A stretch of 64,000 nt of DNA from Pseudanabaena mucicola str. Chao 1806. GTDB taxonomy: Bacteria > Cyanobacteriota > Cyanobacteriia > Pseudanabaenales > Pseudanabaenaceae. The translations under genes and the position numbers were made by a program. How positions within the stretch are numbered: position 1 is the first letter of the stretch; every line of letters starts with the position of its first letter. The DNA lies in contig NZ_CP097329.1 of assembly GCF_030323025.1 (NCBI RefSeq), positions 2,077,001-2,141,000 of the forward strand, in the 5' to 3' direction. Below, piece by piece: positions 1 to 64,000 of the stretch. Under the pieces are notes generated by a model. The model was given only the letters and a program-made list of their open reading frames with translations, searched no databases and was not told where the DNA came from.

Positions 1-96
1 AATTGATACAAGACTGCCACCAAAGTTAGAGGTTAAACGCCATACTCCATCATATCCATCGCCAAGACAGGTAAATATCGGACTCAATGGCTGTTG
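1..96 (-). pseudogene. ISKra4-family transposase fragment (cut by window edge)
   Basis: Read on the minus strand, this stretch encodes TCLGDGYDGVW followed by FGGSLVSI, the central signature region of ISKra4-type transposases. Bases 1-25 are identical to 16836-16860, where the same protein continues into RREVLDWFHLVENLHKV, so two related copies exist in this window. The N-terminal side is cut off at 97 by an IS256 terminal inverted repeat, and the C-terminal side runs off the window. It cannot be a working transposase as seen here. Confidence 0.75.
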
Positions 97-252
97 GAGA
101 CTGTCAAGCAAAGTGTGTAAAGTCTAGAAGCTAGAGATGGAGGTGAACCTCGAAGTTACGCACCATATGGACTCCACGGTTGTGAATTTCGGTGAGTACT
201 GACAACCAGAATTTTGCACCCTTATTAGGGGAAATCCACATACCCAGCAATG
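97..252 (-). mobile_element. Internally deleted IS256-family element remnant
   Basis: Bases 97-125 are the exact reverse complement of the right inverted repeat of the IS256 element at 16480-16508. Identity continues through the end of the transposase gene to about 141. Bases 184-252 then match, in reverse complement and with scattered mismatches, the part of the transposase gene near 15863-15935 (GMWISPNEGAKFWLSVLTE region). Everything between these two parts of the gene is missing, so this is a deleted, non-autonomous relic. Its far end is blurred by divergence. Confidence 0.7.
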
Positions 253-300
253 GGCTAAGCGTTTACGATTGCCAAAAAACATTATTTTGATATTTCAGCC

Positions 301-357
301 ATAAAACCCAGAAGAGAGTTGAGGCGCGAATCGCCTCAACTCTCTTCTGGGTTTTAT
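301..357. terminator. Perfect 26-bp-stem hairpin
   Basis: A perfect inverted repeat with 26-bp arms (left arm begins ATAAAACCCAGAAGAGAG) and a 5-base loop. On the plus strand it is followed by a T-rich run; on the minus strand the arm itself ends in T residues. It lies about 170 bp downstream of the chemotaxis operon's last gene, so it may end that transcript. It could also be a mobile palindrome that happens to terminate. Confidence 0.5.
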
Positions 358-528
358 TTTTGTCCTAACATAACAGGCTACAGCTATACCTTAAATGAAG
401 GAAGCCTTTAATACACTAATCAAAGTCTAAAGTAGGAGCGGATTTAGTTGATTGAAGCAAGAGCTATATGATAAACACGTCCCTACTTAGTACACGATCG
501 CCTGATGGAGGGATAGTTCCACAACCTC

Positions 529-987
529 TTATGAAGATGCCATTTTTAATAATAATTCGGAATCAAGTAAAAAAACTGTTTGTGGTTCAGATTTTTTGAT
601 CGGTATTTGCATAATGTGGCTTGCAATTCCTAATGTGTCGTGATCACGATATTCAGAAGTCACAGTCTGAAGGCTTAGAAGTGGCACATCTTCAACATTA
701 GGCAAAGTATCAATCGTAATTCCACATAAACTCTTCTTTCCTAAAAAAATCACTAAAAATCCCTTTGCAATATTTTTTTCTTGGTCATAAATGCGCTTAT
801 ATAAATCGATAACCAAGACTTCTTGATCCTCATACATGGCTATACCCAGTAACTTATCGCCACTGCGATGAATTTTTGGTAAAGGAATAATCCGAATTAC
901 ACTATCAATTCCAATCGCTAAATTCAGATTTCCCATTGTAAAAACAAGGAATTTAAGCTTTTCTTCTTTCTTTTGCTTAGTGATCAT
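529..987 (-). CDS. CheW-like coupling protein (second copy of the cluster)
   Basis: A 152-residue protein made almost entirely of one CheW-like beta-barrel domain (FLVFTMGNLNLAIGIDSVIRII, LGIAMYEDQEVLVIDLYKRI, FLVIFLGKKSLCGITIDTL). CheW proteins couple chemoreceptors to the CheA kinase in the cytoplasm. It is the last gene of the minus-strand Pil/Pix chemotaxis operon, about 80 bp after the CheA hybrid and separated from it by a 53-bp palindrome, so it may be partly uncoupled from the operon. It differs clearly from the other CheW-like gene at 9533-10069. The assignment to the CheW superfamily is good; a specific pix or pil name is not justified. Confidence 0.8.
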   Translation of the reverse strand: MITKQKKEEKLKFLVFTMGNLNLAIGIDSVIRIIPLPKIHRSGDKLLGIAMYEDQEVLVIDLYKRIYDQEKNIAKGFLVIFLGKKSLCGITIDTLPNVEDVPLLSLQTVTSEYRDHDTLGIASHIMQIPIKKSEPQTVFLLDSELLLKMASS

Positions 988-1020
988 AATAATTCTCTTT
1001 GAAATCCTTTATACCAACCT

Positions 1021-1073
1021 GAACTAAGTTGTGAGAGTTGCACCCGCAGGGTGCGACTCTCACAACTTAGTTC
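1021..1073. repeat. 53-bp palindrome at the 3' end of the CheA gene
   Basis: Inverted repeat with 25-base arms (left arm begins GAACTAAGTTGTGAGAG), two mismatches and a 3-base GCA loop. The stop codon of the CheA hybrid (TTA at 1067-1069 on the plus strand) lies inside the right arm. It may act as an intercistronic terminator or RNA stabiliser before the final CheW gene. Confidence 0.7.
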
Positions 1074-4000
1074 GTATTCAATAGTCCTTGAATAGTTTCG
1101 ATTAGTTGTTGCTCAAGATAGGGCTTAGTATGATATCCCGAAGCTCCCAGCATCTCGGCAACCCTGCGATGTTTTGCGCCACTACGAGAAGTCAACATAA
1201 CTATCGGAAGTTTCGCATAACGGTTTTCTTTCCGACAGGCGGTTAAAAATTCAAATCCATTCATAACTGGCATTTCCACATCACAGATTACGGCTTGGAT
1301 GTCAGGCGATCGTGAAAGTTGCTCGAGCGCTTCTCGACCATCAACGGATTGGATGACCTGATAGCCAAACTTCTCTAAGGTTAGATACAAAGCCTGACGA
1401 GTAGTTAGGGAATCATCAACAATGAGGATTGTTCGTCTTTGTTGAAGTTTTGGTTTGGGTCTTAATGCAGGTGGAACAGATTGTACATCTGTGGAATTTA
1501 TTGGGGAACTGGATGGAGAATTTGGTGCTGAACTTATTACTGGAAGTGGTAAGTTATTTACGGGATTTATAGCCAATAGAGATGTACTATCAATCACAGG
1601 TACAAGACTGCCATCACCGAGAACTGTACAACCATAGAGGTAAGATGGCGGCGCGACAGCTTTACCAAAGGGTTTAATTGCTAATTCCTGCTCGTTGATG
1701 ACGCGATCAATTGGTAGGGCGGCGATTTCATCACCATCAGCTAATAGTAATAAGGTGGTCTGATCTTCTTCTGTAAATGACTCTGGTGTGAGTATATCGA
1801 GAGATTTTTTAGGCAATGGATAACCATCGGCAAAGATAGAAGGCGGATATAAAGGAATCAAACGATCTTCAAAACGGAAAAATTCTTTGCCCTGAATAAT
1901 TTGAATCGCATTAGATTCAACGGTGATAATTCCTAATAACGTGTCGATCGCGATCGCCATTAATCGCTCCTGCACACTGAAAATTAGCAACTTAGCAATA
2001 CTGAGGGTGAGCGGTAACTTGATAATGAAATTAGTACCTAAGCCTACTTCTGACTTGATCTCGATGGAACCTTTGAGACTGCGTACTTGTTCCTGAACCG
2101 TCGATAACCCTATACCGCGACCTGACAGCTCAGAAACGACTTCAGCGGTCGAGAAACTCGGCGCAAATAAGAATTGGTAAATCTCTTCTTTGCTGATTTG
2201 ATTGGCTTGTTCTGATTTTAGTAATCCAACAGCGATCGCCTTCGCCTTTATCTTTTCAATATCAATACCATGACCATCATCTTTAATTTCGATATAGGTT
2301 TGATTGCCACGATAATAGGCTCGAATTTCAATGGTCGCAATGGCAGGTTTACCGCGATTCAGACGTTCTTGGGTTGATTCTGTGCCGTGATCGAAAGCGT
2401 TACGGACTAGATGCACAAAGGGATCATATAGTTTTTCCAGAACAGATTTATCAACTAAGGTTCCAGCCCCAAATAGTTTTAAATTAACTTGTTTATTATA
2501 TTTATTAGATAATTCGCGTACCATGCGGGGCAGGCTGCTGAGAATATCGCCTAGCGGTAACATTCGTGACCATAGTAGGTCATACCTTAATTGCTTTAGG
2601 ATTTGTTGTTTACGGCGTTGGGTTTGTTGTTTTTGTTGCATCAAAATCGCCATATCACGCATCCCTTCATCCATTTGTGCGATTTCTTCGAGTGCTTCTT
2701 GGATCACGTTATGGAGGCGATTATAAGAATCCATTTGCAATGGATCGAAATCTGCTAATAAGTTACTGGCACTAGATATGGATAAATTTATGGAAGAATT
2801 AGTCAAACTAGAATCTTGAGTTTTTACTTGTGATCGCTGCGCTTTATCGAGGCATATTTGCAAATTTTTAGAAAGATTTTCAAAACCTTTAAATTGTTTT
2901 TGAATACGCTCAATTTTGGCTTGAAGTTGTTGATTTTGTAGAATCGAGGCATTTTCTTGAGTAACCAATTCACTAGAGAAGTTATTTAATCTTTCTAGTC
3001 GAGGCAGATCAACTCTTACGGTTTCAGTAATATAGGGAGTGACTTTTTCAGTAGTTATTTTTTTACTGGTGATTTCTGTTGATGTTGTTGTCTTGGCAAG
3101 ATTAGAGATACTTAATTGAGTTGTTTGTTCATCAATTGGGGGAGTAATTTCTGGTTTAATTTCTGCCGTAACTATTGGTTCAGAATCTAATAAATTCTCA
3201 TTAAAGTCATCAAGTTCAACCAAGTCAAAGACTGAATTCAAATTGTCAAAAATATTTGCTTCAGGGCTATTACTCTGACTATTATCGACATTTGTCGTAA
3301 AAAAATCAAAATTCTGATTGAGTTGCTCAGGCTCTAAACTTATAGTCTGGGAATCAAAATCATCGAATTTAGGAACTTCCGTAAAAATCTCTAAACTTGC
3401 AGTTAGAAAACTACTCTCAGAATTAGATGATTTAGTTTCTGGCTCTGATTCTATCTCTAGGAAATTAGAATTATCTATTTCTTGTTCTGAGGATGTAATC
3501 CAATCATTAGAAGTATTGAAACTAGAATTTTCTTGAATAAGATTTGGGATTTGCGATTCTTTTAGAATATTTTCTTCACAACTGGTTGAAGATTGGGTAA
3601 GCGCGATTAATTCAGGGCTAGGGTTTCCGCCTTGGACGCGATCGCCTGCTAGGACTTCATCGCGGGCGGTCACAAAATTTGCTACAGCTACCTCACCCAC
3701 CAAAATCGGATGATCAGGATTACGCTCCAGAGCTTCCAACGTTGCCTTGGCGATTGCTTTAAACCCCGATAGATTTAATAATTCACCAAGACCATTAAAG
3801 ACTTCCACCTGCGCTCTAATTTCTCCTGTCACAGGTAAACCTTCTGGATTTGCCAGCACATTTTGCAGTCGCAATATTCCCTGCTGCACATCACCATCAA
3901 ACACAATCTGGACAATATCGACCCCTAATTCGGCAGATGTTGGTAATTCGACATCTTCATCGATTTCCCCAAAAAACAATTTTAAAACATCAAAGACGGG

Positions 4001-4372
4001 TTCCGCCGCCGCGATCGCTGCTGCTGATTCGTAATGTCCTGATTGTAGTTGATCCATTAATGGCTCACGCAAACAGTCATAAGCCTGTAACAACAAGCCT
4101 TCGATATCAGCATCGATTTCCCCTTCAAAGCGATATAATGATCGAAATACATCCTCTAGTTGATGGGCGATCGTTTTGATACCATTGAGATTGAGACTCG
4201 CCGAACCACCTTTAATCGAATGAGCGGCTCGCATGATTGAGTGAATATTTGCGGTGCTACGATCTTCTCTGAGAGAAAGCAATCCCGTCTCAATTATCTG
4301 CAAAAATTCTGGTGCTTCTTGCTTGAAAAATTGATAAGCCTGATCTTGAATCTCTAGTTCAGTGTTGTACAT
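1067..4372 (-). CDS. CheA-type hybrid histidine kinase with receiver domain (PilL/PixL-like)
   Basis: A 1101-residue chemotaxis kinase. An N-terminal HPt domain carries the phospho-acceptor in AAHSIKGG (His51). A long Ser/Asn/Glu-rich linker (about residues 260-430) and a coiled-coil dimerisation region follow. The catalytic ATPase shows the N box LVRNAFDHGTE, the G1 box DDGHGID and SGRGIGLSTV. A CheW-like regulatory domain comes next, then a C-terminal receiver (about 970-1095) with ILIVDDS, the aspartate in CDVEMPVMNG and the lysine in HTKPY. This architecture matches PilL/PixL/TaxAY1-type kinases of cyanobacterial twitching motility and phototaxis. It sits 18 bp after the receptor gene in the same operon. 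The stop codon is inside a palindrome. Confidence 0.93.
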   Translation of the reverse strand: MYNTELEIQDQAYQFFKQEAPEFLQIIETGLLSLREDRSTANIHSIMRAAHSIKGGSASLNLNGIKTIAHQLEDVFRSLYRFEGEIDADIEGLLLQAYDCLREPLMDQLQSGHYESAAAIAAAEPVFDVLKLFFGEIDEDVELPTSAELGVDIVQIVFDGDVQQGILRLQNVLANPEGLPVTGEIRAQVEVFNGLGELLNLSGFKAIAKATLEALERNPDHPILVGEVAVANFVTARDEVLAGDRVQGGNPSPELIALTQSSTSCEENILKESQIPNLIQENSSFNTSNDWITSSEQEIDNSNFLEIESEPETKSSNSESSFLTASLEIFTEVPKFDDFDSQTISLEPEQLNQNFDFFTTNVDNSQSNSPEANIFDNLNSVFDLVELDDFNENLLDSEPIVTAEIKPEITPPIDEQTTQLSISNLAKTTTSTEITSKKITTEKVTPYITETVRVDLPRLERLNNFSSELVTQENASILQNQQLQAKIERIQKQFKGFENLSKNLQICLDKAQRSQVKTQDSSLTNSSINLSISSASNLLADFDPLQMDSYNRLHNVIQEALEEIAQMDEGMRDMAILMQQKQQTQRRKQQILKQLRYDLLWSRMLPLGDILSSLPRMVRELSNKYNKQVNLKLFGAGTLVDKSVLEKLYDPFVHLVRNAFDHGTESTQERLNRGKPAIATIEIRAYYRGNQTYIEIKDDGHGIDIEKIKAKAIAVGLLKSEQANQISKEEIYQFLFAPSFSTAEVVSELSGRGIGLSTVQEQVRSLKGSIEIKSEVGLGTNFIIKLPLTLSIAKLLIFSVQERLMAIAIDTLLGIITVESNAIQIIQGKEFFRFEDRLIPLYPPSIFADGYPLPKKSLDILTPESFTEEDQTTLLLLADGDEIAALPIDRVINEQELAIKPFGKAVAPPSYLYGCTVLGDGSLVPVIDSTSLLAINPVNNLPLPVISSAPNSPSSSPINSTDVQSVPPALRPKPKLQQRRTILIVDDSLTTRQALYLTLEKFGYQVIQSVDGREALEQLSRSPDIQAVICDVEMPVMNGFEFLTACRKENRYAKLPIVMLTSRSGAKHRRVAEMLGASGYHTKPYLEQQLIETIQGLLNTN

Positions 4373-4390
4373 GGCGGCTATCCTGATTTT

Positions 4391-7009
4391 CTAGCTGACT
4401 TTAAATTGAGATACATTGATTTGCAACTCTTGAGCAACTTTTCGCAACTCAGCAAAAGCTTCATTCATGCTTTCGGTTTGGGTAGAGTTGTTAGCCGCAA
4501 TCAGAGCCACGTTTTGAATGGTTTGACTTACATCCTCTGATGTTTGCACCTGCTCGGAAGCTGATTGAGAAATTTTCTGTACGATTTGATTAACTCTTTG
4601 GCTAGAAAAAGCAATTTCAGTGAGTTTTTGACGGGACTCTTCCACCAGTCGAGAGCCATTGTTTACCTGTTCTGTGCCGATTTGCACCGCTTTACCTAAA
4701 TCCTTCGATTGGGATTGAATCTCTTCGATTAACTGCCGAATTTCCAAAGTTGCCTTTGCCGATCGCTGCGCCAAAGCTCTGACCTCATTCGCCACAACTC
4801 CAAAGCCCTGACCTTCTTCACCAGCACGAGCCGCTTCAATTGACGCATTCAACGCCAACATATTCGTCTGTGATGCAAATCCACTAATTAGTTTGATTAC
4901 CTTAGAGATTTTTTGAGAAGCCTCTTCCAATGCCTTTACCTTTTCCGCAGTTTCTACTACAGTTTCACGAATTGCCGAAAAACCTTCAACGGTGCTATTC
5001 ATCACTATGTCACCTTCCCTTAACGCTTGGTTGGCATAGTCCACTTGTGCTTCGGCTTGGGCGGCTGAATCTCCAATACCTTTGATTGACTCTGTAAGTG
5101 TATGAATCCGTTTAAGGGTTTGGGTAATTGCTTGTACCTGTTGATCAGCTCCACTCGATACATTTTTGACAGTTTGCTCATTTTCCGTCACTGTTTGTGA
5201 TACGGATATAGAAGCAGTTTGAACCTGTTCCACCAATTGGCGTAAATTCGCAATCATTGAGTTGTAGGAATCTGCGATCGTGCCAATTTCGTCATCAGTC
5301 ACTTTTGCGCGAATGGTCAAGTCCCCACGATTAATGGGATCAACTTCGATCAATAGCTCTAGCGCCCTTTGTTGTAAGGCTTCCTTGGCTTGACGTTGTT
5401 CTTGAATGCGAAGTTCGGCATCTGTTTGAGCAACTTCCCGTATCGCCGAAGCGATGCGTTCTGATTCCTGTTGTTTTTCCGTAATCAGAACTTCTAACTG
5501 TTCGACCATTTTGTTTAACTCTTGTGATAATGTGCCAATTTCATCACGGCGATCGCTATCAGTTAGACGTTCTCCCATTTCACCTTGACCGATTTTTTGG
5601 GTGAATCCAGACAGGCGGCGCAATGGACTAGTAAAGGAACTTGCAATCAAGATACCGATCACCCCTGCACCAACAATAGAAATAGCACCAATCGCATAAC
5701 CAATATTAGATAAATTGGCTAATAGATCTTGAATCTCAGATAGAGGACGACCAACATGGGCAATCCCCACTGGTTTAGAATTAGGCTCGAGTAATTTGCG
5801 ATGGTCATAGAGTGGTGCATAAAAAGTTAAGTAGTCAACACCTATGATATTTGTTTCTCCCACATATTCTGTGCCTTGTTTGAGAACTGTATCTGATACC
5901 TCACGAGCTGCACGAGTACCGATCGCTCTTGTACTATCGGGACTTTTAGTACTTGGATCAACATAGGGAACGTTGGTGCTAACTCGCCAATCTTGAGCAA
6001 AGATAGTCGCAGTTGGAATATTATATCGCTTAGAAAATTTATCAACAATACCATAGTTACGATTGAGCAAGGCTCCTACTACTGCCGTTCCTACAAGCCG
6101 ACCTTTAACTTTGATCGGATATACTGCCATACTTACCAGTCCTGATTTTCCCTGTTCAGTGTCGTAGGTGTCATTGGGTGCTGGTTGCTTAGCTTCACTC
6201 AGACCTTGGGTTATTTGGGGGCGAATACCAATATTGGCTTGCTTCTCTAATCCTAAGGATTGGAGATCGGCTAATTTCACTAATTCAATCCCATACATCG
6301 GCTTACCTGTGGCGATCGCACTTTTGACAATCGGTAGGTTTGCCAAATTACTATTACTCGGTGCTACCTTCTGTTGGTAGGATTGGGGAACTAGTTCTTC
6401 TTTGTCTTTAGCAGCAAGTTGCGGAAATTTAGAAAAATCTTCATTAAGAACCAGCACATTTCCTTCGATGCTACGACCATTATTGTCAGTAATCAATTTG
6501 AAATTCTTAATCGACTCGGGATTAATACCTTCACTACTGACTTGCACTAATGGTTGCAGGATAGAGCGCTTTGCGGTGAGTTCGTTAACATCACTGAGAT
6601 CGATATTTGCACCTTCAACAGATTTAGCGATCGCCGCCGCTTCTTGCTTACTTTCCTCATTTGTCCAGAGTACATATTCCGATAAAAAGAATGAACCCTT
6701 TTCTTGGACGGAAGTTCGCAACTCTTTGAGTGATGCTTGTTCTGATGATTGAACTAATATTTGGATCACGATTAAGACTGGCAAGCCCGAAGTTAGCAAC
6801 ATCAAGATCGACAATTTCCACCTTACCCCCAAGTTATTCCAAAGTTGAGATGGTAATTTCCATAAAGGAATTTTTGGCTTAGTCGAAGTTGCCTGTAAAT
6901 CCTTTTTAGACAATAAAATTTTGGGCGTAGTTTTATCCGTCAAAACTTGACCTGAAATTTGTGTTTTATCTTCAGAAGGCGGAAGTTCAGGTTTATCTTT
7001 CAGTAACAT
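4391..7009 (-). CDS. Methyl-accepting chemotaxis protein (PilJ-like), Cache sensor
   Basis: An 872-residue membrane chemoreceptor. After a cytoplasmic N-terminal tail there is a transmembrane segment near residues 68-90 ([20 protein letters not shown]) and a large periplasmic Cache-like region of about 340 residues. A second transmembrane segment ([18 protein letters not shown]) is followed by HAMP units, including the PilJ-type motif [20 protein letters not shown]. The signalling domain has a hairpin tip around [20 protein letters not shown]. There is no GAF domain or chromophore cysteine motif, so it is not a PixJ-type photoreceptor. It lies between another receptor and the CheA hybrid, all on one strand and closely spaced. 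Confidence 0.9.
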
Positions 7010-7060
7010 AATTTTTTAAGCTGATATATAAATTATTTTCTTAAATGGTAAGGGCAATCC

Positions 7061-7094
7061 GTGGTAGGGGCAATTCATGAATTGCCCCTACCAC
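7061..7094. repeat. 34-bp perfect palindrome between the two receptor genes
   Basis: A perfect inverted repeat with 17-base arms (left arm GTGGTAGGGGCAATTCA) in the 90-bp gap between the two chemoreceptor genes. A shorter imperfect version (AGGGCAATCCGTGG) precedes it. It resembles short dispersed palindromes seen in many cyanobacterial genomes. It may form an mRNA hairpin. Confidence 0.6.
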
Positions 7095-7099
7095 GGGGG

Positions 7100-9445
7100 T
7101 TAAGCCACCTTAAACTGCGATACACTCACCTGTAAATTTTTGGCAACTTGCAATAGTTCCGAGAACGATCGCGCCACACGTTCGGACTGTTTAGACGTAT
7201 CTTCAGCGATCGCGGCAATACTATGCATCGTCTCACCCATACGATCAGAGGTTTTAGTCTGTGTATCCGCAGCGATCGCAATTTCTTGGACTAGGGAGTT
7301 TACCTCTTGACTGACTAGTGAAATCTGAGTCAATTTTTCACGAGCCTTTTGAACTAGCTTTGTCCCTGTGACTACCTGTTCTGTACCACTTTCCATTGCG
7401 ACTACAACTTCATTGGTTTGGGTTTGAATCTCTTGCACTAGCTGTTCGATTTCGACAGTTGAGGCTGCCGACTGTTCCGCAAGGGCTCGTACTTCTTCAG
7501 CAACTACGCTAAACCCGCGACCTTCTTCCCCTGCACGGGCTGCTTCGATCGCTGCGTTCAATGCTAACAAGTTAGTTTGAGCCGCAAAGTTAGCAATCAA
7601 GTTAACAATCCGCGAAATCTTTTGGGAAGTCTCACCGAGCCGTTTTACCTTTTTTGCGGTTTCGGAAACGGTTTCGCGAATCTCCGAAATACCTAACACT
7701 GTACGGTTCATCGCTTCATCCCCTTCTTGGAGTACGGTCGCCGCTACTTGCATTCCTTTTTCTGCTTGTTTCGCTTTAGTTTCTACGCCTCGACTGGATT
7801 GCGCCATGCCTTCGATTTCCGTAAGTGCCGAGTTAATTGAAGCGGATTGCGTCATCGCTTCAGTGGACACCAATCTCACGGATATTTCATTATTAACAGT
7901 GGTTTGGGTTACAGCCTGCGATGCTCCCTGCACTTCAACTACCAGTTTCCGCAAGTTCCGAATAATCGCATTGTAGGAGTCAGCGATCGTACCGACTTCA
8001 TCGGCAGTCACGTTAGCCCGAATCGTTAAGTCCCCACGACTAACGGGATCAACTTCTATCAATAGTTCTAAGACTCGACGTTGTAACAGTTCTTTTGCTT
8101 GCTTTTGTTGATCCGCCCGTTCATCCGCTTCAGCCCTAGCTTCTTTTCGAGCAGTTTCTAATCTTTCCGCTTCTAGTTGTTGCGCTTCGTTGAGATATTT
8201 CAATTGATCCGCCATGATGTTAATGTTGCTAGCCAATACACCCAGTTCATCATCACTTTCAATCGTTAGACGACCATCGAGATCACCTAGACCAATTTTT
8301 GTTACAACCTGAGATGCATTTTGAATTGGCTTAACGGCACGACTAGCAATACTTGACGCGAGCAGACCAGCCACACTAGCCGTAATTATCCCCCCAATTG
8401 CAAATACTAATGCCAACTCTCCTTGCGTTCGGAATGCAACATCCTCATCGGTGGCTAAGGCGAAGCCCCAATTTAAGTTGGGGAAATTTGGCAAATCAGT
8501 TGTAGGAGCATAACCGACTAGCAGTGATTTGTTTTGCGATGTGCTGGTAGAAACAAACACCCCAGCAGTTTTACTTTCTTGGAGTGGCGCAAGTCCCGTA
8601 AATAAACTTGTAGCCTTAGTCCCAATCTTGTCTGTGTCCTCAGAGATAAAAACTAGCCCTTGATTATCTATAACCTTATAATTTCCTGCTTTATTGATAT
8701 CGCTAACGACATCCTCCAAGGACTTCATCATGACCCGACTGCGGATTACACCAATTATTTGTTTAGTTTCAAGATCTCGAATTGGAGATGCTATGTGAAT
8801 CACAACTTTACCTGAAGATTTTGAGGTTTGGGGTTGACTGATGACTGTATTTCTTGTTTTTAAAACTTCTTGAAAATAGTCTCGATCACTATGATTTCCC
8901 AAGGGATCACCTTTTGACTGGGCGATCACATTCCCCTGCAAATCAAAAGCAGCGATACTGTCATAGACCAAGTAAGTTTCTGCATATTTCGTCAAAACAG
9001 CAGAACGCTCGGCAGCAGTATAGATTTTACGGATTTTGGGATCCGTTAAAAATGGTAAATTCGCTAAAATCTGAGCGTCTCCATAGCGCTCAAACATAAA
9101 TCGATTCAATTTATCAATCGATGAAGTCGCAAGCTGAGTTTGGGCAAAATTCGTCTGATTTTCTAAACTACTACTTGCAACTAAATAACCTGCTATACCA
9201 GCTACAAGAACAGGGAATAATGCAATTGAGAGCGCTAAAATTGTTGATTTTGCCTGTAAACTCAGCGATCGCCAAGCCCATTTTTTTGGTTTCGGTACTT
9301 GCGGCGGTAAATCATCAACTAAGTTTTCCAATGGATCGCCCAGATCTGCTTGTTCCTCGGTCAAAAAACCATCGTTAATATTTTGTGCTGCGAGATCATC
9401 GAAGTGTTGAGGTTGATTTTTAGGTTGATTACCTTGGGTCAGCAT
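7100..9445 (-). CDS. Methyl-accepting chemotaxis protein (PilJ-like), double-Cache sensor
   Basis: A 781-residue receptor. An acidic N-terminal tail is followed by a transmembrane segment near residues 68-90 ([21 protein letters not shown]) and an extracytoplasmic dCache-type sensor ([42 protein letters not shown]). A second transmembrane segment near 345-370 precedes HAMP, a coiled coil and a second HAMP-like unit ([20 protein letters not shown]). The methyl-accepting signalling domain has its tip at [21 protein letters not shown]. It probably senses a small extracellular ligand and signals to the CheA hybrid through the CheW proteins. The two receptors share their C-terminal halves but have different sensor regions. 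No GAF domain is present. Confidence 0.92.
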
Positions 9446-9498
9446 GGCTTAAGGCTCCGTGAGGAAAGTAAAAAGTAAAAAGTAAAAAGTAATTGCAA

Positions 9499-9546
9499 AA
9501 AAGTTGGTTTAAAAGTTGGTTTAAAAGTTGGTTTAAAAGTTGGTTT
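9499..9546. repeat. Four tandem copies of a 12-bp unit at the CheW 3' end
   Basis: Four perfect tandem copies of AAAAGTTGGTTT. The stop codon and last four codons of the upstream CheW gene (stop at 9533 on the minus strand) lie in this array, so changes in copy number would add or remove residues or move the stop. A neighbouring AAAAAGT array at about 9466-9490 fills the rest of the gap. Confidence 0.9.
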
Positions 9547-10069
9547 TTTGGGCAGATTGGGCGATCGCTTCACCATCAAGTACTAAAAAAGTATCTCTAC
9601 TACCACTTAACCAGTACCCTCGACAAGCCTTCTGCATTACAGGATTGGCAAAGGCGAGTCCAGATGTCTGGATTTTGGAAATGTCACATTTGATCATCTG
9701 CCCCACATGAGATACGGCCAACCCAATCACCGCATCTTGGATATGCAAGAAGATAATGTGACATTTATCTTGAAATTTGCTTTGATCTTGAGCGTAGAGG
9801 GGCTTATATCCCAACATACTTGCTAAATCAATTACCCAAATCACATCACCACGCCAGTTATACACACCCATGACATAGGGGTCTATCCCTGCGATCGGGG
9901 TTATTTGCGATAAATTGACCTTCACAATTTCTAATAATTGGCTGGTCGGTAGCAAGCCCTGTTGCTGATCTTGCGCTAATGAAAATGTCAAGAATTGCTC
10001 AGTTGTTAGCGGCTCTATTAAACCCTTTGGTTCAGTTAAGCTTTTTTGATTAACTATCTGACTTGTCAT
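9533..10069 (-). CDS. CheW-like protein (PilI/PixI-like)
   Basis: A 178-residue CheW-domain protein (LTFSLAQDQQQGLLPTSQLLEIVKV, GVYNWRGDVIWVIDLASMLG, CHIIFLHIQDAVIGLAVSHVG). Its order directly after the small receiver gene and before the receptors matches the pixG-H-I-J-L and pilGHIJL arrangement, hence the PixI/PilI assignment by position. The C-terminal AQKTNF and its stop codon are encoded by a 12-bp tandem repeat array, so the natural end of the gene may have been altered. It starts 13 bp after the receiver gene's stop. Confidence 0.85.
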   Translation of the reverse strand: MTSQIVNQKSLTEPKGLIEPLTTEQFLTFSLAQDQQQGLLPTSQLLEIVKVNLSQITPIAGIDPYVMGVYNWRGDVIWVIDLASMLGYKPLYAQDQSKFQDKCHIIFLHIQDAVIGLAVSHVGQMIKCDISKIQTSGLAFANPVMQKACRGYWLSGSRDTFLVLDGEAIAQSAQKTNF

Positions 10070-10082
10070 GGCGATCGATCTC

Positions 10083-10448
10083 CTAATCCTTGACTAACAA
10101 CTTAAGCGTACGGACAAGCTCAGCAGCATCGAGAGGCTTAGTCAAGTAAGCCGAAGCACCTTGTTTCATTCCCCAAAACTTATCCATCTCGCCACTCTTG
10201 GTTGACCAAAGCACGATCGGAATATCTTTAGTCTCGGGCTTATCCTTCAGATCTCGACATAGCTCAAAACCACTCTCGTTTGGCAAGACTACGTCTAAAA
10301 CAATAGCGCTAGGTTTCTGTTGACTAATTTTGGTTCTCGCTTCATCACTATTCGTAGCTAAAACCGTAGTAAAGCCAGCATTTCTAAGGCTACCTGTAAC
10401 AATCTCAGCTTGAGTTAAGGTATCTTCAACTACTAAAATTATGCTCAT
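10083..10448 (-). CDS. Single-domain response regulator (PilH/PixH-like)
   Basis: A 121-residue stand-alone receiver: ILVVEDTLTQAEIV holds the acidic pocket, VLDVVLPNESG the phosphorylated aspartate and YLTKPLDA the conserved lysine. Length and position between the PATAN-REC gene and the CheW gene match PilH/PixH, the CheY-like partners that receive phosphate from the CheA hybrid in type IV pilus chemotaxis. There is no output domain. Confidence 0.9.
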   Translation of the reverse strand: MSIILVVEDTLTQAEIVTGSLRNAGFTTVLATNSDEARTKISQQKPSAIVLDVVLPNESGFELCRDLKDKPETKDIPIVLWSTKSGEMDKFWGMKQGASAYLTKPLDAAELVRTLKLLVKD

Positions 10449-10451
10449 ATC

Positions 10452-10508
10452 TATAATCCTTCCCTCTATTTAATATAATCCTTTTAATATAATCCTTCCC
10501 TCTATTTA
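10452..10508. repeat. 21-bp direct repeat in the operon spacer
   Basis: TATAATCCTTCCCTCTATTT(A) occurs at 10452-10472 and again at 10488-10508. Between them is a partial third copy (ATAATCCTTTTA). A further short tandem duplication (ATATAAGTGTTT, 14-bp period) lies at 10585-10610, just outside the neighbouring gene's stop. Read on the minus strand the unit contains GAGGGAAGGATTA, so it may duplicate a ribosome-binding region ahead of the receiver gene. Confidence 0.85.
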
Positions 10509-10608
10509 GTACTTTGCTTACTACTTGGTCGAATTTTTTTGACTTTGGATATCTCACAGGCAGAGGCTTAATCCCGCACCTAAAATATAAGTGTTTATAT
10601 ATAAGTGT

Positions 10609-11862
10609 TTATATATCCTCAGCAACTTTTAAAAACTTGCGAAGTATCTGCAAGACTTTGGCGAGATCTGGTGGTTTGCTAAGAAAATCTGACGAACCAG
10701 CCATTTTTGACCGCACTCGATCAATTACCCCATCGTGTCCAGTCAAAATCACGATAGGAATTTCTTGAAATGTGGTAGTTTTTCTTAAAAACGTACATAA
10801 TTCATAACCATTTGTATTGGGCATAATTAAATCCAGAAAAATTAAATCTGGTTTCCGTTGCAGTAAAATGCTGACACTCTGTAACGGTTCAGTAATAATC
10901 AGTACATCAAACCCAAGTGGCTCAAGGATACGCTGCATTTCCAAGCCAATCTGAGGGCTATCATCAATACAAGCAATCAAACCTTGGCGAACAACTTCAG
11001 GCGCTTTGCTCGGTTTCTTCCAATTTGGCAAAACCCAATCAGGTATTTCCCGAAACGCAACAATACCATCGACAACTAAGGGTAACAGCAATCGCATCAC
11101 CCCAATTGGTGAGGAGTGCATAATAATCGACAAATCCCATAGCGTATTTTTGCCATTCAAAATTTTGTTAAGGTTGCTATAGGCTTTGCTAGAAATAGCA
11201 TCAGCATCTAACATGATTTTTAACTGATCTGAATTGTTAATATAGGGCGCTAAATCAAGGGAAAATTTCTGAATCATATTCTGTACATGAGATAATCCTG
11301 ACTGCTGCCACTTTAATTGGGCTGAAACAATGCTATCTAAGGTCTGTAGCAAAGGTAAGGCAACGATTGGCTTAAATGCTAATAAATCTAATGGTTCCCA
11401 AAATGATTTCGGATTCTTTTGCTCACTTAGACTATAAAAGGCTTCATGAATGCTTGACTGAATAATAGCCCGTGCTTGCTCTGTTGTCAGGAAATTATCA
11501 TGAATAGCTTGTTCAATAATCTTTATCTCCCAAGCTTCGGAATTAGGATTGGCATATTCAAGTAATTCTTGAGCATTTACATTTGGCGCATGCTGCCGAA
11601 TCGCTCTTGCCAATCTGCGAGTACGATGTTTCCCTCCCGTCGCATATACCAAACGTCCTAGGTAAAAATATATATTCCAAGCATGATCATCCTCTTGGTC
11701 TTCAGTTACTAACAATTTACCAGTATTCTGTGGAAACAGCATATACAACTGTCTTAAATCTTCAATAAACTTAGATTGTGATTTAATTGATGTATTCACT
11801 GGATCAGTCTTGGTAAGTGTTAAGTAGTTGACTGACTGGCAAATCTTACAAAAAACTGGCAA
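10609..11862 (-). CDS. PATAN-REC response regulator (PilG/PixG-like)
   Basis: A 417-residue protein with an N-terminal PATAN/DUF4388 region (GKLLVTEDQEDDHAWNIYFY, GRLVYATGG). An alpha-helical middle follows, then a C-terminal receiver (about 290-412) with IACIDDSPQIG, the aspartate in LIFLDLIMPNTNGYE and the lysine in FLSKPPD. PATAN-REC proteins (PatA, PixG, LsiR class) control type IV pilus motors in cyanobacteria. It is the first gene of the minus-strand operon. The listed start is a TTG codon; a GTG in DPVNTSIK 20 codons later is an alternative, since no good ATG occurs before residue 40. Confidence 0.85.
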   Translation of the reverse strand: MPVFCKICQSVNYLTLTKTDPVNTSIKSQSKFIEDLRQLYMLFPQNTGKLLVTEDQEDDHAWNIYFYLGRLVYATGGKHRTRRLARAIRQHAPNVNAQELLEYANPNSEAWEIKIIEQAIHDNFLTTEQARAIIQSSIHEAFYSLSEQKNPKSFWEPLDLLAFKPIVALPLLQTLDSIVSAQLKWQQSGLSHVQNMIQKFSLDLAPYINNSDQLKIMLDADAISSKAYSNLNKILNGKNTLWDLSIIMHSSPIGVMRLLLPLVVDGIVAFREIPDWVLPNWKKPSKAPEVVRQGLIACIDDSPQIGLEMQRILEPLGFDVLIITEPLQSVSILLQRKPDLIFLDLIMPNTNGYELCTFLRKTTTFQEIPIVILTGHDGVIDRVRSKMAGSSDFLSKPPDLAKVLQILRKFLKVAEDI

Positions 11863-12326
11863 GATACCCTTACTACAGATTTTTAGTTTTGCAAATCAGA
11901 CATATTATCTGACGTTCTGACGTAGCTTTCAAATACTTTAGTCAGTCAATGAGGTTAAGTAGGGTGTACTAAAATTCAAATTAATTTTATAGGTTGCAAG
12001 ATTTTGTATAATAGTCGACAAGTCTCGTTTTGCATTAGCTTTTGTAGATGACTCACAATTACAAAAATGTCATTAATTTTGCCTCTTCTGGGGTTACAGG
12101 TATACAATGTATAGCGCAATACAATCATACTAAATACTTAGGGCTTACGCAATATCCCTAATGTAATAAATTACGGATCAAAAGCTTAAAACCGTTAAAC
12201 AAGTTTCATTACAGACGTTCTTGAGTCCGCTTTAGCTGACTTTAGCTTTGCACCAATAACTTGAGTTCTTGGCGCAAAGCTAAAGTCCTATAGTTCTTGT
12301 AAGCCAGTCACACAAGCTCCATATTT
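11863..12326. other. Intergenic region upstream of the motility operon
   Basis: A 464-bp AT-rich gap. It must hold the promoter of the leftward Pil/Pix operon, but no clear -10/-35 pair is visible. Its right part is occupied by a MITE-like repeat (12138-12290). No RNA gene or small ORF is recognisable in the rest. Confidence 0.4.
12138..12290. repeat. MITE-like element, TTAGG(A/G)CTTACGCA family
   Basis: It starts with TTAGGGCTTACGCAATATCC and ends near TAAAGTCCTA. Most of its body (GTAATAAATTACGG, AAAACCGTT, ACAGACGTTCTTGAGTCC, AGCTAAAGTC) reappears in reverse complement at 59316-59467. The two copies therefore belong to one dispersed family with short terminal inverted repeats and no coding capacity. 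The end of the copy abuts the truncated Uma2 gene. Confidence 0.75.
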
Positions 12327-12521
12327 TCAGCTAATTGGGGACATCGGTTTAATTTCTCCATTAATTAACTCTAGGCGATCACCATCACTAAAAACACCAA
12401 CTTCATGCATGAGGTGATATTGCTGCGTGGTGAATTTGAATTTTGGGGTTAATTCTGGGGCGATCTCGATTTGATCGAGCAGTTGCACCTTAGTGATAAA
12501 AGTTGCTCTCCTTTTGGACAT
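12327..12521 (-). pseudogene. Uma2-family endonuclease (DUF820) N-terminal remnant
   Basis: A 64-residue ORF whose end (QYHLMHEVGVFSDGDRLELINGEIKPMSPIS) is the conserved N-terminal core of Uma2/DUF820 proteins, which are normally about 190 residues. A stop follows MSPIS and the catalytic C-terminal part is absent. A MITE-like repeat lies 36 bp further on, so a repeat insertion or deletion probably truncated the gene. Uma2 genes are multicopy and often decayed in cyanobacteria. Confidence 0.7.
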
Positions 12522-12591
12522 GAAATCATCTTAGGCGGGTTCGATACGATAAGATCTTGCTTAATAGCCAAAATTTTGTCTCACATTAATC

Positions 12592-14916
12592 ATGACCGCA
12601 AGTACAACACTCAAATTTTCCCCTGCTGAAATTAAGGCTGAGGGCTTAACCCTTGAAGAATATCAGATGATTTGCGATCGCCTTGGGCGTGAACCTAACA
12701 AAGCTGAATTGGGGATGTTTGGGGTGATGTGGTCAGAGCATTGCTGTTATAAAAACTCGCGACCTTTGCTCAAGCAATTTCCGACTACAGGCGATCGCAT
12801 TTTGGTAGGACCAGGGGAAAATGCAGGCGTGGTTAAGATTACCGATGATATTGCTATCAGTTTCAAGATTGAAAGCCATAACCGTCCTTCGGCGGTGGAG
12901 CCTTATCAAGGTGCAGCGACAGGCGTGGGCGGTATTTTGCGTGATATCTTTACAATGGGAGCGCGTCCTGTCGCGATTTTGAACTCATTACGCTTTGGCG
13001 AACTTTCCGACCCTTGGGTGCGGAGTCGCGTGAATGGCATTGTGAATGGGATTGCAGGTTATGGCAACTGTATTGGCGTTCCCACTGTGGGTGGTGAGGT
13101 TTATTTTGATAAGGCGTATAACCGTAATCCGTTAGTCAATGCGATGGCGATCGGGATTATGGAAACGAAGGAAATCGTCAAATCAGGAGCTTCTGGGATT
13201 GGGAATCCTGTAGTTTATGTAGGTTCCACTACTGGGCGCGATGGTATGAAAGGCGCGAGTTTTGCCAGTGCGGAACTTTCTGATAAATCTGAACAAAGCC
13301 GTCCTGCGGTTCAAGTGGGTGATCCCTTTTTAGAAAAGTCCCTAGTGGAAGCTTGTTTGGAAGCCTTTAAAACTGGTGCAGTGGTGGCGGCTCAGGATAT
13401 GGGCGCGGCAGGTTTAACATGTTCCACTTCTGAAATGGCGGCAAAAGGTGGTGTCGGTGTATCTCTAGATTTGGATAAAATTCCTGCGCGAGAATCGGGG
13501 ATGACTCCCTACGAATATCTACTTTCGGAATCACAGGAACGGATGCTCTTTGTTGCCCATAAGGGAAGAGAATCCGAGCTAATTGAGATTTTTGAACGTT
13601 GGGGACTTCATGCGGTGGTTGCTGGTGAGGTTCTCGCAGAACCAATTGTGCGGATTCTCTGGCATGGAGACGTGGCAGCGGAGATTCCTGCAACGGCTCT
13701 GGCGGATAATACGCCAATTTATCATCGCCAATTAGCAGATACCCCCGACTATGCCAAGAAAGCTTGGGCATGGGATGAGCAAGTGGCGATCGCCAATTTC
13801 CCGAAGATTAATCCTAAAGAAGCCCTATTGAAATTACTGGATACTCCTGCGATCGCTTCAAAAGCATGGGTCTATCGCCAATACGATCATCAAGTGCAAA
13901 ATAATACGGTGATCTTCCCTGGGGGAGCAGATGCGGCGGTAATTCGCTTACGGAGTCAAGGTTTCGGCACTGGTGAACTCGATGCTGCTCAATGCCAAAT
14001 TGATTCCCTTGCAGGGATTGCCGCGACTGTCGATTGCAATGCGCGTTATGTCTATCTTGATCCCTACGAAGGTGCAAAACTAGCCGTTGCCGAAGCCGCG
14101 AGAAATCTCTCTTGTGTTGGCGCAGATCCACTATCGGTTACGGATAATTTGAACTTTGGCAGTCCCGAACACGCGATCGGTTACTGGCAATTACACGAAG
14201 CCTGTCGGGGTATTGCCGATGCTTGCCGTGAATTGTCTACACCCGTGACTGGTGGCAATGTCTCTCTCTATAACGAAACTATTGACTCTGAAGGGAACGC
14301 CCAACCCATTTATCCTACACCTGTAATTGGTATGGTCGGCTTAGTGGAAGATGTGACCAAAGTTGTCGGTCAGGGTTGGCAGAACGTCGGTGATGCGGTT
14401 TATTTACTCGGTATTGATCGCGCCAGTCTCGCAGGTTCTGAATATCTCGCCTCCGTCATTGGCGAAGTCACAGGTCGCCCCCAACCTGTTGATTTTGAGT
14501 TAGAGCGTCAAGTCCAAGCTGCCTGTCGCCAAGGCATTGCTCAAGGCTTGACTCAATCAGCCCATGACTGTGCTGAAGGTGGGCTTGCCGTCGCGATCGC
14601 TGAGTCTTCGATTTCTGGCAAACTCACGGCTCAGATTCAATTAGCCTTGCCTGAAGGTTTAAATCTCACCCAACTTCTCTTTGGCGAAGGTGCAAGTCGG
14701 ATCGTCGTTTCAGTTAAATTGAGCGATCGCGACAAATGGGAAGCCTATCTTACCAGTCAGCTAGGTAATGCTTGGCAGTATATTGGTAAGGTCAGCGACG
14801 CGACTTGTGATTTGACAATTGCGGTAAATGGGGTACAAGAGATCGCAGTCTCTCTCTCGGAAATTACCAAAAACTTTAGTGAAGCGATTCCAAAGCGGAT
14901 GGGACATACTTTGTAA
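12592..14916 (+). CDS. purL: Phosphoribosylformylglycinamidine synthase subunit PurL
   Basis: A 774-residue PurL of the small (PurQLS) type. It is an ATP-dependent synthase of purine biosynthesis that converts FGAR to FGAM using ammonia delivered by PurQ. The sequence shows [19 protein letters not shown] near the start, then [30 protein letters not shown] and [10 protein letters not shown], plus the duplicated AIRS-type halves. The length is normal and the start ATG follows an AT-rich leader. It is a lone gene, with purQ and purS not adjacent. A half copy of the 104-bp repeat starts 8 bp after its stop. Confidence 0.97.
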
Positions 14917-14923
14917 AAAGTGA

Positions 14924-14950
14924 TAAGTAGCTCAACTTAATTAAAACCCA
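14924..14950. repeat. Half copy of the 104-bp TAAGTAGCT repeat
   Basis: TAAGTAGCTCAACTTAATTA and the following AAACCCA match the left end of the 104-bp family (39386, 45783, 51252, and 59599 reversed). The GC-rich hairpin core and right end are missing, replaced by IS1634-type sequence. It lies just after the purL stop, in keeping with the family's preference for gene ends. Confidence 0.8.
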
Positions 14951-15022
14951 CATTCCGCTCGTAATGGAAGGGTAAAATAATTAGAGAAAAGCCAAAAAGA
15001 GGAGGCAGGTATTAATACAGAG

Positions 15023-15190
15023 ATGAAAGTAACGAACCTAGAGCATCTAGGGATCGTGGCAGGAATCATCGACGAGATAGGAATCGAGGAAGAAATAAAC
15101 AGGATCATCGGGAGAAGCTCAAGAGAAAAAGTAAGCGCAGGGGTAATCGTGAAAGCGATGCTACTGAATGGATTAGGCTTGAGAGTGTAA
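15023..15190 (+). pseudogene. IS1634-family transposase N-terminus (DUF4277), interrupted
   Basis: Fifty-five codons encoding VTNLEHLGIVAGIIDEIGIEE and VSAGVIVKAMLLNGLG, the DUF4277 start of IS1634-type transposases. These are normally more than 500 residues. The reading frame ends three codons into the inverted repeat of an IS256-family element at 15181. The rest of the transposase is not found on the other side of that element, so the insertion was followed by a deletion or rearrangement. Confidence 0.8.
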
Positions 15191-16508
15191 ATTAAAGTGT
15201 GTAAAGTCTGGGATATATATAGAGAGATGATCAAGACACACAATTACCAACAATAAAACCGATGAATATCCGCAAAGAATTGCTAGACGAATTGCTGCAA
15301 GAATGTAAAACACCACCCGACCTATTCGGAGAAGGAGGAATCCTGAAACAACTAACCACCGCACTGGTGGAACGAGCATTAGAAGCAGAATTATCAACGC
15401 ATCTAGGGTACAAGAAGCACGAATCCAGACCAGAAGGACAAAGCAACAGTCGCAACGGCTATAGCCAGAAAAAAGTCCAAGGCGACTTTGGCATAGCCGA
15501 AATTGCAATACCACGCGATCGCAACGGAGAGTTTGAACCCCATCTGGTGAAGAAAGGACAAAGCCGCTTGTCAGGACTAGACGAGAAGATCATTGCCCTA
15601 TATGCCAGAGGGATGAGTGTCAGGGATATCCAGTCCCAGTTGCAAGAAATGTATGGTGTCGAGGTATCACCGACCCTGATTTCCAATGTCACTGATGAAG
15701 TGATCGATGAGGTGAAACAATGGCAAAACCGTCCCCTTGATGCGGTTTATCCAATTGTATTTCTGGACTGTCTAGTCATCAAAGTGCGAGACAATGGCAG
15801 GGTGATTAACAAGTCCCTGTACTTTGCCTTGGCGGTGAATATGGACGGATACAAGGAATTATTGGGTATGTGGATTTCACCGAATGAGGGTGCAAAATTC
15901 TGGTTATCGGTACTCACCGAAATTCGTAACCGTGGGGTCAAAGATATTTTGATTGCTTGCGTTGACGGTTTGACTGGTTTTCCCAATGCTATCGAAACGG
16001 TATTTCCTAAAACGCAGGTGCAGTTGTGCATTGTCCACATGGTCAGAAACTCGGTTGCTTTTGTACCTTGGCAACAGCGTAAGCAGATTTGTGCCGACCT
16101 CAAGGCGATTTATGCGGCGACGACGGAATCGGAGGCGGAGTTTAACCTTGAACTCTTTGCTGAAAAATGGGACAAACTATATCCCTCGATCTCCAAATCT
16201 TGGCGCAGTCATTGGGCGAACATTATCCCCTTCTTTGCGTTTCCTCTTGAGATTCGCAAAGCAATTTATACGACTAATGCGATTGAGTCGATGAATAGCA
16301 GTTTGCGGAAGGTGATTAAGTCTCAGCAGATTTTTCCGACCGATGAGGCTGCTTTCAAGCTAGTTTACTTGGCTATACGGAATATTTCTAAGAAATGGAC
16401 GAGGCTCGATTCGCGATTGGAAACCTGCTCTCAATCGCTTTGCGATCCTCTTCGAGGATCGTCTCCATCTCTAGCTTCTAGACTTTACACACTTTGCTTG
16501 ACAGTCTC
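15181..16508 (+). mobile_element. IS256-family insertion sequence, about 1.33 kb
   Basis: It is bounded by 29-bp imperfect inverted repeats at 15181-15209 and 16480-16508 (25 of 29 positions match; shared core AAAGTGTGTAAAGTCT). One transposase gene fills the interior. No target-site duplication is visible, because the left flank (GGATTAGGCTT) and the right flank (AAGATCGGGA) belong to different older elements. A deleted relative with the same right end lies at 97-252. Confidence 0.85.
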
Positions 16509-16530
16509 AAGATCGGGAACATTACGTTGA
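15262..16530 (+). CDS. IS256-family (mutator type) transposase, C-terminal frameshift
   Basis: A 422-residue DDE transposase of the Transposase_mut family. The catalytic acids are in YPIVFLDCLVIKVRD, ACVDGLTGFPNAI and TTNAIESMNSSLRK. The reading frame runs past the element's right inverted repeat, which is abnormal. At about 16404-16408 one extra base shifts the frame: the other frame encodes IRDWKPALNRFAILFEDRLHL and stops at 16474, the usual IS256 ending. The catalytic core is intact and only the last 20 or so residues are replaced. This could be a recent inactivating change, a sequencing error, or still functional. Confidence 0.85.
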   Translation: MNIRKELLDELLQECKTPPDLFGEGGILKQLTTALVERALEAELSTHLGYKKHESRPEGQSNSRNGYSQKKVQGDFGIAEIAIPRDRNGEFEPHLVKKGQSRLSGLDEKIIALYARGMSVRDIQSQLQEMYGVEVSPTLISNVTDEVIDEVKQWQNRPLDAVYPIVFLDCLVIKVRDNGRVINKSLYFALAVNMDGYKELLGMWISPNEGAKFWLSVLTEIRNRGVKDILIACVDGLTGFPNAIETVFPKTQVQLCIVHMVRNSVAFVPWQQRKQICADLKAIYAATTESEAEFNLELFAEKWDKLYPSISKSWRSHWANIIPFFAFPLEIRKAIYTTNAIESMNSSLRKVIKSQQIFPTDEAAFKLVYLAIRNISKKWTRLDSRLETCSQSLCDPLRGSSPSLASRLYTLCLTVSRSGTLR

Positions 16531-16860
16531 CTCCAAGAAGCTCCAGCCAGTTTGACCCTGAAGCCAATTTGCTTAATCGTCGATTCCACCTTGCCCGAAC
16601 CAATCGGTTAGCCCAGTTGTTGATAGAGTTGATAATCAGGTAAACGTTGGTGATGCTTCCGCAGGTAATTTTGAAAACATTGGGATTGATGTTGTTTGAT
16701 GGGAGACAAAAAACGCAAAGCTGACTCAACAGCACTATTCCAGAGCAAATGTTCCACCCATTTTTGCATTGATGGTAACATTTGCACCTTATGCAGATTT
16801 TCTACTAAATGAAACCAATCTAAAACTTCACGCCTAATTGATACAAGACTGCCACCAAAG
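16509..16860 (-). pseudogene. ISKra4-family transposase C-terminal fragment (copy 1)
   Basis: The minus strand encodes FGGSLVSIRREVLDWFHLVE and NLHKV, a helical segment, then PIGSGKVESTIKQIGFRVKL and AGASWSQRNVPDL, the C-terminal block of ISKra4 transposases. A TAA stop (16608-16610) interrupts the frame just before PIGSG. The 3' end is cut by the IS256 inverted repeat at 16508, and the 5' side is joined at 16860/16861 to a second, oppositely oriented ISKra4 piece. It has been inactivated at least three times over. Confidence 0.8.
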
Positions 16861-17252
16861 AAATATTGGACTGGTATCATTTGAAAGAACATTTTTACGC
16901 TGTTGGTGGTTCTTTACGTCGTCTAGACAAGGCTGAAGATTTGCTATGGCAAGGTGATGTTGAGCAGGCTATTAACCTATTTGCAGGGTGTACTTCCAAA
17001 CGATTTATCAATTTTCTAGCTTATTTACGCAATCATCGTCATCGTATTCCTGAGTATGGTTATTTACAGAAACAGGGACTTACCATTGGCTCTGGCTCTG
17101 TGGAATCAACTATTAAGCAGATTGGTCGTCGGGTCAAGATTTCTGGCGCTCAGTGGCATAGAAACAATGTTGCTCAAGTTTTGAAACATCGTTGTGCTTA
17201 TCTCAATGGCTATTTCTATTCTCCTAAGTATTTCTACTCATTGCCTAATTGA
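16861..17252 (+). pseudogene. ISKra4-family transposase C-terminal fragment (copy 2)
   Basis: The plus strand begins inside the protein (ILDWYHLKEHFYAVGG) and runs to a normal end: LTIGSGSVESTIKQIGRRVKI, SGAQWHRNNVAQVL and HRCAYLNGYF. The N-terminal two thirds are missing. It faces copy 1 head to head across 16860/16861 and is diverged from it, so two different ISKra4 insertions were fused here. The IGSGSVES motif is intact, unlike in copy 1. Confidence 0.85.
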
Positions 17253-17289
17253 GATGCTCCCTTTCAAAGCTTTTCAGTTTTTCTACTTT

Positions 17290-17478
17290 TACTAAAATCT
17301 GCTAAAGCATTATCGCAATCAGCCTCAGTCAACCAAATTCCAAATTAATGATAAAGGTGCAGTCAGCCTAAAAACTTGATTTACTTCTTGTTTATTTTGA
17401 CAATTTTGGATTAACTCCTTCACGACAAAACCTGAAACACTAGGTAATTCTGATAAATTTGAGAATCATGCGATCGCC
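17290..17478 (-). pseudogene. Broken partial duplicate of the vapC gene at 21531-21911
   Basis: Bases 17290-17478 align nearly base for base with 21670-21853, the middle of the PIN-domain toxin gene, in the same orientation. Examples are GCATTATCGCAATCAGCCTC and AATGATAAAGGTGCAGTCAG. A 7-bp repeat (CCAAATT) is inserted near 17338 and shifts the frame, and several bases are substituted. Both ends of the gene are absent. It sits directly beside the ISKra4 fragment. Confidence 0.85.
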
Positions 17479-17545
17479 TCTTCTTCTACCCATAAAAAAG
17501 TGATCGCCCCTAATCAAAATAAACAACCTGCGATCGCCATTCGTA
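17467..17545. repeat. HIP1-based repeat module 1
   Basis: Units of the form GCGATCGCCCCTAATCAAAA followed by TAAACAACC, joined through further GCGATCGC octamers. Related modules lie at 18110-18240, 18837-18942 and 19534-19596, each in the gap between two toxin-antitoxin cassettes. The spacing and length of units are irregular, so this is not a CRISPR array. Confidence 0.75.
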
Positions 17546-17563
17546 TTTGAAGATAATCAATAT

Positions 17564-17815
17564 TTACGGATTTTCAGATTTCATTAACAAGGGGTCGTCT
17601 AATTGTGATGAATTTTGCTTAATTAATCGCATTAACAATCTTAGTCCTTCATTGACTGATCCTGAATTGGGGAATAATTTAGCAACATCAGGATCTAGGG
17701 TGACGGTGACAGCGCTTTTATTTCTTCCCTGACCACGAGCAACAACGGTCATTTGAGTAAAATCATATTCAGGAAGTAAATCATCTTCCATGTCAATCTC
17801 AAAGTTCTGATTCAT
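17564..17815 (-). CDS. BrnA-type antitoxin
   Basis: An 83-residue acidic protein (DMEDDLLPEYDFTQM start, DPDVAKLFPNSGSVNEGLRLLMRLI end). A ribbon-helix-helix-like C-terminal part has features of BrnA/CopG-type antitoxins that bind DNA and neutralise BrnT. It starts 17 bp inside the end of the brnT-like gene, the usual toxin-first order of brnTA operons. The family call rests mainly on the partner; the sequence alone would be called a hypothetical antitoxin. Confidence 0.75.
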   Translation of the reverse strand: MNQNFEIDMEDDLLPEYDFTQMTVVARGQGRNKSAVTVTLDPDVAKLFPNSGSVNEGLRLLMRLIKQNSSQLDDPLLMKSENP

Positions 17816-18074
17816 ATGCTTGACGTTCTTTACGAGTAGCTGGACGGACGCTAATTAAACGTGTTGTATTTTGTCTTTCTGTGTAAGATACGACTAGTAG
17901 TCTACCTCTAGCCGATTCTCCCATGATAATAAAACGTTGTTCTTGAATAGAATGTGTCGGATCGGCAAAAGTTAAAAATAAAGGATCGTCAAAGACAGAG
18001 GTTGCTTCATCAAAGGATACTCCATGTTTAGCGAGGTTACTTTTGGCTTTGGTTTCGTCCCAATCAAACAGCAT
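17799..18074 (-). CDS. brnT: BrnT-family ribonuclease toxin
   Basis: A 91-residue DUF497/BrnT protein: FDWDETKAKSNLAKHGVSFD at the start, then EATSVFDDPL, RFIIMGESARGRLLVVSYTE and the closing ISVRPATRKERQAYE. BrnT toxins have a RelE-like fold and cleave RNA to halt growth; the conserved WDxxKxxxNxxKHGVxF and RxISxRxAxxxE motifs are complete. It is transcribed ahead of its antitoxin with a 17-bp overlap. It is likely autoregulated by the BrnA-BrnT complex. Confidence 0.93.
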   Translation of the reverse strand: MLFDWDETKAKSNLAKHGVSFDEATSVFDDPLFLTFADPTHSIQEQRFIIMGESARGRLLVVSYTERQNTTRLISVRPATRKERQAYESEL

Positions 18075-18107
18075 GGGTTAATCTTTTAACATTATTCTTA
18101 AATTATA

Positions 18108-18240
18108 CTGGATCGCCCCCAATCAAAATCAACAACTGCGATCGCCCCTTCATCTCCCCACCACAAAGCGATCGCCCCCCAATCAAATATTAAAACAGCG
18201 ATCGCCCCCAATCAAATATCAACAACCAGCGATCTCTCAA
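18108..18240. repeat. HIP1-based repeat module 2
   Basis: Four irregular units, each starting at a GCGATCGC-like octamer and followed either by CCCCCAATCAAA(A/T)AT or by CCCTTCATCTCCCCACCACA. These two spacer types alternate, as in the modules at 18837 and 19534. It fills the gap between the brnT-like and mazF-like operons. Confidence 0.8.
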
Positions 18241-18244
18241 AAAA

Positions 18245-18583
18245 TCATTTACCAAAATCGAATAAAGATAATTTGACACAATTCCTAACACCTTGCCAAT
18301 CTTGCTCCGATAACTTCCCAATGACAACCAAGTTAGCTGATGGTGGCAATGTCACAATAAAACTACGAAAAACAGATGGAACTCTCAGTCCTGATGTTTG
18401 CCAATCTTGAAGTATATAATCCGTGACACCCAAATTTTTTGTCTGTGAGGTGATAAGCCCAACAATTACATCAGGTCTATTTGCATGATATGTCTGTGAA
18501 GATAAAACAACTGCTGGACGACGTTTGATACCAGTAACAGCAGGAAAATCAACGGTTACTACATCACCAGATTGAACTTTCAC
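18245..18583 (-). CDS. MazF/PemK-family endoribonuclease toxin
   Basis: A 112-residue protein with the PemK/MazF beta-barrel: GDVVTVDFPAVTGIKRRPAV, VLSSQTYHANRPDVIVGLIT, and the conserved serine/threonine region PSVFRSFIVTL. MazF toxins cut mRNA at short sequence motifs. The start ATG overlaps the stop of the small upstream antitoxin gene by 4 bp, giving tight translational coupling. Normal length and no broken motifs suggest that it is active. Confidence 0.9.
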   Translation of the reverse strand: MKVQSGDVVTVDFPAVTGIKRRPAVVLSSQTYHANRPDVIVGLITSQTKNLGVTDYILQDWQTSGLRVPSVFRSFIVTLPPSANLVVIGKLSEQDWQGVRNCVKLSLFDFGK

Positions 18584-18804
18584 TCATTAATCTCCTCATC
18601 TTCAAACAAAGCAGTCGCCGCATATTGCATAGAAAAAGCAGCTAAATCTAGTTGATCTTGCTCTGTCCAAGTGTCGCTATCATCAATAACTGCAACATTT
18701 TGTTTGACTAAGCCGTTAAGAATCAAAGTCGCTAACTGTAGGCGCTCAGTTGGGGGAAGGTTTGAAATAACCTGTGTATAGATTTCCTGAACAACTTTTG
18801 GCAT
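18580..18804 (-). CDS. Antitoxin of the MazF-type module
   Basis: A 74-residue acidic protein (MPKVVQEIYTQVISNLPPTE, RLQLATLILNGLV, then an acidic tail DDSDTWTEQDQLDLAAF). This pattern (helical N-terminal part with NLPPxERLxLAxLIL, acidic toxin-binding tail) is common in small cyanobacterial antitoxins paired with MazF. The 4-bp overlap with the mazF-like gene supports the pairing. No DNA-binding fold is obvious from the sequence alone. Confidence 0.8.
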   Translation of the reverse strand: MPKVVQEIYTQVISNLPPTERLQLATLILNGLVKQNVAVIDDSDTWTEQDQLDLAAFSMQYAATALFEDEEINE

Positions 18805-18836
18805 AAGACGTTTTTAAAAGACTACATATATTCTAA

Positions 18837-18942
18837 TTCGCGATCGCTGCTAATCAAAATCAACAACAGCGATCGCCCCTTCATCTCCCAACAAAACAAA
18901 GCGATCGCCCCTAATCAAAATAAACAAACAGCGATCGCAAAA
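18837..18942. repeat. HIP1-based repeat module 3
   Basis: Three full units starting with GCGATCGC, again alternating the two spacer types (CTAATCAAAATCAACAACA and CCCTTCATCTCCCAACAAA). It separates the mazF-like and yoeB-like operons. It is nearly the same length as module 2. Confidence 0.8.
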
Positions 18943-18950
18943 CTAGTAAT

Positions 18951-19214
18951 CTATTTTTGATAATGAAATCGGCACTGAATAACGGTGACTTGACTTTCAT
19001 TGAAAGTATAAATAATCCGATGCTCCTGATTAATGCGTCTTGACCAATATCCTTGCAAATCAAACTTTAGTGGCTCAGGTTTTCCAATTCCCTTTGTGGG
19101 ATCTTTGCAAATTTCAAGACAAATTTGAATTATTTTTCTCAATAGTTTGATGTCGTTCTGCTGCCACCAATCCAAGTCTTTTAAAGCATTCTCAGTCCAA
19201 GTAAGCCTTAACAT
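18951..19214 (-). CDS. YoeB/Txe-family mRNA interferase toxin
   Basis: An 87-residue RelE-superfamily toxin of the Txe/YoeB type: LTWTENALKDLDWWQQNDIK, KGIGKPEPLKFDLQGYWSRR, INQEHRIIYTF and the final CRFHYQK. The catalytic set seen in YoeB (Glu in GKPEPL, Arg in SRRI, His and Tyr in RFHY) is present. YoeB binds ribosomes and cleaves mRNA. It overlaps its antitoxin gene by 23 bp, which is unusually long. Confidence 0.94.
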   Translation of the reverse strand: MLRLTWTENALKDLDWWQQNDIKLLRKIIQICLEICKDPTKGIGKPEPLKFDLQGYWSRRINQEHRIIYTFNESQVTVIQCRFHYQK

Positions 19215-19458
19215 CTATTTCTCTTACCCTTCCTTGTTCATGCTGAGAAATACCTTGATATAGGCGCTCTCTATTGGCTGGGTTGCTTAATAAATACAAT
19301 GTTTCCATTAAGCTGCTATATTCTCTTTCATCCAAAATCACAATGCTCTTCTCAGGTTCTTTATAAACTGAAATAACTTCATGATTTTGCAGAACTCTCT
19401 CAAAAATTTGTGCAAATTGAGTATTGCATTCTTGGAATGTGACTTGCTGTGTTGACAT
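19192..19458 (-). CDS. YefM/Phd-family antitoxin
   Basis: An 88-residue Phd/YefM protein: TFQECNTQFAQIFERVLQNH, EVISVYKEPEKSIVILDERE, YSSLMETLYLLSNPANRERL. These proteins dimerise, bind the operator with the N-terminal domain and neutralise YoeB with the disordered C-terminal tail. It is the first gene of its two-gene operon, preceded by an AT-rich gap that probably holds the autoregulated promoter. Confidence 0.93.
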   Translation of the reverse strand: MSTQQVTFQECNTQFAQIFERVLQNHEVISVYKEPEKSIVILDEREYSSLMETLYLLSNPANRERLYQGISQHEQGRVREIDVKAYLD

Positions 19459-19533
19459 GGCTTAATAGTCTCAGGTACAAGTTTGCATAATATTCTAACC
19501 TATGATCGTTTAAAGCATGATCTACTCACATTG

Positions 19534-19596
19534 CCCCCAATCAAATATCAATAAGCGATCGCCCCTTCATCTCCTAACCACAAAGCGATCTCTCCT
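19534..19596. repeat. HIP1-based repeat module 4
   Basis: A shortened and decayed module: CCCCCAATCAAATATCAATA, then GCGATCGCCCCTTCATCTCC and TAACCACAAAGCGATCTC. It marks the border between the yoeB-like module and the GIY-YIG/DUF6884 operon. No comparable module occurs between the five genes of that operon, which supports reading them as one unit. Confidence 0.75.
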
Positions 19597-19605
19597 AACT
19601 AAATC

Positions 19606-20241
19606 TTAACAAATGGCAAGACTAGCTAGGCTTTCAATATCTTTAGCCTCAAATGGCGTTTTATAAAGCTCATTTACTAACCATAAACCGCTCTTTACAA
19701 TTTTCTCTTTAGGTGAACTGTTGCCAAGCCAGCCATCGGATTGCTTACATTCATCGCACCAAGATAATGTTGAAATGAGTTTTGACTCAACTTCTATCCG
19801 TTTTGCTTTACTTGTTACCTCAAAAACAGTGAAAGAGAAATTTTCTCGAATATATTCACTGACCTGTTTTTCAATAACTTGCTGATATACAAAATCAATC
19901 AAATTTAGATACTTATCTTTTGCCTTTCTAGTCGTAAGATCAATATCCCAAAATTCAAGAAAAGGATCATTCTGTTTGTTTAGCAAAGCTCTACCAATAT
20001 TTTTTCTGAAAATACTCCGATCTTTATTTTCATTCAAAAAATGTTGTTGCAATCTCATAAAAAGCTGATTATTCCCAGTATGAGTACCTATCCGCACAAT
20101 CCGATCCTGTCCATGAGCTTTTTCGTTTTTTTCAAACAGAACATAGATTCCATTTAAGGGAATTTTTGACTTATCAAAAGGGAAGTAATGTCGCTCAAGA
20201 TTATTTGTAAGTTTATGAACTTCTGCACATTCATTACTCAT
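19606..20241 (-). CDS. GIY-YIG-like nuclease-domain protein
   Basis: A 211-residue protein with a recognisable GIY-YIG pattern: GIYVLFE (31-37), RIVRIGTHTG (48-57) in place of YIG, RLQQHF (64-69), a likely catalytic glutamate in RIEVESKLIS (about 152) and the late asparagine in WLGNSSP (about 174). GIY-YIG domains cut DNA. A cysteine pair, WCDEC (161-165), is extra. Its start overlaps the stop of the DUF6884 gene by 4 bp (ATGA), so the two are translated together. Function is unknown; a role in DNA metabolism or defence is inference from the domain and the island context. Confidence 0.75.
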   Translation of the reverse strand: MSNECAEVHKLTNNLERHYFPFDKSKIPLNGIYVLFEKNEKAHGQDRIVRIGTHTGNNQLFMRLQQHFLNENKDRSIFRKNIGRALLNKQNDPFLEFWDIDLTTRKAKDKYLNLIDFVYQQVIEKQVSEYIRENFSFTVFEVTSKAKRIEVESKLISTLSWCDECKQSDGWLGNSSPKEKIVKSGLWLVNELYKTPFEAKDIESLASLAIC

Positions 20242-20654
20242 GAAACTAGCTCTTTCAATTTTTGTAGTTGTTTTCCAATACCTAAGCCTTCTAGAGGAGT
20301 CTCTATATTTTTTAAATGCGGTAATAGATATCTTCTATATTTCTCACCTGCAAGAAATATAAAAATTGTTTCCTCAATAGAATAAATTTCACTAATTTGT
20401 TTTAAAACCTGATCAGCCCATAGCTTAACTTCATCTGCATACATATTATTGAGAGTTAGCTCGTATGGCTCAATTTCTTGATCTAAAGATAGTAGACCGT
20501 GCTTTGCTGAGAGAATGAAAATATTATCAGATTCTAGTTTTTGAGCATATTTAAGGTTGAGTTTAAAAAGTGTACTTATGTACAAATCTTTTGCTTTTGC
20601 TCGCTGCGATAATTTACGGCTCGCACATGAGATAAGAACTATGCTTTTAGTCAT
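20238..20654 (-). CDS. DUF6884-family protein
   Basis: A 138-residue protein with the DUF6884 signature: IVLISCASRKLSQRAKAKDL near the start, then FILSAKHGLLSLDQEIEPYE and LTL. The cysteine at position 10 and the SAKHGL loop are the most conserved points I recognise; they suggest an enzyme active site related to nucleotide or base chemistry, but no reaction is established. It overlaps the preceding small ORF by 8 bp and the GIY-YIG gene by 4 bp. Confidence 0.75.
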   Translation of the reverse strand: MTKSIVLISCASRKLSQRAKAKDLYISTLFKLNLKYAQKLESDNIFILSAKHGLLSLDQEIEPYELTLNNMYADEVKLWADQVLKQISEIYSIEETIFIFLAGEKYRRYLLPHLKNIETPLEGLGIGKQLQKLKELVS

Positions 20655-20817
20655 ATCTTTTCAATGATTGATAGTACGAGTAAGCCTCGTCACTAGAAAG
20701 TAACTCACCATCTTCTACTTCCTGCATCAACTTAGCCAAACCAAAATTTTCTAAAATTTCTTCGATTATGAATTTAATTTTTAACAAAAGACTAAGCTGC
20801 TTAATGAGCTTCTGCAT
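20647..20817 (-). CDS. Small hypothetical protein, possible antitoxin-like
   Basis: Read from the ATG at 20817 it gives 56 residues: a helical, hydrophobic N-terminal half and FGLAKLMQEVEDGELLSSDE then AYSYYQSLKRYD. I do not recognise the family with confidence. The start lies 17 bp inside the BrnA-like gene in another frame, and the stop overlaps the DUF6884 start (ATGACTAA). That placement suits a translationally coupled gene. A longer ORF from 20910 exists but would overlap the BrnA-like gene by 110 bp and is less likely. Confidence 0.5.
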   Translation of the reverse strand: MQKLIKQLSLLLKIKFIIEEILENFGLAKLMQEVEDGELLSSDEAYSYYQSLKRYD

Positions 20818-21046
20818 AAATTCGTAATGCTGCCGCGATTTTTTTCTCATAATCATCACTTTGTGATTGAAACCATGCAAGTGTTTGAGGATCGATTTGT
20901 ACAAGAGCATTCAATGAAGATACAGGCTTCCACCAGCGAGACTTATTGAAAAACTCCTCAGTCAAAGGAGGAACATCGGATGTATCAATTTCTGATTCTG
21001 ACAGAGCGTCTAGTTTAGCCCAATTCGTCTCTGAGGTATTGTTCAT
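20801..21046 (-). CDS. BrnA-like antitoxin without an adjacent BrnT
   Basis: An 81-residue protein with SESEIDTSDVPPLTEEFFNK, the BrnA hallmark, followed by VQIDPQTLAWFQSQSDDYEK and KIAAALRIYAEAH, a CopG-like DNA-binding tail. I chose the second ATG (21046), 4 bp after the HicB stop; an ATG at 21070 would overlap HicB. No BrnT gene lies next to it. It may be an orphan antitoxin serving as the operon's autorepressor, or a partner of an unknown toxin in the same operon. Confidence 0.8.
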   Translation of the reverse strand: MNNTSETNWAKLDALSESEIDTSDVPPLTEEFFNKSRWWKPVSSLNALVQIDPQTLAWFQSQSDDYEKKIAAALRIYAEAH

Positions 21047-21050
21047 GGCA

Positions 21051-21263
21051 TTATGCAGCAACTTCAACATAAGCGGAGTAGGTATAAGGCTTAGGACTTT
21101 CTAGCCCTTCTTCGATAAGACCATCGATATGAAACTCTATAGCCTCTTGTATATTTTGATTGACCTCTTCTATTGTTGCGCCAGTAGAAACACAGCCTAA
21201 AACATCTGGAGAATATGCAGAATAGCCTGTTTGCGTTTTTTCTATAACTACAAGATATTTCAT
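21051..21263 (-). CDS. HicB-family antitoxin-like protein, no adjacent HicA
   Basis: A 70-residue HicB-type protein (MKYLVVIEKTQTGYSAYSPD, VLGCVSTGATIEEVNQNIQE, AIEFHIDGLIEEG). HicB proteins have a partially degraded RNase H fold and normally neutralise HicA. No hicA is next to it. It is the first gene of the overlapping five-gene chain and probably follows the operon promoter, which would lie around 21264-21330. Confidence 0.85.
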   Translation of the reverse strand: MKYLVVIEKTQTGYSAYSPDVLGCVSTGATIEEVNQNIQEAIEFHIDGLIEEGLESPKPYTYSAYVEVAA

Positions 21264-21327
21264 TACTCTAGTCTTGCCTTATACTAGCCTTATTGTACTT
21301 GAATGCAAATACTATTGCGACATTTTT

Positions 21328-21522
21328 ATGAAAAGCAAAATAGCTATTCATCCAGATATTTGCAACGGGTGACCAGTAATTGCTAATACTCGGATTACAG
21401 TGCAGACGATAATCGAGTTTTTGGGCGCAGGTGATTCGATTGAAGAAGTCATTGAAGAATATCCATCTCTCACAAGGGAGGATATTTATGCCTGTATGCA
21501 ATTTGTGGCAAAGCAAAGCTAA
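21328..21522 (+). pseudogene. DUF433-family protein gene with in-frame stop
   Basis: The plus strand reads MKSKIAIHPDICNG, a TGA stop (21370-21372), then PVIANTRITVQTIIEFLGAG and DSIEEVIEEYPSLTREDIYA. This is a complete DUF433 protein (usually 70-80 residues) except that the basic residue of the G(K/R)P motif is replaced by a stop; a CGA to TGA change would explain it. DUF433 proteins are antitoxin-like partners of DUF5615 PIN toxins. No such toxin follows here. Confidence 0.85.
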
Positions 21523-21530
21523 CTCAGTAG

Positions 21531-21911
21531 TCATCGTTCATAGGGTTGAATAATTTTTAGATTAGGGATAACCCGATAATGTTTGACATTAAAAGTACAA
21601 AGAGTTTTATTTTTGCTAATGGCACAATGAGCAATTAACGCATCTAATAGCCCGATTCCATCAGAAAGGCGATATTTACTAAAATCTGCCAAAGCATTAT
21701 CGCAATCAGCCTCAGTCAACCAAATTAATGATAAAGGTGCAGTCAGCCTAAAAACTTGATTAACTTCTTGTTTGTTTTGACAATTTTGGATTAACTCCAT
21801 CACCACAAAACCTGACACACTGGGCAATTCTGATAATGTCGTAAACCATGCGATCGCAGGTTTATGACCCCTCAAAACATCGATCAGAATATCAGTATCT
21901 AAAACATACAT
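21531..21911 (-). CDS. vapC: VapC-family PIN-domain toxin
   Basis: A 126-residue PIN ribonuclease with the acidic residues in LDTDILIDVLRG, VMELIQN and IGLLDALIAHCAI. VapC toxins cleave tRNA or rRNA in a metal-dependent way. It follows its antitoxin gene by 9 bp. A decayed copy of its middle part lies 4.2 kb away at 17290-17478 in the same orientation, which implies an earlier tandem or segmental duplication of this locus. Confidence 0.93.
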   Translation of the reverse strand: MYVLDTDILIDVLRGHKPAIAWFTTLSELPSVSGFVVMELIQNCQNKQEVNQVFRLTAPLSLIWLTEADCDNALADFSKYRLSDGIGLLDALIAHCAISKNKTLCTFNVKHYRVIPNLKIIQPYER

Positions 21912-21920
21912 AAAATCACT

Positions 21921-22205
21921 TTATAGATGTTGGCGATGTTCTGCTGCATGACGAATTTGACGCGCATATTCTTGACTATCCTTAATCTCAGGACGCGAGT
22001 TAATTAGTCCTTCACTTTGCCAATAGCTCACTAATTCTGCACCAGATCTAGGCAGATTCTCAGAAGATTTTCTAACAGCCAGAAGTTGCAGAATATATTC
22101 TGGTAAAGACAAACTAATTTTCCCTGCTTCCACAGATAGCTCTTGTTCCAATTCTTGAGGTAAATCTAAAGAAATTGTCATAGTCTTAATTTGGGGATTT
22201 GGCAT
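21921..22205 (-). CDS. VapB-type antitoxin
   Basis: A 94-residue protein with a ribbon-helix-helix start (KTMTISLDLPQELEQELSVE) and a tail, LVSYWQSEGLINSRPEIKDS, QEYARQIRHAAE, of the sort found in antitoxins paired with PIN toxins in cyanobacteria. It is 9 bp upstream of vapC in the same operon. The N-terminal beta strand would bind the operator, and the tail would block the toxin. Confidence 0.85.
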   Translation of the reverse strand: MPNPQIKTMTISLDLPQELEQELSVEAGKISLSLPEYILQLLAVRKSSENLPRSGAELVSYWQSEGLINSRPEIKDSQEYARQIRHAAEHRQHL

Positions 22206-22230
22206 TGCTGTCTATTAATATAGCAAATAA

Positions 22231-22256
22231 AAAAAGCCCCGCATTGCGGGGCTTTT
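22231..22256. terminator. Rho-independent terminator of the RuBisCO operon
   Basis: AAAAAGCCCCGC, a 2-base AT loop and GCGGGGCTTTTT: a strong GC-rich stem with A and T runs on the two sides, so it can work in both directions. It lies 15 bp after the rbcS stop and 26 bp before the start codon of the vapB gene, which is read the same way. Confidence 0.92.
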
Positions 22257-22270
22257 TGGTTTGTTAGAGC

Positions 22271-22606
22271 TTAGTAACGAGCGCTGTTAGGCTTGTGTAC
22301 GATGAAGCTTTGGACTTGGCACTGCTTGATGTTGTCGAAAGCAACAACACGAATGAAAGAACCAGGATAGCTAGAACGGCAAGCTTGTACTTCGCTCAAA
22401 ACTTCTTGAGGAGTGGTGGCGTTGAATAGGGGCAACTTCCACATTGTCCAGTAGTGAAGTTCAGGAGCAGAATCTTCGTTAAATTCGATCGCTGCGTAGA
22501 AACCTTGTCTCAAGGTATACTCGATTTGACGAGTGATTTGAGCATCGCTCAAAGGGGGAAGATAAGAAAGAGTTTCGTAACGACGCTCTTTTGGTAAAGT
22601 TTGCAT
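22271..22606 (-). CDS. rbcS: RuBisCO small subunit
   Basis: A 111-residue form IB small subunit ([71 protein letters not shown]). It caps the large-subunit octamer to give the L8S8 enzyme that fixes carbon dioxide in the carboxysome. It is the last gene of rbcL-rbcX-rbcS, followed at once by a strong terminator. The start ATG is preceded by an AGGA-type site. Confidence 0.98.
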
Positions 22607-22646
22607 TATTTCCTCGCGATTGAAATTAAATTGCTATTGATTTGGG

Positions 22647-23135
22647 CTATTGATTTGCTTCAGTAGAAGCGTGATCGCCATCAACATCTGAGTCAGCAAC
22701 TGCTTCAAGAGGACTACTGAGGCTAGATTCTGGAATAGGTTCTTGAACTTTTATCTCAGCATCTAGATTCTCACATTCTGCATATCCTTCTGAAGCCTGA
22801 ACACTCATGATGCGCTCAAAATGTCGACGACGAAGCTGCATATTTGATTGTTGAATACCTGTACGAGTCATTTCTGGCAAAAAATCCAAAATCTCATTTG
22901 CGAGATGTTCGCGCACAGTCATCACTCGAAAAGCCATCTCTTGATGAACCTCAAAAAGGTCTTTAATATAAAGCTCACCATTTTGGAGTCTTTCGCGTGT
23001 CGAGAATTGGTTAAACCAGAGAGCTTTTAACTTATCCGTTTCTTCCAACTGCTCGGCGATCGTCTTAACAGCCTCGAAGGTCAAAAAATTGATCAACATA
23101 TTGGCTGTGGACTTAGTACTGCGCTTAATATCCAT
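22647..23135 (-). CDS. rbcX: RuBisCO assembly chaperone RbcX
   Basis: A 162-residue RbcX. The helical core (KSTANMLINFLTFEAVKTIA, YIKDLFEVHQEMAFRVMTVR, HLANEILDFLPEM, MQLRRRHFERI) is complete and binds the C-terminal tail of RbcL during assembly. Known RbcX proteins are about 125-140 residues; here an acidic tail rich in E, D and S (from about residue 120) adds 25-35 residues. It sits between rbcL and rbcS, and a perfect hairpin separates it from rbcL. Confidence 0.95.
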   Translation of the reverse strand: MDIKRSTKSTANMLINFLTFEAVKTIAEQLEETDKLKALWFNQFSTRERLQNGELYIKDLFEVHQEMAFRVMTVREHLANEILDFLPEMTRTGIQQSNMQLRRRHFERIMSVQASEGYAECENLDAEIKVQEPIPESSLSSPLEAVADSDVDGDHASTEANQ

Positions 23136-23157
23136 AGGCTCAATTCACCAAGAGTTT

Positions 23158-23192
23158 TACTATATTGTTTCGTGTTACGAAACAATATAGTA
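23158..23192. promoter_or_regulatory. Perfect 16-bp-stem hairpin between rbcL and rbcX
   Basis: TACTATATTGTTTCGT, a 3-base GTT loop and its exact reverse complement. There is no T run after it in the direction of transcription, so it is unlikely to be a full terminator. A role as RNA stabiliser, processing site or partial attenuator that keeps rbcL mRNA more abundant than rbcX-rbcS is plausible inference. Confidence 0.6.
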
Positions 23193-23205
23193 AGGAGCTA
23201 ATCGA

Positions 23206-24636
23206 TTAGAGAGTATCCATTGCTTCAAACTCGAACTTGATTTCCTTCCATAGTTCAAGAGCAGCATTCAATTCAGGAGACCAACGACCAGCTTCACGAA
23301 GAACGTCGCCGCCTTCACGCCAGAGGTTGCGACCTTCGTTACGAGCTTGGATACAAGCTTCGAGAGCAACACGGTTAGCGGTTGCACCAGGAGCAGCACC
23401 CCATGGGTGACCCAAAGTACCACCACCGAACTGTAAGCAAGAATCATCGCCGAAGATTTCCACGAGAGCAGGCATGTGCCATACGTGGATACCACCAGAA
23501 GCTACAGGGAGTACGCCAGGCATAGAAGCCCAATCTTGGGTGAAGTAGATACCACGAGTGCGATCTTGTTCAATGTGGTCTTCACGCATGAGGTCAACGA
23601 AGCCCATGGTGATTTCCTTTTCACCTTCGAGCTTACCAACAACGGTTCCAGAGTGGAGGTGGTCACCGCCAGACATACGGAGACACTTAGCCAAAACGCG
23701 GAAGTGAATCCCGTGGGTCTTTTGACGGTCGATAACAGCGTGCATTGCGCGGTGAATGTGCAATAGCAAGCCATTTTCACGACAATACTTAGCAAGAGAG
23801 GTGTTAGCTGTGAAACCACCAGTCAAGAAGTCATGCATGATGATAGGTGTGCCGATTTCCTTAGCGAAAGCTGCACGTTCCATCATTTGCTCAGATGTAG
23901 GTGCAGTTACGTTGAGGTAGTGACCCTTGATTTCGCCAGTTTCAGCTTGTGCTTTTTCGATTGCTTCTTGTACAAACAGGAAGCGATCGCGCCAGCGCAT
24001 GAAAGGCTGAGAGTTAATATTTTCGTCGTCTTTGGTGAAGTCTAGACCGCCGCGTAAGCACTCATATACTGCACGACCGTAGTTCTTCGCAGAAAGACCT
24101 AATTTAGGCTTAATGGTACAACCGAGGAGAGGACGACCATACTTGTTCAACTTGTCGCGCTCAACTTGGATACCGTGAGGTGGTCCTTGGAAAGTCTTGA
24201 GGTATGCGATGGGTACGCGGATGTCTTCTAGACGAAGTGCGCGGAGTGCTTTGAAACCGAATACGTTACCAACCAAGGAGGTGAGCAAGTTGGTGACGGA
24301 GCCTTCTTCAAACAAGTCGAGAGGATAGGCGATGTAAGCGATGTATTGGTTGTCTTCGTTGGGTACTGGTTCGACATCATAGCAACGACCTTTGTAGCGA
24401 TCGAGGTCGGTCAACAAGTCTGTCCATACAGTTGTCCAAGTACCTGTAGAAGATTCAGCAGCTACCGCAGCAGCAGCTTCTTCGGGAGGTACGCCTGGTT
24501 GAGGCACGAAGCGGAAAGCTGCGAGAAGGTCAGTATCTCTGGGAGTGTAATCGGGGGTATAGTACTTTAGTTTATAGTCCTGAACACCAGCGTCGTACCC
24601 AGCCTTAGCTTTAGACTGTGTTTTTGAGTAAGACAT
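23206..24636 (-). CDS. rbcL: RuBisCO large subunit (form IB)
   Basis: A 476-residue catalytic subunit. [20 protein letters not shown] starts the protein. The catalytic lysine region [18 protein letters not shown], the carbamylated lysine in [11 protein letters not shown] and the loop 6 and HIHRAMHAV regions are intact. I use the ATG at 24636 because it has an AGGAGA site 7 bases upstream and gives the family start; an upstream in-frame ATG at 24744 would add an unrelated 36 residues. It is the first gene of the operon. Confidence 0.98.
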
Positions 24637-25493
24637 TAATATCTCCTTACTAGAGTTAAATTGAGAATCGTTTAAATTTCCACCATTCGACCTATGGGCA
24701 GTTTGCTCCCGTGAGAGTGCGTAAGGCAAAAAATCATGCCTCAAGACTCAAAACGATGGTTGACAGTAATCAAGACTGAAAGGCAAGCTTTGGAACTGAA
24801 AAATGCGAAAAATTTTTGGTTCTGTGCATCACTGAGTCTTAAAACTGGGTTGCCCGCAAACTGCACGGGGCGCTGCAAAAAAACTGAAGAGGCAGAATCC
24901 AAGAGTCAAATCAGATATCTCTTTACTTGGCTTTTTGGTGCTGGCTCCTTGGTGGAACATTTTTTGCTTTATATAAGTTAATCCTATCAGGAATTCTTCG
25001 TGTGAAGCCCTTGAGTGATGTTTTTAATTTAAACATAAAGTGCGTATCTACATTTACTTTTTTTGAAAAATTTTTTTTGAAAAGTGCCTTTTCTGGTTAT
25101 AAATTCATATAAAAAATTTATATAACGCTAATAAGCTAGATATATCCTCTAGTACTTGTTTGTAATTGTTTTGAGCGAATCTGTTCGCTCAAGTTCTTGC
25201 TAGACAAGTAGTTTAGTAACAATGCATCAGTCAATTTGTATTAATAAAATTAAGTGTCTATTCTTTGATTTTGGAAATCAAATGGTACACTGTCAAACCA
25301 AAAAAGTTATGAATAGATGGCAATTTTAACAGTATTAAAACAATATTAGAAATCCTAATAGCAGATATATAAATAGAAAATCAATTATTTTGATTGGACT
25401 TTGTTATCAAGTTAGCCATCAATTTAAATAGAGTATTTCTACTCATTGCTATTATTGCCAAACTCAGAGGCGCTCGGAATGACTGAATAGGGT
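24637..25493. promoter_or_regulatory. Long rbcL upstream region
   Basis: About 860 bp without a convincing gene between rbcL and the DUF1350 gene. It must hold the rbc promoter. The part near 25000-25140 is extremely A/T-rich with long T runs. A small hairpin (TTGAGCGAA with its complement, 25171-25192) is visible. ORFs in 24736-25112 show no family features. I cannot place -10/-35 boxes or a LysR-type (CcmR/RbcR) site with confidence. Confidence 0.4.
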
Positions 25494-26255
25494 TTAGCGG
25501 ATTCGCTGATTCAGCCATAACAATAGTACTTGCTCTAGGGTGTGATTATTTTTGTGCATTTCCTGTTTGACCCATTGAGCGATCGCGTCAATAGCAGAGA
25601 AGCTTTCGCCTACTTTCCATTTGACATCAATGCCCATAGAGGTGAGGTGAGTACCTTCGAGGGTCTTTAGGTTTACTGTCTTTGGGAATTTTTGCTTGAG
25701 AAGATCTGCAAGGCTGAAAATCTCGTCAATATCATCATCGATAAACTTGATCAGTAAATTGTGAATGGTTTGGTAATTGGCGCTAACTAGCTGTTCAGTT
25801 TCCTTGGGAGTAGGGGTGAACTCCATCGTAGACATTTCAGGGATGGTGCTTGATAGTTCTTTAAAAAAAGGAATCGAGCGATCTGCGCTGTAGTTATTGT
25901 AGGCAATGTAAATATTACCAGCGCGGGTTGGCTTATATAGACTGTTAATTAATAGATGGATTTTGCAACCCATGCTATGTCCTATTCCAAATACGGGGAA
26001 ATAGTCGAGAAATAGTTTACTGCGTACCTTGCGAAAGGAAGTATGGACATCGCGGGCAATTTGGCGATGGTCAAAGGTGCTATTGAGGAATGGAGTTGCT
26101 ACGATCGCATAGTGATTCTCAGCAAGCTGTTCTAGCAAACGACTATAGGCAACCTGTGGGGCGGCAGCAAAAAATGCGCCACCAAGAAAGTGAATTACGC
26201 CCTTGGGTTTAGCTGGAGTTAAAACCCAATTTTCTTCTACCTGCTTCCATTGCAT
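25494..26255 (-). CDS. DUF1350 family protein (alpha/beta-hydrolase-like)
   Basis: A 253-residue protein of the DUF1350 family found in cyanobacteria and plastids. It has an alpha/beta-hydrolase look: GVIHFLGGAFFAAAPQVAYS at the start, YAIVATPFLNSTFDH, a nucleophile-elbow-like FGIGHSMGCKIH, and a late LKTLEGTHLTSMG that could supply the catalytic histidine. Its reaction is unknown. It diverges from the bile-acid-symporter-like gene to its right, with start codons about 60 bp apart. Confidence 0.88.
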   Translation of the reverse strand: MQWKQVEENWVLTPAKPKGVIHFLGGAFFAAAPQVAYSRLLEQLAENHYAIVATPFLNSTFDHRQIARDVHTSFRKVRSKLFLDYFPVFGIGHSMGCKIHLLINSLYKPTRAGNIYIAYNNYSADRSIPFFKELSSTIPEMSTMEFTPTPKETEQLVSANYQTIHNLLIKFIDDDIDEIFSLADLLKQKFPKTVNLKTLEGTHLTSMGIDVKWKVGESFSAIDAIAQWVKQEMHKNNHTLEQVLLLWLNQRIR

Positions 26256-26318
26256 AGTCTTAGCTACTATTTGTGTTTTACAATTCTTTACATCTTCCTT
26301 ATCTTAATCAATTCGCCC

Positions 26319-27182
26319 ATGGAATCAAATATTTTTACATCGTTAATCTTGCCGATCGCGCTAGGAACGATGATGCTTGGAATGGGTTTATCGCTCGTCC
26401 CAGATGATTTTTATCGGGTGGGAAAATATCCGAAAGCGGTGATGATAGGTTTGATCAGTCAATTAATTGTGCTGCCACTGATTGGGTTGGCGATCGCTAA
26501 GCTTGTACCGATGCAGCCTGCGATCGCTACGGGTTTGATGATTCTGGCTTTATGTCCGGGGGGAGTTTCCTCAAATTTGGTCACATTTTTAGCGAAAGGA
26601 GATGTAGCTCTTAGTGTGACCTTAACCGCTTTAAGTAGTCTGATTACAATATTTACAATTCCTATTTTTGCTAATTTGGCTAGCCAACATTTCTTTGGGC
26701 AAGGTGCGGCGGTTGAGTTGCCGATAGGGACGACAATTGGACAAATTTTTGTGATTACTTTTTTGCCGATCGCGTTCGGCATGATTATTCGTCAGTTTGC
26801 GCCAAACCTATCGGCAAAATTAGAAAAAGTAACCAGTGTCTCGGCTGCTGTACTGTTGGCAGTAATTATTTTGTTGCTAATCGTTAAAGAATGGAGTCGA
26901 TTGCCAAATTTTATTGCTCAAGTTGGGGCTGGGGTGTTGCTATTAAATACCATTTCGATGGCAGGAGGATTCTATTTAAGCAAATTTTTTCAGCTTAACC
27001 CTAAGCAACAAATCTGTATCAGCATTGAGGTGGGTTTGCAAAATGGAACTCTAGCGATCGCGATTACCGCAGGATTGCTCAATAATCCAGATATGGCGGT
27101 TCCTGCGGCAATTTATAGCTTGCTGATGTATGTGACGGGATTCTTAGCGATCGGTTACGGTCGTAAGCTAGCTGAAGCATAA
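26319..27182 (+). CDS. Bile acid:sodium symporter (BASS) family transporter
   Basis: A 287-residue integral membrane protein with about nine hydrophobic helices (LILPIALGTMMLGMGLSL, GLISQLIVLPLIGLAIAKLV, GLMILALCPGGVSSNLVTFL). LCPGGVSSN is the BASS family signature around the sodium site, and VGLQNGTLAIAI is the second motif. Cyanobacterial members carry organic anions such as pyruvate or related acids; the substrate is not predictable here. I use the ATG at 26319; an in-frame ATG at 26250 would overlap the divergent gene. Confidence 0.9.
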   Translation: MESNIFTSLILPIALGTMMLGMGLSLVPDDFYRVGKYPKAVMIGLISQLIVLPLIGLAIAKLVPMQPAIATGLMILALCPGGVSSNLVTFLAKGDVALSVTLTALSSLITIFTIPIFANLASQHFFGQGAAVELPIGTTIGQIFVITFLPIAFGMIIRQFAPNLSAKLEKVTSVSAAVLLAVIILLLIVKEWSRLPNFIAQVGAGVLLLNTISMAGGFYLSKFFQLNPKQQICISIEVGLQNGTLAIAITAGLLNNPDMAVPAAIYSLLMYVTGFLAIGYGRKLAEA

Positions 27183-27184
27183 GA

Positions 27185-27211
27185 TAAAGAGATGGCTAAG
27201 CCATCTCTTTT
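27185..27211. terminator. Terminator shared by convergent genes
   Basis: AAAGAGATGGCTTAGCCATCTCTTT-type hairpin (AAAGAGATGGCT and its complement) directly after the symporter stop. It sits 2 bp from the DUF3611 stop, so it can serve both convergent genes. Confidence 0.85.
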
Positions 27212-27212
27212 C

Positions 27213-27830
27213 TTATTCGCGATTAGGCTTATCGGTAGCGCGATTGAGTAACCAGAGTGACGTAACTAAGCCGACAAAGTGAGCAAATAGAATATTGAAA
27301 CTGGCCTGAATAATTTGAAAGTCGAGAGGCTGGATTACTGAGTTGTAGCTGCCCGACCCCGGTAATATGGCTTGTCCCTGACCTGATCTGAGGGTTAATG
27401 CGCCAATAATACCAAAAGCACCAAAAAAGGTAACGAGCATACCAATTAAATTGATCATTAGACCAATTTTAATTTGAAAAATAGTTTGGCTTTTGGTGGG
27501 TCGATCAGGCGATCGCAGCTTAGTTGCCATTTGTGTATAGCGATAATTCCAGAAAATACTTGCCCCTAAGACTGCAATGCCCACCCACGCAAAACTCAGC
27601 CCTGGCAATGTGGCAGGGCTAGTGTCTAAACCTGTGTTTACCCCAGTTGGAGTAACTTTTGGGAACAAAAATAGTTGTAATAGCACCACCGAAGAAACTA
27701 CACACAAAACCACTTGTGTCCAAAAAGAAGTCCATCCCCAGCGACGAAAGGCTAAAACGACACGCAACACATTTGGGGACACATCGCTGTTATCTTCTTC
27801 TTTTTTAGCGCTTTTTAGTTCTCTGGGCAT
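27213..27830 (-). CDS. DUF3611 family membrane protein
   Basis: A 205-residue membrane protein of the DUF3611 family, shared by cyanobacteria and plastids. FRRWGWTSFWTQVVLCVVSS begins the first helix; further helices are near LSFAWVGIAVLGASIFWNY, GLMINLIGMLVTFFGAFGII and FNILFAHFVGLVTSLWLL. Function is unknown. It ends next to a shared terminator facing the symporter gene. Confidence 0.88.
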   Translation of the reverse strand: MPRELKSAKKEEDNSDVSPNVLRVVLAFRRWGWTSFWTQVVLCVVSSVVLLQLFLFPKVTPTGVNTGLDTSPATLPGLSFAWVGIAVLGASIFWNYRYTQMATKLRSPDRPTKSQTIFQIKIGLMINLIGMLVTFFGAFGIIGALTLRSGQGQAILPGSGSYNSVIQPLDFQIIQASFNILFAHFVGLVTSLWLLNRATDKPNRE

Positions 27831-27892
27831 GATGGGCTAGTCTGGCTAGTAAAACTGTAAATACTATAGCGCTTTGCGCTTTCATCCCAACA

Positions 27893-27917
27893 TCAAAAGG
27901 GTGCTCAGCACCCTTTT
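27893..27917. terminator. Hairpin after the Mo-nitro_C gene
   Basis: CAAAAGGGTGCTCAGCACCCTTTTG is a near-perfect 25-bp palindrome (CAAAAGGGTGCT and its complement). It lies 4 bp beyond the stop of the minus-strand gene, with T residues in the distal arm. Confidence 0.8.
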
Positions 27918-27920
27918 GAA

Positions 27921-28568
27921 TTAACAATATTTTGAGACATCTTCACCTTTTTCTGCGAGATAACTAAGCGATCGAAAACGTAGTCCTACGAGTTGATCGT
28001 ATAGGGGGTTAATTTCGCACATGGCGGGAATGTGCATAATTTTGCGGCCAAATAAGACAACATCACGCTCGAAAGGGCATTGAGCTGGAATAACTTTACA
28101 GATTAAGTTGGCTAGTCGGGAATCATGGATATCCATATGGTCGAGCCATTCCTTGACAGGCTCAAGCAAATCAGGATGATGCTCTTCATGGTGTGAGGCA
28201 GCTTCCAGCTTGATCCGTAATTCGTTGATTGGTGTTATTTCTTGATCAAGGGCTGTACAAAATTCTTGAATAACGCGATCTTCTGTATCTGTATATTTGC
28301 CGTCAGCAAGTGCCATCATCACTGCCATTCGCAAAAAATTCTGCCCCACCTTGCGATCGCTACCCAACGCATCAGCCAGTTCTTGGGTGCTAATTGGTTC
28401 AAAACTAGAAATGGGAATTTCCTCTCCCCATTCATCACTATGGCTGATCTGATCGAAAAGGGTACGCTCTTGATCGCTATAGTCATTGTCCGCGAGAGCC
28501 ACGCTCATGAGTCCCCGCAACCAAGCTGAAATCTGCTCTTGTGTATAAGTCGGATGATCTGTTTTCAT
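27921..28568 (-). CDS. TerB-like / Mo-dependent nitrogenase C-terminal domain protein
   Basis: A 215-residue protein. The N-terminal half has two TerB-like helical repeats with acidic loops (MSVALADNDYSDQERTLFDQ and MMALADGKYTDTEDRVIQEF). The C-terminal part (VKEWLDHMDIHDSRLANLIC, KVIPAQCPFERDVVLFGRKI, HIPAMCEINPLYDQLVGLRF) is the Mo-nitro_C domain. Despite its name this domain is widespread in cyanobacteria that lack nitrogenase, so it does not imply nitrogen fixation. Two cysteines (in ICKVIPAQC) are conserved. Function is unknown. Confidence 0.85.
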   Translation of the reverse strand: MKTDHPTYTQEQISAWLRGLMSVALADNDYSDQERTLFDQISHSDEWGEEIPISSFEPISTQELADALGSDRKVGQNFLRMAVMMALADGKYTDTEDRVIQEFCTALDQEITPINELRIKLEAASHHEEHHPDLLEPVKEWLDHMDIHDSRLANLICKVIPAQCPFERDVVLFGRKIMHIPAMCEINPLYDQLVGLRFRSLSYLAEKGEDVSKYC

Positions 28569-28773
28569 AACAAGTCAGTCTACAGGTTGACTAAATCATA
28601 GATTGCTTTGTCTTGCATTAGTGCGGTTATAGCATTAAGGAATGTTTAATAATAAGCTCCCATGATTAACAATGAAACTCCCATTCATCCAAAAATAGAG
28701 TTATTTACGCTAATCTACAAAATAGGTATGAAACACTCTTATTTTTATTGTTATTAATTGATATTGAGCTGAT

Positions 28774-29595
28774 ATGACTAAATTTAATACTTCACAAATA
28801 CCGATCGCGATGACAATCGCTGGTTCGGATAGTGGCGGCGGTGCGGGGATACAGGCTGACCTCCGCACCTTTGCCTTTCATTGTGTGCATGGAACGAGTG
28901 TACTCACCTGCATCACGGCTCAAAATACACAGGGGGTAACGCGAGTCGATGCCATGTCACCCGAATCCGTATCAGCACAATTTGAAGCGGTGATGGTGGA
29001 TATGCGTGTGGGAGCTATCAAAACGGGGATGCTACTCAATCAAGAGATAATTAAAACCGTTGTCAAGAAACTAGTTGCTTTTGGCTTTGGAAATGTGGTG
29101 GTCGATCCAGTGATGGTGTCACGGGCGGGAGCACAATTGTTAGATGATGATGCCGTGAAAACGATCCGTGAGCAGTTAATTCCTCTGGCGGCAATCACCA
29201 CACCTAATCGCTATGAAGCTCAAATTCTCGCAGATATGGAAATTCACACATTGGAGGATATGCAAACATCGGCTCAGAAAATTTATAAATTAGGGGCAAG
29301 ATCGGTTTTAGTCAAGGGGGGCGGCTTTACCAACGAACTGAAGGCTCTCGATGTGTGGTTTGATGGCGATCGCCTAGATGTTTTGCAGACAGAAGTAATT
29401 GATACACCGCATACTCATGGTACTGGCTGTACTTTGTCCGCCGCGATCGCCGCAAATTTGGCTTTGGGGAAACCACACTTGCAAGCAGTTCAAGATGCAA
29501 AGAATTATGTGACTGAAGCTTTGAAATATGCTTTAGCGATCGGGCAGGGACAGGGGCCAGTTGGACATTTCTATCCGTTACTTAATCGTGGGTAG
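28774..29595 (+). CDS. thiD: Bifunctional hydroxymethylpyrimidine / phosphomethylpyrimidine kinase
   Basis: A 273-residue ThiD that phosphorylates HMP twice to HMP-diphosphate for thiamin synthesis. It shows the ribokinase-fold motifs AMTIAGSDSGGGAGIQADLR, VVDPVMVSRAGAQLLDD, VLVKGGGF and the anion hole HTHGTGCTLSAAIAANLA. The length is normal. No TPP riboswitch is visible in the 200-bp leader. The neighbours are unrelated to thiamin. Confidence 0.97.
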   Translation: MTKFNTSQIPIAMTIAGSDSGGGAGIQADLRTFAFHCVHGTSVLTCITAQNTQGVTRVDAMSPESVSAQFEAVMVDMRVGAIKTGMLLNQEIIKTVVKKLVAFGFGNVVVDPVMVSRAGAQLLDDDAVKTIREQLIPLAAITTPNRYEAQILADMEIHTLEDMQTSAQKIYKLGARSVLVKGGGFTNELKALDVWFDGDRLDVLQTEVIDTPHTHGTGCTLSAAIAANLALGKPHLQAVQDAKNYVTEALKYALAIGQGQGPVGHFYPLLNRG

Positions 29596-29614
29596 TACGA
29601 AACACCAACCATGA

Positions 29615-29744
29615 TTAAGTTCGATAGGTCATGCTGAGATTAAAACTGATGCACAGTCGATCTTCATCGCTGAGATTTGCTTCTACTCCATGATTGAGCC
29701 AACTTGGGAAAATAATCATCGTACCTTCCGTTGCCTTATAACTG
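29615..29744 (-). pseudogene. C-terminal remnant of a 2OG-Fe(II) oxygenase-type protein
   Basis: The minus strand reads YKATEGTMIIFPSWLNHGVE, then ANLSDEDRLCISFNLSMTYR and a T before a TAA stop (29615-29617). This matches the end of small 2OG-Fe(II) oxygenases, with the iron-binding histidine in the FPSWLxH motif and the RxxISFN strand. The rest of the gene is missing because a MITE-like element begins at 29745. It is too short for a working enzyme. Confidence 0.7.
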
Positions 29745-29893
29745 ATGTTACGTGGAAGTTTCTAAGACCCTCACCCCTAGCCCCTCTCCCATTAAGGGAG
29801 AGGGGAACAAGAAATTAGTCTAGCTCGCCCTCTCCCTTGATGGGAGAGGGGGCAGGGGGGTGAGGGTGATATTTGTTCCACCTAACATCAGTA
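29745..29893. repeat. MITE-like element with CTCTCCC palindrome
   Basis: The outer ends ACTGATGTTACGTGGAA and TTCCACCTAACATCAGT are imperfect inverted repeats. Inside are the CCCTCTCCC and GGGAGAGGG blocks that form a large imperfect palindrome widespread in bacterial genomes. It has no coding capacity. Its left end coincides with the break in the 2OG oxygenase gene, and its right end touches the stop of the acetyltransferase gene. Confidence 0.75.
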
Positions 29894-29894
29894 A

Positions 29895-30410
29895 TTAGAA
29901 CAAAGTTTTGCCGAAAATAATTAAGCTGTGCTCTACGCCATCTAATTCTGCAATTTGCGGTAAAAATCCCCACTCCTCAAAGCCAAAACTGCTAAATAAA
30001 CGATGACTTGCAGAATTATGAGCAAAGACAAAGCCCACAAGTTTAGAGATATTGAGCTTGGGACAATTAGCGATCGCATGATCTAGCAACTTTTTCCCAA
30101 TTCCTTTGCCTTGATAGTTAGGAGCTATATAAATACTGATTTCGGCGGTCTTGTGATAGGCTGGACGACCATAAAACATCTGCAAGCTTAGCCAGCCAAT
30201 GATTTGTGCATTTTGGTCACTTTGAATATCATGACTACCGATGGTCATTACCCAAACGGGATAGTGATCGCCATGCGATCGAAACCAAGCACGGCGGCTC
30301 TCAACGGAAATTGGTTCAAGGTCGGCAGTCGCAAGACGGGTAGGGATGGCTGCATTATAGATCTCAATAATTGCTGGTAAATCCGCCTCTACTGCTAACC
30401 GAATTTGCAT
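29895..30410 (-). CDS. GNAT-family N-acetyltransferase (phosphinothricin acetyltransferase-like)
   Basis: A 171-residue GNAT protein. MQIRLAVEADLPAIIEIYNA and AIPTRLATADLEPISVESRR match the Pat/Bar-like branch. AEISIYIAPNYQGKGIGKKL is the acetyl-CoA loop (motif A), and KLVGFVFAHNSASHRLFSSF is motif B. It would acetylate a small amine or amino acid; the natural substrate cannot be read from sequence. The end of the gene lies directly against a MITE-like element. Confidence 0.88.
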   Translation of the reverse strand: MQIRLAVEADLPAIIEIYNAAIPTRLATADLEPISVESRRAWFRSHGDHYPVWVMTIGSHDIQSDQNAQIIGWLSLQMFYGRPAYHKTAEISIYIAPNYQGKGIGKKLLDHAIANCPKLNISKLVGFVFAHNSASHRLFSSFGFEEWGFLPQIAELDGVEHSLIIFGKTLF

Positions 30411-30519
30411 AGTTTCTACTCCTAGCTTGCTTGTTAACTATTACAGCACTTCACTATTAACCAAGCCAATACTTGAGATTAAAGATTTGCATTACTCTAA
30501 AAATATATTTTGCTACTCT

Positions 30520-30574
30520 GTAATTTAGGTGATGATAAACCGTGCTAGGTGCAGCATACCATCACCTAAATTAC
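30520..30574. promoter_or_regulatory. 14-bp perfect inverted repeat upstream of the DUF2993 gene
   Basis: GTAATTTAGGTGAT at 30520-30533 and its exact complement at 30561-30574, with a 27-base centre that holds a second small stem (GTGCTAGGTGCAGCAT). It lies 33 bp before the DUF2993 start codon. It could be an RNA hairpin in the leader or an operator; nothing decides between these. Confidence 0.5.
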
Positions 30575-30606
30575 TATATGATTAGAGCGATCCTCATCAG
30601 TGCGTT

Positions 30607-31407
30607 ATGGAATTATTTGCTGGGTTACTCACAACAGTGTTAGGTATAGCAGGCGCACCTGGAATCGCGATCGACAAAATCGCGACGGATTTTTTGCGTG
30701 GTCAGATTGTACGAGCAGATGTTTTAGAGGTACGTGTTGATAATGCTCCAAATTACCAGATTTTGTTAGGTAATGTTGATCGCATTCGAGTTGCAGGTCG
30801 AGGAGTGTACGTTTTAGAATTTCTCCGCATCGATGCGATTGATTTAGAAACTGATCCCATTAGTATCGATCCAAATGTGTTGCAATCTGGGAAAGTGTTC
30901 TTACGCCGTCCGTTACAAGCTACTGTGCGTGTAGTGTTGCGCTCCGAAGATATCAATAATGCTCTGCGATCGCCAACGATTCAATCTTCTTTTAAAAACC
31001 TTAGCATTGATATTTCAGGAACGAATAAAGGCAAAGCTGAAACTCTCGATCTCGTTAATCCAGAAGTAACTTTTTTAGAAGGCGATCGCATTCGTCTATC
31101 AGCATTCCTACAATCTCAGCCAACTCCCTCAAAGCCAAAACCAATACCACTTAATGTATCAGTTAATGCAGAACTAAAAACTATTGGTGGCACTAGATTA
31201 CAAATTATTAACCCTAAAATAGAACTAGAGGGAACACCTATTCCAGAAAAAATTGCTAATGTCTTTGCCCAAGGCTTAAATCGGGTACTCGATCTGCGAC
31301 AATTAGAAAGTAAAGGAATTATGGCTAGAGTTCTCAAACTAGAGCTAACTGAAGGAAAAATGCAGGTGATTGGATTTGCCAAAATGGATTCTATTCCTAA
31401 TCAATAA
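30607..31407 (+). CDS. DUF2993 family protein (LmeA-like)
   Basis: A 266-residue protein of the DUF2993 family, common in cyanobacteria and actinobacteria. It has repeated amphipathic beta strands (VLEVRVDNAPNYQILLGNVD, RIRVAGRGVYVLEFLRIDAI) typical of lipid-binding tubular folds. The N-terminus (ELFAGLLTTVLGIAGAPGIA) is hydrophobic and could be a membrane anchor. Cyanobacterial members have no settled function. It is followed 66 bp later by the kinase-FGE gene on the same strand. Confidence 0.85.
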   Translation: MELFAGLLTTVLGIAGAPGIAIDKIATDFLRGQIVRADVLEVRVDNAPNYQILLGNVDRIRVAGRGVYVLEFLRIDAIDLETDPISIDPNVLQSGKVFLRRPLQATVRVVLRSEDINNALRSPTIQSSFKNLSIDISGTNKGKAETLDLVNPEVTFLEGDRIRLSAFLQSQPTPSKPKPIPLNVSVNAELKTIGGTRLQIINPKIELEGTPIPEKIANVFAQGLNRVLDLRQLESKGIMARVLKLELTEGKMQVIGFAKMDSIPNQ

Positions 31408-31473
31408 ATCTCATCAAAAAAATAGCTCAGTGATTGCTCAGTTATTTTTTGATTTATCTTCCAATAAATATCT

Positions 31474-33354
31474 ATGAGCTACTGCCTCAACCCTAGCTGC
31501 AATTTCCAAAATCCAGAGACATCACCCAAGTTGAGCTTCTGTCAACAATGTGGCTCCAAGTTAAAAATAGGCGATCGCTACCGAGCGTTGAGAATTCTCG
31601 GACAAGGAGGGTTTGGGAGAACTTTTATTGGTATCGATGAGGCATTGCCTTCTTGTCCAACCTGTGTGATTAAGCAGTTCTTTCCTGCGGATTTGAGTAG
31701 TGCCGAAAAAGCCGCTGAGTTATTTCATCGAGAGGCAATTCGTTTAGATGATTTGGGCAAGCATCCTCAAATTCCCACTTTGCTTGCTCATCTTGAACTT
31801 GACGGTAAACAATATCTCATTCAAGAATTTATTGATGGACAGGATCTGCTAAAGGAATTACAGGAACAAGGAAACTTTAGCGAAGCCAAAATTCAGTTGC
31901 TAATGAGGGACTTATTGCCAATTTTGCAATTTATCCATGAAAGGAATGTGATCCATCGTGATATCAAGCCTGAAAATATTATCCGTCGTCGATTTCCGAG
32001 CAACTCTGATTCAATGATAGGTAGTCATGTATTAGTGGATTTTGGAGCTGCTAAACATGTATCCACCACTGCCATAACGGAAACAGGTACAAGAATTGGC
32101 AGTGCTGTATATGTTGCCCCAGAACAGCTAAGAGGGAAATCCATCTTTGCTAGTGATATCTATAGTTTAGGTGTAACCTGCATTCATTTGATCACTAATG
32201 TGTCTCCTTTTGAGTTGATGGATATGGATGGAAATTGGGTTTGGCGAGATTTTTTAGCTGATAATTCCATCAGTCGGGGATTAGTAGAAGTTCTGGATCG
32301 GATGATTTTAGTGGCTCCCAGTCAGCGATACCAAACTGCTCAAGCGGTTTTAAATGATCTCAAAAATGTAAACTCTTCTAGTTATCAGGTCTATGTGTCT
32401 CGAAGTGCCAGAGCTTCTAAAAGAAGTGCGATCGCTAAAAACAGTATCACCCCCATCTTTGCCCCTAAGTCACCAATTCCAGCGATCACACCACAACTAT
32501 CGCAATTCTCCTTTGAAACTGCGACTGTCAAAATTAATCGCATTGGTGTCGGTAAGTTAGCGAAAACACTGTTACAAATCAATACCAAACAAAAACTTGG
32601 GCATTCCTATTTTGAAACCCTTGGCAATGTTCAAGGTAAACCCATTAGTATAGAAATGGTATTTATCCCCGCAGGTAAATTGCAAATTGGCTCATCAATT
32701 AGTGAAAGCGATCGCATTAAAGAAGAAAGTCCACGTCATATAGTGAATATTCCTGCTTTCTTTATGTCCCGTTTCCCCATCACTCAGAGGCAATGGAAAG
32801 TGATTATGGATAACAATCCTGCGATTTTTATTGGTAATGGCGATCGCCCTGTGGAGAGCGTATCATGGGAAGACGTGCAGAGCTTTTGTCAGCAAATCAT
32901 TGAGCGTACTGGAAGACCCTATCGCTTACCTAGTGAATCGGAATGGGAATACGCTTGTCGTGCAGGAACTTCAACTCCCTTTTACTTTGGTGAAACAATA
33001 ATAGCAAATCTTGCAAACTTCAATGCGTCAATTCCCTATCTATACGCCTCTCCAGGAGTTAGTAGTACAATTACCACTGAAGTTGGTAGCTATCCTGCCA
33101 ATGCCTTTGGGTTACATGATATGCATGGAAATGTTTGGGAATGGTGTGAAGATACTTGGCATGATGATTATGATCTATTACCCAAGGATGGATCGGCTTG
33201 GATACAGGGAGGTGATTGCAGTTGTCGCGTCATCAGGGGTGGCTCATGGCGGGATCCAGCTCATTACTGCCGTTCGGCTAAGCGCTCCTGCAATGCCGCC
33301 AACCAAGGCGATCGCACTACAGGTTTTCGGCTTGCCATGACCCTGATTCCCTAA
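31474..33354 (+). CDS. Serine/threonine kinase fused to a formylglycine-generating-enzyme (SUMF1-like) domain
   Basis: A 626-residue fusion. It opens with a zinc-ribbon-like segment (CLNPSCNFQNPE, FCQQCGSKL). A Hanks-type kinase follows (about 35-290) with GQGGFGRTF, the lysine in VIKQFF, HRDIKPENI, DFGAAKH and the APEQLRG segment. After a Ser/Pro-rich linker the C-terminal 235 residues form an FGE-sulfatase/SUMF1 domain (EMVFIPAGKLQIGS, RPVESVSWEDVQSFC, RLPSESEWEYACRAG, HGNVWEWCED, GGSWRD, TTGFRLA). This architecture is known in cyanobacteria. The substrate of either domain is unknown. Confidence 0.93.
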   Translation: MSYCLNPSCNFQNPETSPKLSFCQQCGSKLKIGDRYRALRILGQGGFGRTFIGIDEALPSCPTCVIKQFFPADLSSAEKAAELFHREAIRLDDLGKHPQIPTLLAHLELDGKQYLIQEFIDGQDLLKELQEQGNFSEAKIQLLMRDLLPILQFIHERNVIHRDIKPENIIRRRFPSNSDSMIGSHVLVDFGAAKHVSTTAITETGTRIGSAVYVAPEQLRGKSIFASDIYSLGVTCIHLITNVSPFELMDMDGNWVWRDFLADNSISRGLVEVLDRMILVAPSQRYQTAQAVLNDLKNVNSSSYQVYVSRSARASKRSAIAKNSITPIFAPKSPIPAITPQLSQFSFETATVKINRIGVGKLAKTLLQINTKQKLGHSYFETLGNVQGKPISIEMVFIPAGKLQIGSSISESDRIKEESPRHIVNIPAFFMSRFPITQRQWKVIMDNNPAIFIGNGDRPVESVSWEDVQSFCQQIIERTGRPYRLPSESEWEYACRAGTSTPFYFGETIIANLANFNASIPYLYASPGVSSTITTEVGSYPANAFGLHDMHGNVWEWCEDTWHDDYDLLPKDGSAWIQGGDCSCRVIRGGSWRDPAHYCRSAKRSCNAANQGDRTTGFRLAMTLIP

Positions 33355-33673
33355 ACTCCATATTTTCTAAAGAGGTCACTCCCATAAAATCTCTACAAAA
33401 GTACAGCGCTTTGCACTTACTTAAACCCATAAATATTGCAGTTTTCATGTTGTTGTAGGCAAAATGAAAACTCAGAACCCTTACTAACCCGTACTGACGT
33501 TTACTAGGATTAATTTTTATTTTCAAATGAATATGCACTCGTTTGAAAACCACAATATTTTTATGGTGCGAATAGCTTAGACTTCGCTCAGCCAAATTAT
33601 ATTGCTGGCTCTGCGAAGCCTAAGCCCTAGTACTTATTTAAAACTGCTATATCTCGAACTTGCATTGAATTAA
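33355..33673. other. Intergenic region between the kinase fusion and gltA
   Basis: A 319-bp gap between convergent genes. It contains an imperfect hairpin at 33575-33625 (GCTTAGACTTCGC with GCGAAGCCTAAGC) that may end the gltA transcript. A short match at 33485-33504 (TAACCCGTACTGACGTTTA) relates to the repeat ends at 37779-37800 and 45564-45590. No gene is visible. Confidence 0.45.
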
Positions 33674-34810
33674 CTAGCGCTCATAAATAGGAATATAGGT
33701 AACATCATGCAAGCCTGTATACATTTGAGTTGGTCGGAAGAGGCGGTTATCGGAGAGCTGTTCTTTCCAATGGGCTAGCCATCCTGGTACACGAGCGATC
33801 GCAAAAATAGTCGTAAACAAATTACTGGGAATACCTAACTTTTTATAAATCAATCCTGAATAGAAATCGACATTAGGATGAATTCCCTTACTGGCAAGCT
33901 TATCATAGGCTTGTTTTTCGAGCTCTAGGGCAATGTCGTAGTAAGGATCATGACCAAACTTATCAAACAATTCATGAACTAAGTCCTGAAGAACGATCGC
34001 TCTAGGGTCTTTGACCTTATAAACTCGATGTCCAAAGCCCATGAGTTTCTCTTTGCGCTCGATTTTGCGTTCTAAGTAAGCAGTGACATTCTCAACTGAG
34101 CCAATTTCTTCAAGCATCAACATCACCTGCTCATTTGCGCCACCATGCAAAGGACCAGCTAAAGTACCGATCGCAGAAGTCATCACTGCATAGGGATCGG
34201 TCAAAGTCGATGCTGTCACCAAGGCAGCAAAAGTTGATGCATTGACCGTATGTTCAGCATGGAGAGTTAAACATACATCAAAAATACGGGCTGCAAGAGG
34301 ATCGGGAATCTTCTCATTCAACATATAGAGAAAGTTGGAAGCATAATCTAAGTCATCGCGAGGCATTACGGGATCATTGCCTTGGCGCATCATATGAAAA
34401 GCCGCCACCATAGTGGGTACTTTTGCTAATAAACGTACAGTAGCTTGGTATATATAGTCCAAATCATGAAAATCTCCCAAAGGATAAAACATCCCTAAAG
34501 CGGCAACACTAGTTTGTAGCGCATCCATAGGGTGAGCATTATCAGGAAATGACTTAATCATGTCGCGAATACGATATTTGATTCTTCGTCTGTGGGTAAT
34601 ATCGTGCTCAAATTCATTTAGTTGAATAGCTTTGGGCAAGTCACCGAAGATTAATAAGTAACTGGTTTCAAGGAAATTACTATACTTGCAAAGATCCTCG
34701 ATACGTATTCCCCGATATTCAAGCAAACCTGACTGTCCATCAACATAACTTATGTTTGATTGGGTTGCAGGAACTCCTTCTAAACCAGGCTTATATTCTC
34801 CGATTGCCAT
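33674..34810 (-). CDS. gltA: Citrate synthase
   Basis: A 378-residue citrate synthase of the short, allosterically simple type. It condenses acetyl-CoA and oxaloacetate at the entry of the open TCA cycle. Active-site segments are visible: AEHTVNASTFAAL (first histidine), GPLHGGANEQVMLML (second histidine) and MGFGHRVYKVKDPRA. The start MAIGEYKPGLEGVPATQSNI is typical of cyanobacterial enzymes. It stands alone with a long upstream gap. Confidence 0.97.
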   Translation of the reverse strand: MAIGEYKPGLEGVPATQSNISYVDGQSGLLEYRGIRIEDLCKYSNFLETSYLLIFGDLPKAIQLNEFEHDITHRRRIKYRIRDMIKSFPDNAHPMDALQTSVAALGMFYPLGDFHDLDYIYQATVRLLAKVPTMVAAFHMMRQGNDPVMPRDDLDYASNFLYMLNEKIPDPLAARIFDVCLTLHAEHTVNASTFAALVTASTLTDPYAVMTSAIGTLAGPLHGGANEQVMLMLEEIGSVENVTAYLERKIERKEKLMGFGHRVYKVKDPRAIVLQDLVHELFDKFGHDPYYDIALELEKQAYDKLASKGIHPNVDFYSGLIYKKLGIPSNLFTTIFAIARVPGWLAHWKEQLSDNRLFRPTQMYTGLHDVTYIPIYER

Positions 34811-35361
34811 ATATTAGCTACCTTACAAGATTGATTTTATTGATTTCTGTGATTATTTTATCTCTATAGCCTTTTCCAGTCTATTTTAAAGTGCAGGTTT
34901 GATTTCCCGCCTTTACCCGTTTGAAAAGTTCTATATCTAAGTAATTTATGATGATGCACTAAGCGCCGTAAGAATGTACAACATGATGCATATCGCTATC
35001 TTTTGCCTACACCATCCTCTAGGTATTACTAAAGGTTTTAGGATTTCAGGATTTAGGATGATACTGTCAGAATATTTCCATTCCTAGTATCTTGATTACT
35101 TGATAGGCTTATTTGAAATTTCCAATCGCTATACCAATGCTTAATTTACGGTTTAGCTAAGTACGCTCTACTGTTACGTCTCAAATTTACATATTTCTGG
35201 GCTAGCAATCTTAACTAATTAACTAAATGACATTACAGCGCTTTGCGCTGACTTAAAAATCTTCTGTAATACTTAAAGTCTCAATGGGCTTTAACTAGAT
35301 AATACTAAATAATATTTAGGCTGTTCTATATTAATTCCAGTAACTTACTGATGTAAAATTG

Positions 35362-35441
35362 GTGGTAGTGCTGCAAAGTAATTTTTTTAGTAATTGTGTT
35401 GCGGGCGCGAAGCGCCCGCAACACAATTACATTGCATGACT
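35362..35441 (+). repeat. Repeat with GGGCGC hairpin core, copy 1
   Basis: Contains AATTGTGTTGCGGGCGC and its complement around a 2-4-base loop, flanked by GCAAAGTAATTTTTTTAGT and CATTGCATGACT. The whole 77-80 bp recurs in opposite orientation at 37558-37634 with only a few changes. The pair brackets psbY-uppP-rplU-rpmA. Confidence 0.85.
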
Positions 35442-35448
35442 GCAAAAT

Positions 35449-35485
35449 TTGGCATGAGCGAGAGCAATGCTCTCGCTCATGCCAA
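35449..35485. terminator. Hairpin downstream of psbY
   Basis: TTGGCATGAGCGAGAGCA and its near-perfect complement (35451-35483 core) lie 50 bp beyond the psbY stop on the minus strand. The strong stem suggests a terminator, though no long T run follows. Confidence 0.55.
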
Positions 35486-35532
35486 TTGCAATTAAGGGTT
35501 TAAATAGACAATAGATAGCTACTTCCTAGATT

Positions 35533-35667
35533 TTATTGAAATGGGTTGTTGCCATATTTGCCGAATAGAGAAGCTTCACCCTTAATAACGGCTTTACCGA
35601 GGTTAAAAGCAGCCCAGAAAACAACTAAGACAATAGGTCCTAGTACGATTAATATTCTCCAATCCAT
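35533..35667 (-). CDS. psbY: Photosystem II protein Y (PsbY-like)
   Basis: A 44-residue single-helix protein: MDWRILIVLGPIVLVVFWAA, then FNLGKAVIKGEASLFGKYGN and NPFQ. The MDWR(V/I)L(V/I)VL start followed by one transmembrane helix is the hallmark of PsbY, a peripheral small subunit of photosystem II near cytochrome b559. The tail after the helix differs from the lysine-rich tails I know in other cyanobacteria. An AGGTG ribosome site lies 7 bases upstream. It is transcribed away from uppP. Confidence 0.8.
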   Translation of the reverse strand: MDWRILIVLGPIVLVVFWAAFNLGKAVIKGEASLFGKYGNNPFQ

Positions 35668-35836
35668 ATGTTTGCACCTAAAAATTTGAATAGAATTAAA
35701 TAGAGATTGCTTTTAGCCCCTATTATGACAGTAAAACCGTCTAAAAAGGTAGAGGGTATGGAGGCTTACACAGCTACTTTGTCAGCTTTGTTTGACTAGT
35801 TCATGATATATGTCATCTGTCTAGTTTTAAGTTTTT

Positions 35837-36679
35837 ATGGAATACTGGCAGGCTTTTGTTTTGGGGATTGTGCAAGGACTAACTGAGTTTTTGCCGATTA
35901 GTAGCTCAGCACATCTCAAGGTTGCCCCCGCACTTTTTCATTGGAATGATGCTGGTGTGTCCTTTGATGCAGTCATCCAATTGGGCAGTATTGTGGCGGT
36001 AGTTAGCTATTTTTGGAAAGATCTCAGTAATATCATGCTGGGTAGTATTGAGGCTATTCATAAGAAGCAATACAAATCACAGGAGTTTAAGCTAGCTGTA
36101 GCGATCGCCTTAGGTACAATTCCCATTTTATTTGGAGGTTTGCTGATTAAAGTTTTTATCAAAGATTATGACAACTCACCTTTACGGAGTTTGACGGCGA
36201 TCGCGTTCGCTTCAATTGTGATGTCGAGTCTACTGGCTCTAGCCGAAATTTTTGGACAAAAAGGCGATCAACAATCAAAGCGCCATTTTCATCGAGTTCG
36301 CATTATTGACGGCATCTTAATGGGCTTAGCTCAGGCGATGGCACTGGTTCCAGGGGTATCACGCTCTGGCTCTACCCTGACTGCAGGTTTATTTCTAGGC
36401 TTAGATCGGGTTGCTGCAACTAGGTTTTCGTTTTTGTTAGGCATTCCTGCAATTACGATCGCAGGTTTGGTCGAGTTATTGAGCATTGTCAAAAACGGGT
36501 TTGATGTTGGTGCAGGACAGTTAGTAGTGGGATTGATCTCTTCTGTAATTTTTTCGTACCTTGCGATCTCATGGCTTCTCAAATTCTTTCAAACCCATAC
36601 CACATGGGTATTTGTGGGCTATCGCTTAGTATTTGGGGCATTCTTACTCACAGGTGTAGGCTTAGGCTGGTTTAAATAG
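35837..36679 (+). CDS. uppP: Undecaprenyl-diphosphatase
   Basis: A 280-residue BacA/UppP membrane enzyme that recycles undecaprenyl diphosphate for peptidoglycan and polysaccharide synthesis. It has the two inverted-repeat active-site motifs, GLTEFLPISSSAHL near residue 15-28 and PGVSRSGSTLTAGLFLGLDR near 174-193, and about eight hydrophobic helices. It begins with MEYWQAFVLGIVQGLTEFLP, the usual start. A large hairpin follows its stop. Confidence 0.96.
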   Translation: MEYWQAFVLGIVQGLTEFLPISSSAHLKVAPALFHWNDAGVSFDAVIQLGSIVAVVSYFWKDLSNIMLGSIEAIHKKQYKSQEFKLAVAIALGTIPILFGGLLIKVFIKDYDNSPLRSLTAIAFASIVMSSLLALAEIFGQKGDQQSKRHFHRVRIIDGILMGLAQAMALVPGVSRSGSTLTAGLFLGLDRVAATRFSFLLGIPAITIAGLVELLSIVKNGFDVGAGQLVVGLISSVIFSYLAISWLLKFFQTHTTWVFVGYRLVFGAFLLTGVGLGWFK

Positions 36680-36704
36680 AGATTGGCTTGCCGCTACTCT
36701 CTAA

Positions 36705-36759
36705 CAGGAAATAAACAAATAAATTTTCGCTAAGTGAAAATTTATTTGTTTATTTCCTG
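36705..36759. terminator. 24-bp-stem hairpin after uppP
   Basis: CAGGAAATAAACAAATAAAT plus TTTC forms a perfect 24-base arm with its complement around a 7-base loop. It starts 26 bp after the uppP stop and is A/T-rich, so it may act as a terminator or be a mobile palindrome. Confidence 0.6.
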
Positions 36760-36867
36760 TATAGTTATAGATCGCACGATCTTTCATGCTCGGATCGGGT
36801 TGTTTACAAAATTGATAAAAGTTCTTTTATCAATACCTGTACGGCATCTACTAAATATTTACACACC

Positions 36868-37197
36868 ATGAGTTACGCAATCATTGAAACAGGCGGTAAG
36901 CAGTATCGCGTCGAAGTCGGTAGATTTTATGACGTTGAATTACTAAACGCCGAACCAGACAGTAAGCTGACTATTGATAAAGTTTTATTTGCCAACTTGG
37001 ATGGCGATATCTCTATTGGTCAGCCTTTAGTTGATAATGCAACCGTCGAAGTTACTGTACTGCGCCATTTAAAGGCAAAAAAAGTAATCGTTTATAAAAT
37101 GCGTCCCAAGAAAAAGACTCGCAGAAAGAACGGTCACCGTCAGCCCTTGACTCGCATTATGGTTGAAGCGATCAACCTAAGTGGTGAGGCTGCTTAA
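36868..37197 (+). CDS. rplU: 50S ribosomal protein L21
   Basis: A 109-residue L21 (MSYAIIETGGKQYRVEVGRF, KVIVYKMRPKKKTRRKNGHR QP split by the usual basic loop). It binds 23S rRNA in the large subunit. It is followed by rpmA, the standard rplU-rpmA pair, with a hairpin in the spacer. Confidence 0.98.
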   Translation: MSYAIIETGGKQYRVEVGRFYDVELLNAEPDSKLTIDKVLFANLDGDISIGQPLVDNATVEVTVLRHLKAKKVIVYKMRPKKKTRRKNGHRQPLTRIMVEAINLSGEAA

Positions 37198-37202
37198 GTA
37201 TG

Positions 37203-37229
37203 TAACCAAGATGCTTCGCATCTTGGTTA
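37203..37229. promoter_or_regulatory. Hairpin between rplU and rpmA
   Basis: TAACCAAGATGC, a TTC loop and GCATCTTGGTTA form a 12-bp stem in the 68-bp spacer. There is no T run, so it may balance expression of the two ribosomal protein genes rather than terminate. Confidence 0.55.
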
Positions 37230-37265
37230 TAAGTTTCTGTTAATCATTAAGAGGATCAAAAACAA

Positions 37266-37532
37266 ATGGCACATAAGAAAGGTACGGGTAGTACAAGAAA
37301 CGGTCGTGACTCTAATGCTAAGCGACTTGGTGTTAAGCGTTATGGCGGTCAAGTAGTTAAAGCTGGCAGTATTCTTGTACGTCAGCGTGGTACTAAGTTT
37401 CACCCTGGTAATAATGTTGGTCGCGGTAGCGATGATACTTTATACGCAACTGTTGACGGTGTTGTTACATTTGAGCGCTTTGGTAAGACCCGCAAAAAAG
37501 TCAGTGTTTATGCACCTGTCGAAGTTGCATAA
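37266..37532 (+). CDS. rpmA: 50S ribosomal protein L27
   Basis: An 88-residue L27: [54 protein letters not shown]. The N-terminus starts directly with AHKKG near the peptidyl transferase centre, with no Firmicutes-type cleaved leader. It is the second gene of rplU-rpmA, with a good AAGAGGA site upstream of the ATG. Confidence 0.98.
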
Positions 37533-37557
37533 GACATTTTCTATAACTTTAATTGGT

Positions 37558-37634
37558 AGTCATGCAATGTAATTGTGTTGCGGGCGCAAAGCGCCCGCAA
37601 CACAATTACTAAAAAAATTACTTTGCACCACTAC
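37558..37634 (-). repeat. Repeat with GGGCGC hairpin core, copy 2
   Basis: Reverse-oriented counterpart of 35362-35441. The core TTGCGGGCGC AAA GCGCCCGCAA hairpin lies between GTAATTGTG arms and is followed by ACTAAAAAAATTACTTTGC. It begins 26 bp after the rpmA stop and can form a very stable stem, so it probably ends the rplU-rpmA transcript. Confidence 0.85.
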
Positions 37635-37712
37635 CCTTCAATTTAATTAATGAGAGTTCAGAATGATTTGAAATGTGCTTTGAGAGAGGGCTTACTACTC
37701 AAACCCGCTCTC

Positions 37713-37800
37713 AAAACCTAGGATTAAAAGCCTTGCTTAGCAAGGTTTTTAATCCTAGGTTTTTGAAATTTGCTAGCTTAACCCGCACTGACGTTAATTA
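37713..37800. repeat. Palindrome and repeat end (GTTAATTA family), copy
   Basis: Bases 37713-37763 form a long near-perfect hairpin (AAAACCTAGGATTAAAAGCC with its complement). The adjoining TAACCCGCACTGACGTTAAT (37779-37798) matches, in reverse complement, the repeat start at 45564-45590. The region 37533-37861 otherwise holds no gene. Confidence 0.65.
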
Positions 37801-37834
37801 ATAAGGTGGTGCATTGTGCCGCATTATTAGTAAT

Positions 37835-37863
37835 AAAAAAGCAGCGAAATACGCTGCTTTTTT
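37835..37863. terminator. Rho-independent terminator of the response regulator gene
   Basis: AAAAAAGCAGCG, an AAATA loop and CGCTGCTTTTTT. The right arm overlaps the stop codon of the minus-strand receiver gene (37862-37864), so the terminator is immediate and, with its A/T runs, bidirectional. Confidence 0.9.
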
Positions 37864-38353
37864 ATTGGCTTTGATTATTTTTGAGTGATTCGTAGTGCCG
37901 CAAAATATTTTTGAGCTTTTCGATCTGGATGGGCTTACTGATATAGTCATTCATGCCTGCTTGTCGGCAGATATCCTGATCGTCATGGGTAGCATTGGCT
38001 GTTACAGCAATGATTGCAATGGGTAGAAGTTGCGATTCGAGTTCTTGCTTACGAATATATTGAGTTGCCTCTAAGCCATCCATTTCAGGCATCTGAATAT
38101 CCATCAAGATCAGATCATATGATTTATTGGCTATCGCCTCAATTACTGCTTTTCCATTTTCGACAACATCAGCTTGATAGCCTAAATGCTTGAGAACTCG
38201 TAAAGCTACCTTTTGATTGATAAGGTTATCTTCAGCCAACAGGATGCTTAAGGGAGTTGCTACTGATGCTGGTGGAGGCAAATTGCTAAGACTTGTGCGA
38301 TTGGTATCGTTATTTAGCAGTTTATTGCTAGATCCAGATTGATCGAGATCCAT
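37862..38353 (-). CDS. Response regulator, receiver domain with N-terminal tail
   Basis: A 163-residue protein. A disordered tail of about 35 residues is followed by one receiver domain: ILLAEDNLINQKVALRVLKH, the phospho-acceptor aspartate in LILMDIQMPEMDGLEAT, AVTANAT and the lysine in YISKPIQ. The AEDNxxNQK start and MDxQMPxMDG box are typical of receivers at the C-terminus of hybrid kinases, so this may be a detached hybrid-kinase receiver. No kinase is adjacent. Confidence 0.9.
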   Translation of the reverse strand: MDLDQSGSSNKLLNNDTNRTSLSNLPPPASVATPLSILLAEDNLINQKVALRVLKHLGYQADVVENGKAVIEAIANKSYDLILMDIQMPEMDGLEATQYIRKQELESQLLPIAIIAVTANATHDDQDICRQAGMNDYISKPIQIEKLKNILRHYESLKNNQSQ

Positions 38354-38418
38354 AACTTATGGTGGGTTTTGTATAGTTGCCATATGCTCTTAGCTATGAG
38401 ATGCGATCGCCTATTAAG

Positions 38419-38709
38419 TTAACCCATGATTTGTGGTACGCGGAAAAAGTCTTCATCGCGATCAGGGGCACAATCTAGTAAGACTTCGCGATCAGTAAAG
38501 GGTTGCAATATATCTGGACGAGTTACATTCACCGTATTCACTGCTCTGGTAGTTGGCTCAACCCCTTCAAGTATGGGATCAAGTTCATTAAGTTGTTGGA
38601 AATAGCCCAAAATGCTATCTAGTTGCTTGGTAAAGGAAATTTCTTCAGCTTCAGTTATCTGTAAACGTCCCAAATGGGCAACATGACGTACTTGTTCTCT
38701 ATTAATCAT
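38419..38709 (-). CDS. gatC: Aspartyl/glutamyl-tRNA amidotransferase subunit C
   Basis: A 96-residue GatC: MINREQVRHVAHLGRLQITE, AEEISFTKQLDSILGYFQQL, VEPTTRAVNTVNVTRPDILQ. It stabilises the GatAB core that makes Gln-tRNA(Gln), and possibly Asn-tRNA(Asn), by transamidation. The length is normal. gatA and gatB are elsewhere, as is usual in cyanobacteria. Confidence 0.96.
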   Translation of the reverse strand: MINREQVRHVAHLGRLQITEAEEISFTKQLDSILGYFQQLNELDPILEGVEPTTRAVNTVNVTRPDILQPFTDREVLLDCAPDRDEDFFRVPQIMG

Positions 38710-38785
38710 AATTACTGTCTCAATTTGGACAAATTGTATTTATTTAATATTTATCAGTATATTTATCAGTCTGAAATCGCAAATT

Positions 38786-39298
38786 CTAGAAGAAAAGATT
38801 AATATCTGCTCGACCAGTAGTTTTGAGCCAGTTTTGGGCTTCGATGTAGTTATTGGGAGCTAAACGGATCGCTCTTACCCAATGCTCAGCTGCCATGTTG
38901 AAATATTCATCGGCCTGTTCTTCGTCTTGAGCATTTTCCCCTTTGTGGTGATAAATCACCGCAACATTGTTAAGAGCTTGGGGCATCCGAGGATTAAGGT
39001 CGATTGCTTCTGCGTAGTATTCAAGGGCCTTGTCATGATCGCCGTTACTGGCATGAATTAAGCCCATGTTGTAGTAGATGTAGCTACGATCATAGGCATT
39101 GTCTTCTAGTTTGAGGGCTTCCTCATAGTTACTTAATGCTTCGGCATATTCACCATCACCCTGTGCTGACATACCATCACGGTAGTAGGCAAATGCTTCC
39201 TTTTCTTTCTGGCTAGCAGGAAAGAGTTTTAGAATCGTGTCAGCAATAACGGTAAAAGTTTGATCGACGAAGTTGTCATTACGTTGCGATCTAGGCAT
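38786..39298 (-). CDS. ycf3: Photosystem I assembly protein Ycf3
   Basis: A 170-residue TPR protein with three repeats ([60 protein letters not shown]) and the conserved end [20 protein letters not shown]. It is the chaperone for PsaA/PsaB assembly on the thylakoid membrane. [20 protein letters not shown] is the canonical start. Confidence 0.97.
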
Positions 39299-39385
39299 AG
39301 TTCTTTAATATATTTGCAATTTAATTTGCAGTCGGTTATTAATCAGCATATCAAATAAATCCATAGGGACAATTTACGAATTGTC

Positions 39386-39489
39386 TAAGTAGCTCAACTT
39401 AATTAAAACCCAAACCAGAGTTTTGTTCCGACCACTACGCGGGCGGAACAAAACTCTCGGTTTTTCGTTTACTTATGTCTAGCTACTTA
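39386..39489 (+). repeat. 104-bp TAAGTAGCT repeat, copy A
   Basis: Begins TAAGTAGCTCAACTTAATTA and ends TTACTTATGTCTAGCTACTT plus A. The termini TAAGTAGCT/AGCTACTTA are a 9-bp perfect inverted repeat. The core is a strong hairpin (GTTCCGACC-CTACGCGGGCGGAAC). Its right end supplies the TAA stop of the ABC-2 permease gene. Confidence 0.9.
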
Positions 39490-40269
39490 GCTAGAGGCAC
39501 TGGTATAAAATCTCAAAGCAAATTGCCAAAATTTATGGGAAGCATAGAGTAATGCGATCGCTAAAAATATTGAGCCAGCCGTCCAAATCGCTTCGCCTCG
39601 ACCTAATAGAGCTTCTGCAGGGACAGTTGTCAAAAAGGCGATTGGCACAACAAAGGTAAAAAAGAAACGGTAAGAGGTAGGGTAAGCTGCCATCGGATAT
39701 CTACCTGATTCCATCAAGCCCCGCAAAACTTCCGTAACGTTATAAATTTTTACAAACCAAATGCTTGTGGCACCTAGCATAAACCAGATGCTGTAGAGGC
39801 TAATAAATCCAAATATGAGAGGAATCAGGCTGAAAAGATAATTGCTTATACCTAGACCGATCTTGCTACCTGCATAGAACAAAATGCAAAATCCGAAAAT
39901 TAGATTTGGAAATCCCCAAGGCGAGATTACCCTTGCTGACAGCCAAAATTGGCTACTGATAGGTTTTAGCAGGACAAAATCTAAAGTACCATTTTGCACA
40001 TGCTGAACGATTTTGCTCAAGTTAGGGGCGAGAAATGTGGTTGAAAATCCTTCAAGGATGGTAAAGATGCCTAGAACCACAATCGCTTCTTCCCATTGCC
40101 ATCCTGCAAAGGTATAGCCAGTGCGGTAAAACAAAAACAAGCCAAATAAGCTGCCTGCTAAGTTGCCAATACTGCTTAGGGCTGCGATCGCAAAATTAAT
40201 GCGATATTCCAGTTCTGCCGCGATCGCCGTTGACCAAAACAGCTTCAGGGTATGTAGATATCTACTCAT
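39487..40269 (-). CDS. ABC-2 family transporter permease
   Basis: A 260-residue membrane protein with six hydrophobic helices (FAIAALSSIGNLAGSLFGLF, LGIFTILEGFSTTFLAPNL, LFSLIPLIFGFISLYSIWFM). YPTSYRFFFTFVVPIAFLTT followed by VPAEALLGRG is typical of the ABC-2 (DUF990-type) permeases paired with NatA-like ATPases. No ATPase gene is next to it. The C-terminus TSASS is closed by a stop codon inside a 104-bp repeat, so its original end may have been trimmed. The transported substrate is unknown. Confidence 0.88.
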   Translation of the reverse strand: MSRYLHTLKLFWSTAIAAELEYRINFAIAALSSIGNLAGSLFGLFLFYRTGYTFAGWQWEEAIVVLGIFTILEGFSTTFLAPNLSKIVQHVQNGTLDFVLLKPISSQFWLSARVISPWGFPNLIFGFCILFYAGSKIGLGISNYLFSLIPLIFGFISLYSIWFMLGATSIWFVKIYNVTEVLRGLMESGRYPMAAYPTSYRFFFTFVVPIAFLTTVPAEALLGRGEAIWTAGSIFLAIALLYASHKFWQFALRFYTSASS

Positions 40270-40291
40270 AATTTAATTTTGAATCAGAGAC

Positions 40292-40320
40292 AGCCAAGAA
40301 TGAAGACAGCATCCTTGGCT
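40292..40320. terminator. Hairpin downstream of the RRM gene
   Basis: AGCCAAGAATG pairs imperfectly with CATCCTTGGCT in the 79-bp gap after the RNA-binding protein gene. The stem is moderate and ends in a short run TTTCTG, so the call is tentative. Confidence 0.45.
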
Positions 40321-40348
40321 ATTTCTGACGTGAGCGATTAATTAGGCT

Positions 40349-40633
40349 CTAGGAGTAGCCACGACCTCTAGGGCGATCGTTAGTACGCTCGCTACGAGGT
40401 TTAGCCTTATTAACGCGCAGGGTACGTCCTAACCATTCAGCTTCATTAAGCGCGGCGATCGCGGCTTCTTCCTGAGCATCATCCTCCATATCTACAAAGG
40501 CGAAGCCCCGAACCCGACCTGTTTCTTGGTCGGTAGGCAATTGCACACGCTTTACAGTGCCGTAATCAGAAAAGACGCTTGTCAAATCTTCTTTAGCAGC
40601 TTGATAAGACAAATTTCCAACGTAAATAGTCAC
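40349..40633 (-). CDS. RNA-binding protein with one RRM (cyanobacterial Rbp)
   Basis: A 94-residue RRM protein: TIYVGNLSYQAAKEDLTSVF holds RNP2, and GRVRGFAFVDMEDDAQEEAA holds RNP1. A short basic, Gly/Arg tail (RSERTNDRPRGRGYS) follows. Such proteins bind mRNAs, often accumulate in the cold and help to localise photosynthetic transcripts. The tail is the short glycine-bearing type. The long upstream gap (40634-41214) may include a long 5' leader. Confidence 0.94.
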   Translation of the reverse strand: MTIYVGNLSYQAAKEDLTSVFSDYGTVKRVQLPTDQETGRVRGFAFVDMEDDAQEEAAIAALNEAEWLGRTLRVNKAKPRSERTNDRPRGRGYS

Positions 40634-41214
40634 AGTCAGTTCGCTCCAGAAAAGAGATCGATATAATAATTTAGCCAGTCTTCGGAAAAGACCCGCTCGA
40701 TACGAGATCTCACAAATCCAACCTAAATTTCAGCTTTGATATAAGTTTACCGTTTCCCCGTAACAATTTGCGTAGGCTGTATTACAAAGCTTTGTATAAG
40801 TGATGATAAAGAGATCTTTAAAGTGGACAAAAAAATAAATTCCTTACTGGAAGCGGTATTTCTGATATCAAGCGATCACGATCTAACCGATTTATGAGGC
40901 TTTAGCTGATAAAATTCCTTCTAAAGGTATAGACTGAAATTACTTAGTTTTCCTGAATTTTACAAGTCTATAACTAAAAAAGACTACTTCATGTTTTATT
41001 TGTTTTTGCCAAGCCTCCAAAAAACTTAAACAAACTTAAGCATTATTCTTTCAGGGCTAATAACGACTCAGCGCTAGGTCAATTGCTGCATGTAGGAATT
41101 GCTAGGTTTCGTGGGGTATGATGACAGATGTCTCAAAATATCCTCTGTTTAATCTAGCTTGCAGTAAAGCTAAAACAGCGATACAAAAGCTATACCAAAA
41201 AGCTATACAAAAAT
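40634..41214. other. Intergenic region between the rbp gene and secD
   Basis: A 581-bp gap between divergent genes. It must carry both promoters. I see no tRNA, hairpin terminator or repeat family in it, and no small ORF with recognisable features. Confidence 0.4.
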
Positions 41215-42717
41215 ATGGGTAAACAAAGCCGCCTGCTTGCCTTCGCATTGGCAATCTTAATAGGGGCTGTGTATCTAATCGTCATTCATCCACCTAAGCT
41301 AGGTTTGGATCTGCGAGGGGGCGCACAGCTTACACTCCAAGCAAAAACTAATCCTGAACAAGGTATTAATGAAATTACGCCACGAATTATGGAAACCGCC
41401 AAGTTTGTGGTGGAGCAGCGTATTAACGGTTTAGGGGTTTCCGAAGCCACAATTTTGCTATCAGCTAATAATCAACTGATTGTGCAGTTACCTGGGGTCA
41501 ATGACCCTGCTCAAGCTGAGCGCGTGCTTGGCACAACTGCCCAACTTGATTTTCGGAAGCAAAAAAAAGGGACGGAAAGCGAGCTAAGAGCAAGATTGCA
41601 AATTCTACAGGCCGCAACGGTGCAGCGAGAACTACTGAAAAATTCAGGCGATCAAAAGGCGATCGCGGAAAATGAAGCCACATATAAAAAGAGCATTGAA
41701 GATCTCAAGAGTATTTTTGAGCGCACAGGCTTAACAGGCAATATGCTCAAAGATGCCGTTGCCTCACCCAGTGGCAATGGTCCGGACTCTTGGCAAGTTG
41801 CTCTGACCTTTGACGATAAAGGCGGCGATCTGTTTGCTAAAACTACTGGTGAAATCGGTGGTACTGGTCGTGCCCTCGGTATTTTCCTAGATGATAAATT
41901 GATTAGCTCGCCATCAGTTGGTCCCGAATTTCAAGGTAAAGGTATTACTGGCGGACGCGCAGTCATTACAGGTAACTTTACGTTAGATTCGGCGACGGAA
42001 TTGGCTTTGCAGTTACGGGCAGGAGCTTTGCCTGTACCCGTCGAAATTGTCGAAAACCGCACTGTTGGCGCAACCCTTGGTGCAGATAGCATTCTCAGCA
42101 GTATCTATGCTGGTGTATCAGGTTTAGCACTAGTCCTTATTTTTATGGTGCTTTACTACCGTATTTTGGGCGTTGTTGCTGATATCGCGCTAGTCACCTA
42201 TGCGGTGATTACCTATGCTTTGTTTAGCGTCCTTGGTGTAGTTCTGACATTACCAGGAATTGCAGGGTTTATTCTCAGTATTGGGATGGCAGTGGATGCC
42301 AATGTCTTAATTTTTGAACGTACTAAAGAAGAACTAAAAGCAGGACGTACTCTTTATAAATCCGTTGAGGCAGGCTTCTATCGGGCATGGTCAAGTATTC
42401 TCGATAGCAATGTAACCACATTAATTGCCTGTATGACTCTGTTCTGGCTAGGTTCGGGGTTTGTCAAGGGGTTTGCTGTGACCCTTGGGGTTGGCGTAAT
42501 CGTCAGTATGTTTACGGCAATCACCCTGAGCCGATCGCTTATGTTGGCAATGATTAGCAATCCGAGTCTCCGTAAACCTGAATACTATGGTATGAAGGCT
42601 TTCGGCAAAATCTCAACATCGACGATTGATGTGGAAACTGAGGTTGAAGAAGTAACAGAAGAGCAAAACGATAAGACAGGCAATCCAAAAGACAATACAA
42701 GCGGTGCGGTTCTATGA
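41215..42717 (+). CDS. secD: Protein translocase subunit SecD
   Basis: A 500-residue SecD. The N-terminal helix is followed by the D1 motif HPPKLGLDLRGGAQLTLQAK. A large periplasmic/lumenal domain and six-helix RND-type bundle (SIYAGVSGLALVLIFMVLYY, AGFILSIGMAVDANVLIFER) come after. SecD and SecF use the proton gradient to pull exported proteins across the membrane. An acidic C-terminal tail (VETEVEEVTEEQ) is present. The gene overlaps secF by 4 bp. Confidence 0.97.
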   Translation: MGKQSRLLAFALAILIGAVYLIVIHPPKLGLDLRGGAQLTLQAKTNPEQGINEITPRIMETAKFVVEQRINGLGVSEATILLSANNQLIVQLPGVNDPAQAERVLGTTAQLDFRKQKKGTESELRARLQILQAATVQRELLKNSGDQKAIAENEATYKKSIEDLKSIFERTGLTGNMLKDAVASPSGNGPDSWQVALTFDDKGGDLFAKTTGEIGGTGRALGIFLDDKLISSPSVGPEFQGKGITGGRAVITGNFTLDSATELALQLRAGALPVPVEIVENRTVGATLGADSILSSIYAGVSGLALVLIFMVLYYRILGVVADIALVTYAVITYALFSVLGVVLTLPGIAGFILSIGMAVDANVLIFERTKEELKAGRTLYKSVEAGFYRAWSSILDSNVTTLIACMTLFWLGSGFVKGFAVTLGVGVIVSMFTAITLSRSLMLAMISNPSLRKPEYYGMKAFGKISTSTIDVETEVEEVTEEQNDKTGNPKDNTSGAVL

Positions 42718-43676
42718 GATTAGATGTAATTAAAAATGCGCGTCTTTACCTCACGATTTCCACAGTAGTGATTGTGTCAGGAATCGTGGCGATGGTGTTG
42801 TCATTCCAACAATTAGGTTCGCCATTACGTTTAGGGCTTGATTTTACGGGCGGATCTAGTGTGACACTAGGATTGGCTTGTAATGGTGATACTTGCGGCA
42901 AACCCATTGATATTGCAGTTGTCCGTCAAGCTGTTGAAGGCAGAGGCTTTACGAATAGTGTCATTCAATTAGTAGAGGGCAAAGACCTCAAAGGTGTATC
43001 AGTGCGTACTGTGCACCTCTCGACGGAGGAACGTGAAAAGCTCAAGTCAACCTTGACAGATGCCTTGAAGCAGTATGGTGAAGTTGATCCCCAAAAGTCC
43101 CAGCTTGATGAGGTTGGTGCAGCGATCGGGCAACAAGCACTTCGCAATGGGTTACTGGCAATTATCTTGTCCTTTGCAGGTATTGGTATATATTTAGCCT
43201 TCCGCTTTCAGTTGGACTATGCAACCTTTGCAGTGTTGGCACTATTTCATGATATTTTCGTAACTGTCGGAACTTTTTCGATCTTGGGTTTGACCTTAGG
43301 CGTAGAGATTGACAGCTTATTTATTGTGGCGATGCTGACGATCTGTGGCTTCTCGGTCAACGACACTGTGGTAATTTACGATCGCATTCGTGAAAATGTT
43401 AAACTTGATACAGGAGCAACGAGTTTTAATGATTTGGTTAATGCCTCGGTAAATCAAACCCTAGGGCGATCGATTAATACTTCCCTAACAGCAACTTTGC
43501 CACTAGTGGCAATTTTCTTATTCGGTGGTGCAACCCTGAGATTTTTCTCACTGGCTTTGATTATCGGTTTCTTGTCTGGCGCTTATTCCAGTATTTTTAA
43601 TGCCAGTATTTTGTTGGCATGGTGGCGCAGTCGTCAAACTTCTAAACTCAAGCAATCAACTGTAGAAGCAAACTAA
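42714..43676 (+). CDS. secF: Protein translocase subunit SecF
   Basis: A 320-residue SecF with the motif LRLGLDFTGGSSVTLGL, and the transmembrane bundle with FRFQLDYATFAVLALFHDIF, CGFSVNDTVVIYDRIRENVK and RSINTSLTATLPLVAIFLFG. The ATGA overlap with secD shows translational coupling. A CNGDTCG pair of cysteines sits in the lumenal part. A terminator hairpin follows 7 bp downstream. Confidence 0.97.
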   Translation: MRLDVIKNARLYLTISTVVIVSGIVAMVLSFQQLGSPLRLGLDFTGGSSVTLGLACNGDTCGKPIDIAVVRQAVEGRGFTNSVIQLVEGKDLKGVSVRTVHLSTEEREKLKSTLTDALKQYGEVDPQKSQLDEVGAAIGQQALRNGLLAIILSFAGIGIYLAFRFQLDYATFAVLALFHDIFVTVGTFSILGLTLGVEIDSLFIVAMLTICGFSVNDTVVIYDRIRENVKLDTGATSFNDLVNASVNQTLGRSINTSLTATLPLVAIFLFGGATLRFFSLALIIGFLSGAYSSIFNASILLAWWRSRQTSKLKQSTVEAN

Positions 43677-43682
43677 ACTCGT

Positions 43683-43710
43683 AAACAAGCTCCCATAAGG
43701 GAGCTTGTTT
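43683..43710. terminator. Terminator after secDF
   Basis: AAACAAGCTCCC, an ATAA loop and GGGAGCTTGTTT followed by GTCATT. It starts 7 bp beyond the secF stop. Confidence 0.88.
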
Positions 43711-43754
43711 GTCATTGGAGAATTTGTGAATATCTTTAAAGATGGAGCTGAGTA

Positions 43755-44186
43755 ATGGATAGTGAAAATTTCGATACGTTTGCTAATCCGTCGGATGAGT
43801 CCTACGCTGATCAGATATTAGAGCGCCAAGTCCAAAGGCTGATCGAGGTACAGACTTACTTGCGCTGGATATTGGATGTGTTTCTGTGGCTAACTGTGGG
43901 CACAGCAAGCATCTGGGCTTTACGATCAGAGATTGAGCTATGGATTGCGTCGTTTACATGGGCAGCAGTACGTATCAGCTTAGCTTATAACCGTTTGCCA
44001 ATGTTAGGTTTAGGGCTATGTATCGCGATGACCTTATCAACTCTGATTTGGCAGAGTTCAATTATCCTCTGGGGAGTAAGTCCCAGAGAAAAGCGATCGC
44101 TAATTAATCAAGTAAAAAGTATCAAGACAAAAGGCAAAAGGCATCTTCTATGGCGCTGGGTTTGTGAAGAAAAAATCACGCAATAA
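43755..44186 (+). CDS. Hypothetical membrane protein
   Basis: A 143-residue protein that I do not recognise. It has an acidic soluble start (MDSENFDTFANPSDESYADQ), a helix near 37-56 (WILDVFLWLTVGTASIWAL), a second near 84-106 (LPMLGLGLCIAMTLSTLIWQ), and a basic tail (INQVKSIKTKGKRHLLWRW). It follows secDF on the same strand after a terminator, with its own AGGAGCTGAG-like site (AAGATGGAGCTGAG). Probably a cyanobacteria-specific protein. Confidence 0.7.
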   Translation: MDSENFDTFANPSDESYADQILERQVQRLIEVQTYLRWILDVFLWLTVGTASIWALRSEIELWIASFTWAAVRISLAYNRLPMLGLGLCIAMTLSTLIWQSSIILWGVSPREKRSLINQVKSIKTKGKRHLLWRWVCEEKITQ

Positions 44187-44259
44187 TATGAATTCTGTCA
44201 ATATGGAATCAATTGTGAAACTCTTTATCAGCATTACAGAGCAACCAATTACAGATCGC

Positions 44260-45477
44260 CTAATTCAAGAACTTCTCCACACAACGAACAAAAATTTCCA
44301 CCCCAGTTGCTAGAGCTGTCTCATCAAAATTGAAACGAGGGTGGTGATGAGGATAGGCTAAACCCTTGTCTGGATTGGCGGAACCAAGAAAGAAATAGCA
44401 TCCAGGCACAGCTTCTAAAAAGAAAGACATATCTTCACCGCCCATAGTCTGGCATTCGGGCACGATCCCTTCGGGAGTTTCGATGACATTTTCAGCAACA
44501 GAGCGCACTAATTCAGCGATCGCATAGTCGTTAATCACCGCAGGATAGAGCTTATGATATTGCAGATCATAGGTTGCCCCATGGGAAGCACAGACACCTG
44601 CAATCACCTCTTCTAAACGTGAAGCGATCTTCATCCCCACTTCAGGATTGAAATAGCGGACAGTTCCACTCAGTTTTGCCGAATCCGCAATCACATTAAC
44701 TGCTGAACCTGCGTGAAATTCACCAATACTGATCACTGCTGACTCAAGTGGACTGACATTACGAGCGACGATTGTATGAATCGCATTGACCACTTGAGCA
44801 GCAACGAGAATCGAATCAATTGTCTGCTGGGGCAATGCACCATGTCCGCCACGTCCCGTAATTTTGCAATGGAAGAATTCTGTGGCTGCCATTAATGCAC
44901 CACTACGAACGCCAACTGTGCCAAGGGGTAAATTATTCCAAAGATGTAAGCCAATAATTGCATCAACTGTGGGATTTGCGAGTACACCTGCCTCAATCAT
45001 CGGTTTTGCACCCCCTGGTCCCTCCTCGGCAGGCTGAAATATAATTTTCACCGTACCGCTAAAATCGTCTCGATGTTCCCATAAATACTTTGCCGTCCCC
45101 AAGGCGATCGCTGTATGTCCGTCATGACCACAGGCGTGCATCATATTATCGATTTGAGAGCGATAATTCACAATATTTTCTTCTTGAATCGGTAGTGCGT
45201 CCATATCCGCACGAATTGCTAATACTTTGTGATGCCCCTTCCTTTTGCCCGTAATCCTTGCGACAATGCCAGTCTGAGCGATGCCTGTTTGATGGGGGAT
45301 GCCCCATGCTGTTAATTTTTCGGCGATCGCTGTCGATGTGCGCTTTTCTTTAAAACCCAGTTCAGGAAATCGATGAAAGTCTCGCCGCCACTGGACAATG
45401 CTCGGTTGTAGCTCAAGGATATTTGCTCGAATCTTGAAATTAGTATGGATGGGTGAGGTAGTAGTAGCAAAGGACAT
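44260..45477 (-). CDS. M20-family amidohydrolase (N-acyl-amino-acid / IAA-Leu hydrolase-like)
   Basis: A protein of about 405 residues of the M20D amidohydrolase family: VQWRRDFHRFPELGFKEKRT, AIRADMDALPI, the metal ligands in MMHACGHDGHTAIALG, FQPAEEGPGGAKPMIEAGVL and QTMGGEDMSFFLEAVPGCYF. Such enzymes remove acyl groups from amino acids or related amides. I chose the ATG at 45477 (MSFATTTSP); an in-frame ATG at 45513 would add 12 atypical residues. Confidence 0.92.
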   Translation of the reverse strand: MSFATTTSPIHTNFKIRANILELQPSIVQWRRDFHRFPELGFKEKRTSTAIAEKLTAWGIPHQTGIAQTGIVARITGKRKGHHKVLAIRADMDALPIQEENIVNYRSQIDNMMHACGHDGHTAIALGTAKYLWEHRDDFSGTVKIIFQPAEEGPGGAKPMIEAGVLANPTVDAIIGLHLWNNLPLGTVGVRSGALMAATEFFHCKITGRGGHGALPQQTIDSILVAAQVVNAIHTIVARNVSPLESAVISIGEFHAGSAVNVIADSAKLSGTVRYFNPEVGMKIASRLEEVIAGVCASHGATYDLQYHKLYPAVINDYAIAELVRSVAENVIETPEGIVPECQTMGGEDMSFFLEAVPGCYFFLGSANPDKGLAYPHHHPRFNFDETALATGVEIFVRCVEKFLN

Positions 45478-45782
45478 CGGTTTGGGTGGGCAATAGAGGA
45501 TGATTATAACCAATATAACAATCTCAGCTTTAATTCCATGTTCTCACCATGACGAATACTGCTCATTAATTAACGTCAGTTCGAGTTAAGCTTGCAAATT
45601 TTATAGACCAGAAATCAAAGGCTTTACTTAGCAAGGCTTTTGATTTCTAATTTTGTGAGAAGGGTTGCGTGGCAACCCTTCTCACAAAATTAGTTTTAAT
45701 TATCCCGAACTTGTATTTCGCTTTAATTTAAGTCCAGATAAATTTTTGCAAGTGTGGCTTCGCTTCGCTTGCAAAAAATCTG
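45478..45782. other. Repeat-filled intergenic region
   Basis: Holds, in order, the repeat end ATTAATTAACGTCAGTTCGA (45565-45584, shared with 37779-37800), an imperfect hairpin at 45610-45648 around AAGGCTTTACTTAGCAAGGC, and a perfect 20-bp-stem hairpin at 45649-45691 (AATTTTGTGAGAAGGGTTGC arm). The 104-bp repeat copy B follows. No coding sequence is visible. Confidence 0.6.
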
Positions 45783-45886
45783 TAAGTAGCTCAACTTAAT
45801 TAAAACTAAAAACCAGATTTTGTTCCGCCCGCTACGCGGGCGGAACAAAATTCTCGGTTTTTAGTTTACTTATGTCTAGCTACTTA
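45783..45886 (+). repeat. 104-bp TAAGTAGCT repeat, copy B
   Basis: Same length and ends as copy A, with the hairpin core GTTCCGCCCGCTACGCGGGC. Its right end overlaps the last three codons and stop (VSS then TAG, 45876-45878) of the glycosyltransferase gene on the minus strand. Confidence 0.92.
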
Positions 45887-46832
45887 CTACTCTCCCTAAC
45901 TTCACATTAAAAATATTTCTATCTCCACTCATCCAAAACTTGCGCCGCAACTTCGCAATAAGACTATGGCTATAGATTAAATCTTGGGTGAATTGATCGG
46001 CTTTTTGATCGCGAACCATCATGATGGGATGTTGAAGAGGAAATTCCATGGGTTGTATAGGCATCTCCGCAAAGAGATTTTTGCGATATGTATGGGTTGC
46101 AGCTTTGCTAAAGCCAATATTAGATACCAGATTCACATTCGGCAAGATGCTTAACCCACGCTGTAACCAACAGGCGAAAGTCCATTGATAATCCCAAGAG
46201 TCTGTGATGCGATCACTAATTTTTTGGAAGTTCCGCTTCCATTCTTCAACTGCATCGCGATCTTTGAGAATTTCATCTAGCCAATCGCCATCACGCACGA
46301 GACTCCACAATTTCATATCGATATCATAATGCTGCCAAGCCCGTCGCCAACTTGCCCATCCCCAGCAATGGTTATAGCGCGAAAAGTAGTAACTATCCTC
46401 CGTTTGGTGTTTGCGAGGTTGGAAGTTATTGCCGCCAATATGCATAATGCGCTGATCGTCGCGATATTTCACGAGTAGCTCTTCACAAAAGCGAAAAAAA
46501 CTTGGATGGGCTAAACAATCATCCTCTAAGATAATTGCCTCAGGAACCTGCTCAAAAACCCAACTTAGCCCCGATGCTACGCGCTGACGACAGCCTAAGT
46601 TGCGATCGCTAAAATTGGTTAGCACCTCGCAGTCCCAACCTACCTGTTCAATGATTGCTCTAGTCTCAGCACAATTTTGGCGATCTGTAGGATGATTTTC
46701 CCTTGCCCCATCGGCAATCACTAATAATTTCGGCGGTTTAGCCTGTCGAATTACTTCTAAAACTCGACTTGTGGTATCAGGTCGATTAAAAATAATTAGC
46801 GCTATGGGAGTGGTTAATTGCCAATGATTCAT
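45876..46832 (-). CDS. Glycosyltransferase (GNT-I-like / sugar transferase)
   Basis: A 318-residue glycosyltransferase. TPIALIIFNRPDTTSRVLEV opens a GT-A fold, VIADGARENHPTDRQNC follows, and AIILEDDCLAHPSFF carries the metal-binding DD motif; later HIGGNNFQ and HCWGWASWRRAWQHYD resemble family members acting in surface polysaccharide or protein glycosylation. Its start overlaps the preceding GT2 gene by 4 bp. The last residues and stop codon are provided by a 104-bp repeat, which suggests that the original C-terminus was replaced. Confidence 0.85.
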   Translation of the reverse strand: MNHWQLTTPIALIIFNRPDTTSRVLEVIRQAKPPKLLVIADGARENHPTDRQNCAETRAIIEQVGWDCEVLTNFSDRNLGCRQRVASGLSWVFEQVPEAIILEDDCLAHPSFFRFCEELLVKYRDDQRIMHIGGNNFQPRKHQTEDSYYFSRYNHCWGWASWRRAWQHYDIDMKLWSLVRDGDWLDEILKDRDAVEEWKRNFQKISDRITDSWDYQWTFACWLQRGLSILPNVNLVSNIGFSKAATHTYRKNLFAEMPIQPMEFPLQHPIMMVRDQKADQFTQDLIYSHSLIAKLRRKFWMSGDRNIFNVKLGRVVSS

Positions 46833-47668
46833 AGGGATTTTTGAGCAAATAAATTGATGAAACCTCTGAGCCAGACGCGCCCGAGATTGGCTAGCAAACT
46901 ACGTTTAGGACTAGTGAGTAACACAAACATCGTCCAATCAATCTTATTCGCAGAAGATCGGCGCGAGAAATATCTTTTCCAGATTGCAGCGATCGGGAAA
47001 TCTCCCTTTTGCGGATGAAAGCCCGTTGTTTTCTCATTTAACCAAAGCTGGAGATCAGGATGAGTTCTGAGGATTAAGCCTTTGCGGTAGGCGCGGATCG
47101 TAAATTCATAATCCGATAGATAATGGGGCAATATATGTGGATAGAAGTTCCCCACTCTTTGCAAATCTTGCCAGCGCATGAACAATCCCCTAGTGCATAA
47201 ACAATTAATCCCTATTGTTGAACTAGCTTGCTCAAAGGTCAAAGAATGGAGATTAACGTTCAATCCGTGATCAAGGCACATATCAGGATCATCACTACTA
47301 TAGGCTTGCGCTTGTAATAAGGTATTCGGCATCGACCGTAAGAGCTTAATTCCTCTTTCTAAGAAATCTGGTTTGATGGTTACGTCATTATTGATCATCA
47401 ATACTACATCTTCAGCATTAGGAGAATTTGCCTTGAGCCAGTTTATCCCCTGTTGTAAGCCCCCAGCCCACCACCAATGCCCTAATCCAGTGATTATGGT
47501 CAAATTTTCTATTTGACTCTGTACCATTTGAGCAGTTCCATCGGTTGAGCCATCGTCAATTAAGATTAAATGGTAGTTGGTATATGTTTGTGAATTCAAG
47601 CCTTTGATAAAGTTATGAGTGATTTCGCGCCGATTGTGAACGGGTAAGAGAATGTAGCAACAGGTCAT
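46829..47668 (-). CDS. Family 2 glycosyltransferase
   Basis: A 279-residue GT2 enzyme: CYILLPVHNRREITHNFIKG, LILIDDGSTDGTAQMVQS and VVLMINNDVTIKPDFLERGI, with the DxD-like NND. The WWAGGLQQGINWL segment is typical of rhamnosyl- or similar transferases. It lies between a methyltransferase gene (29 bp upstream) and a second glycosyltransferase (4-bp overlap), so the three probably decorate one glycan. The sugar specificity is unknown. Confidence 0.9.
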   Translation of the reverse strand: MTCCYILLPVHNRREITHNFIKGLNSQTYTNYHLILIDDGSTDGTAQMVQSQIENLTIITGLGHWWWAGGLQQGINWLKANSPNAEDVVLMINNDVTIKPDFLERGIKLLRSMPNTLLQAQAYSSDDPDMCLDHGLNVNLHSLTFEQASSTIGINCLCTRGLFMRWQDLQRVGNFYPHILPHYLSDYEFTIRAYRKGLILRTHPDLQLWLNEKTTGFHPQKGDFPIAAIWKRYFSRRSSANKIDWTMFVLLTSPKRSLLANLGRVWLRGFINLFAQKSL

Positions 47669-47697
47669 ATAAATTTCTGGCGTTTGTAGCTAAACCT

Positions 47698-48537
47698 CTA
47701 GATCGCAACCTCAGGAGGTTTGACAGCTTCTATAAATAAAGAGTCAGGTTTTCGCGCTTCTCCATCCATTATATCGAGATTGTAACTATTAAAATTACTA
47801 ATAGCACTGACATCGGCAAGACAAACGTGAATATCACTAAATCCAGCTTTATGGAGTAGTCTCTGCAAAGAAAAGTGATCGTACATCCAGCGATGAACTT
47901 CTCCAGAGTTGCGAAACCAACCTTCGTTAAAGGAATTACTAGCTTTCTTACCTAAAATGAGAAGTAGATATCTAATAATTGTGGGCTTAATTTTTGCAAG
48001 GATTTTCGATGGTTTAGTAGAAGTTAACTTTTTCCAAAAAGTCTGAGGTTCTTGCCAATACTTATCTGCTTCAGCACCAATACGCGATCGAATATAGTTC
48101 TTATTCGTCAGATTTGGCTTTTGTAAGAACTGCGCCATTTCTCCTCCACTGAAGTTACGAACTGTCTGATCGTAAAGCTCCAACATGATCCAATCATAGT
48201 CATCCTGTATTTCCTGAGAAGGGAGAGTGGTATTCATGCTAATTTCTTCTAAAATCCGTAAGTACTCCCTCACTATTGCTTCTAAATCAGGAACTACTAC
48301 GCGAATGACCCCTTGAGGTTTGAGAATGCGGTGGCACTCGGTCAGAAGTTGTTGAGATTCCTCTTTAGTCAGATGCTCTAACACATGGGAACTATAGCAA
48401 GCATCAAAATAATTATCTGGATAGGGTAAATTTTTCGTGATGTCACAATATTGCACTTCTGGGGCGGATGGGACAACATCGATATTGATCCACGCGGGAT
48501 GAAATGTGAAGCCACAACCAATGTTGAGGAGTTTCAT
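47698..48537 (-). CDS. Class I SAM-dependent methyltransferase
   Basis: A 279-residue protein with LLNIGCGFTFHPAWINIDVV (SAM-binding motif I), DNYFDACYSSHVLEHLTKEE and ILKPQGVIRVVVPDLEAIVR. The C-terminal half (HRWMYDHFSLQRLLHKAGF) is common in methyltransferases of glycan operons. It is the first gene of the methyltransferase-GT2-GT operon on the minus strand. The substrate is not predictable. Confidence 0.88.
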   Translation of the reverse strand: MKLLNIGCGFTFHPAWINIDVVPSAPEVQYCDITKNLPYPDNYFDACYSSHVLEHLTKEESQQLLTECHRILKPQGVIRVVVPDLEAIVREYLRILEEISMNTTLPSQEIQDDYDWIMLELYDQTVRNFSGGEMAQFLQKPNLTNKNYIRSRIGAEADKYWQEPQTFWKKLTSTKPSKILAKIKPTIIRYLLLILGKKASNSFNEGWFRNSGEVHRWMYDHFSLQRLLHKAGFSDIHVCLADVSAISNFNSYNLDIMDGEARKPDSLFIEAVKPPEVAI

Positions 48538-48623
48538 AGCTGAATACTGGTTTGCCTTTTTAACCGTACAACAAAAGGCGTATGTCGTCGAGGTTTTGTT
48601 GAGTAAAGATATGTCGTAAACCT

Positions 48624-48670
48624 AGAAGATTTTTGAAAGCGTTGCAAAGCAACGCTTTCAAAAATCTTCT
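48624..48670. repeat. Perfect 22-bp-stem palindrome
   Basis: AGAAGATTTTTGAAAGCGTT plus GC, an AAA loop and the exact complement. The following GTACTACTTAAAGCCCCAAT GGCTATAACT-like context resembles 35266-35300. It lies between the divergent methyltransferase and kinase-like genes, so it is not positioned as a terminator for either. Confidence 0.7.
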
Positions 48671-48741
48671 GTACTACTTAAAGCCCCAATAGGCTATAAC
48701 TGTATTACATTTGGGCAATTAAGATATTCTCTCAGCCAAAT

Positions 48742-49845
48742 ATGCATCATTCCGAACTTGCCAGACTAATTGCGATCGCTCAAAAATTCTCCCCACAGCA
48801 AGAAATTGAAAATTTACAACCCTTTGGCAGTGGCAATATTAATGATACTTTCTTAGTCTCTCAGCAAGGAATAGATCAGCCCTTTATCCTGCAACGCTTA
48901 AACACCAATGTATTTCGTGAACCAGAACTGGTGATGCAGAATCTGCGGATTTATGGAGAGCATGTGAGCGATCACCTCAAAAACAAGCCTCTAGATCGCC
49001 AATGGACAGTCCCACAAATATTAGCCACAGATCAAGGGCAAGACTATTATCAAACTGATCATGGTGAATTTTGGCGATCACTTAGTTTTATCGCTGATTC
49101 TCGATCTTTTGATGCAATGGAAAATTCTGAGCAGGCGCAGGAAGTCGGTTACGCATTGGGAACATTCCATCATTTGACTAGTGATTTAGCACCAGAGAAA
49201 TTAGCCGATACCCTAGAGGGGTTTCATATTACGCCGCGATACCTTGGGCAATACGAGGAAGTGCTTGCCAAAAGTAATATAGCTCGATCTGCGGAAGTTG
49301 ATTATTGTTTGCAAATCGTGAGCGATCGCCAAGACTTAGCCCATATTTTAGAAGATGCAAAGGCTTCAGGGAAGTTACCGTTACGAACGATGCATGGCGA
49401 TCCAAAGGTAAATAATATTCTCTTTGATCGGCAGACGAACTTGGCAGTGAGTGTCATTGATTTAGATACGGTGAAATCTGGCTTAATCCATTATGATATT
49501 GGTGATTGTTTGCGATCAGGATGTAATCCTGCGGGTGAGGAGATTGAGGATTGGGAAAGTGTCGAGTTTAATGTGGAACTTTGCGAAGCGATTTTGCTGG
49601 GATATCTCTCAACAGCGCGATCGTTCCTGACAGCATATGATTATGAATATATTTACGATGCTGTTCGTGTAATTACCTTTGAGTTGGGCTTGCGATTCTT
49701 CACCGATCATTTAGCAGGAAATGTCTACTTTTATGTCAAATATCCTGAGCATAATTTATTGCGATCGCTAGTACAGTTCCGTTTACTAGAAAGTATCGAA
49801 TCCCAAAAATCCGTAATTAAAAAAATTGTTAAAGCTAATAAGTAG
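48742..49845 (+). CDS. Aminoglycoside-phosphotransferase-fold kinase (NahK-like)
   Basis: A 367-residue APH/choline-kinase-fold protein: LQPFGSGNINDTFLVSQQG holds the nucleotide loop, PFILQRLN the ATP-binding strand, LRTMHGDPKVNNILFD the catalytic HGD..NN loop, and VSVIDLDTVKSGLIHYDIGD the metal-binding DLD. Similar proteins include N-acetylhexosamine 1-kinase and homoserine-kinase-like enzymes; a sugar is the likely substrate but this is inference. A shared terminator separates it from convergent sat. Confidence 0.88.
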   Translation: MHHSELARLIAIAQKFSPQQEIENLQPFGSGNINDTFLVSQQGIDQPFILQRLNTNVFREPELVMQNLRIYGEHVSDHLKNKPLDRQWTVPQILATDQGQDYYQTDHGEFWRSLSFIADSRSFDAMENSEQAQEVGYALGTFHHLTSDLAPEKLADTLEGFHITPRYLGQYEEVLAKSNIARSAEVDYCLQIVSDRQDLAHILEDAKASGKLPLRTMHGDPKVNNILFDRQTNLAVSVIDLDTVKSGLIHYDIGDCLRSGCNPAGEEIEDWESVEFNVELCEAILLGYLSTARSFLTAYDYEYIYDAVRVITFELGLRFFTDHLAGNVYFYVKYPEHNLLRSLVQFRLLESIESQKSVIKKIVKANK

Positions 49846-49855
49846 CCTTGAGTCC

Positions 49856-49892
49856 CAACAAAAATGAGGTACTAAGTACCTCATTTTTGTTG
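49856..49892. terminator. Bidirectional terminator between the kinase-like gene and sat
   Basis: CAACAAAAATGAGGTACT and its complement form an 18-bp stem with A and T runs on either side, placed 10 bp after one stop and 8 bp before the other. Confidence 0.9.
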
Positions 49893-49899
49893 ATTTTTG

Positions 49900-51102
49900 T
49901 TAGATTTCAAAGCCTGTAGAAGCTTCCTCGATCGCCATTTTGTGCATCACTTTCGCCAACTCCGCCGCCACTTCAGGACGCGAGAACTCAGGAGGAGGAC
50001 ATTCTCCACGACGGAGCATCTCGCGGACTTTTGTACCTGATAGATGGACTCGCTCTTCGGGTAAGCTAGCACTAGTTTTAGTCGTAGCCATGCCGCCAGT
50101 TCGTTTGCAATAGAAAGCATGTTCAAACATTAGCGGAATAATGCCTAATTCGCCAGCTTCAAACTCATCGAAAATATATTGTGCGTCATAGGTTCCATAA
50201 TAATCGCCGACACCCGCATGATCGCGCCCGACGATAAAATGTGTACAGCCGTAGTTCTTACGAATCAATGCATGGAAAATCGCTTCACGGGGACCCGCAT
50301 AGCGCATCGCCGCAGGGTTGATTGCTAAGGTGACACGATCTAGGGGGAAGTAATGTTCCAGCATGATTTCATAGCAACGCATCCGCACATCAGCAGGTAC
50401 GTCATCGCTTTTGGTTGCGCCGACTAGAGGATGTAGGAACAAACCATCAACGATTTCCAGCGCACATTTCTGAATGTATTCATGGGCACGGTGAATAGGG
50501 TTACGGGTCTGGAAACCAACTATAGTCTTCCAACCCTTCTGAGCAAATAGTTCGCGGGACTCAGTTGGGTCAATTTGATAGGTTGGGAAAAGAGGATGGG
50601 GGCGACGCTCTAGTAGCCACACATCACCAGCGAGATAAACTTCACCTTGATTATAAACAACCTTTACCCCTGGATGGCGATCTTCATTGGTGCGGTAAAC
50701 ATGAAGGGCTTCCTTGAGCTTGTCGTACTTATATTTTTCGCTTAATTCGAGTACGCCAATAAAAATACCATTGGGATCATCAAGACGCACCAAGCTTCCA
50801 ATAGTCAAGCTGTCAGCAACGGTGGAGGTAACAGGTAAAGTAATTGGTATAGACCAAGGCAAACCATTAGCAAGACGCATATTCATCACTACAGACTCAT
50901 AGTCGGCTTTCCCCAAAAAACCTGTGAGGGGACTAAAACCACCGATCGCAATTAGTTCTAAATCGGAGAGTGCACGCTCAGTTAGTTGCACACGGGGCAA
51001 GTGGTCAGCTTTGCTATAAAAAACTTGTTTTTGCGCTTCTGATGCGCTGCGATCGATTAATTGACCACCATGCGGTGCAATGCTTTTGAGTTGTCGAACC
51101 AT
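49900..51102 (-). CDS. sat: Sulfate adenylyltransferase (ATP sulfurylase)
   Basis: A 400-residue ATP sulfurylase of the bacterial/algal monomer type, the first step of sulfate assimilation (sulfate plus ATP to APS). The active-site motifs [15 protein letters not shown] (QxRNPxHxxHE) and [20 protein letters not shown] are complete. No APS-kinase domain is fused. The leader is AT-rich and free of recognisable motifs. Confidence 0.97.
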
Positions 51103-51233
51103 GTCGTTTGAGTGATTTGAGGGAAATGAACTGACGCTACTTATGGAAACATTAATTTTATGTTAACTTTTTTTGTCAACAAATTGTAATTTTGATTGCA
51201 TTTAGCCTTAGTAATCATCTTGACAGTTAACAT

Positions 51234-51428
51234 ATAGCAGTCCTAAATCATTAAGTAGCTCAACTTAATTAAAACCTATAACTAGAGTTTGTTCCGCCCG
51301 CTACGCGGGCGGAACAAACTTCTCGGTTTTTAGTTTACTTATGTCTAGCTACTTAGTAAATTTTGGGGTTTGAGAAAGTGCATCCCTTCGGGGTGAATTT
51401 CCTCAAGCCATTTAGGATTGCTATAGAA
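51234..51428. repeat. TATAGCAGTCCT element interrupted by a nested 104-bp repeat
   Basis: The outer ends TATAGCAGTCCTAAATCAT and CATTTAGGATTGCTATA are inverted repeats that match an uninterrupted element at 59691-59776. Between them lies a complete 104-bp repeat (51252-51355). Removing that copy leaves an element of about 90 bp, close to the intact one, so the 104-bp repeat inserted into it. The right end lies 8 bp before the hypE start. Confidence 0.85.
51252..51355 (+). repeat. 104-bp TAAGTAGCT repeat, copy C (nested)
   Basis: Full-length copy, core GTTCCGCCCGCTACGCGGGC, with the same ends as copies A and B. It sits inside the TATAGCAGTCCT element. This is the clearest sign that the 104-bp family is, or was, mobile. 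Confidence 0.92.
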
Positions 51429-51436
51429 GTACAACA

Positions 51437-52483
51437 ATGACTCTAGAACAAATATCTTGCCCGATCGCTTTTCAGCAATATCCGCAAATTCTATTGGCGC
51501 ATGGAGGTGGTGGGAGATTAACTCATCAACTGATTGCGGAGATATTTGCTGTTGCTTTTGAGATGGGAGATCGTGCTCAGCAGGATGCGGCAACGATTGC
51601 ATTGACAAAGCAGAAATTAGCTTTTACGACGGATTCCTACGTTGTGCAGCCTCTTTTTTTTGCAGGGGGAGATATTGGTACTTTAGCTGTCAATGGAACC
51701 GTCAATGATTTAGCGATGGTGGGGGCAAAACCTCTGTATTTGAGTGCAGGCTTCATTCTAGAAGAAGGTTTGCCGATGGAGACATTATGGCGTGTGGTGC
51801 AATCAATGCGTCAGGCAGCCGCAATAGCAGGTGTGCAGATCGTCACGGGTGACACGAAAGTAGTTGATCGCGGTAAGGGTGACGGTCTTTTCATAAATAC
51901 ATCGGGAATTGGTGTGATCGCTACGGATTTAGAAATTGCCCCCCATGCGATTCGCGAAGGGGATGTCATTCTCCTGAATGGTGATATTGGTCGTCATGGC
52001 ATTGCCATTATGGCAGCGCGAGAAGGCTTAGCATTTGAGACTGAGATTCAGAGCGACTGTATGGCTTTAGCGGATATGGTAATGGCTTTGATAGAGGGAG
52101 GTGTGGAAATTCATGCAATGCGTGATTTAACCCGTGGCGGATTGGCAACTGCGCTGAATGAATTAGCGAGTACAGCTAACCTGCACATCAACATAGAAGA
52201 ATCAGAAATTGCTGTGCAAGAGAATGTCCGCGCAGTCTGTGAAATTTTGGGACTTGATCCACTTTATGTCGCCAATGAAGGGAGATTTGTGGCATTTGTC
52301 CCTGAGTCAGAAGTTGAGAAAGTGATCGCCATTGCTAGAAATTTTCCTGAAAGAGAAGGACAGATGCGTGTGATTGGCAGAGTTAGCGATCGCAGTAAGC
52401 CCCTAGTATCTATGCGTGGGCAGATCGGAGTGAGTCGGATTTTGACTATGCTCAGTGGTGAGCAGTTACCCCGCATTTGCTAA
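51437..52483 (+). CDS. hypE: NiFe hydrogenase maturation protein HypE
   Basis: A 348-residue Hyp[17 protein letters not shown] opens the PurM-like ATP-binding fold. [20 protein letters not shown] and [20 protein letters not shown] are family motifs, and the protein ends in PRIC, whose terminal cysteine carries the carbamoyl group that becomes cyanide on the NiFe site. It is 1.2 kb from the hox operon that it serves. Its TAA stop is part of the following terminator. Confidence 0.97.
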
Positions 52484-52521
52484 TTCATCAGTAAGTGGCT
52501 TCACCACTTACTGATGAATTA
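52481..52521. terminator. Hairpin starting at the hypE stop codon
   Basis: TAATTCATCAGTAAGTGG, a CTTCA loop and the exact complement. The first three bases are the hypE stop codon. No long T run follows on the plus strand, so efficiency is uncertain. Confidence 0.7.
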
Positions 52522-52563
52522 GCTACAGATGCTTAAAAGCTTTCCTGATCATTGATAATAGAG

Positions 52564-52658
52564 TTAGGACTTACACACTGGATAGATGTAATGTGAGCAA
52601 AGCCCGCACCAAATCTACATTAAACCTAATGAGTTCTTTTAGTTTGTGTAAGTCCTAA
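52564..52658. repeat. MITE-like element, TTAGGACTTACACA ends
   Basis: TTAGGACTTACACA at the left and TGTGTAAGTCCTAA at the right are perfect 14-bp terminal inverted repeats around an 67-bp centre without coding capacity. The ends resemble those of the 12138 and 59316 elements (TTAGGACTTACGCA) but the bodies differ. Confidence 0.8.
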
Positions 52659-52722
52659 GAGTACGAGAAGTAATTCTATCTTTGGAGAAATTGAGGAGAC
52701 TTAGTTTTCTCAGGAGGTAAAA

Positions 52723-52956
52723 ATGATTACCGCAGACACCAGACATATGTCTTATTCTATTGATGCTATCAAGCATGATGCTTGTAATCTAGTTGAGGAA
52801 GGTTGCATCAGTCGGTTACAACCCATTTATAAACTCTGTCAATTTTATAGTGATCGCGATTGGGTATGTATCGAATGTGAATTAGAGCGTAATGAATTTT
52901 TGCTACGCGATCACATTATTGATTTACTAGATGGCAAAAAAATTCACGAAGATTAG
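52723..52956 (+). CDS. DUF4327 family protein
   Basis: A 77-residue cyanobacteria-specific DUF4327 protein: MSYSIDAIKHDACNLVEEGC, ISRLQPIYKLCQFYSDRDWV, CIECELERNEFLLRDHIIDL. It has several conserved cysteines and an acidic pI. Function is unknown. A strong AGGAGG site precedes the ATG. It ends in a 4-bp overlap with the convergent phosphoribosyltransferase gene. Confidence 0.9.
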   Translation: MITADTRHMSYSIDAIKHDACNLVEEGCISRLQPIYKLCQFYSDRDWVCIECELERNEFLLRDHIIDLLDGKKIHED

Positions 52957-53588
52957 TGATTTATCATTTGAAAACATGCTAAAGCTTCTTCCGTCGTCAC
53001 TTCAGGAAAATGTTTGTAGAAGTAACTGACGCTAACAAACACCTCAGGGCGTTCTAGTAGAAATATATTGTCGATACGTGAGGAGATCGCCTTGGGCATT
53101 CGGAGGGGTGCAACAGGAGCCGCTAGCCAAATTTCTTTGTAGGGTAGGGTTTTCATTGCCGCCGCAATTACAGCGATCGTTGCTCCTGTGGCAATGCCAT
53201 CATCAACAAGGATCGCCGTTGTGTCTGCAATTTCTAACTGCGTTCGGAAGGGTTGAAATGATTGCAGTAGCGCCTCAGCTTTGGTTCTTGCATAGTGAAC
53301 TGCATGAGCCCATTCACTAGGAGAGCAATATTGCCTGCCCATATCTAGCATATAGCCGTCAGCCGTGATTGCACCTAGAGCCGTTTCAGGATTAATCGGC
53401 AGCACTATTTTCTTGGCGATCGCCACATCCAGTGGGCAGCCAAGCTGCTTGGCGATCGGCGCAGCGACTAATATACCGCCACGTGGAATTCCATACACAA
53501 TAGGATGCCTAGGCTTAGCTTTGACGATTAATTCCGCTAATTGACAGCCAGCATCCTGACGATCTTCAAATAAACTCAGTACTTGCAT
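52953..53588 (-). CDS. Phosphoribosyltransferase-domain protein
   Basis: A 211-residue type I PRTase. IVYGIPRGGILVAAPIAKQL forms the start of the fold, and AILVDDGIATGATIAVIAAA is the PRPP-binding loop (VDDGxATGxT). Proteins of this sort, often next to erythromycin-esterase or hydrolase genes, have no settled substrate; it is not a clear purine or pyrimidine salvage enzyme. It is the gene right after hoxH but has its own leader and is separated by a terminator. Confidence 0.88.
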   Translation of the reverse strand: MQVLSLFEDRQDAGCQLAELIVKAKPRHPIVYGIPRGGILVAAPIAKQLGCPLDVAIAKKIVLPINPETALGAITADGYMLDMGRQYCSPSEWAHAVHYARTKAEALLQSFQPFRTQLEIADTTAILVDDGIATGATIAVIAAAMKTLPYKEIWLAAPVAPLRMPKAISSRIDNIFLLERPEVFVSVSYFYKHFPEVTTEEALACFQMINH

Positions 53589-53670
53589 GGTGAGCTAAAC
53601 CTCCTCAAGAAAGGTCTTGGCTAAACCAAGTGCCAAATTCTCAATTATTTATTTTTATTATATAGCGCCC

Positions 53671-53712
53671 AAATAAAAGTCGGCGGTATATTGCACCGCC
53701 GACTTTTATTTA
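53671..53712. terminator. Terminator of the hox operon
   Basis: AAATAAAAGTCGGCGG and its complement around a 9-base loop. The stop codon of hoxH (53706-53708) lies inside the distal arm. The A/T-rich stem bases make it suited to both directions, although the next gene is read the same way. Confidence 0.88.
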
Positions 53713-55130
53713 CTTATTTCTTTGAGAATTCTACCATCAGAACTAATTAACTGCACATATATCGGCATTTGCCCATAGGCATGGGTAGAGCAACTCAGGC
53801 AGGGATCGAAATTGCGAATCCCTGCTTCTACCCGATTGAGGAAACCTTCCGATACATCGCCATCGTGAATATAATGCTTGGCAATTTGAGCAACAGTTTT
53901 ATTCATCGCTAGATTGTTATGCCCTGTGGCAATAATCAAGTTGACTTTCTTAATCACTCCATTTTCATCGACATTGTAGTGGTGAAACAATGTACCTCGA
54001 GGAGCTTCGCTTACGCCAATACCTTCGAGAGTATTGATTCCTGCTTGGGCGCGAGTATGGGATGACATCACATCAGGATCTTCCACTAGTTCAGCTATCT
54101 TTTCGACGGCGGCAAGAATCTCAATTAACCTTGCATAGTGATAGAAAAATGAAGAGGTCGCCACCCTTTCCCCTGCGCGATCGCGAAATTCCTGTAGCTC
54201 CTGATTCGCTCTAGGTGTGTCGATATATTCACAAACATTCAATCGTGCAAGGGGACCAACGCGATAAATCCCATCGGGATATCCAAGGGGTTTGTAATAG
54301 GGAAATTTGAGATATGACCAAGGCTCAACGGCTTCACCGATATATTCCTGATAGTCGTCTTCACTGAGATGATCGGCGACAATCTGCCCTCGACTATCGA
54401 CAAAGCGAATATGTCCACCATAATGTTCCCATTCGCCTTTTTTACCGACTAAGCTCATAAAAAGCGATGGAAATTTACCAAACACATCAACTTCCGTTTG
54501 CAGTTCGGTTAAGAGATTCTTAAATAATCCTAAAGCGTTCTCAATGGTGGCTAAGGATTCGGGTAGGCGATCGCGAATCCATGCCCGACCTTCTTCACTA
54601 AGGGGCGATCGCACGCCACCCGCCACTGCCCATGCCGTATGAATTTTTTTCGCGCCGAGAATTTCGATAATTTGCTGACCAAATTGCCGTAAGCGGATAC
54701 CACCCCTCGCCAGATCGGGGTTTGCAGCCATTAAGCCAAATACATTTCTCGTCGCAGGATTACTATCCCAACCGAGCAGAAAATCAGGAGAACTGAGGTG
54801 GAAAAAAGACAGGGCATGGGATTGGGTGATTTGCGCCAAATTCATCATCCGTCGCAGTTTCTCACCCGCAGCAGGGATCTTCACTGCTAATAATTTATCG
54901 CCTGTTTTCGCGGATGCTAATAAATGACTAACGGGGCAAATACCACAAATGCGTGAGGTGATGCCCGCCATTTCCCACATGGGGCGACCTTCGCAAAACT
55001 TCTCAAAACCGCGATATTCCACCACATGAAAATGGGCATCGGAAACTTCGCCAAGATCATCCAGAAAGATCGAGATTTTGGCATGACCTTCAATGCGAGT
55101 GACGGGATCGATTACTACTGTTTTTGCCAT
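53706..55130 (-). CDS. hoxH: Bidirectional NiFe hydrogenase large subunit HoxH
   Basis: A 474-residue catalytic subunit. The NiFe ligands are the cysteines in [10 protein letters not shown] (L1) and [10 protein letters not shown] (L2). It opens with [20 protein letters not shown]. It ends soon after the STHA motif with [20 protein letters not shown], the peptide that HoxW would trim in maturation. It is the last gene of hoxE-F-psb28-U-Y-H, 69 bp after hoxY. Confidence 0.98.
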
Positions 55131-55199
55131 GACTAGATTCTCTCAATATTTATTTCTTGTTCTCTTTCTCCCTATAGCAGAGGGTTTAGGGGTGAGGGC

Positions 55200-55760
55200 T
55201 TATCCAAACTTAATCATTGCACGCCCTTCCATCAGTGGCATTTTTCCCTCTAGCAAAGGCGCGATCGCTGCTTTGATCCGATCCGCCGATGGAGGACAAC
55301 CGGGGATATACATATCCACTTTCACCACTTCGTGAACGGGCATCACTTTTTCTAACAGCTCAGGAACGATCCCAGGAGCTTTAGGAAGTTGTGGTGTAAT
55401 ATCACCCAGCTCTAAATAACTACGACGCAACACCGTATCCGCATTATCGCTTCCCATCATGTTTCGCATCGCAGGGACATTTGCCGTAACTGCACAGTCA
55501 CCAAAGGAAATCAGAAACTTAGTTTGTTTGCGAATTTTATGAATTAATTCCAGATTTTCCTCATTAGCGATCGCCCCTTCAACTAGGCAAACATCCACAT
55601 TCTCGGGATATTCCTTAATATCAGCGATCGGGCTATGCACGACATCGGCATATTTCACCAGTTCAAATAGCCATTCGTCTAAATCTAAAAAGGACATATG
55701 ACAGCCCGAGCATCCTGCTAGCCATACTGTTGCTAATTTAATCTTTTCTATCTTGTCCAT
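55200..55760 (-). CDS. hoxY: Bidirectional NiFe hydrogenase small subunit HoxY
   Basis: A 186-residue small subunit carrying one proximal [4Fe4S] cluster: [53 protein letters not shown] and the final [20 protein letters not shown]. It passes electrons between HoxH and HoxU. Its start overlaps the end of hoxU by 13 bp. Confidence 0.97.
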
Positions 55761-56464
55761 TGTTTCTGCTCCCTCGCGGTAACGATGAATTCGAGTTTGG
55801 TGCGATCGCGTTCCATTTCACCCACTGCCGAGCCTTTATCAAAAATAGCTCCTGTGGGGCAAGCATCCACGCATTTACCGCAGGAGGTGCAAGCATCGAC
55901 TTCACCCCAAGGCTGATCGAGTCCTGTAATTAAGCGCGATTGTGCGCCACGATTTGCCACATCCCAGACGTGCGCCCCTTCAATTTCATCACATACCCGC
56001 ACACAGCGCGTACAGAAAATACAACGGTTGCGATCAATGCCAAATAAATCATGGGATAAATCCACATCGCGTTGTGGGAACTGATAGGGAAATCGAGAAT
56101 GTTCCATGCCTGTAGCGATCGCCATATTTTGCAGTTCACAATTGCCATTAGCTACACAGACCGCACAGACATGATTCCCTTCGGCAAACAGCATTTCTAC
56201 AGCCATTTTGCGATAGTTTTTTAGCTGATCAGTATGGGTATGCACCTCCATACCTTCGGCAACTTGGGTGACACAGGCAGCTAATAATTTATTACTACCT
56301 TTAACTTCCACCATACAAAGACGACAGGCTCCAACATCACTCACGCCCTCTAAATGGCAAAGGGTCGGAATAGCGATACCTGCTTCTTTTGCCGTAGCTA
56401 GAATGCTCTTACCTTGCTCGGCGGCAACTTCGATATCATTAATTTTTAAGGTGACAACTGACAT
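55748..56464 (-). CDS. hoxU: Bidirectional hydrogenase diaphorase subunit HoxU
   Basis: A 238-residue iron-sulfur subunit. The N-terminal [2Fe2S] ferredoxin-like domain has [20 protein letters not shown] His/Cys cluster region ([17 protein letters not shown]) and two ferredoxin-like [4Fe4S] motifs ([13 protein letters not shown] and [15 protein letters not shown]) follow. I use the ATG at 56464 ([10 protein letters not shown]); an ORF start at 56509 would overlap the psb28-like gene. The short 14-bp gap to that gene implies co-transcription. Confidence 0.97.
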
Positions 56465-56478
56465 TTCTGTATACCTAA

Positions 56479-56859
56479 TTAAGCAGTAGGAGTACTGGTA
56501 AATTCCCAACCATTGGCTTCAGAATAGCGTTCCATAAATCGCATGAAGCGATCCCAATGGTCGGTTGATCCAACATCAAACACAATTTCAATTTTTGCCA
56601 ATTCGGAATCATCGCCTTGTTCCTGCCAAAAGAGCTTAGAAGTTTTTGGCTCAATGGAAATAGTCCCTTCACTATCAACGAGCCTGATATCGTTAAATGA
56701 AGCCTTAGCAAAACTATTCGTGCCTTGCACTGCCTTTATATTCACAAAAGTCATCTTGACCGAGTTTTCACCCGTTGAGCGATCGCGCCTTAGCCGCACA
56801 TCACTCAGTTCTTCGGGGATACCCGCAAAAAATTCAATTGATGGAGTTATGGAATTCAT
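56479..56859 (-). CDS. Psb28-family protein inside the hox operon
   Basis: A 126-residue Psb28-like protein. [20 protein letters not shown] matches the Psb28 start, [20 protein letters not shown] the central strands, and [20 protein letters not shown] the highly conserved end. Psb28 binds the CP47/RC47 intermediates during photosystem II assembly and repair; paralogues (Psb28-2) exist. Here the gene sits between hoxF (93 bp upstream) and hoxU (14 bp downstream), so it should be co-transcribed with the hydrogenase. It is probably a paralogue rather than the main psb28. Confidence 0.88.
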
Positions 56860-56951
56860 AAGTTTATCTCCTTTTATTTATGGCTTTTAGCTTTTGGCTT
56901 TGGTAATTGGTAATTGATAATTACTTCAAGTTATTAAAAGGTTACTAACAG

Positions 56952-58577
56952 CTAATCACTAACAGCTAACAGCTTCAAATAATCATCACGAAAATGTCTT
57001 AATGTACTCACAATCGGATTAGGAGCAGATTGCCCTAATCCGCAGAGACTCATAGATTTGACCATGCCACAGAGTTCTTCGAGATTGGTGAGATCGGCTT
57101 CTGTTGCTTTATGCTCGATAAACTTTGTGAGTAACTGATGCAGTTGCACCGTACCCGCTCGGCAGGGAATACATTTACCGCAGGATTCGTCCATACAGAA
57201 CTGGATGAAAAATCTTGCCATATCGACCATGTTCGTATTTTCATCCATTACTACCATGCCCCCTGAGCCAATAATGGAACCAAGGGCTTGCATCGCTTCA
57301 TAATCAACGGGTGTATCAAACGCAGATGCAGGAATACAACCACCAGAGGGACCTCCTGTTTGCACAGCCTTAACCTTGCCACCATTTGCCGCGCCTCCGC
57401 CCATCTCTTCCACGATTTGCCGTAGTGGAATACCCATAGGTACTTCCACTAAGCCTGTGTTGGCGATATTCCCAGCTAGTGAAAATACCTTTGTGCCTTT
57501 ACTCTTTTCCGTGCCAATGCTGGCATACCATGCACCTCGGTTGCGAATAATCGGGACGATATTGGCGAAGGTTTCCACATTGTTGATGAGGGTGGGACAT
57601 CCCCAGAGTCCTGATTCAGCAGGATAGGGAGGACGAGGATGGGGAATCCCGCGACCACCTTCGATGGAGGCAATTAAAGCCGTTTCTTCTCCGCAAACAT
57701 AGGCTCCTGCGCCAACGCGCACATCAATCTTAAAGTCAAAGGTGGACTCGAAGATTTGACTGCCAAGAATGCCATGCTGTTTAGCTTGTTGAATGGCAAG
57801 GCGAATATGCTCGATCGCAGGTGGGTACTCGGCACGCACATAGACATAGCCATGAGTTGCGCCGACCGCATAGGCAGCGATCGCCATGCCCTCTAATACT
57901 CGATGTGGATCGCTTTCGAGAATGCTGCGATCCATAAATGCCCCGGGATCGCCCTCATCCGCATTGCAAATCACATATTTCTGTTGAGGTTGATTTTGGG
58001 TTTGATTGCGTCGCCGATCCTGCATTTTGGCAACCGTCGCCCATTTCAAACCTGTAGGATAGCCCGCGCCGCCTCTGCCCCGTAAACCACTGTAGGTAAC
58101 TTCGTCAATCACTTGCTGTGGTGACATTTCATGGAGAGTGCGATAAAGCTGACGATAACCGCCGACGGCAATATAGGACTCAATGCGCGTAGGATCAATT
58201 TTGCCAATATGCTCCAATACAATCCGCAATTGTTGTGTAAAAAAAGGATGTTCGGGATCGCCAAGGTTTGCCGTCACATTACCTCCTTTGAGTCCACTTA
58301 CAATCGATGCCGCTTGTTCAGGTTCTACCCTCTCATAGAGGATGCTAGAAGGATCGACTGCGACTAAAGGTCCTCGACCACAAAAGCCCATACAGCCAAC
58401 ACTGACTACTTCCGCAGTCTCTTCCAGTCCATCGGCATGAATAGCCGCAGCAAGGCGATCACGCACCTCCAGAGAGCCTGATGCTTGACATCCGCCCGAA
58501 GTGCAACAGCGAATGCGAATACTCTTTTGGTGATCGCGCTCTTCCTTCGCAATTTGTAATAGTCCTTCAATATCCAT
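56952..58577 (-). CDS. hoxF: Bidirectional hydrogenase diaphorase subunit HoxF
   Basis: A 541-residue flavoprotein subunit that exchanges electrons with NAD(P)H. The N-terminal thioredoxin-like [2Fe2S] part has CCTSGGCQASG and CMGFCGRGP. The NADH/FMN domain shows SGLRGRGGAGYPTGLKW, VGAGAYVCGEETALIASIEG and the C-terminal [4Fe4S] motif ESCGKCIPCRAGT. It follows hoxE by 9 bp. The length is normal for the family. Confidence 0.98.
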   Translation of the reverse strand: MDIEGLLQIAKEERDHQKSIRIRCCTSGGCQASGSLEVRDRLAAAIHADGLEETAEVVSVGCMGFCGRGPLVAVDPSSILYERVEPEQAASIVSGLKGGNVTANLGDPEHPFFTQQLRIVLEHIGKIDPTRIESYIAVGGYRQLYRTLHEMSPQQVIDEVTYSGLRGRGGAGYPTGLKWATVAKMQDRRRNQTQNQPQQKYVICNADEGDPGAFMDRSILESDPHRVLEGMAIAAYAVGATHGYVYVRAEYPPAIEHIRLAIQQAKQHGILGSQIFESTFDFKIDVRVGAGAYVCGEETALIASIEGGRGIPHPRPPYPAESGLWGCPTLINNVETFANIVPIIRNRGAWYASIGTEKSKGTKVFSLAGNIANTGLVEVPMGIPLRQIVEEMGGGAANGGKVKAVQTGGPSGGCIPASAFDTPVDYEAMQALGSIIGSGGMVVMDENTNMVDMARFFIQFCMDESCGKCIPCRAGTVQLHQLLTKFIEHKATEADLTNLEELCGMVKSMSLCGLGQSAPNPIVSTLRHFRDDYLKLLAVSD

Positions 58578-58586
58578 AATTAGTAC

Positions 58587-59102
58587 TTATGCCTCCTCCA
58601 TCCAGCCTTTGACCATTGCTAAAACATCTTCGGGGCTTTGTTGGCGCGATACATGACCGTCATAGATTGCCGCAGGCGCAACACCACAGTTACCAATGCA
58701 GCGCTCTACTCGGAGAAATACTTTGCCATTAGGCGATCGCGCTCCCGCCTTGAGGTGCAATTCCTTAGTTAAGACATCTAACAAAGCTTGTCCCCCTTTG
58801 GTATAACAAGCTGTTCCTAAACAAATAGAACAGGTATGTTTGCATTTAGGCTGGATCGAGAAAAGATGATAGAAAGTTGCTACGCCATATACTCGACTAA
58901 GTGGAAGTTTTAATTCCCTTGCGATATAGGTAAGGACATTTTTTTCAAGGTAGCCAAACTGCTCTTGTGCCCTGTGTAGTACTTCAATTAGAGCATCTTG
59001 TCTGTTACGGTTTTGGCGAATCGCCAAATCTAAAGAATGGAATCGTGGATTTGGCGAACCATCTTCAATATATGGCTGTTGAAGTGATATTCTTGACAGC
59101 AT
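58587..59102 (-). CDS. hoxE: Bidirectional hydrogenase subunit HoxE
   Basis: A 171-residue thioredoxin-like [2Fe2S] protein: ALIEVLHRAQEQFGYLEKNV, LPLSRVYGVATFYHLFSIQP, CSICLGTACYTKGG and VERCIGNCGVAPAA. The four cluster cysteines are present. I chose the ATG at 59102 (MLSRISLQQP); the frame extends to 59141 without family similarity. It is the first gene of the hox operon, and the promoter should lie in 59103-59300. Confidence 0.95.
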   Translation of the reverse strand: MLSRISLQQPYIEDGSPNPRFHSLDLAIRQNRNRQDALIEVLHRAQEQFGYLEKNVLTYIARELKLPLSRVYGVATFYHLFSIQPKCKHTCSICLGTACYTKGGQALLDVLTKELHLKAGARSPNGKVFLRVERCIGNCGVAPAAIYDGHVSRQQSPEDVLAMVKGWMEEA

Positions 59103-59267
59103 AAACAATACCTTTGTTGCTAAAGTACAGGTATTTCGCACTATTTATCTTCTATTCTCTAATTTCTGGATAGAATTAGTGCAAAAAACACAAAACTTTA
59201 ACACCTAGAATAAAATCATACAAATCATACAATTGTTACACCAATTTTCTAGAAAATGAACCACCAG

Positions 59268-59310
59268 AGATCTTTAGAAAATATTGCTTTGCAATATTTT
59301 CTAAAGATCT
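59268..59310. repeat. Perfect 20-bp-stem palindrome
   Basis: AGATCTTTAGAAAATATTGC, a TTT loop and its exact complement, ending in TTTTAG on the plus strand. It lies upstream of both flanking genes, so it is not an ordinary terminator. Confidence 0.75.
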
Positions 59311-59315
59311 TTTAG

Positions 59316-59467
59316 TTAGGACTTACGCAAAATAACCAAGAACTCAAGTTCTTGTCTTAAAGCTAAAGTCAGCTAAAGTGGACTCAAGAACGTCTGTAAT
59401 CAAACCGTTTTAACGTATTTAAGCTTTCAGCCCGTAATTTATTACAGGGATATTGCGTCAGTCCTAT
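59316..59467. repeat. MITE-like element, TTAGGACTTACGCA family
   Basis: Ends TAGGACTTACGCA and TGCGTCAGTCCTA form an imperfect 13-bp inverted repeat. The body is the reverse complement of the 12138-12290 element (CAAGAACTCAAGTTCTTG, AGCTAAAGTC, GTAATTTATTAC). No coding capacity. Confidence 0.8.
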
Positions 59468-59494
59468 TAGTTTGAACTTGAAGTCAAAATACTG

Positions 59495-59599
59495 TAAGTA
59501 GCTAGACATAAGTAAACTAAAGGCCGAGAGTTTTGTTCCGCCCGCTACGCGGGTGGAACAAAACTCTCGGCTTGGGTTTTAATTAAGTTGAGCTACTTA
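59495..59599 (-). repeat. 104-bp TAAGTAGCT repeat, copy D (reverse)
   Basis: A 105-bp copy in the opposite orientation: TAAGTAGCTAGACATAAGTA at the left, the hairpin core GTTCCGCCCGCTACGCGGGT in the middle and TTAATTAAGTTGAGCTACTT plus A at the right. Unlike copies A and B it does not touch a gene end. Confidence 0.92.
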
Positions 59600-59690
59600 T
59601 TAACTTGTGTTGCAAAATTTAATAGATTTCCTTAAGTTTTATCGAAGGATAGATTTTGATACCCAAAAAGCGAGAAAATTTAGATATAGC

Positions 59691-59776
59691 AGTCCTAAAT
59701 CATCTGTAGGTTTTTGAGTTTGTGGCAAAGCATCCATTCGGAGTGCATTGCCACAAAGCATTTAGGATTGCGATAT
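59691..59776. repeat. TATAGCAGTCCT element, intact copy
   Basis: TATAGCAGTCCTAAATCAT and CATTTAGGATTGCGATATA are the outer inverted repeats. The inner GTGGCAAAGCATCC and its partner GTGCATTGCCAC form a hairpin. It is the uninterrupted relative of the element at 51234-51428. A minimal version of the ends alone lies at 61255-61300. Confidence 0.8.
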
Positions 59777-59846
59777 AACCAATTCTTTATAGTCAGGTGC
59801 TACAGCACCGATAATTGTAAGGATTATTTGTAGGTGGGAAAATCAA

Positions 59847-61037
59847 ATGGTAAATAACCACAAGCCTAAGCGTATCGGTATTCTCACCAGTGGGGGGGAC
59901 TGTCCTGGACTAAATGCTGTAATTCGTGCTGTTGTGAAGGTCGCAACCTATAAATATGGATGGGAAGTTTATGGAATTCCCTATGGAACCGATGGTTTTA
60001 TCGAGCTCTTAGTTGGCAAACGTCAGCCCGAAGAGTTACGCATCAAGGAGCATGGCTACGATATACCAGGGTTGGTGCAGGGTCTAGATATCCTTTATTT
60101 TCTGAGTGGGAGTGTATTGGGTTCGATTAGTAAAGGCGATCCTGAGCAACATGCTGAAGATATAATTAAGGGCTACGAAAAGTTAGGGTTAACGGCTCTG
60201 ATCGTGATGGGTGGTGATGGAAGTATTGAGATTTTAGATGGATTAGCCCAAAAAGCCGCGGAGCAAGGAGCCTCATGGAATTGGGTTGCCGTTCCCAAAA
60301 CTATTGATAATGATATTCCTTTTACAGAAGCGTCAGTGGGGTTTGATACAGCCGTTAATCGAGTTACTCAGGCACTCTATGACCTCACATTTACCGCTGC
60401 TAGTCACGATCGCGTGATGATTGTCCAAGTGATGGGACGAGATTCAGGCTATCTGGCGATGGAAGCTGGAATTGCTGGTGGTGCTGATGCAATCCTCATT
60501 CCTGAATTAACTCCTGTTTTAAATGAAGATGTGATTACGGGAGTCTGTCGCCATATTCAAGAGTTACAGAAGATTGGCAGAAGGTTTGCTCTAGTCGTAG
60601 TTGCTGAGGGTGTCAAAAATCATCTTGGACAAAAAGAACATTACATTGGTGATTATATGGCGCGGCATATTAAAGAATGCGGTAGTAAGATGTGTCAAAT
60701 TAATACATCCGATCCTAATTACATTCATCCCTTTGATACTCGTGTTACGGTCTTAGGTCATGTGCAGCGAGGTGGCACACCAACTTCTAGCGATCGGCTT
60801 CTAGCAACTGCCTTTGGTCGAGAAGCAGTGGATTTAATTGCTAATGGTAACTATAACCAGATGGTGATTTGGGAAAATGGCAGGGTAAGCAGTGTTCCCA
60901 TTAGTCGGGTAATTGAACAAATCAAAAAAGGACGTAGAGAAAAGAAAGCGCCCTCAAGTGTTGATCCTCAAGGGTTTTTAGTGCGAACAGCGAGGGATAT
61001 AGGTATTTATGTGGGAGAGACAAGTAGTGATGATTAG
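59847..61037 (+). CDS. pfkA: 6-phosphofructokinase
   Basis: A 396-residue phosphofructokinase. RIGILTSGGDCPGLNAVIRA binds nucleotide, and LIVMGGDGSIEILDG has glycine after GGD, the mark of ATP rather than pyrophosphate use. VPKTIDNDIPFTEASVGFDT and QVMGRDSGYLAMEAGIAGGA are substrate motifs. The lysine in PKTIDND, together with GGDGS, places it in the mixed long/X-type clade. The length exceeds the 320 residues of the E. coli enzyme. A GGTGGGA site precedes the ATG. Confidence 0.95.
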   Translation: MVNNHKPKRIGILTSGGDCPGLNAVIRAVVKVATYKYGWEVYGIPYGTDGFIELLVGKRQPEELRIKEHGYDIPGLVQGLDILYFLSGSVLGSISKGDPEQHAEDIIKGYEKLGLTALIVMGGDGSIEILDGLAQKAAEQGASWNWVAVPKTIDNDIPFTEASVGFDTAVNRVTQALYDLTFTAASHDRVMIVQVMGRDSGYLAMEAGIAGGADAILIPELTPVLNEDVITGVCRHIQELQKIGRRFALVVVAEGVKNHLGQKEHYIGDYMARHIKECGSKMCQINTSDPNYIHPFDTRVTVLGHVQRGGTPTSSDRLLATAFGREAVDLIANGNYNQMVIWENGRVSSVPISRVIEQIKKGRREKKAPSSVDPQGFLVRTARDIGIYVGETSSDD

Positions 61038-61143
61038 TAAGGAAAGTACGAACACCTCATCATTACCCATAAACCCGATCACCTAAATCGAAAAATCAAA
61101 CGGCGATGTCACACTACAGCAGTTTTCGATCAAACGAGCCACA

Positions 61144-61194
61144 AGATATTTCCTGAAAGGCTCGCAAAGAAAGCCTTTCAGGAAATATCTTGGT
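61144..61194. repeat. 21-bp-stem palindrome downstream of pfkA
   Basis: CAAGATATTTCCTGAAAGGC (61144 on) pairs with GCCTTTCAGGAAATATCTTG around a short A-rich loop. It lies about 105 bp after the pfkA stop. It may terminate that gene, though no T run follows directly. Confidence 0.65.
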
Positions 61195-61254
61195 TTGGTT
61201 TTGAGCGCAAAGCGCTGTAAAACACTAAATGTGGTTGTAAAATCTTAGTATCCT

Positions 61255-61300
61255 ATAGCAATCCTGATGAGCTTCCAAAAACTATTCAGGATTGCTATAA
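61255..61300. repeat. Short TATAGCAATCCT palindromic element
   Basis: TATAGCAATCCTGA and TCAGGATTGCTATA are inverted repeats around an 18-base centre. The ends are nearly those of the 59691 and 51234 elements, so this looks like a minimal or internally deleted member of that family. It lies 27 bp before the nadD start. Confidence 0.7.
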
Positions 61301-61326
61301 ATGGATAGAGATGGTTAGATACGCTA

Positions 61327-61914
61327 ATGAACATCGCACTTTTTGGAACTAGTGCCGATCCGCCAAGTATTGGACATCAACAGATTTTGCTATGGTTATC
61401 TAAGCATTACGATCGCGTACTGGTTTGGGTATCCGATAACCCCTTTAAAAACCATCAGGCTCCCCTCAATGATCGCATCAACATGATGGAGTTAACCATC
61501 GCGGCGATCAAGCCACATGCAAGGACAATTACCCTACATCCTGAACTTAGTGATCCGCGCACAATTAACACCGTGACCAAAGCCAAACAAATTTGGCAGG
61601 AGGCAAGCTTTACCCTCGTTATTGGTAGCGACCTTGTACCCCAATTGCCGACATGGTATCGTGTCCAAGATTTGCTGAGCCAAGTTAAATTGCTGGTCGT
61701 ACCTCGTCAAGGCGTAACCATTGCCGAGGCAGACATTGATAGCCTTGTGCGTATGGGTACTGAAGTAGCGATTGCTCCTGATTCCACCTCGATCCCCAAT
61801 GTTTCTTCATCCGACTATCGCAATAATGGTAACAGTTCAGTCATAATACCCACAGTCGCAGCATATATCCAACGAGAGTCGCTTTACGCATGGCAGACAA
61901 GTCCCGCCCCATAG
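61327..61914 (+). CDS. nadD: Nicotinate-nucleotide adenylyltransferase
   Basis: A 195-residue nucleotidyltransferase: MNIALFGTSADPPSIGHQQI holds the GxFxPxHxGH-like adenylyltransferase motif with G(T)SADPPSIGH. VGVWVSDNPFKNHQ-like strand (LVWVSDNPFKNHQAPLNDRI) and LVIGSDLVPQLPTWYRVQDL are NadD features, and the late SSSDYR stands for the ISxTxxR box. It makes the NAD precursor NaAD. It overlaps the NrtR-like gene by 25 bp. Confidence 0.9.
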   Translation: MNIALFGTSADPPSIGHQQILLWLSKHYDRVLVWVSDNPFKNHQAPLNDRINMMELTIAAIKPHARTITLHPELSDPRTINTVTKAKQIWQEASFTLVIGSDLVPQLPTWYRVQDLLSQVKLLVVPRQGVTIAEADIDSLVRMGTEVAIAPDSTSIPNVSSSDYRNNGNSSVIIPTVAAYIQRESLYAWQTSPAP

Positions 61915-62621
61915 CCCCTAAACCTCTAGCAGACTTCAAAGTCGGTGTCGACAACGTAATTTTTTCTGTAGATACTGAGCAAAATCGCCTATTAGTGCTA
62001 TTAGTGATGCGCCAACATGAACCCTATCGAGATTGCTGGTGTCTGCCTGGGACCCTAGTGCGTCAAGGAGAATCCCTTGAAGAGGCTGCCTATCGAATTC
62101 TTGCAGAGAAAATCCGTGCAAAAAATCTATATCTCGAACAGCTCTACACCTTTGGTGATATCGGACGCGATCCTCGCGAAGCCCCTGATAGTTATTATGT
62201 CCGCTATCTTTCTGTCAGTTATTTTGCCCTTGTTCCATTCTCTCAAGCAGAACTGATCGCTGACGGCGTATGTGGAATTGCTTGGTATCCTGTGCATCAG
62301 GTTCCCGATCTTGCATTTGACCACAATCGCATTCTCGAATATGGTCATCGCCGACTCTGCAATAAGCTGGAATATAGCCCAGTTGCCTTTGATGTTTTGC
62401 CTGAAGCCTTTACACTCAGTGATCTTTACCAACTATATACAACGGTTCTTGGAGAGAACTTTTCGGACTATTCTAATTTTCGGACGAAATTATTAAAGCT
62501 AGGATTTCTGAGTGATACGGGAATCAAATCTTCAAGGGGAGCTGGTCGTCCCGCTAGCCTATACCGTTTTGATGCCGAAGCGTTTGCTCCCTTTAAGGAT
62601 AAACCGATGGTTTTTATTTAA
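61890..62621 (+). CDS. NrtR-like NUDIX regulator
   Basis: A 243-residue protein with a NUDIX domain (about 18-150) and a C-terminal winged-helix part (DLYQLYTTVLGENFSDYSNF, RTKLLKLGFL, GAGRPASLYRF). This is the NrtR architecture of transcriptional regulators of NAD metabolism that bind ADP-ribose. The NUDIX box reads GTLVRQGESLEEAAYRILAE KI, in which the catalytic REUxEE glutamates are replaced (RILAEK), so hydrolase activity is unlikely. Overlap with nadD supports an NAD-related role. Whether it controls its own operon is not visible. Confidence 0.85.
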   Translation: MADKSRPIAPKPLADFKVGVDNVIFSVDTEQNRLLVLLVMRQHEPYRDCWCLPGTLVRQGESLEEAAYRILAEKIRAKNLYLEQLYTFGDIGRDPREAPDSYYVRYLSVSYFALVPFSQAELIADGVCGIAWYPVHQVPDLAFDHNRILEYGHRRLCNKLEYSPVAFDVLPEAFTLSDLYQLYTTVLGENFSDYSNFRTKLLKLGFLSDTGIKSSRGAGRPASLYRFDAEAFAPFKDKPMVFI

Positions 62622-62671
62622 GCAAAATAGTAAGCAAAATAGCTAGTCTTCATGCAAAGTTAGAAATTTGA

Positions 62672-62695
62672 GCTGTAAATTAAGTAATTTACAGC
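62672..62695. terminator. Hairpin after the NrtR-like gene
   Basis: GCTGTAAATTA-AGTAATTTACAGC: an 11-bp stem 50 bp after the stop codon. No T run, so the call is moderate. Confidence 0.5.
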
Positions 62696-62764
62696 AACAC
62701 ACAACTCCAAAAATCAGTGTATGCTGACAGCTTAAACATCAAAAGTACCTTGCATTTTTGCATC

Positions 62765-63319
62765 ATGCTTGATCGAGCAACGATAACCGTAGCCATTTCT
62801 ATATGTCCCGAAGAGGCGGTTTGTTACTTAGCAAGGGTATACAGTACCCTAGTTATTTTTAATCCACCTGAATTTGTGAAAACCTCTATGGATAGTAGAG
62901 TCTTGATTCATTCTTTGGGCTATCCAGATAATCCTGACTCAGCACATACCTGTCGGCAACTTATGGATGAGTTTGGCTTTGATACTGATACTTTTCCTGC
63001 TTTTGCGATTCAAGGGCTCGCAACGATCGCTTCGATATTTCCCTGTGATCGCAAAAATTTGGAAGTAGATTTTGAACTAGACCGTCATTTAGATATTGCA
63101 CCTACAAGCCTAATCGATATTCAATCAAAGGTACAGGATCAAGGCAAATCAGCTTGGTTAGTCCAATTGAAGGAAACCTACTTTTTACAGGAACCAATTT
63201 ATGATGTTTTGCCACCCATCCACATCACTTCAGGAGATGTTTGGCTTCCTCAGCATCAGTCACATATGGAAGATTTTCAAAATGCCCTCAGTCGTGACAT
63301 TCTCCGTAGTAAGGTTTAA
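62765..63319 (+). CDS. Hypothetical protein
   Basis: About 184 residues from the ATG at 62765 (MLDRATITVAISICPEEAVC); an earlier in-frame ATG at 62717 would add 16 residues. I do not recognise the family. No signal peptide, membrane helix or repeat is clear. It has an acidic middle (NPDSAHTCRQLMDEFGFDTD) and a VWLPQHQSHMEDFQNAL end. It stands alone between the NrtR-like gene and thrB, with a hairpin after it. Confidence 0.65.
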   Translation: MLDRATITVAISICPEEAVCYLARVYSTLVIFNPPEFVKTSMDSRVLIHSLGYPDNPDSAHTCRQLMDEFGFDTDTFPAFAIQGLATIASIFPCDRKNLEVDFELDRHLDIAPTSLIDIQSKVQDQGKSAWLVQLKETYFLQEPIYDVLPPIHITSGDVWLPQHQSHMEDFQNALSRDILRSKV

Positions 63320-63344
63320 CTTGAGTTCGATAACATTTCGATAA

Positions 63345-63381
63345 CATTATTTGTGCGGTGATTCGCGCCGCACAAATAATG
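63345..63381. terminator. Hairpin downstream of the hypothetical gene
   Basis: CATTATTTGTGCGG, a 9-base loop and CCGCACAAATAATG form a perfect 14-bp stem 26 bp after the stop, followed by AAAAATG rather than a T run. Confidence 0.6.
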
Positions 63382-63564
63382 AAAAATGATAGAGAAATAC
63401 AAGTGCGCGAGACTGTGGTCGTCAACTTCTTGAAATCCTCACTGTAACCATCGATTCTCAAGCTAATCTGAATAAAAGTCGAAGCTAAGGATAAGCTATA
63501 TAATGTCCTACGTTGACGGAGACTACCAATAGTTCTTGGCTCCAGTGTATTTTAGATTTTCAAC

Positions 63565-64000
63565 ATGACCATTTTTGAAGTTTCCGTTCCTGCGACTACT
63601 GCTAATATTGGACCTGGGTTTGATTGCCTTGGTGCAGCCCTAAAGCTTTATAACCATTTTGAATTTTCCCTCGCCGATCTCTTAACGATTACCGCATCGG
63701 GTGAAGGTGCAGACAAGGTGGAACGGGACGAGACAAATTTGGTGTATCAGGCGATCGCAAAATTTTATCAGCACATTGATCGACCAATTCCGCCGATCGC
63801 TTTTCATACAAATACCATGATTCCCCTATCGCGTGGCTTAGGCAGTTCCGCAACCGCGATTGTGGGAGGTATTGTCGGCGCGAACTTGTTAGCAGGTTCA
63901 CCACTAGATCGATTGGAGTTGTTGGATTTAGCGATCGCTATGGAAGGACATCCTGATAACGTCGCGCCAGCAATGTTGGGCGGTTGTCAGTTGATGGCAT
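63565..64000 (+). CDS. thrB: Homoserine kinase, 5' part (runs off the window)
   Basis: The first 145 residues of a GHMP kinase: [34 protein letters not shown], and the ATP loop [20 protein letters not shown], then [14 protein letters not shown]. These match homoserine kinase, which makes O-phosphohomoserine for threonine synthesis. The start fits the family's usual N-terminus. The frame is open to the last base of the window. Confidence 0.95.

Follow-up and report, generated by a model that had tools for sequence, protein, structure and literature searches.

Does a run of five overlapping minus-strand genes in Pseudanabaena mucicola form one unit, in which antitoxin-like proteins restrain an effector, or do several independent genes share a crowded site? 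The five ORFs lie at 19606-21263 of the window (the whole 64,000-nucleotide stretch analysed), just where the first-pass annotation had placed them. They and their surroundings are as follows.

18951-19458, minus strand: YefM-YoeB toxin-antitoxin (TA) pair, the next cassette (PF02604, E 5.4e-14; PF06769, E 3.2e-32).
19530-19613, no strand: HIP1-bearing repeat separating M57B from the next TA pair; 18111-18234 and 18840-18938 match the same arrays in relatives as it does.
19606-20241, minus strand: M57B, putative GIY-YIG nuclease (GIY_YIG_2-like), 211 aa (PADLOC PDC-M57B, E 1.8e-98; hhalign).
20238-20654, minus strand: M57A, DUF6884 (YaaA/DpdC-like), 138 aa (PF21818, E 1.1e-44; PDC-M57A, E 1.7e-57; DpdC, E 1.9e-6).
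20647-20817, minus strand: small ORF, 56 aa, 3' end of a RelB-like antitoxin that has lost its N-terminal half (PF18506, E 3.4e-14).
20659-20767, minus strand: 109-bp relB block, a preserved recombination edge (86-94% identity in several same-genus genomes).
20801-21070, minus strand: BrnA-like 89-aa ORF without BrnT (PF14384, E 0.014, below the cut-off).
21051-21263, minus strand: HicB-like 70-aa ORF without HicA (PF15919, E 7.7e-13).
21531-22205, minus strand: PIN-domain (VapC-like) toxin with an antitoxin-like ORF upstream, the previous cassette (PF01850, E 2.4e-9).
22231-22257, no strand: strong hairpin terminator (12-bp stem, T tail) at the boundary of the rbc operon and the array.
22271-22606, minus strand: rbcS, the conserved gene that anchors this variable site (present in 26 of the 26 genus genomes searched).

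When the small ORF (stop side at 20647) is started at ATG 20817, a better start than 20910, overlaps of 20, 17, 8 and 4 nt run down the stretch: between the HicB-like and BrnA-like frames, between the BrnA-like frame and the small ORF, between the small ORF and the DUF6884 gene (ATGACTAA), and between the DUF6884 and GIY-YIG genes (ATGA), respectively. No HIP1 site (GCGATCGC) occurs within 19606-21263, as had been noted, and the nearest flanking sites are at 19555 and 21850. The names given earlier to the HicB (HicB_lk) and DUF6884 proteins agree with Pfam, the BrnA name is reduced to a weak match below the Pfam cut-off, and the small ORF, previously unnamed, is a RelB-like antitoxin tail. The absence of HicA among the five genes, and of a BrnT gene adjoining the BrnA-like ORF, was also confirmed. 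The five overlapping genes are real, but they are not one unit. We give about an even chance to a functional unit of two genes only, a DNA-targeting module of M57A and M57B that would restrict DNA containing an unusual base, its antitoxin-like neighbours being no regulators.

M57A and M57B correspond to PDC-M57 of PADLOC, an uncharacterised two-gene phage-defence candidate that is not named in any paper of the literature we searched. Both proteins match nearly full length (residues 3-136 of M57A and 1-208 of M57B). The first-pass annotation had suspected an undescribed TA-like or anti-phage module: the pair is indeed a phage-defence candidate, but one already catalogued, and the TA-like part of the proposal did not survive the comparisons given below.

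The pair recurs well beyond this genus. The M57B profile retrieved 12 viral contigs (L084-L095), and the two genes were adjacent or fused in 9 of the 11 evaluable M57B loci (L089 is cut at a contig edge; L086 and L087 are near-duplicates). In L084, L086, L087, L088, L090 and L091, DUF6884 immediately precedes M57B and overlaps it on the same strand; in L095 it comes directly after M57B; both domains share one ORF in L094, a clear fusion, and in L093, where the DUF6884 match is weak. DUF6884 was undetected beside M57B in L085 and L092. The closest pairs (L115-L117; 45-47% identity for M57A and 42-45% for M57B) have the gene order of the window. Among the Pseudanabaena genomes searched, the pair was present in its own species only (G000 and G522/L002), and exact-word scans with the window proteins returned a 99% identical sibling locus and otherwise nothing. 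A tblastn search with M57B found relatives on haloarchaeal plasmids (28-30% identity), and in three of these loci an annotated DUF6884 gene lies about 2-6 kb away, a distance for which we did not count them as pairs. In L191, from a distant member of the phylum, an M57B relative lacks DUF6884 and lies beside a gene that appears HEPN-like by eye. On plasmids of Tolypothrix (L031:4090-5417) and Deinococcus (L037:3644-5093), DUF6884 adjoins a gene annotated as GIY-YIG but unmatched by the M57B models, which suggests that a DUF6884/GIY-YIG partnership arose more than once.

Relatives of M57 reside in viral contigs and plasmids. Several viral pairs sit among capsid genes and outside defence islands; in both L084 and L090 a capsid-type gene immediately precedes the pair, which in L090 is followed by a cement-protein gene. 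This capsid-side position is typical of free-standing homing genes, and GIY-YIG is a homing-nuclease superfamily. The pair might then be a phage moron, or a homing-type or inter-phage competition element, in which the nuclease serves to cut the genomes of rival phages or to spread the pair and DUF6884 provides DNA recognition. We consider this quite unlikely, given that the window copy is chromosomal without adjoining phage genes, that homing enzymes rarely need a partner in fixed order, and that the association of DUF6884 with preQ0 operons (below) would be left unexplained.

What the two proteins might do is indicated by their folds. DUF6884 adopts the YaaA fold. A model of M57A from its sequence alone scored poorly (pLDDT 54) and was set aside. 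A natural fusion of the two proteins gave a model with pLDDT 83.8 and pTM 0.76. The N-terminal half of this model found YaaA (5caj) as its best match among solved structures (Foldseek prob 1.00, E 4.9e-3) and also matched AF0587 (2q07; prob 0.99, E 0.047), and a PDB profile search with DUF6884 gave a marginal YaaA match (E 0.036). The Pfam authors likewise relate DUF6884 to YaaA and describe its CxxxK and LSAxxG motifs (PMC11701544). In M57A these are C10xxxK14 and L48-S-A-K-x-G53, and both are invariant across M57A and the aligned phage relatives.

For M57B, the earlier GIY-YIG call had been made by eye; the window protein has no credible Pfam family and no GIY-YIG match in Pfam or NCBIfam, and a PDB profile search with M57B gave no credible match. 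The call is nevertheless supported by comparison of family profiles, in which M57B aligned with GIY_YIG_2 (PF20815) over 116 columns (hhalign P 1.1e-6, prob 91%; P 0.41 for DUF6884 as a control). This was the only significant comparison, as UvrC-type GIY-YIG domains gave none. Residues Y33, R50, G52, R63, H67 and E152 are invariant in an alignment of 15 M57B sequences, and they supply a GIY-YIG pattern of GIY tyrosine (Y33), second motif (R50-I-G52, with tyrosine replaced by arginine), helix arginine (R63) and late glutamate (E152). Classical GIY-YIG nucleases read 'YIG' where M57B has 'RIG'. The C-terminal half of the fusion model follows the beta-beta-alpha-alpha...beta-alpha order expected for this fold; the top 50 Foldseek matches of the fusion model include no GIY-YIG structure, and the search named the DUF6884 half and not the nuclease half. 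At the level of profiles, membership of M57B in the GIY-YIG superfamily is supported.

A reader of damaged DNA joined to a nuclease could instead serve repair. M57A would bind a DNA lesion (abasic, ribonucleotide or mismatch) and M57B would nick alongside, as a minimal analogue of UvrC-type incision with no role in defence. GIY-YIG domains do act in repair (UvrC), and the study that groups DUF6884 with YaaA also reports YfjM, a DUF6884 protein of B. subtilis, among binders of abasic and ribonucleotide DNA lesions (PMC11701544). The distribution of the pair fits such a role poorly, being sparse and mobile, restricted within the genus to its own species, with relatives in viral contigs and plasmids, and PADLOC places the pair among its defence candidates. 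We judge repair unlikely.

If M57A and M57B form the module, how did they come to stand behind three antitoxin-like frames? The five genes lie behind rbcS, with the hairpin terminator and the PIN-domain TA pair in between. We read the region downstream of rbcS in 24 genomes besides that of the window, or in their siblings (the sequence is short in three, and G392 ends at a contig edge), and the TA cassettes and other genes found there differ in nearly every Pseudanabaena genome read. HIP1-rich modules of ~30-bp units (18111-18234, 18840-18938 and 19530-19613) separate the cassettes of the window, and similar arrays occur at this site in several relatives. Another small GIY-YIG gene is present in the array of G386 (L064; Pfam-positive) and of G387 (L069).

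Behind rbcS in G390, G398 and G405 stands an intact RelB-like antitoxin, a 70-aa homologue of the small ORF, followed by a RelE-type toxin. In the window, the antitoxin has lost its first half and the RelE toxin is missing; M57A has its start codon no more than 3 nt from the RelE start position, overlapping the stop of the RelB tail. The M57 pair occupies the former position of the RelE toxin, behind a truncated RelB frame. The same 109-bp tail precedes other cargo elsewhere, including HEPN/Ymh-like genes that start at the toxin's own ATG in G386 and G400, the first codons of the toxin fused to a 173-aa gene in G391, and a 262-aa gene and an ankyrin-type gene in G398. The 5' edge of the tail agrees within ~8 nt in four contexts, an agreement that prompted the idea of an integron-like site, which we do not claim. 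In two further arrangements behind rbcS (L064 of G386 and L059 of G394), the N-terminal half of a BrnA-like protein is fused in frame to the RelB-like tail, giving what appears to be a chimeric antitoxin in which no DNA-binding part is obvious.

These arrays bear directly on the idea that HicB- and BrnA-type proteins hold the pair in check. HicB and BrnA occur together without M57 in G394 and G389; BrnA-like ORFs, whole or partial, occur without it in G389, G391, G394 and G386, and HicB does so in G389, G394, G405 and G406, the last with a HicA-like ORF before HicB at the rbcS site, recognised by eye. Conversely, the neighbours of the pair in L084-L095 and the ORFs read for L115 and L117, most of them judged by eye, include no recognised antitoxin gene. 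Between the sibling strains, the pair is 99.7-99.8% identical and HicB 94.8%, a gap that is consistent with local cassette exchange. The upstream genes thus read as pieces of a shuffling TA array, with HicB and BrnA as neighbouring cassettes; antitoxin control of the pair, as first proposed, is not supported by these comparisons. The first-pass annotation had staked its proposal on the adjacency of the two genes in other genomes and on the linkage of the antitoxin genes to them: in the searches run, the pairing held and the linkage failed.

In its full form, that proposal makes M57AB a toxic effector checked by the HicB-, BrnA- and RelB-like proteins. It draws on the overlap and shared direction of the genes and on the RelB-tail frame, which is still open and could yield a truncated antitoxin acting in trans. 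We give it hardly any credence: in the other neighbourhoods read the pair stands without such genes, HicB, BrnA and RelB tails exist without the pair, HicB has diverged by 5% while the pair has diverged by ~0.3%, and M57 lacks the linkage of antitoxin to cognate effector across genomes by which type II TA systems are recognised.

The nature of the target is suggested by the company that DUF6884 keeps in viruses. Genes for TGT, QueC, QueD, QueE, FolE or QueT were found in the fetched flanks of 14 of 55 viral DUF6884 loci, mostly adjoining, and M57B in 11 of the 55; L123 resembles the deazaguanine-linked loci by eye. The best phage relative of M57A (52% identity), from Fusobacterium phage phiFN37, has a DpdA-like transglycosylase gene on one side and the gene of a queuosine-precursor-type transporter on the other. 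In Rosebush-type mycobacteriophages the DUF6884 gene lies beside a terminase gene and a FolE/QueE/QueD/QueC cluster, and the DNA of Rosebush carries dPreQ0 at ~28% of G (PMC6884629). One contig (L094, the same as L122) bridges both homes of DUF6884: QueC, the DUF6884-M57B fusion, a SIR2-like gene and a nucleoside deoxyribosyltransferase gene stand in a row at 4701-8698, possibly a larger deazaguanine-linked defence operon. In addition, the authors of GATOR-GC assigned DUF6884 to DpdC (PMC11888242), which hydrolyses dPreQ0 to dADG (PMC12839542). Because DUF6884 associates with deazaguanine genes and with DpdC, we propose, by association, a 7-deazaguanine as the mark that would be recognised.

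The window pair has no phage 7-deazaguanine gene in its vicinity and no adjoining dpd genes. The host queC frame (G000:C1:1233659-1234288, L193) contains two in-frame stops (TGA and TAG), an apparent pseudogene or assembly error whose state bears on whether the strain makes preQ0. DpdC, which converts dPreQ0 to dADG, is related to DUF6884 (PMC11888242), and this also allows a reading akin to restriction-modification, in which M57A, like DpdC, edits a modified base in DNA and any DNA lacking the edit is restricted by M57B. This reading seems very improbable, as there would be nothing to edit in self DNA, and a DpdA-type transglycosylase was neither beside the pair nor detected in the genome, in a search that lacked a positive control.

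Taken with the folds and the fusion, the preQ0 link leads us to propose recognition of an unusual base followed by cleavage, as the action of the two-gene module. The YaaA-fold pocket of M57A, with its CxxxK and LSAxxG motifs, would take in an unusual base flipped out of foreign DNA and either recognise it or process it. Leading candidates are 7-deazaguanines such as preQ0, although the pocket could instead recognise other bases or lesions (cf. YfjM). M57B would then cut the marked DNA, amounting to type IV-like, modification-dependent restriction in which reading and cutting are divided between two proteins that are sometimes fused. Since M57A starts within a few bases of the former toxin start codon behind the truncated RelB frame, its expression may involve translational coupling. 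A bolder version, which we hold only tentatively and regard as rather unlikely, is that M57 targets 7-deazaguanine phage DNA: DUF6884, the subunit that handles the base when phages modify their DNA, would have been taken by bacteria and rival viruses and joined to a GIY-YIG nuclease, so that the mark that shields a phage would be turned against it, and in Pseudanabaena M57 would be among the cargo that repeatedly replaces toxins behind an antitoxin tail.

If these proposals are true, a catalogued but unexplained defence candidate gains a concrete target, 7-deazaguanine DNA, and DUF6884, a domain common in phages and plasmids, a likely role. The rbcS site would be a chromosomal location where toxin genes are swapped for cargo behind a retained antitoxin tail. 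Such swaps would account for some 'orphan antitoxins' and advise caution against reading such neighbours as regulators.

The window pair has the same two genes as PDC-M57; its setting behind a RelB tail does not belong to the gene pair that PADLOC describes. M57A shares its motif region with DpdC, over a short region only, but DpdC is ~310 aa and works with DpdA and DpdB, whereas the 138-aa M57A has a nuclease partner; the window pair has neither a DpdC-length protein nor the DpdA and DpdB neighbours that mark Dpd systems. YaaA (DUF328) of E. coli, an oxidative-stress DNA-binding protein of ~260 aa, resembles the DUF6884 half, and we know of no nuclease partner for it. Brig1 and Brig3 (PMC11078745, PMC13160076) likewise defend through a modified phage base, which Brig3 flips out, but they are DNA glycosylases that leave abasic sites and not nucleases, and we found no relationship of them to M57A. 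CMoRE / PD-T4-3 (PMC12923530) likewise joins a GIY-YIG nuclease to a modification-sensing part, but it does so in a single protein directed at 5hmC/5ghmC, with a sensing domain without known homologue and the motif GIYxY-YIG in place of the GIY-RIG of M57B.
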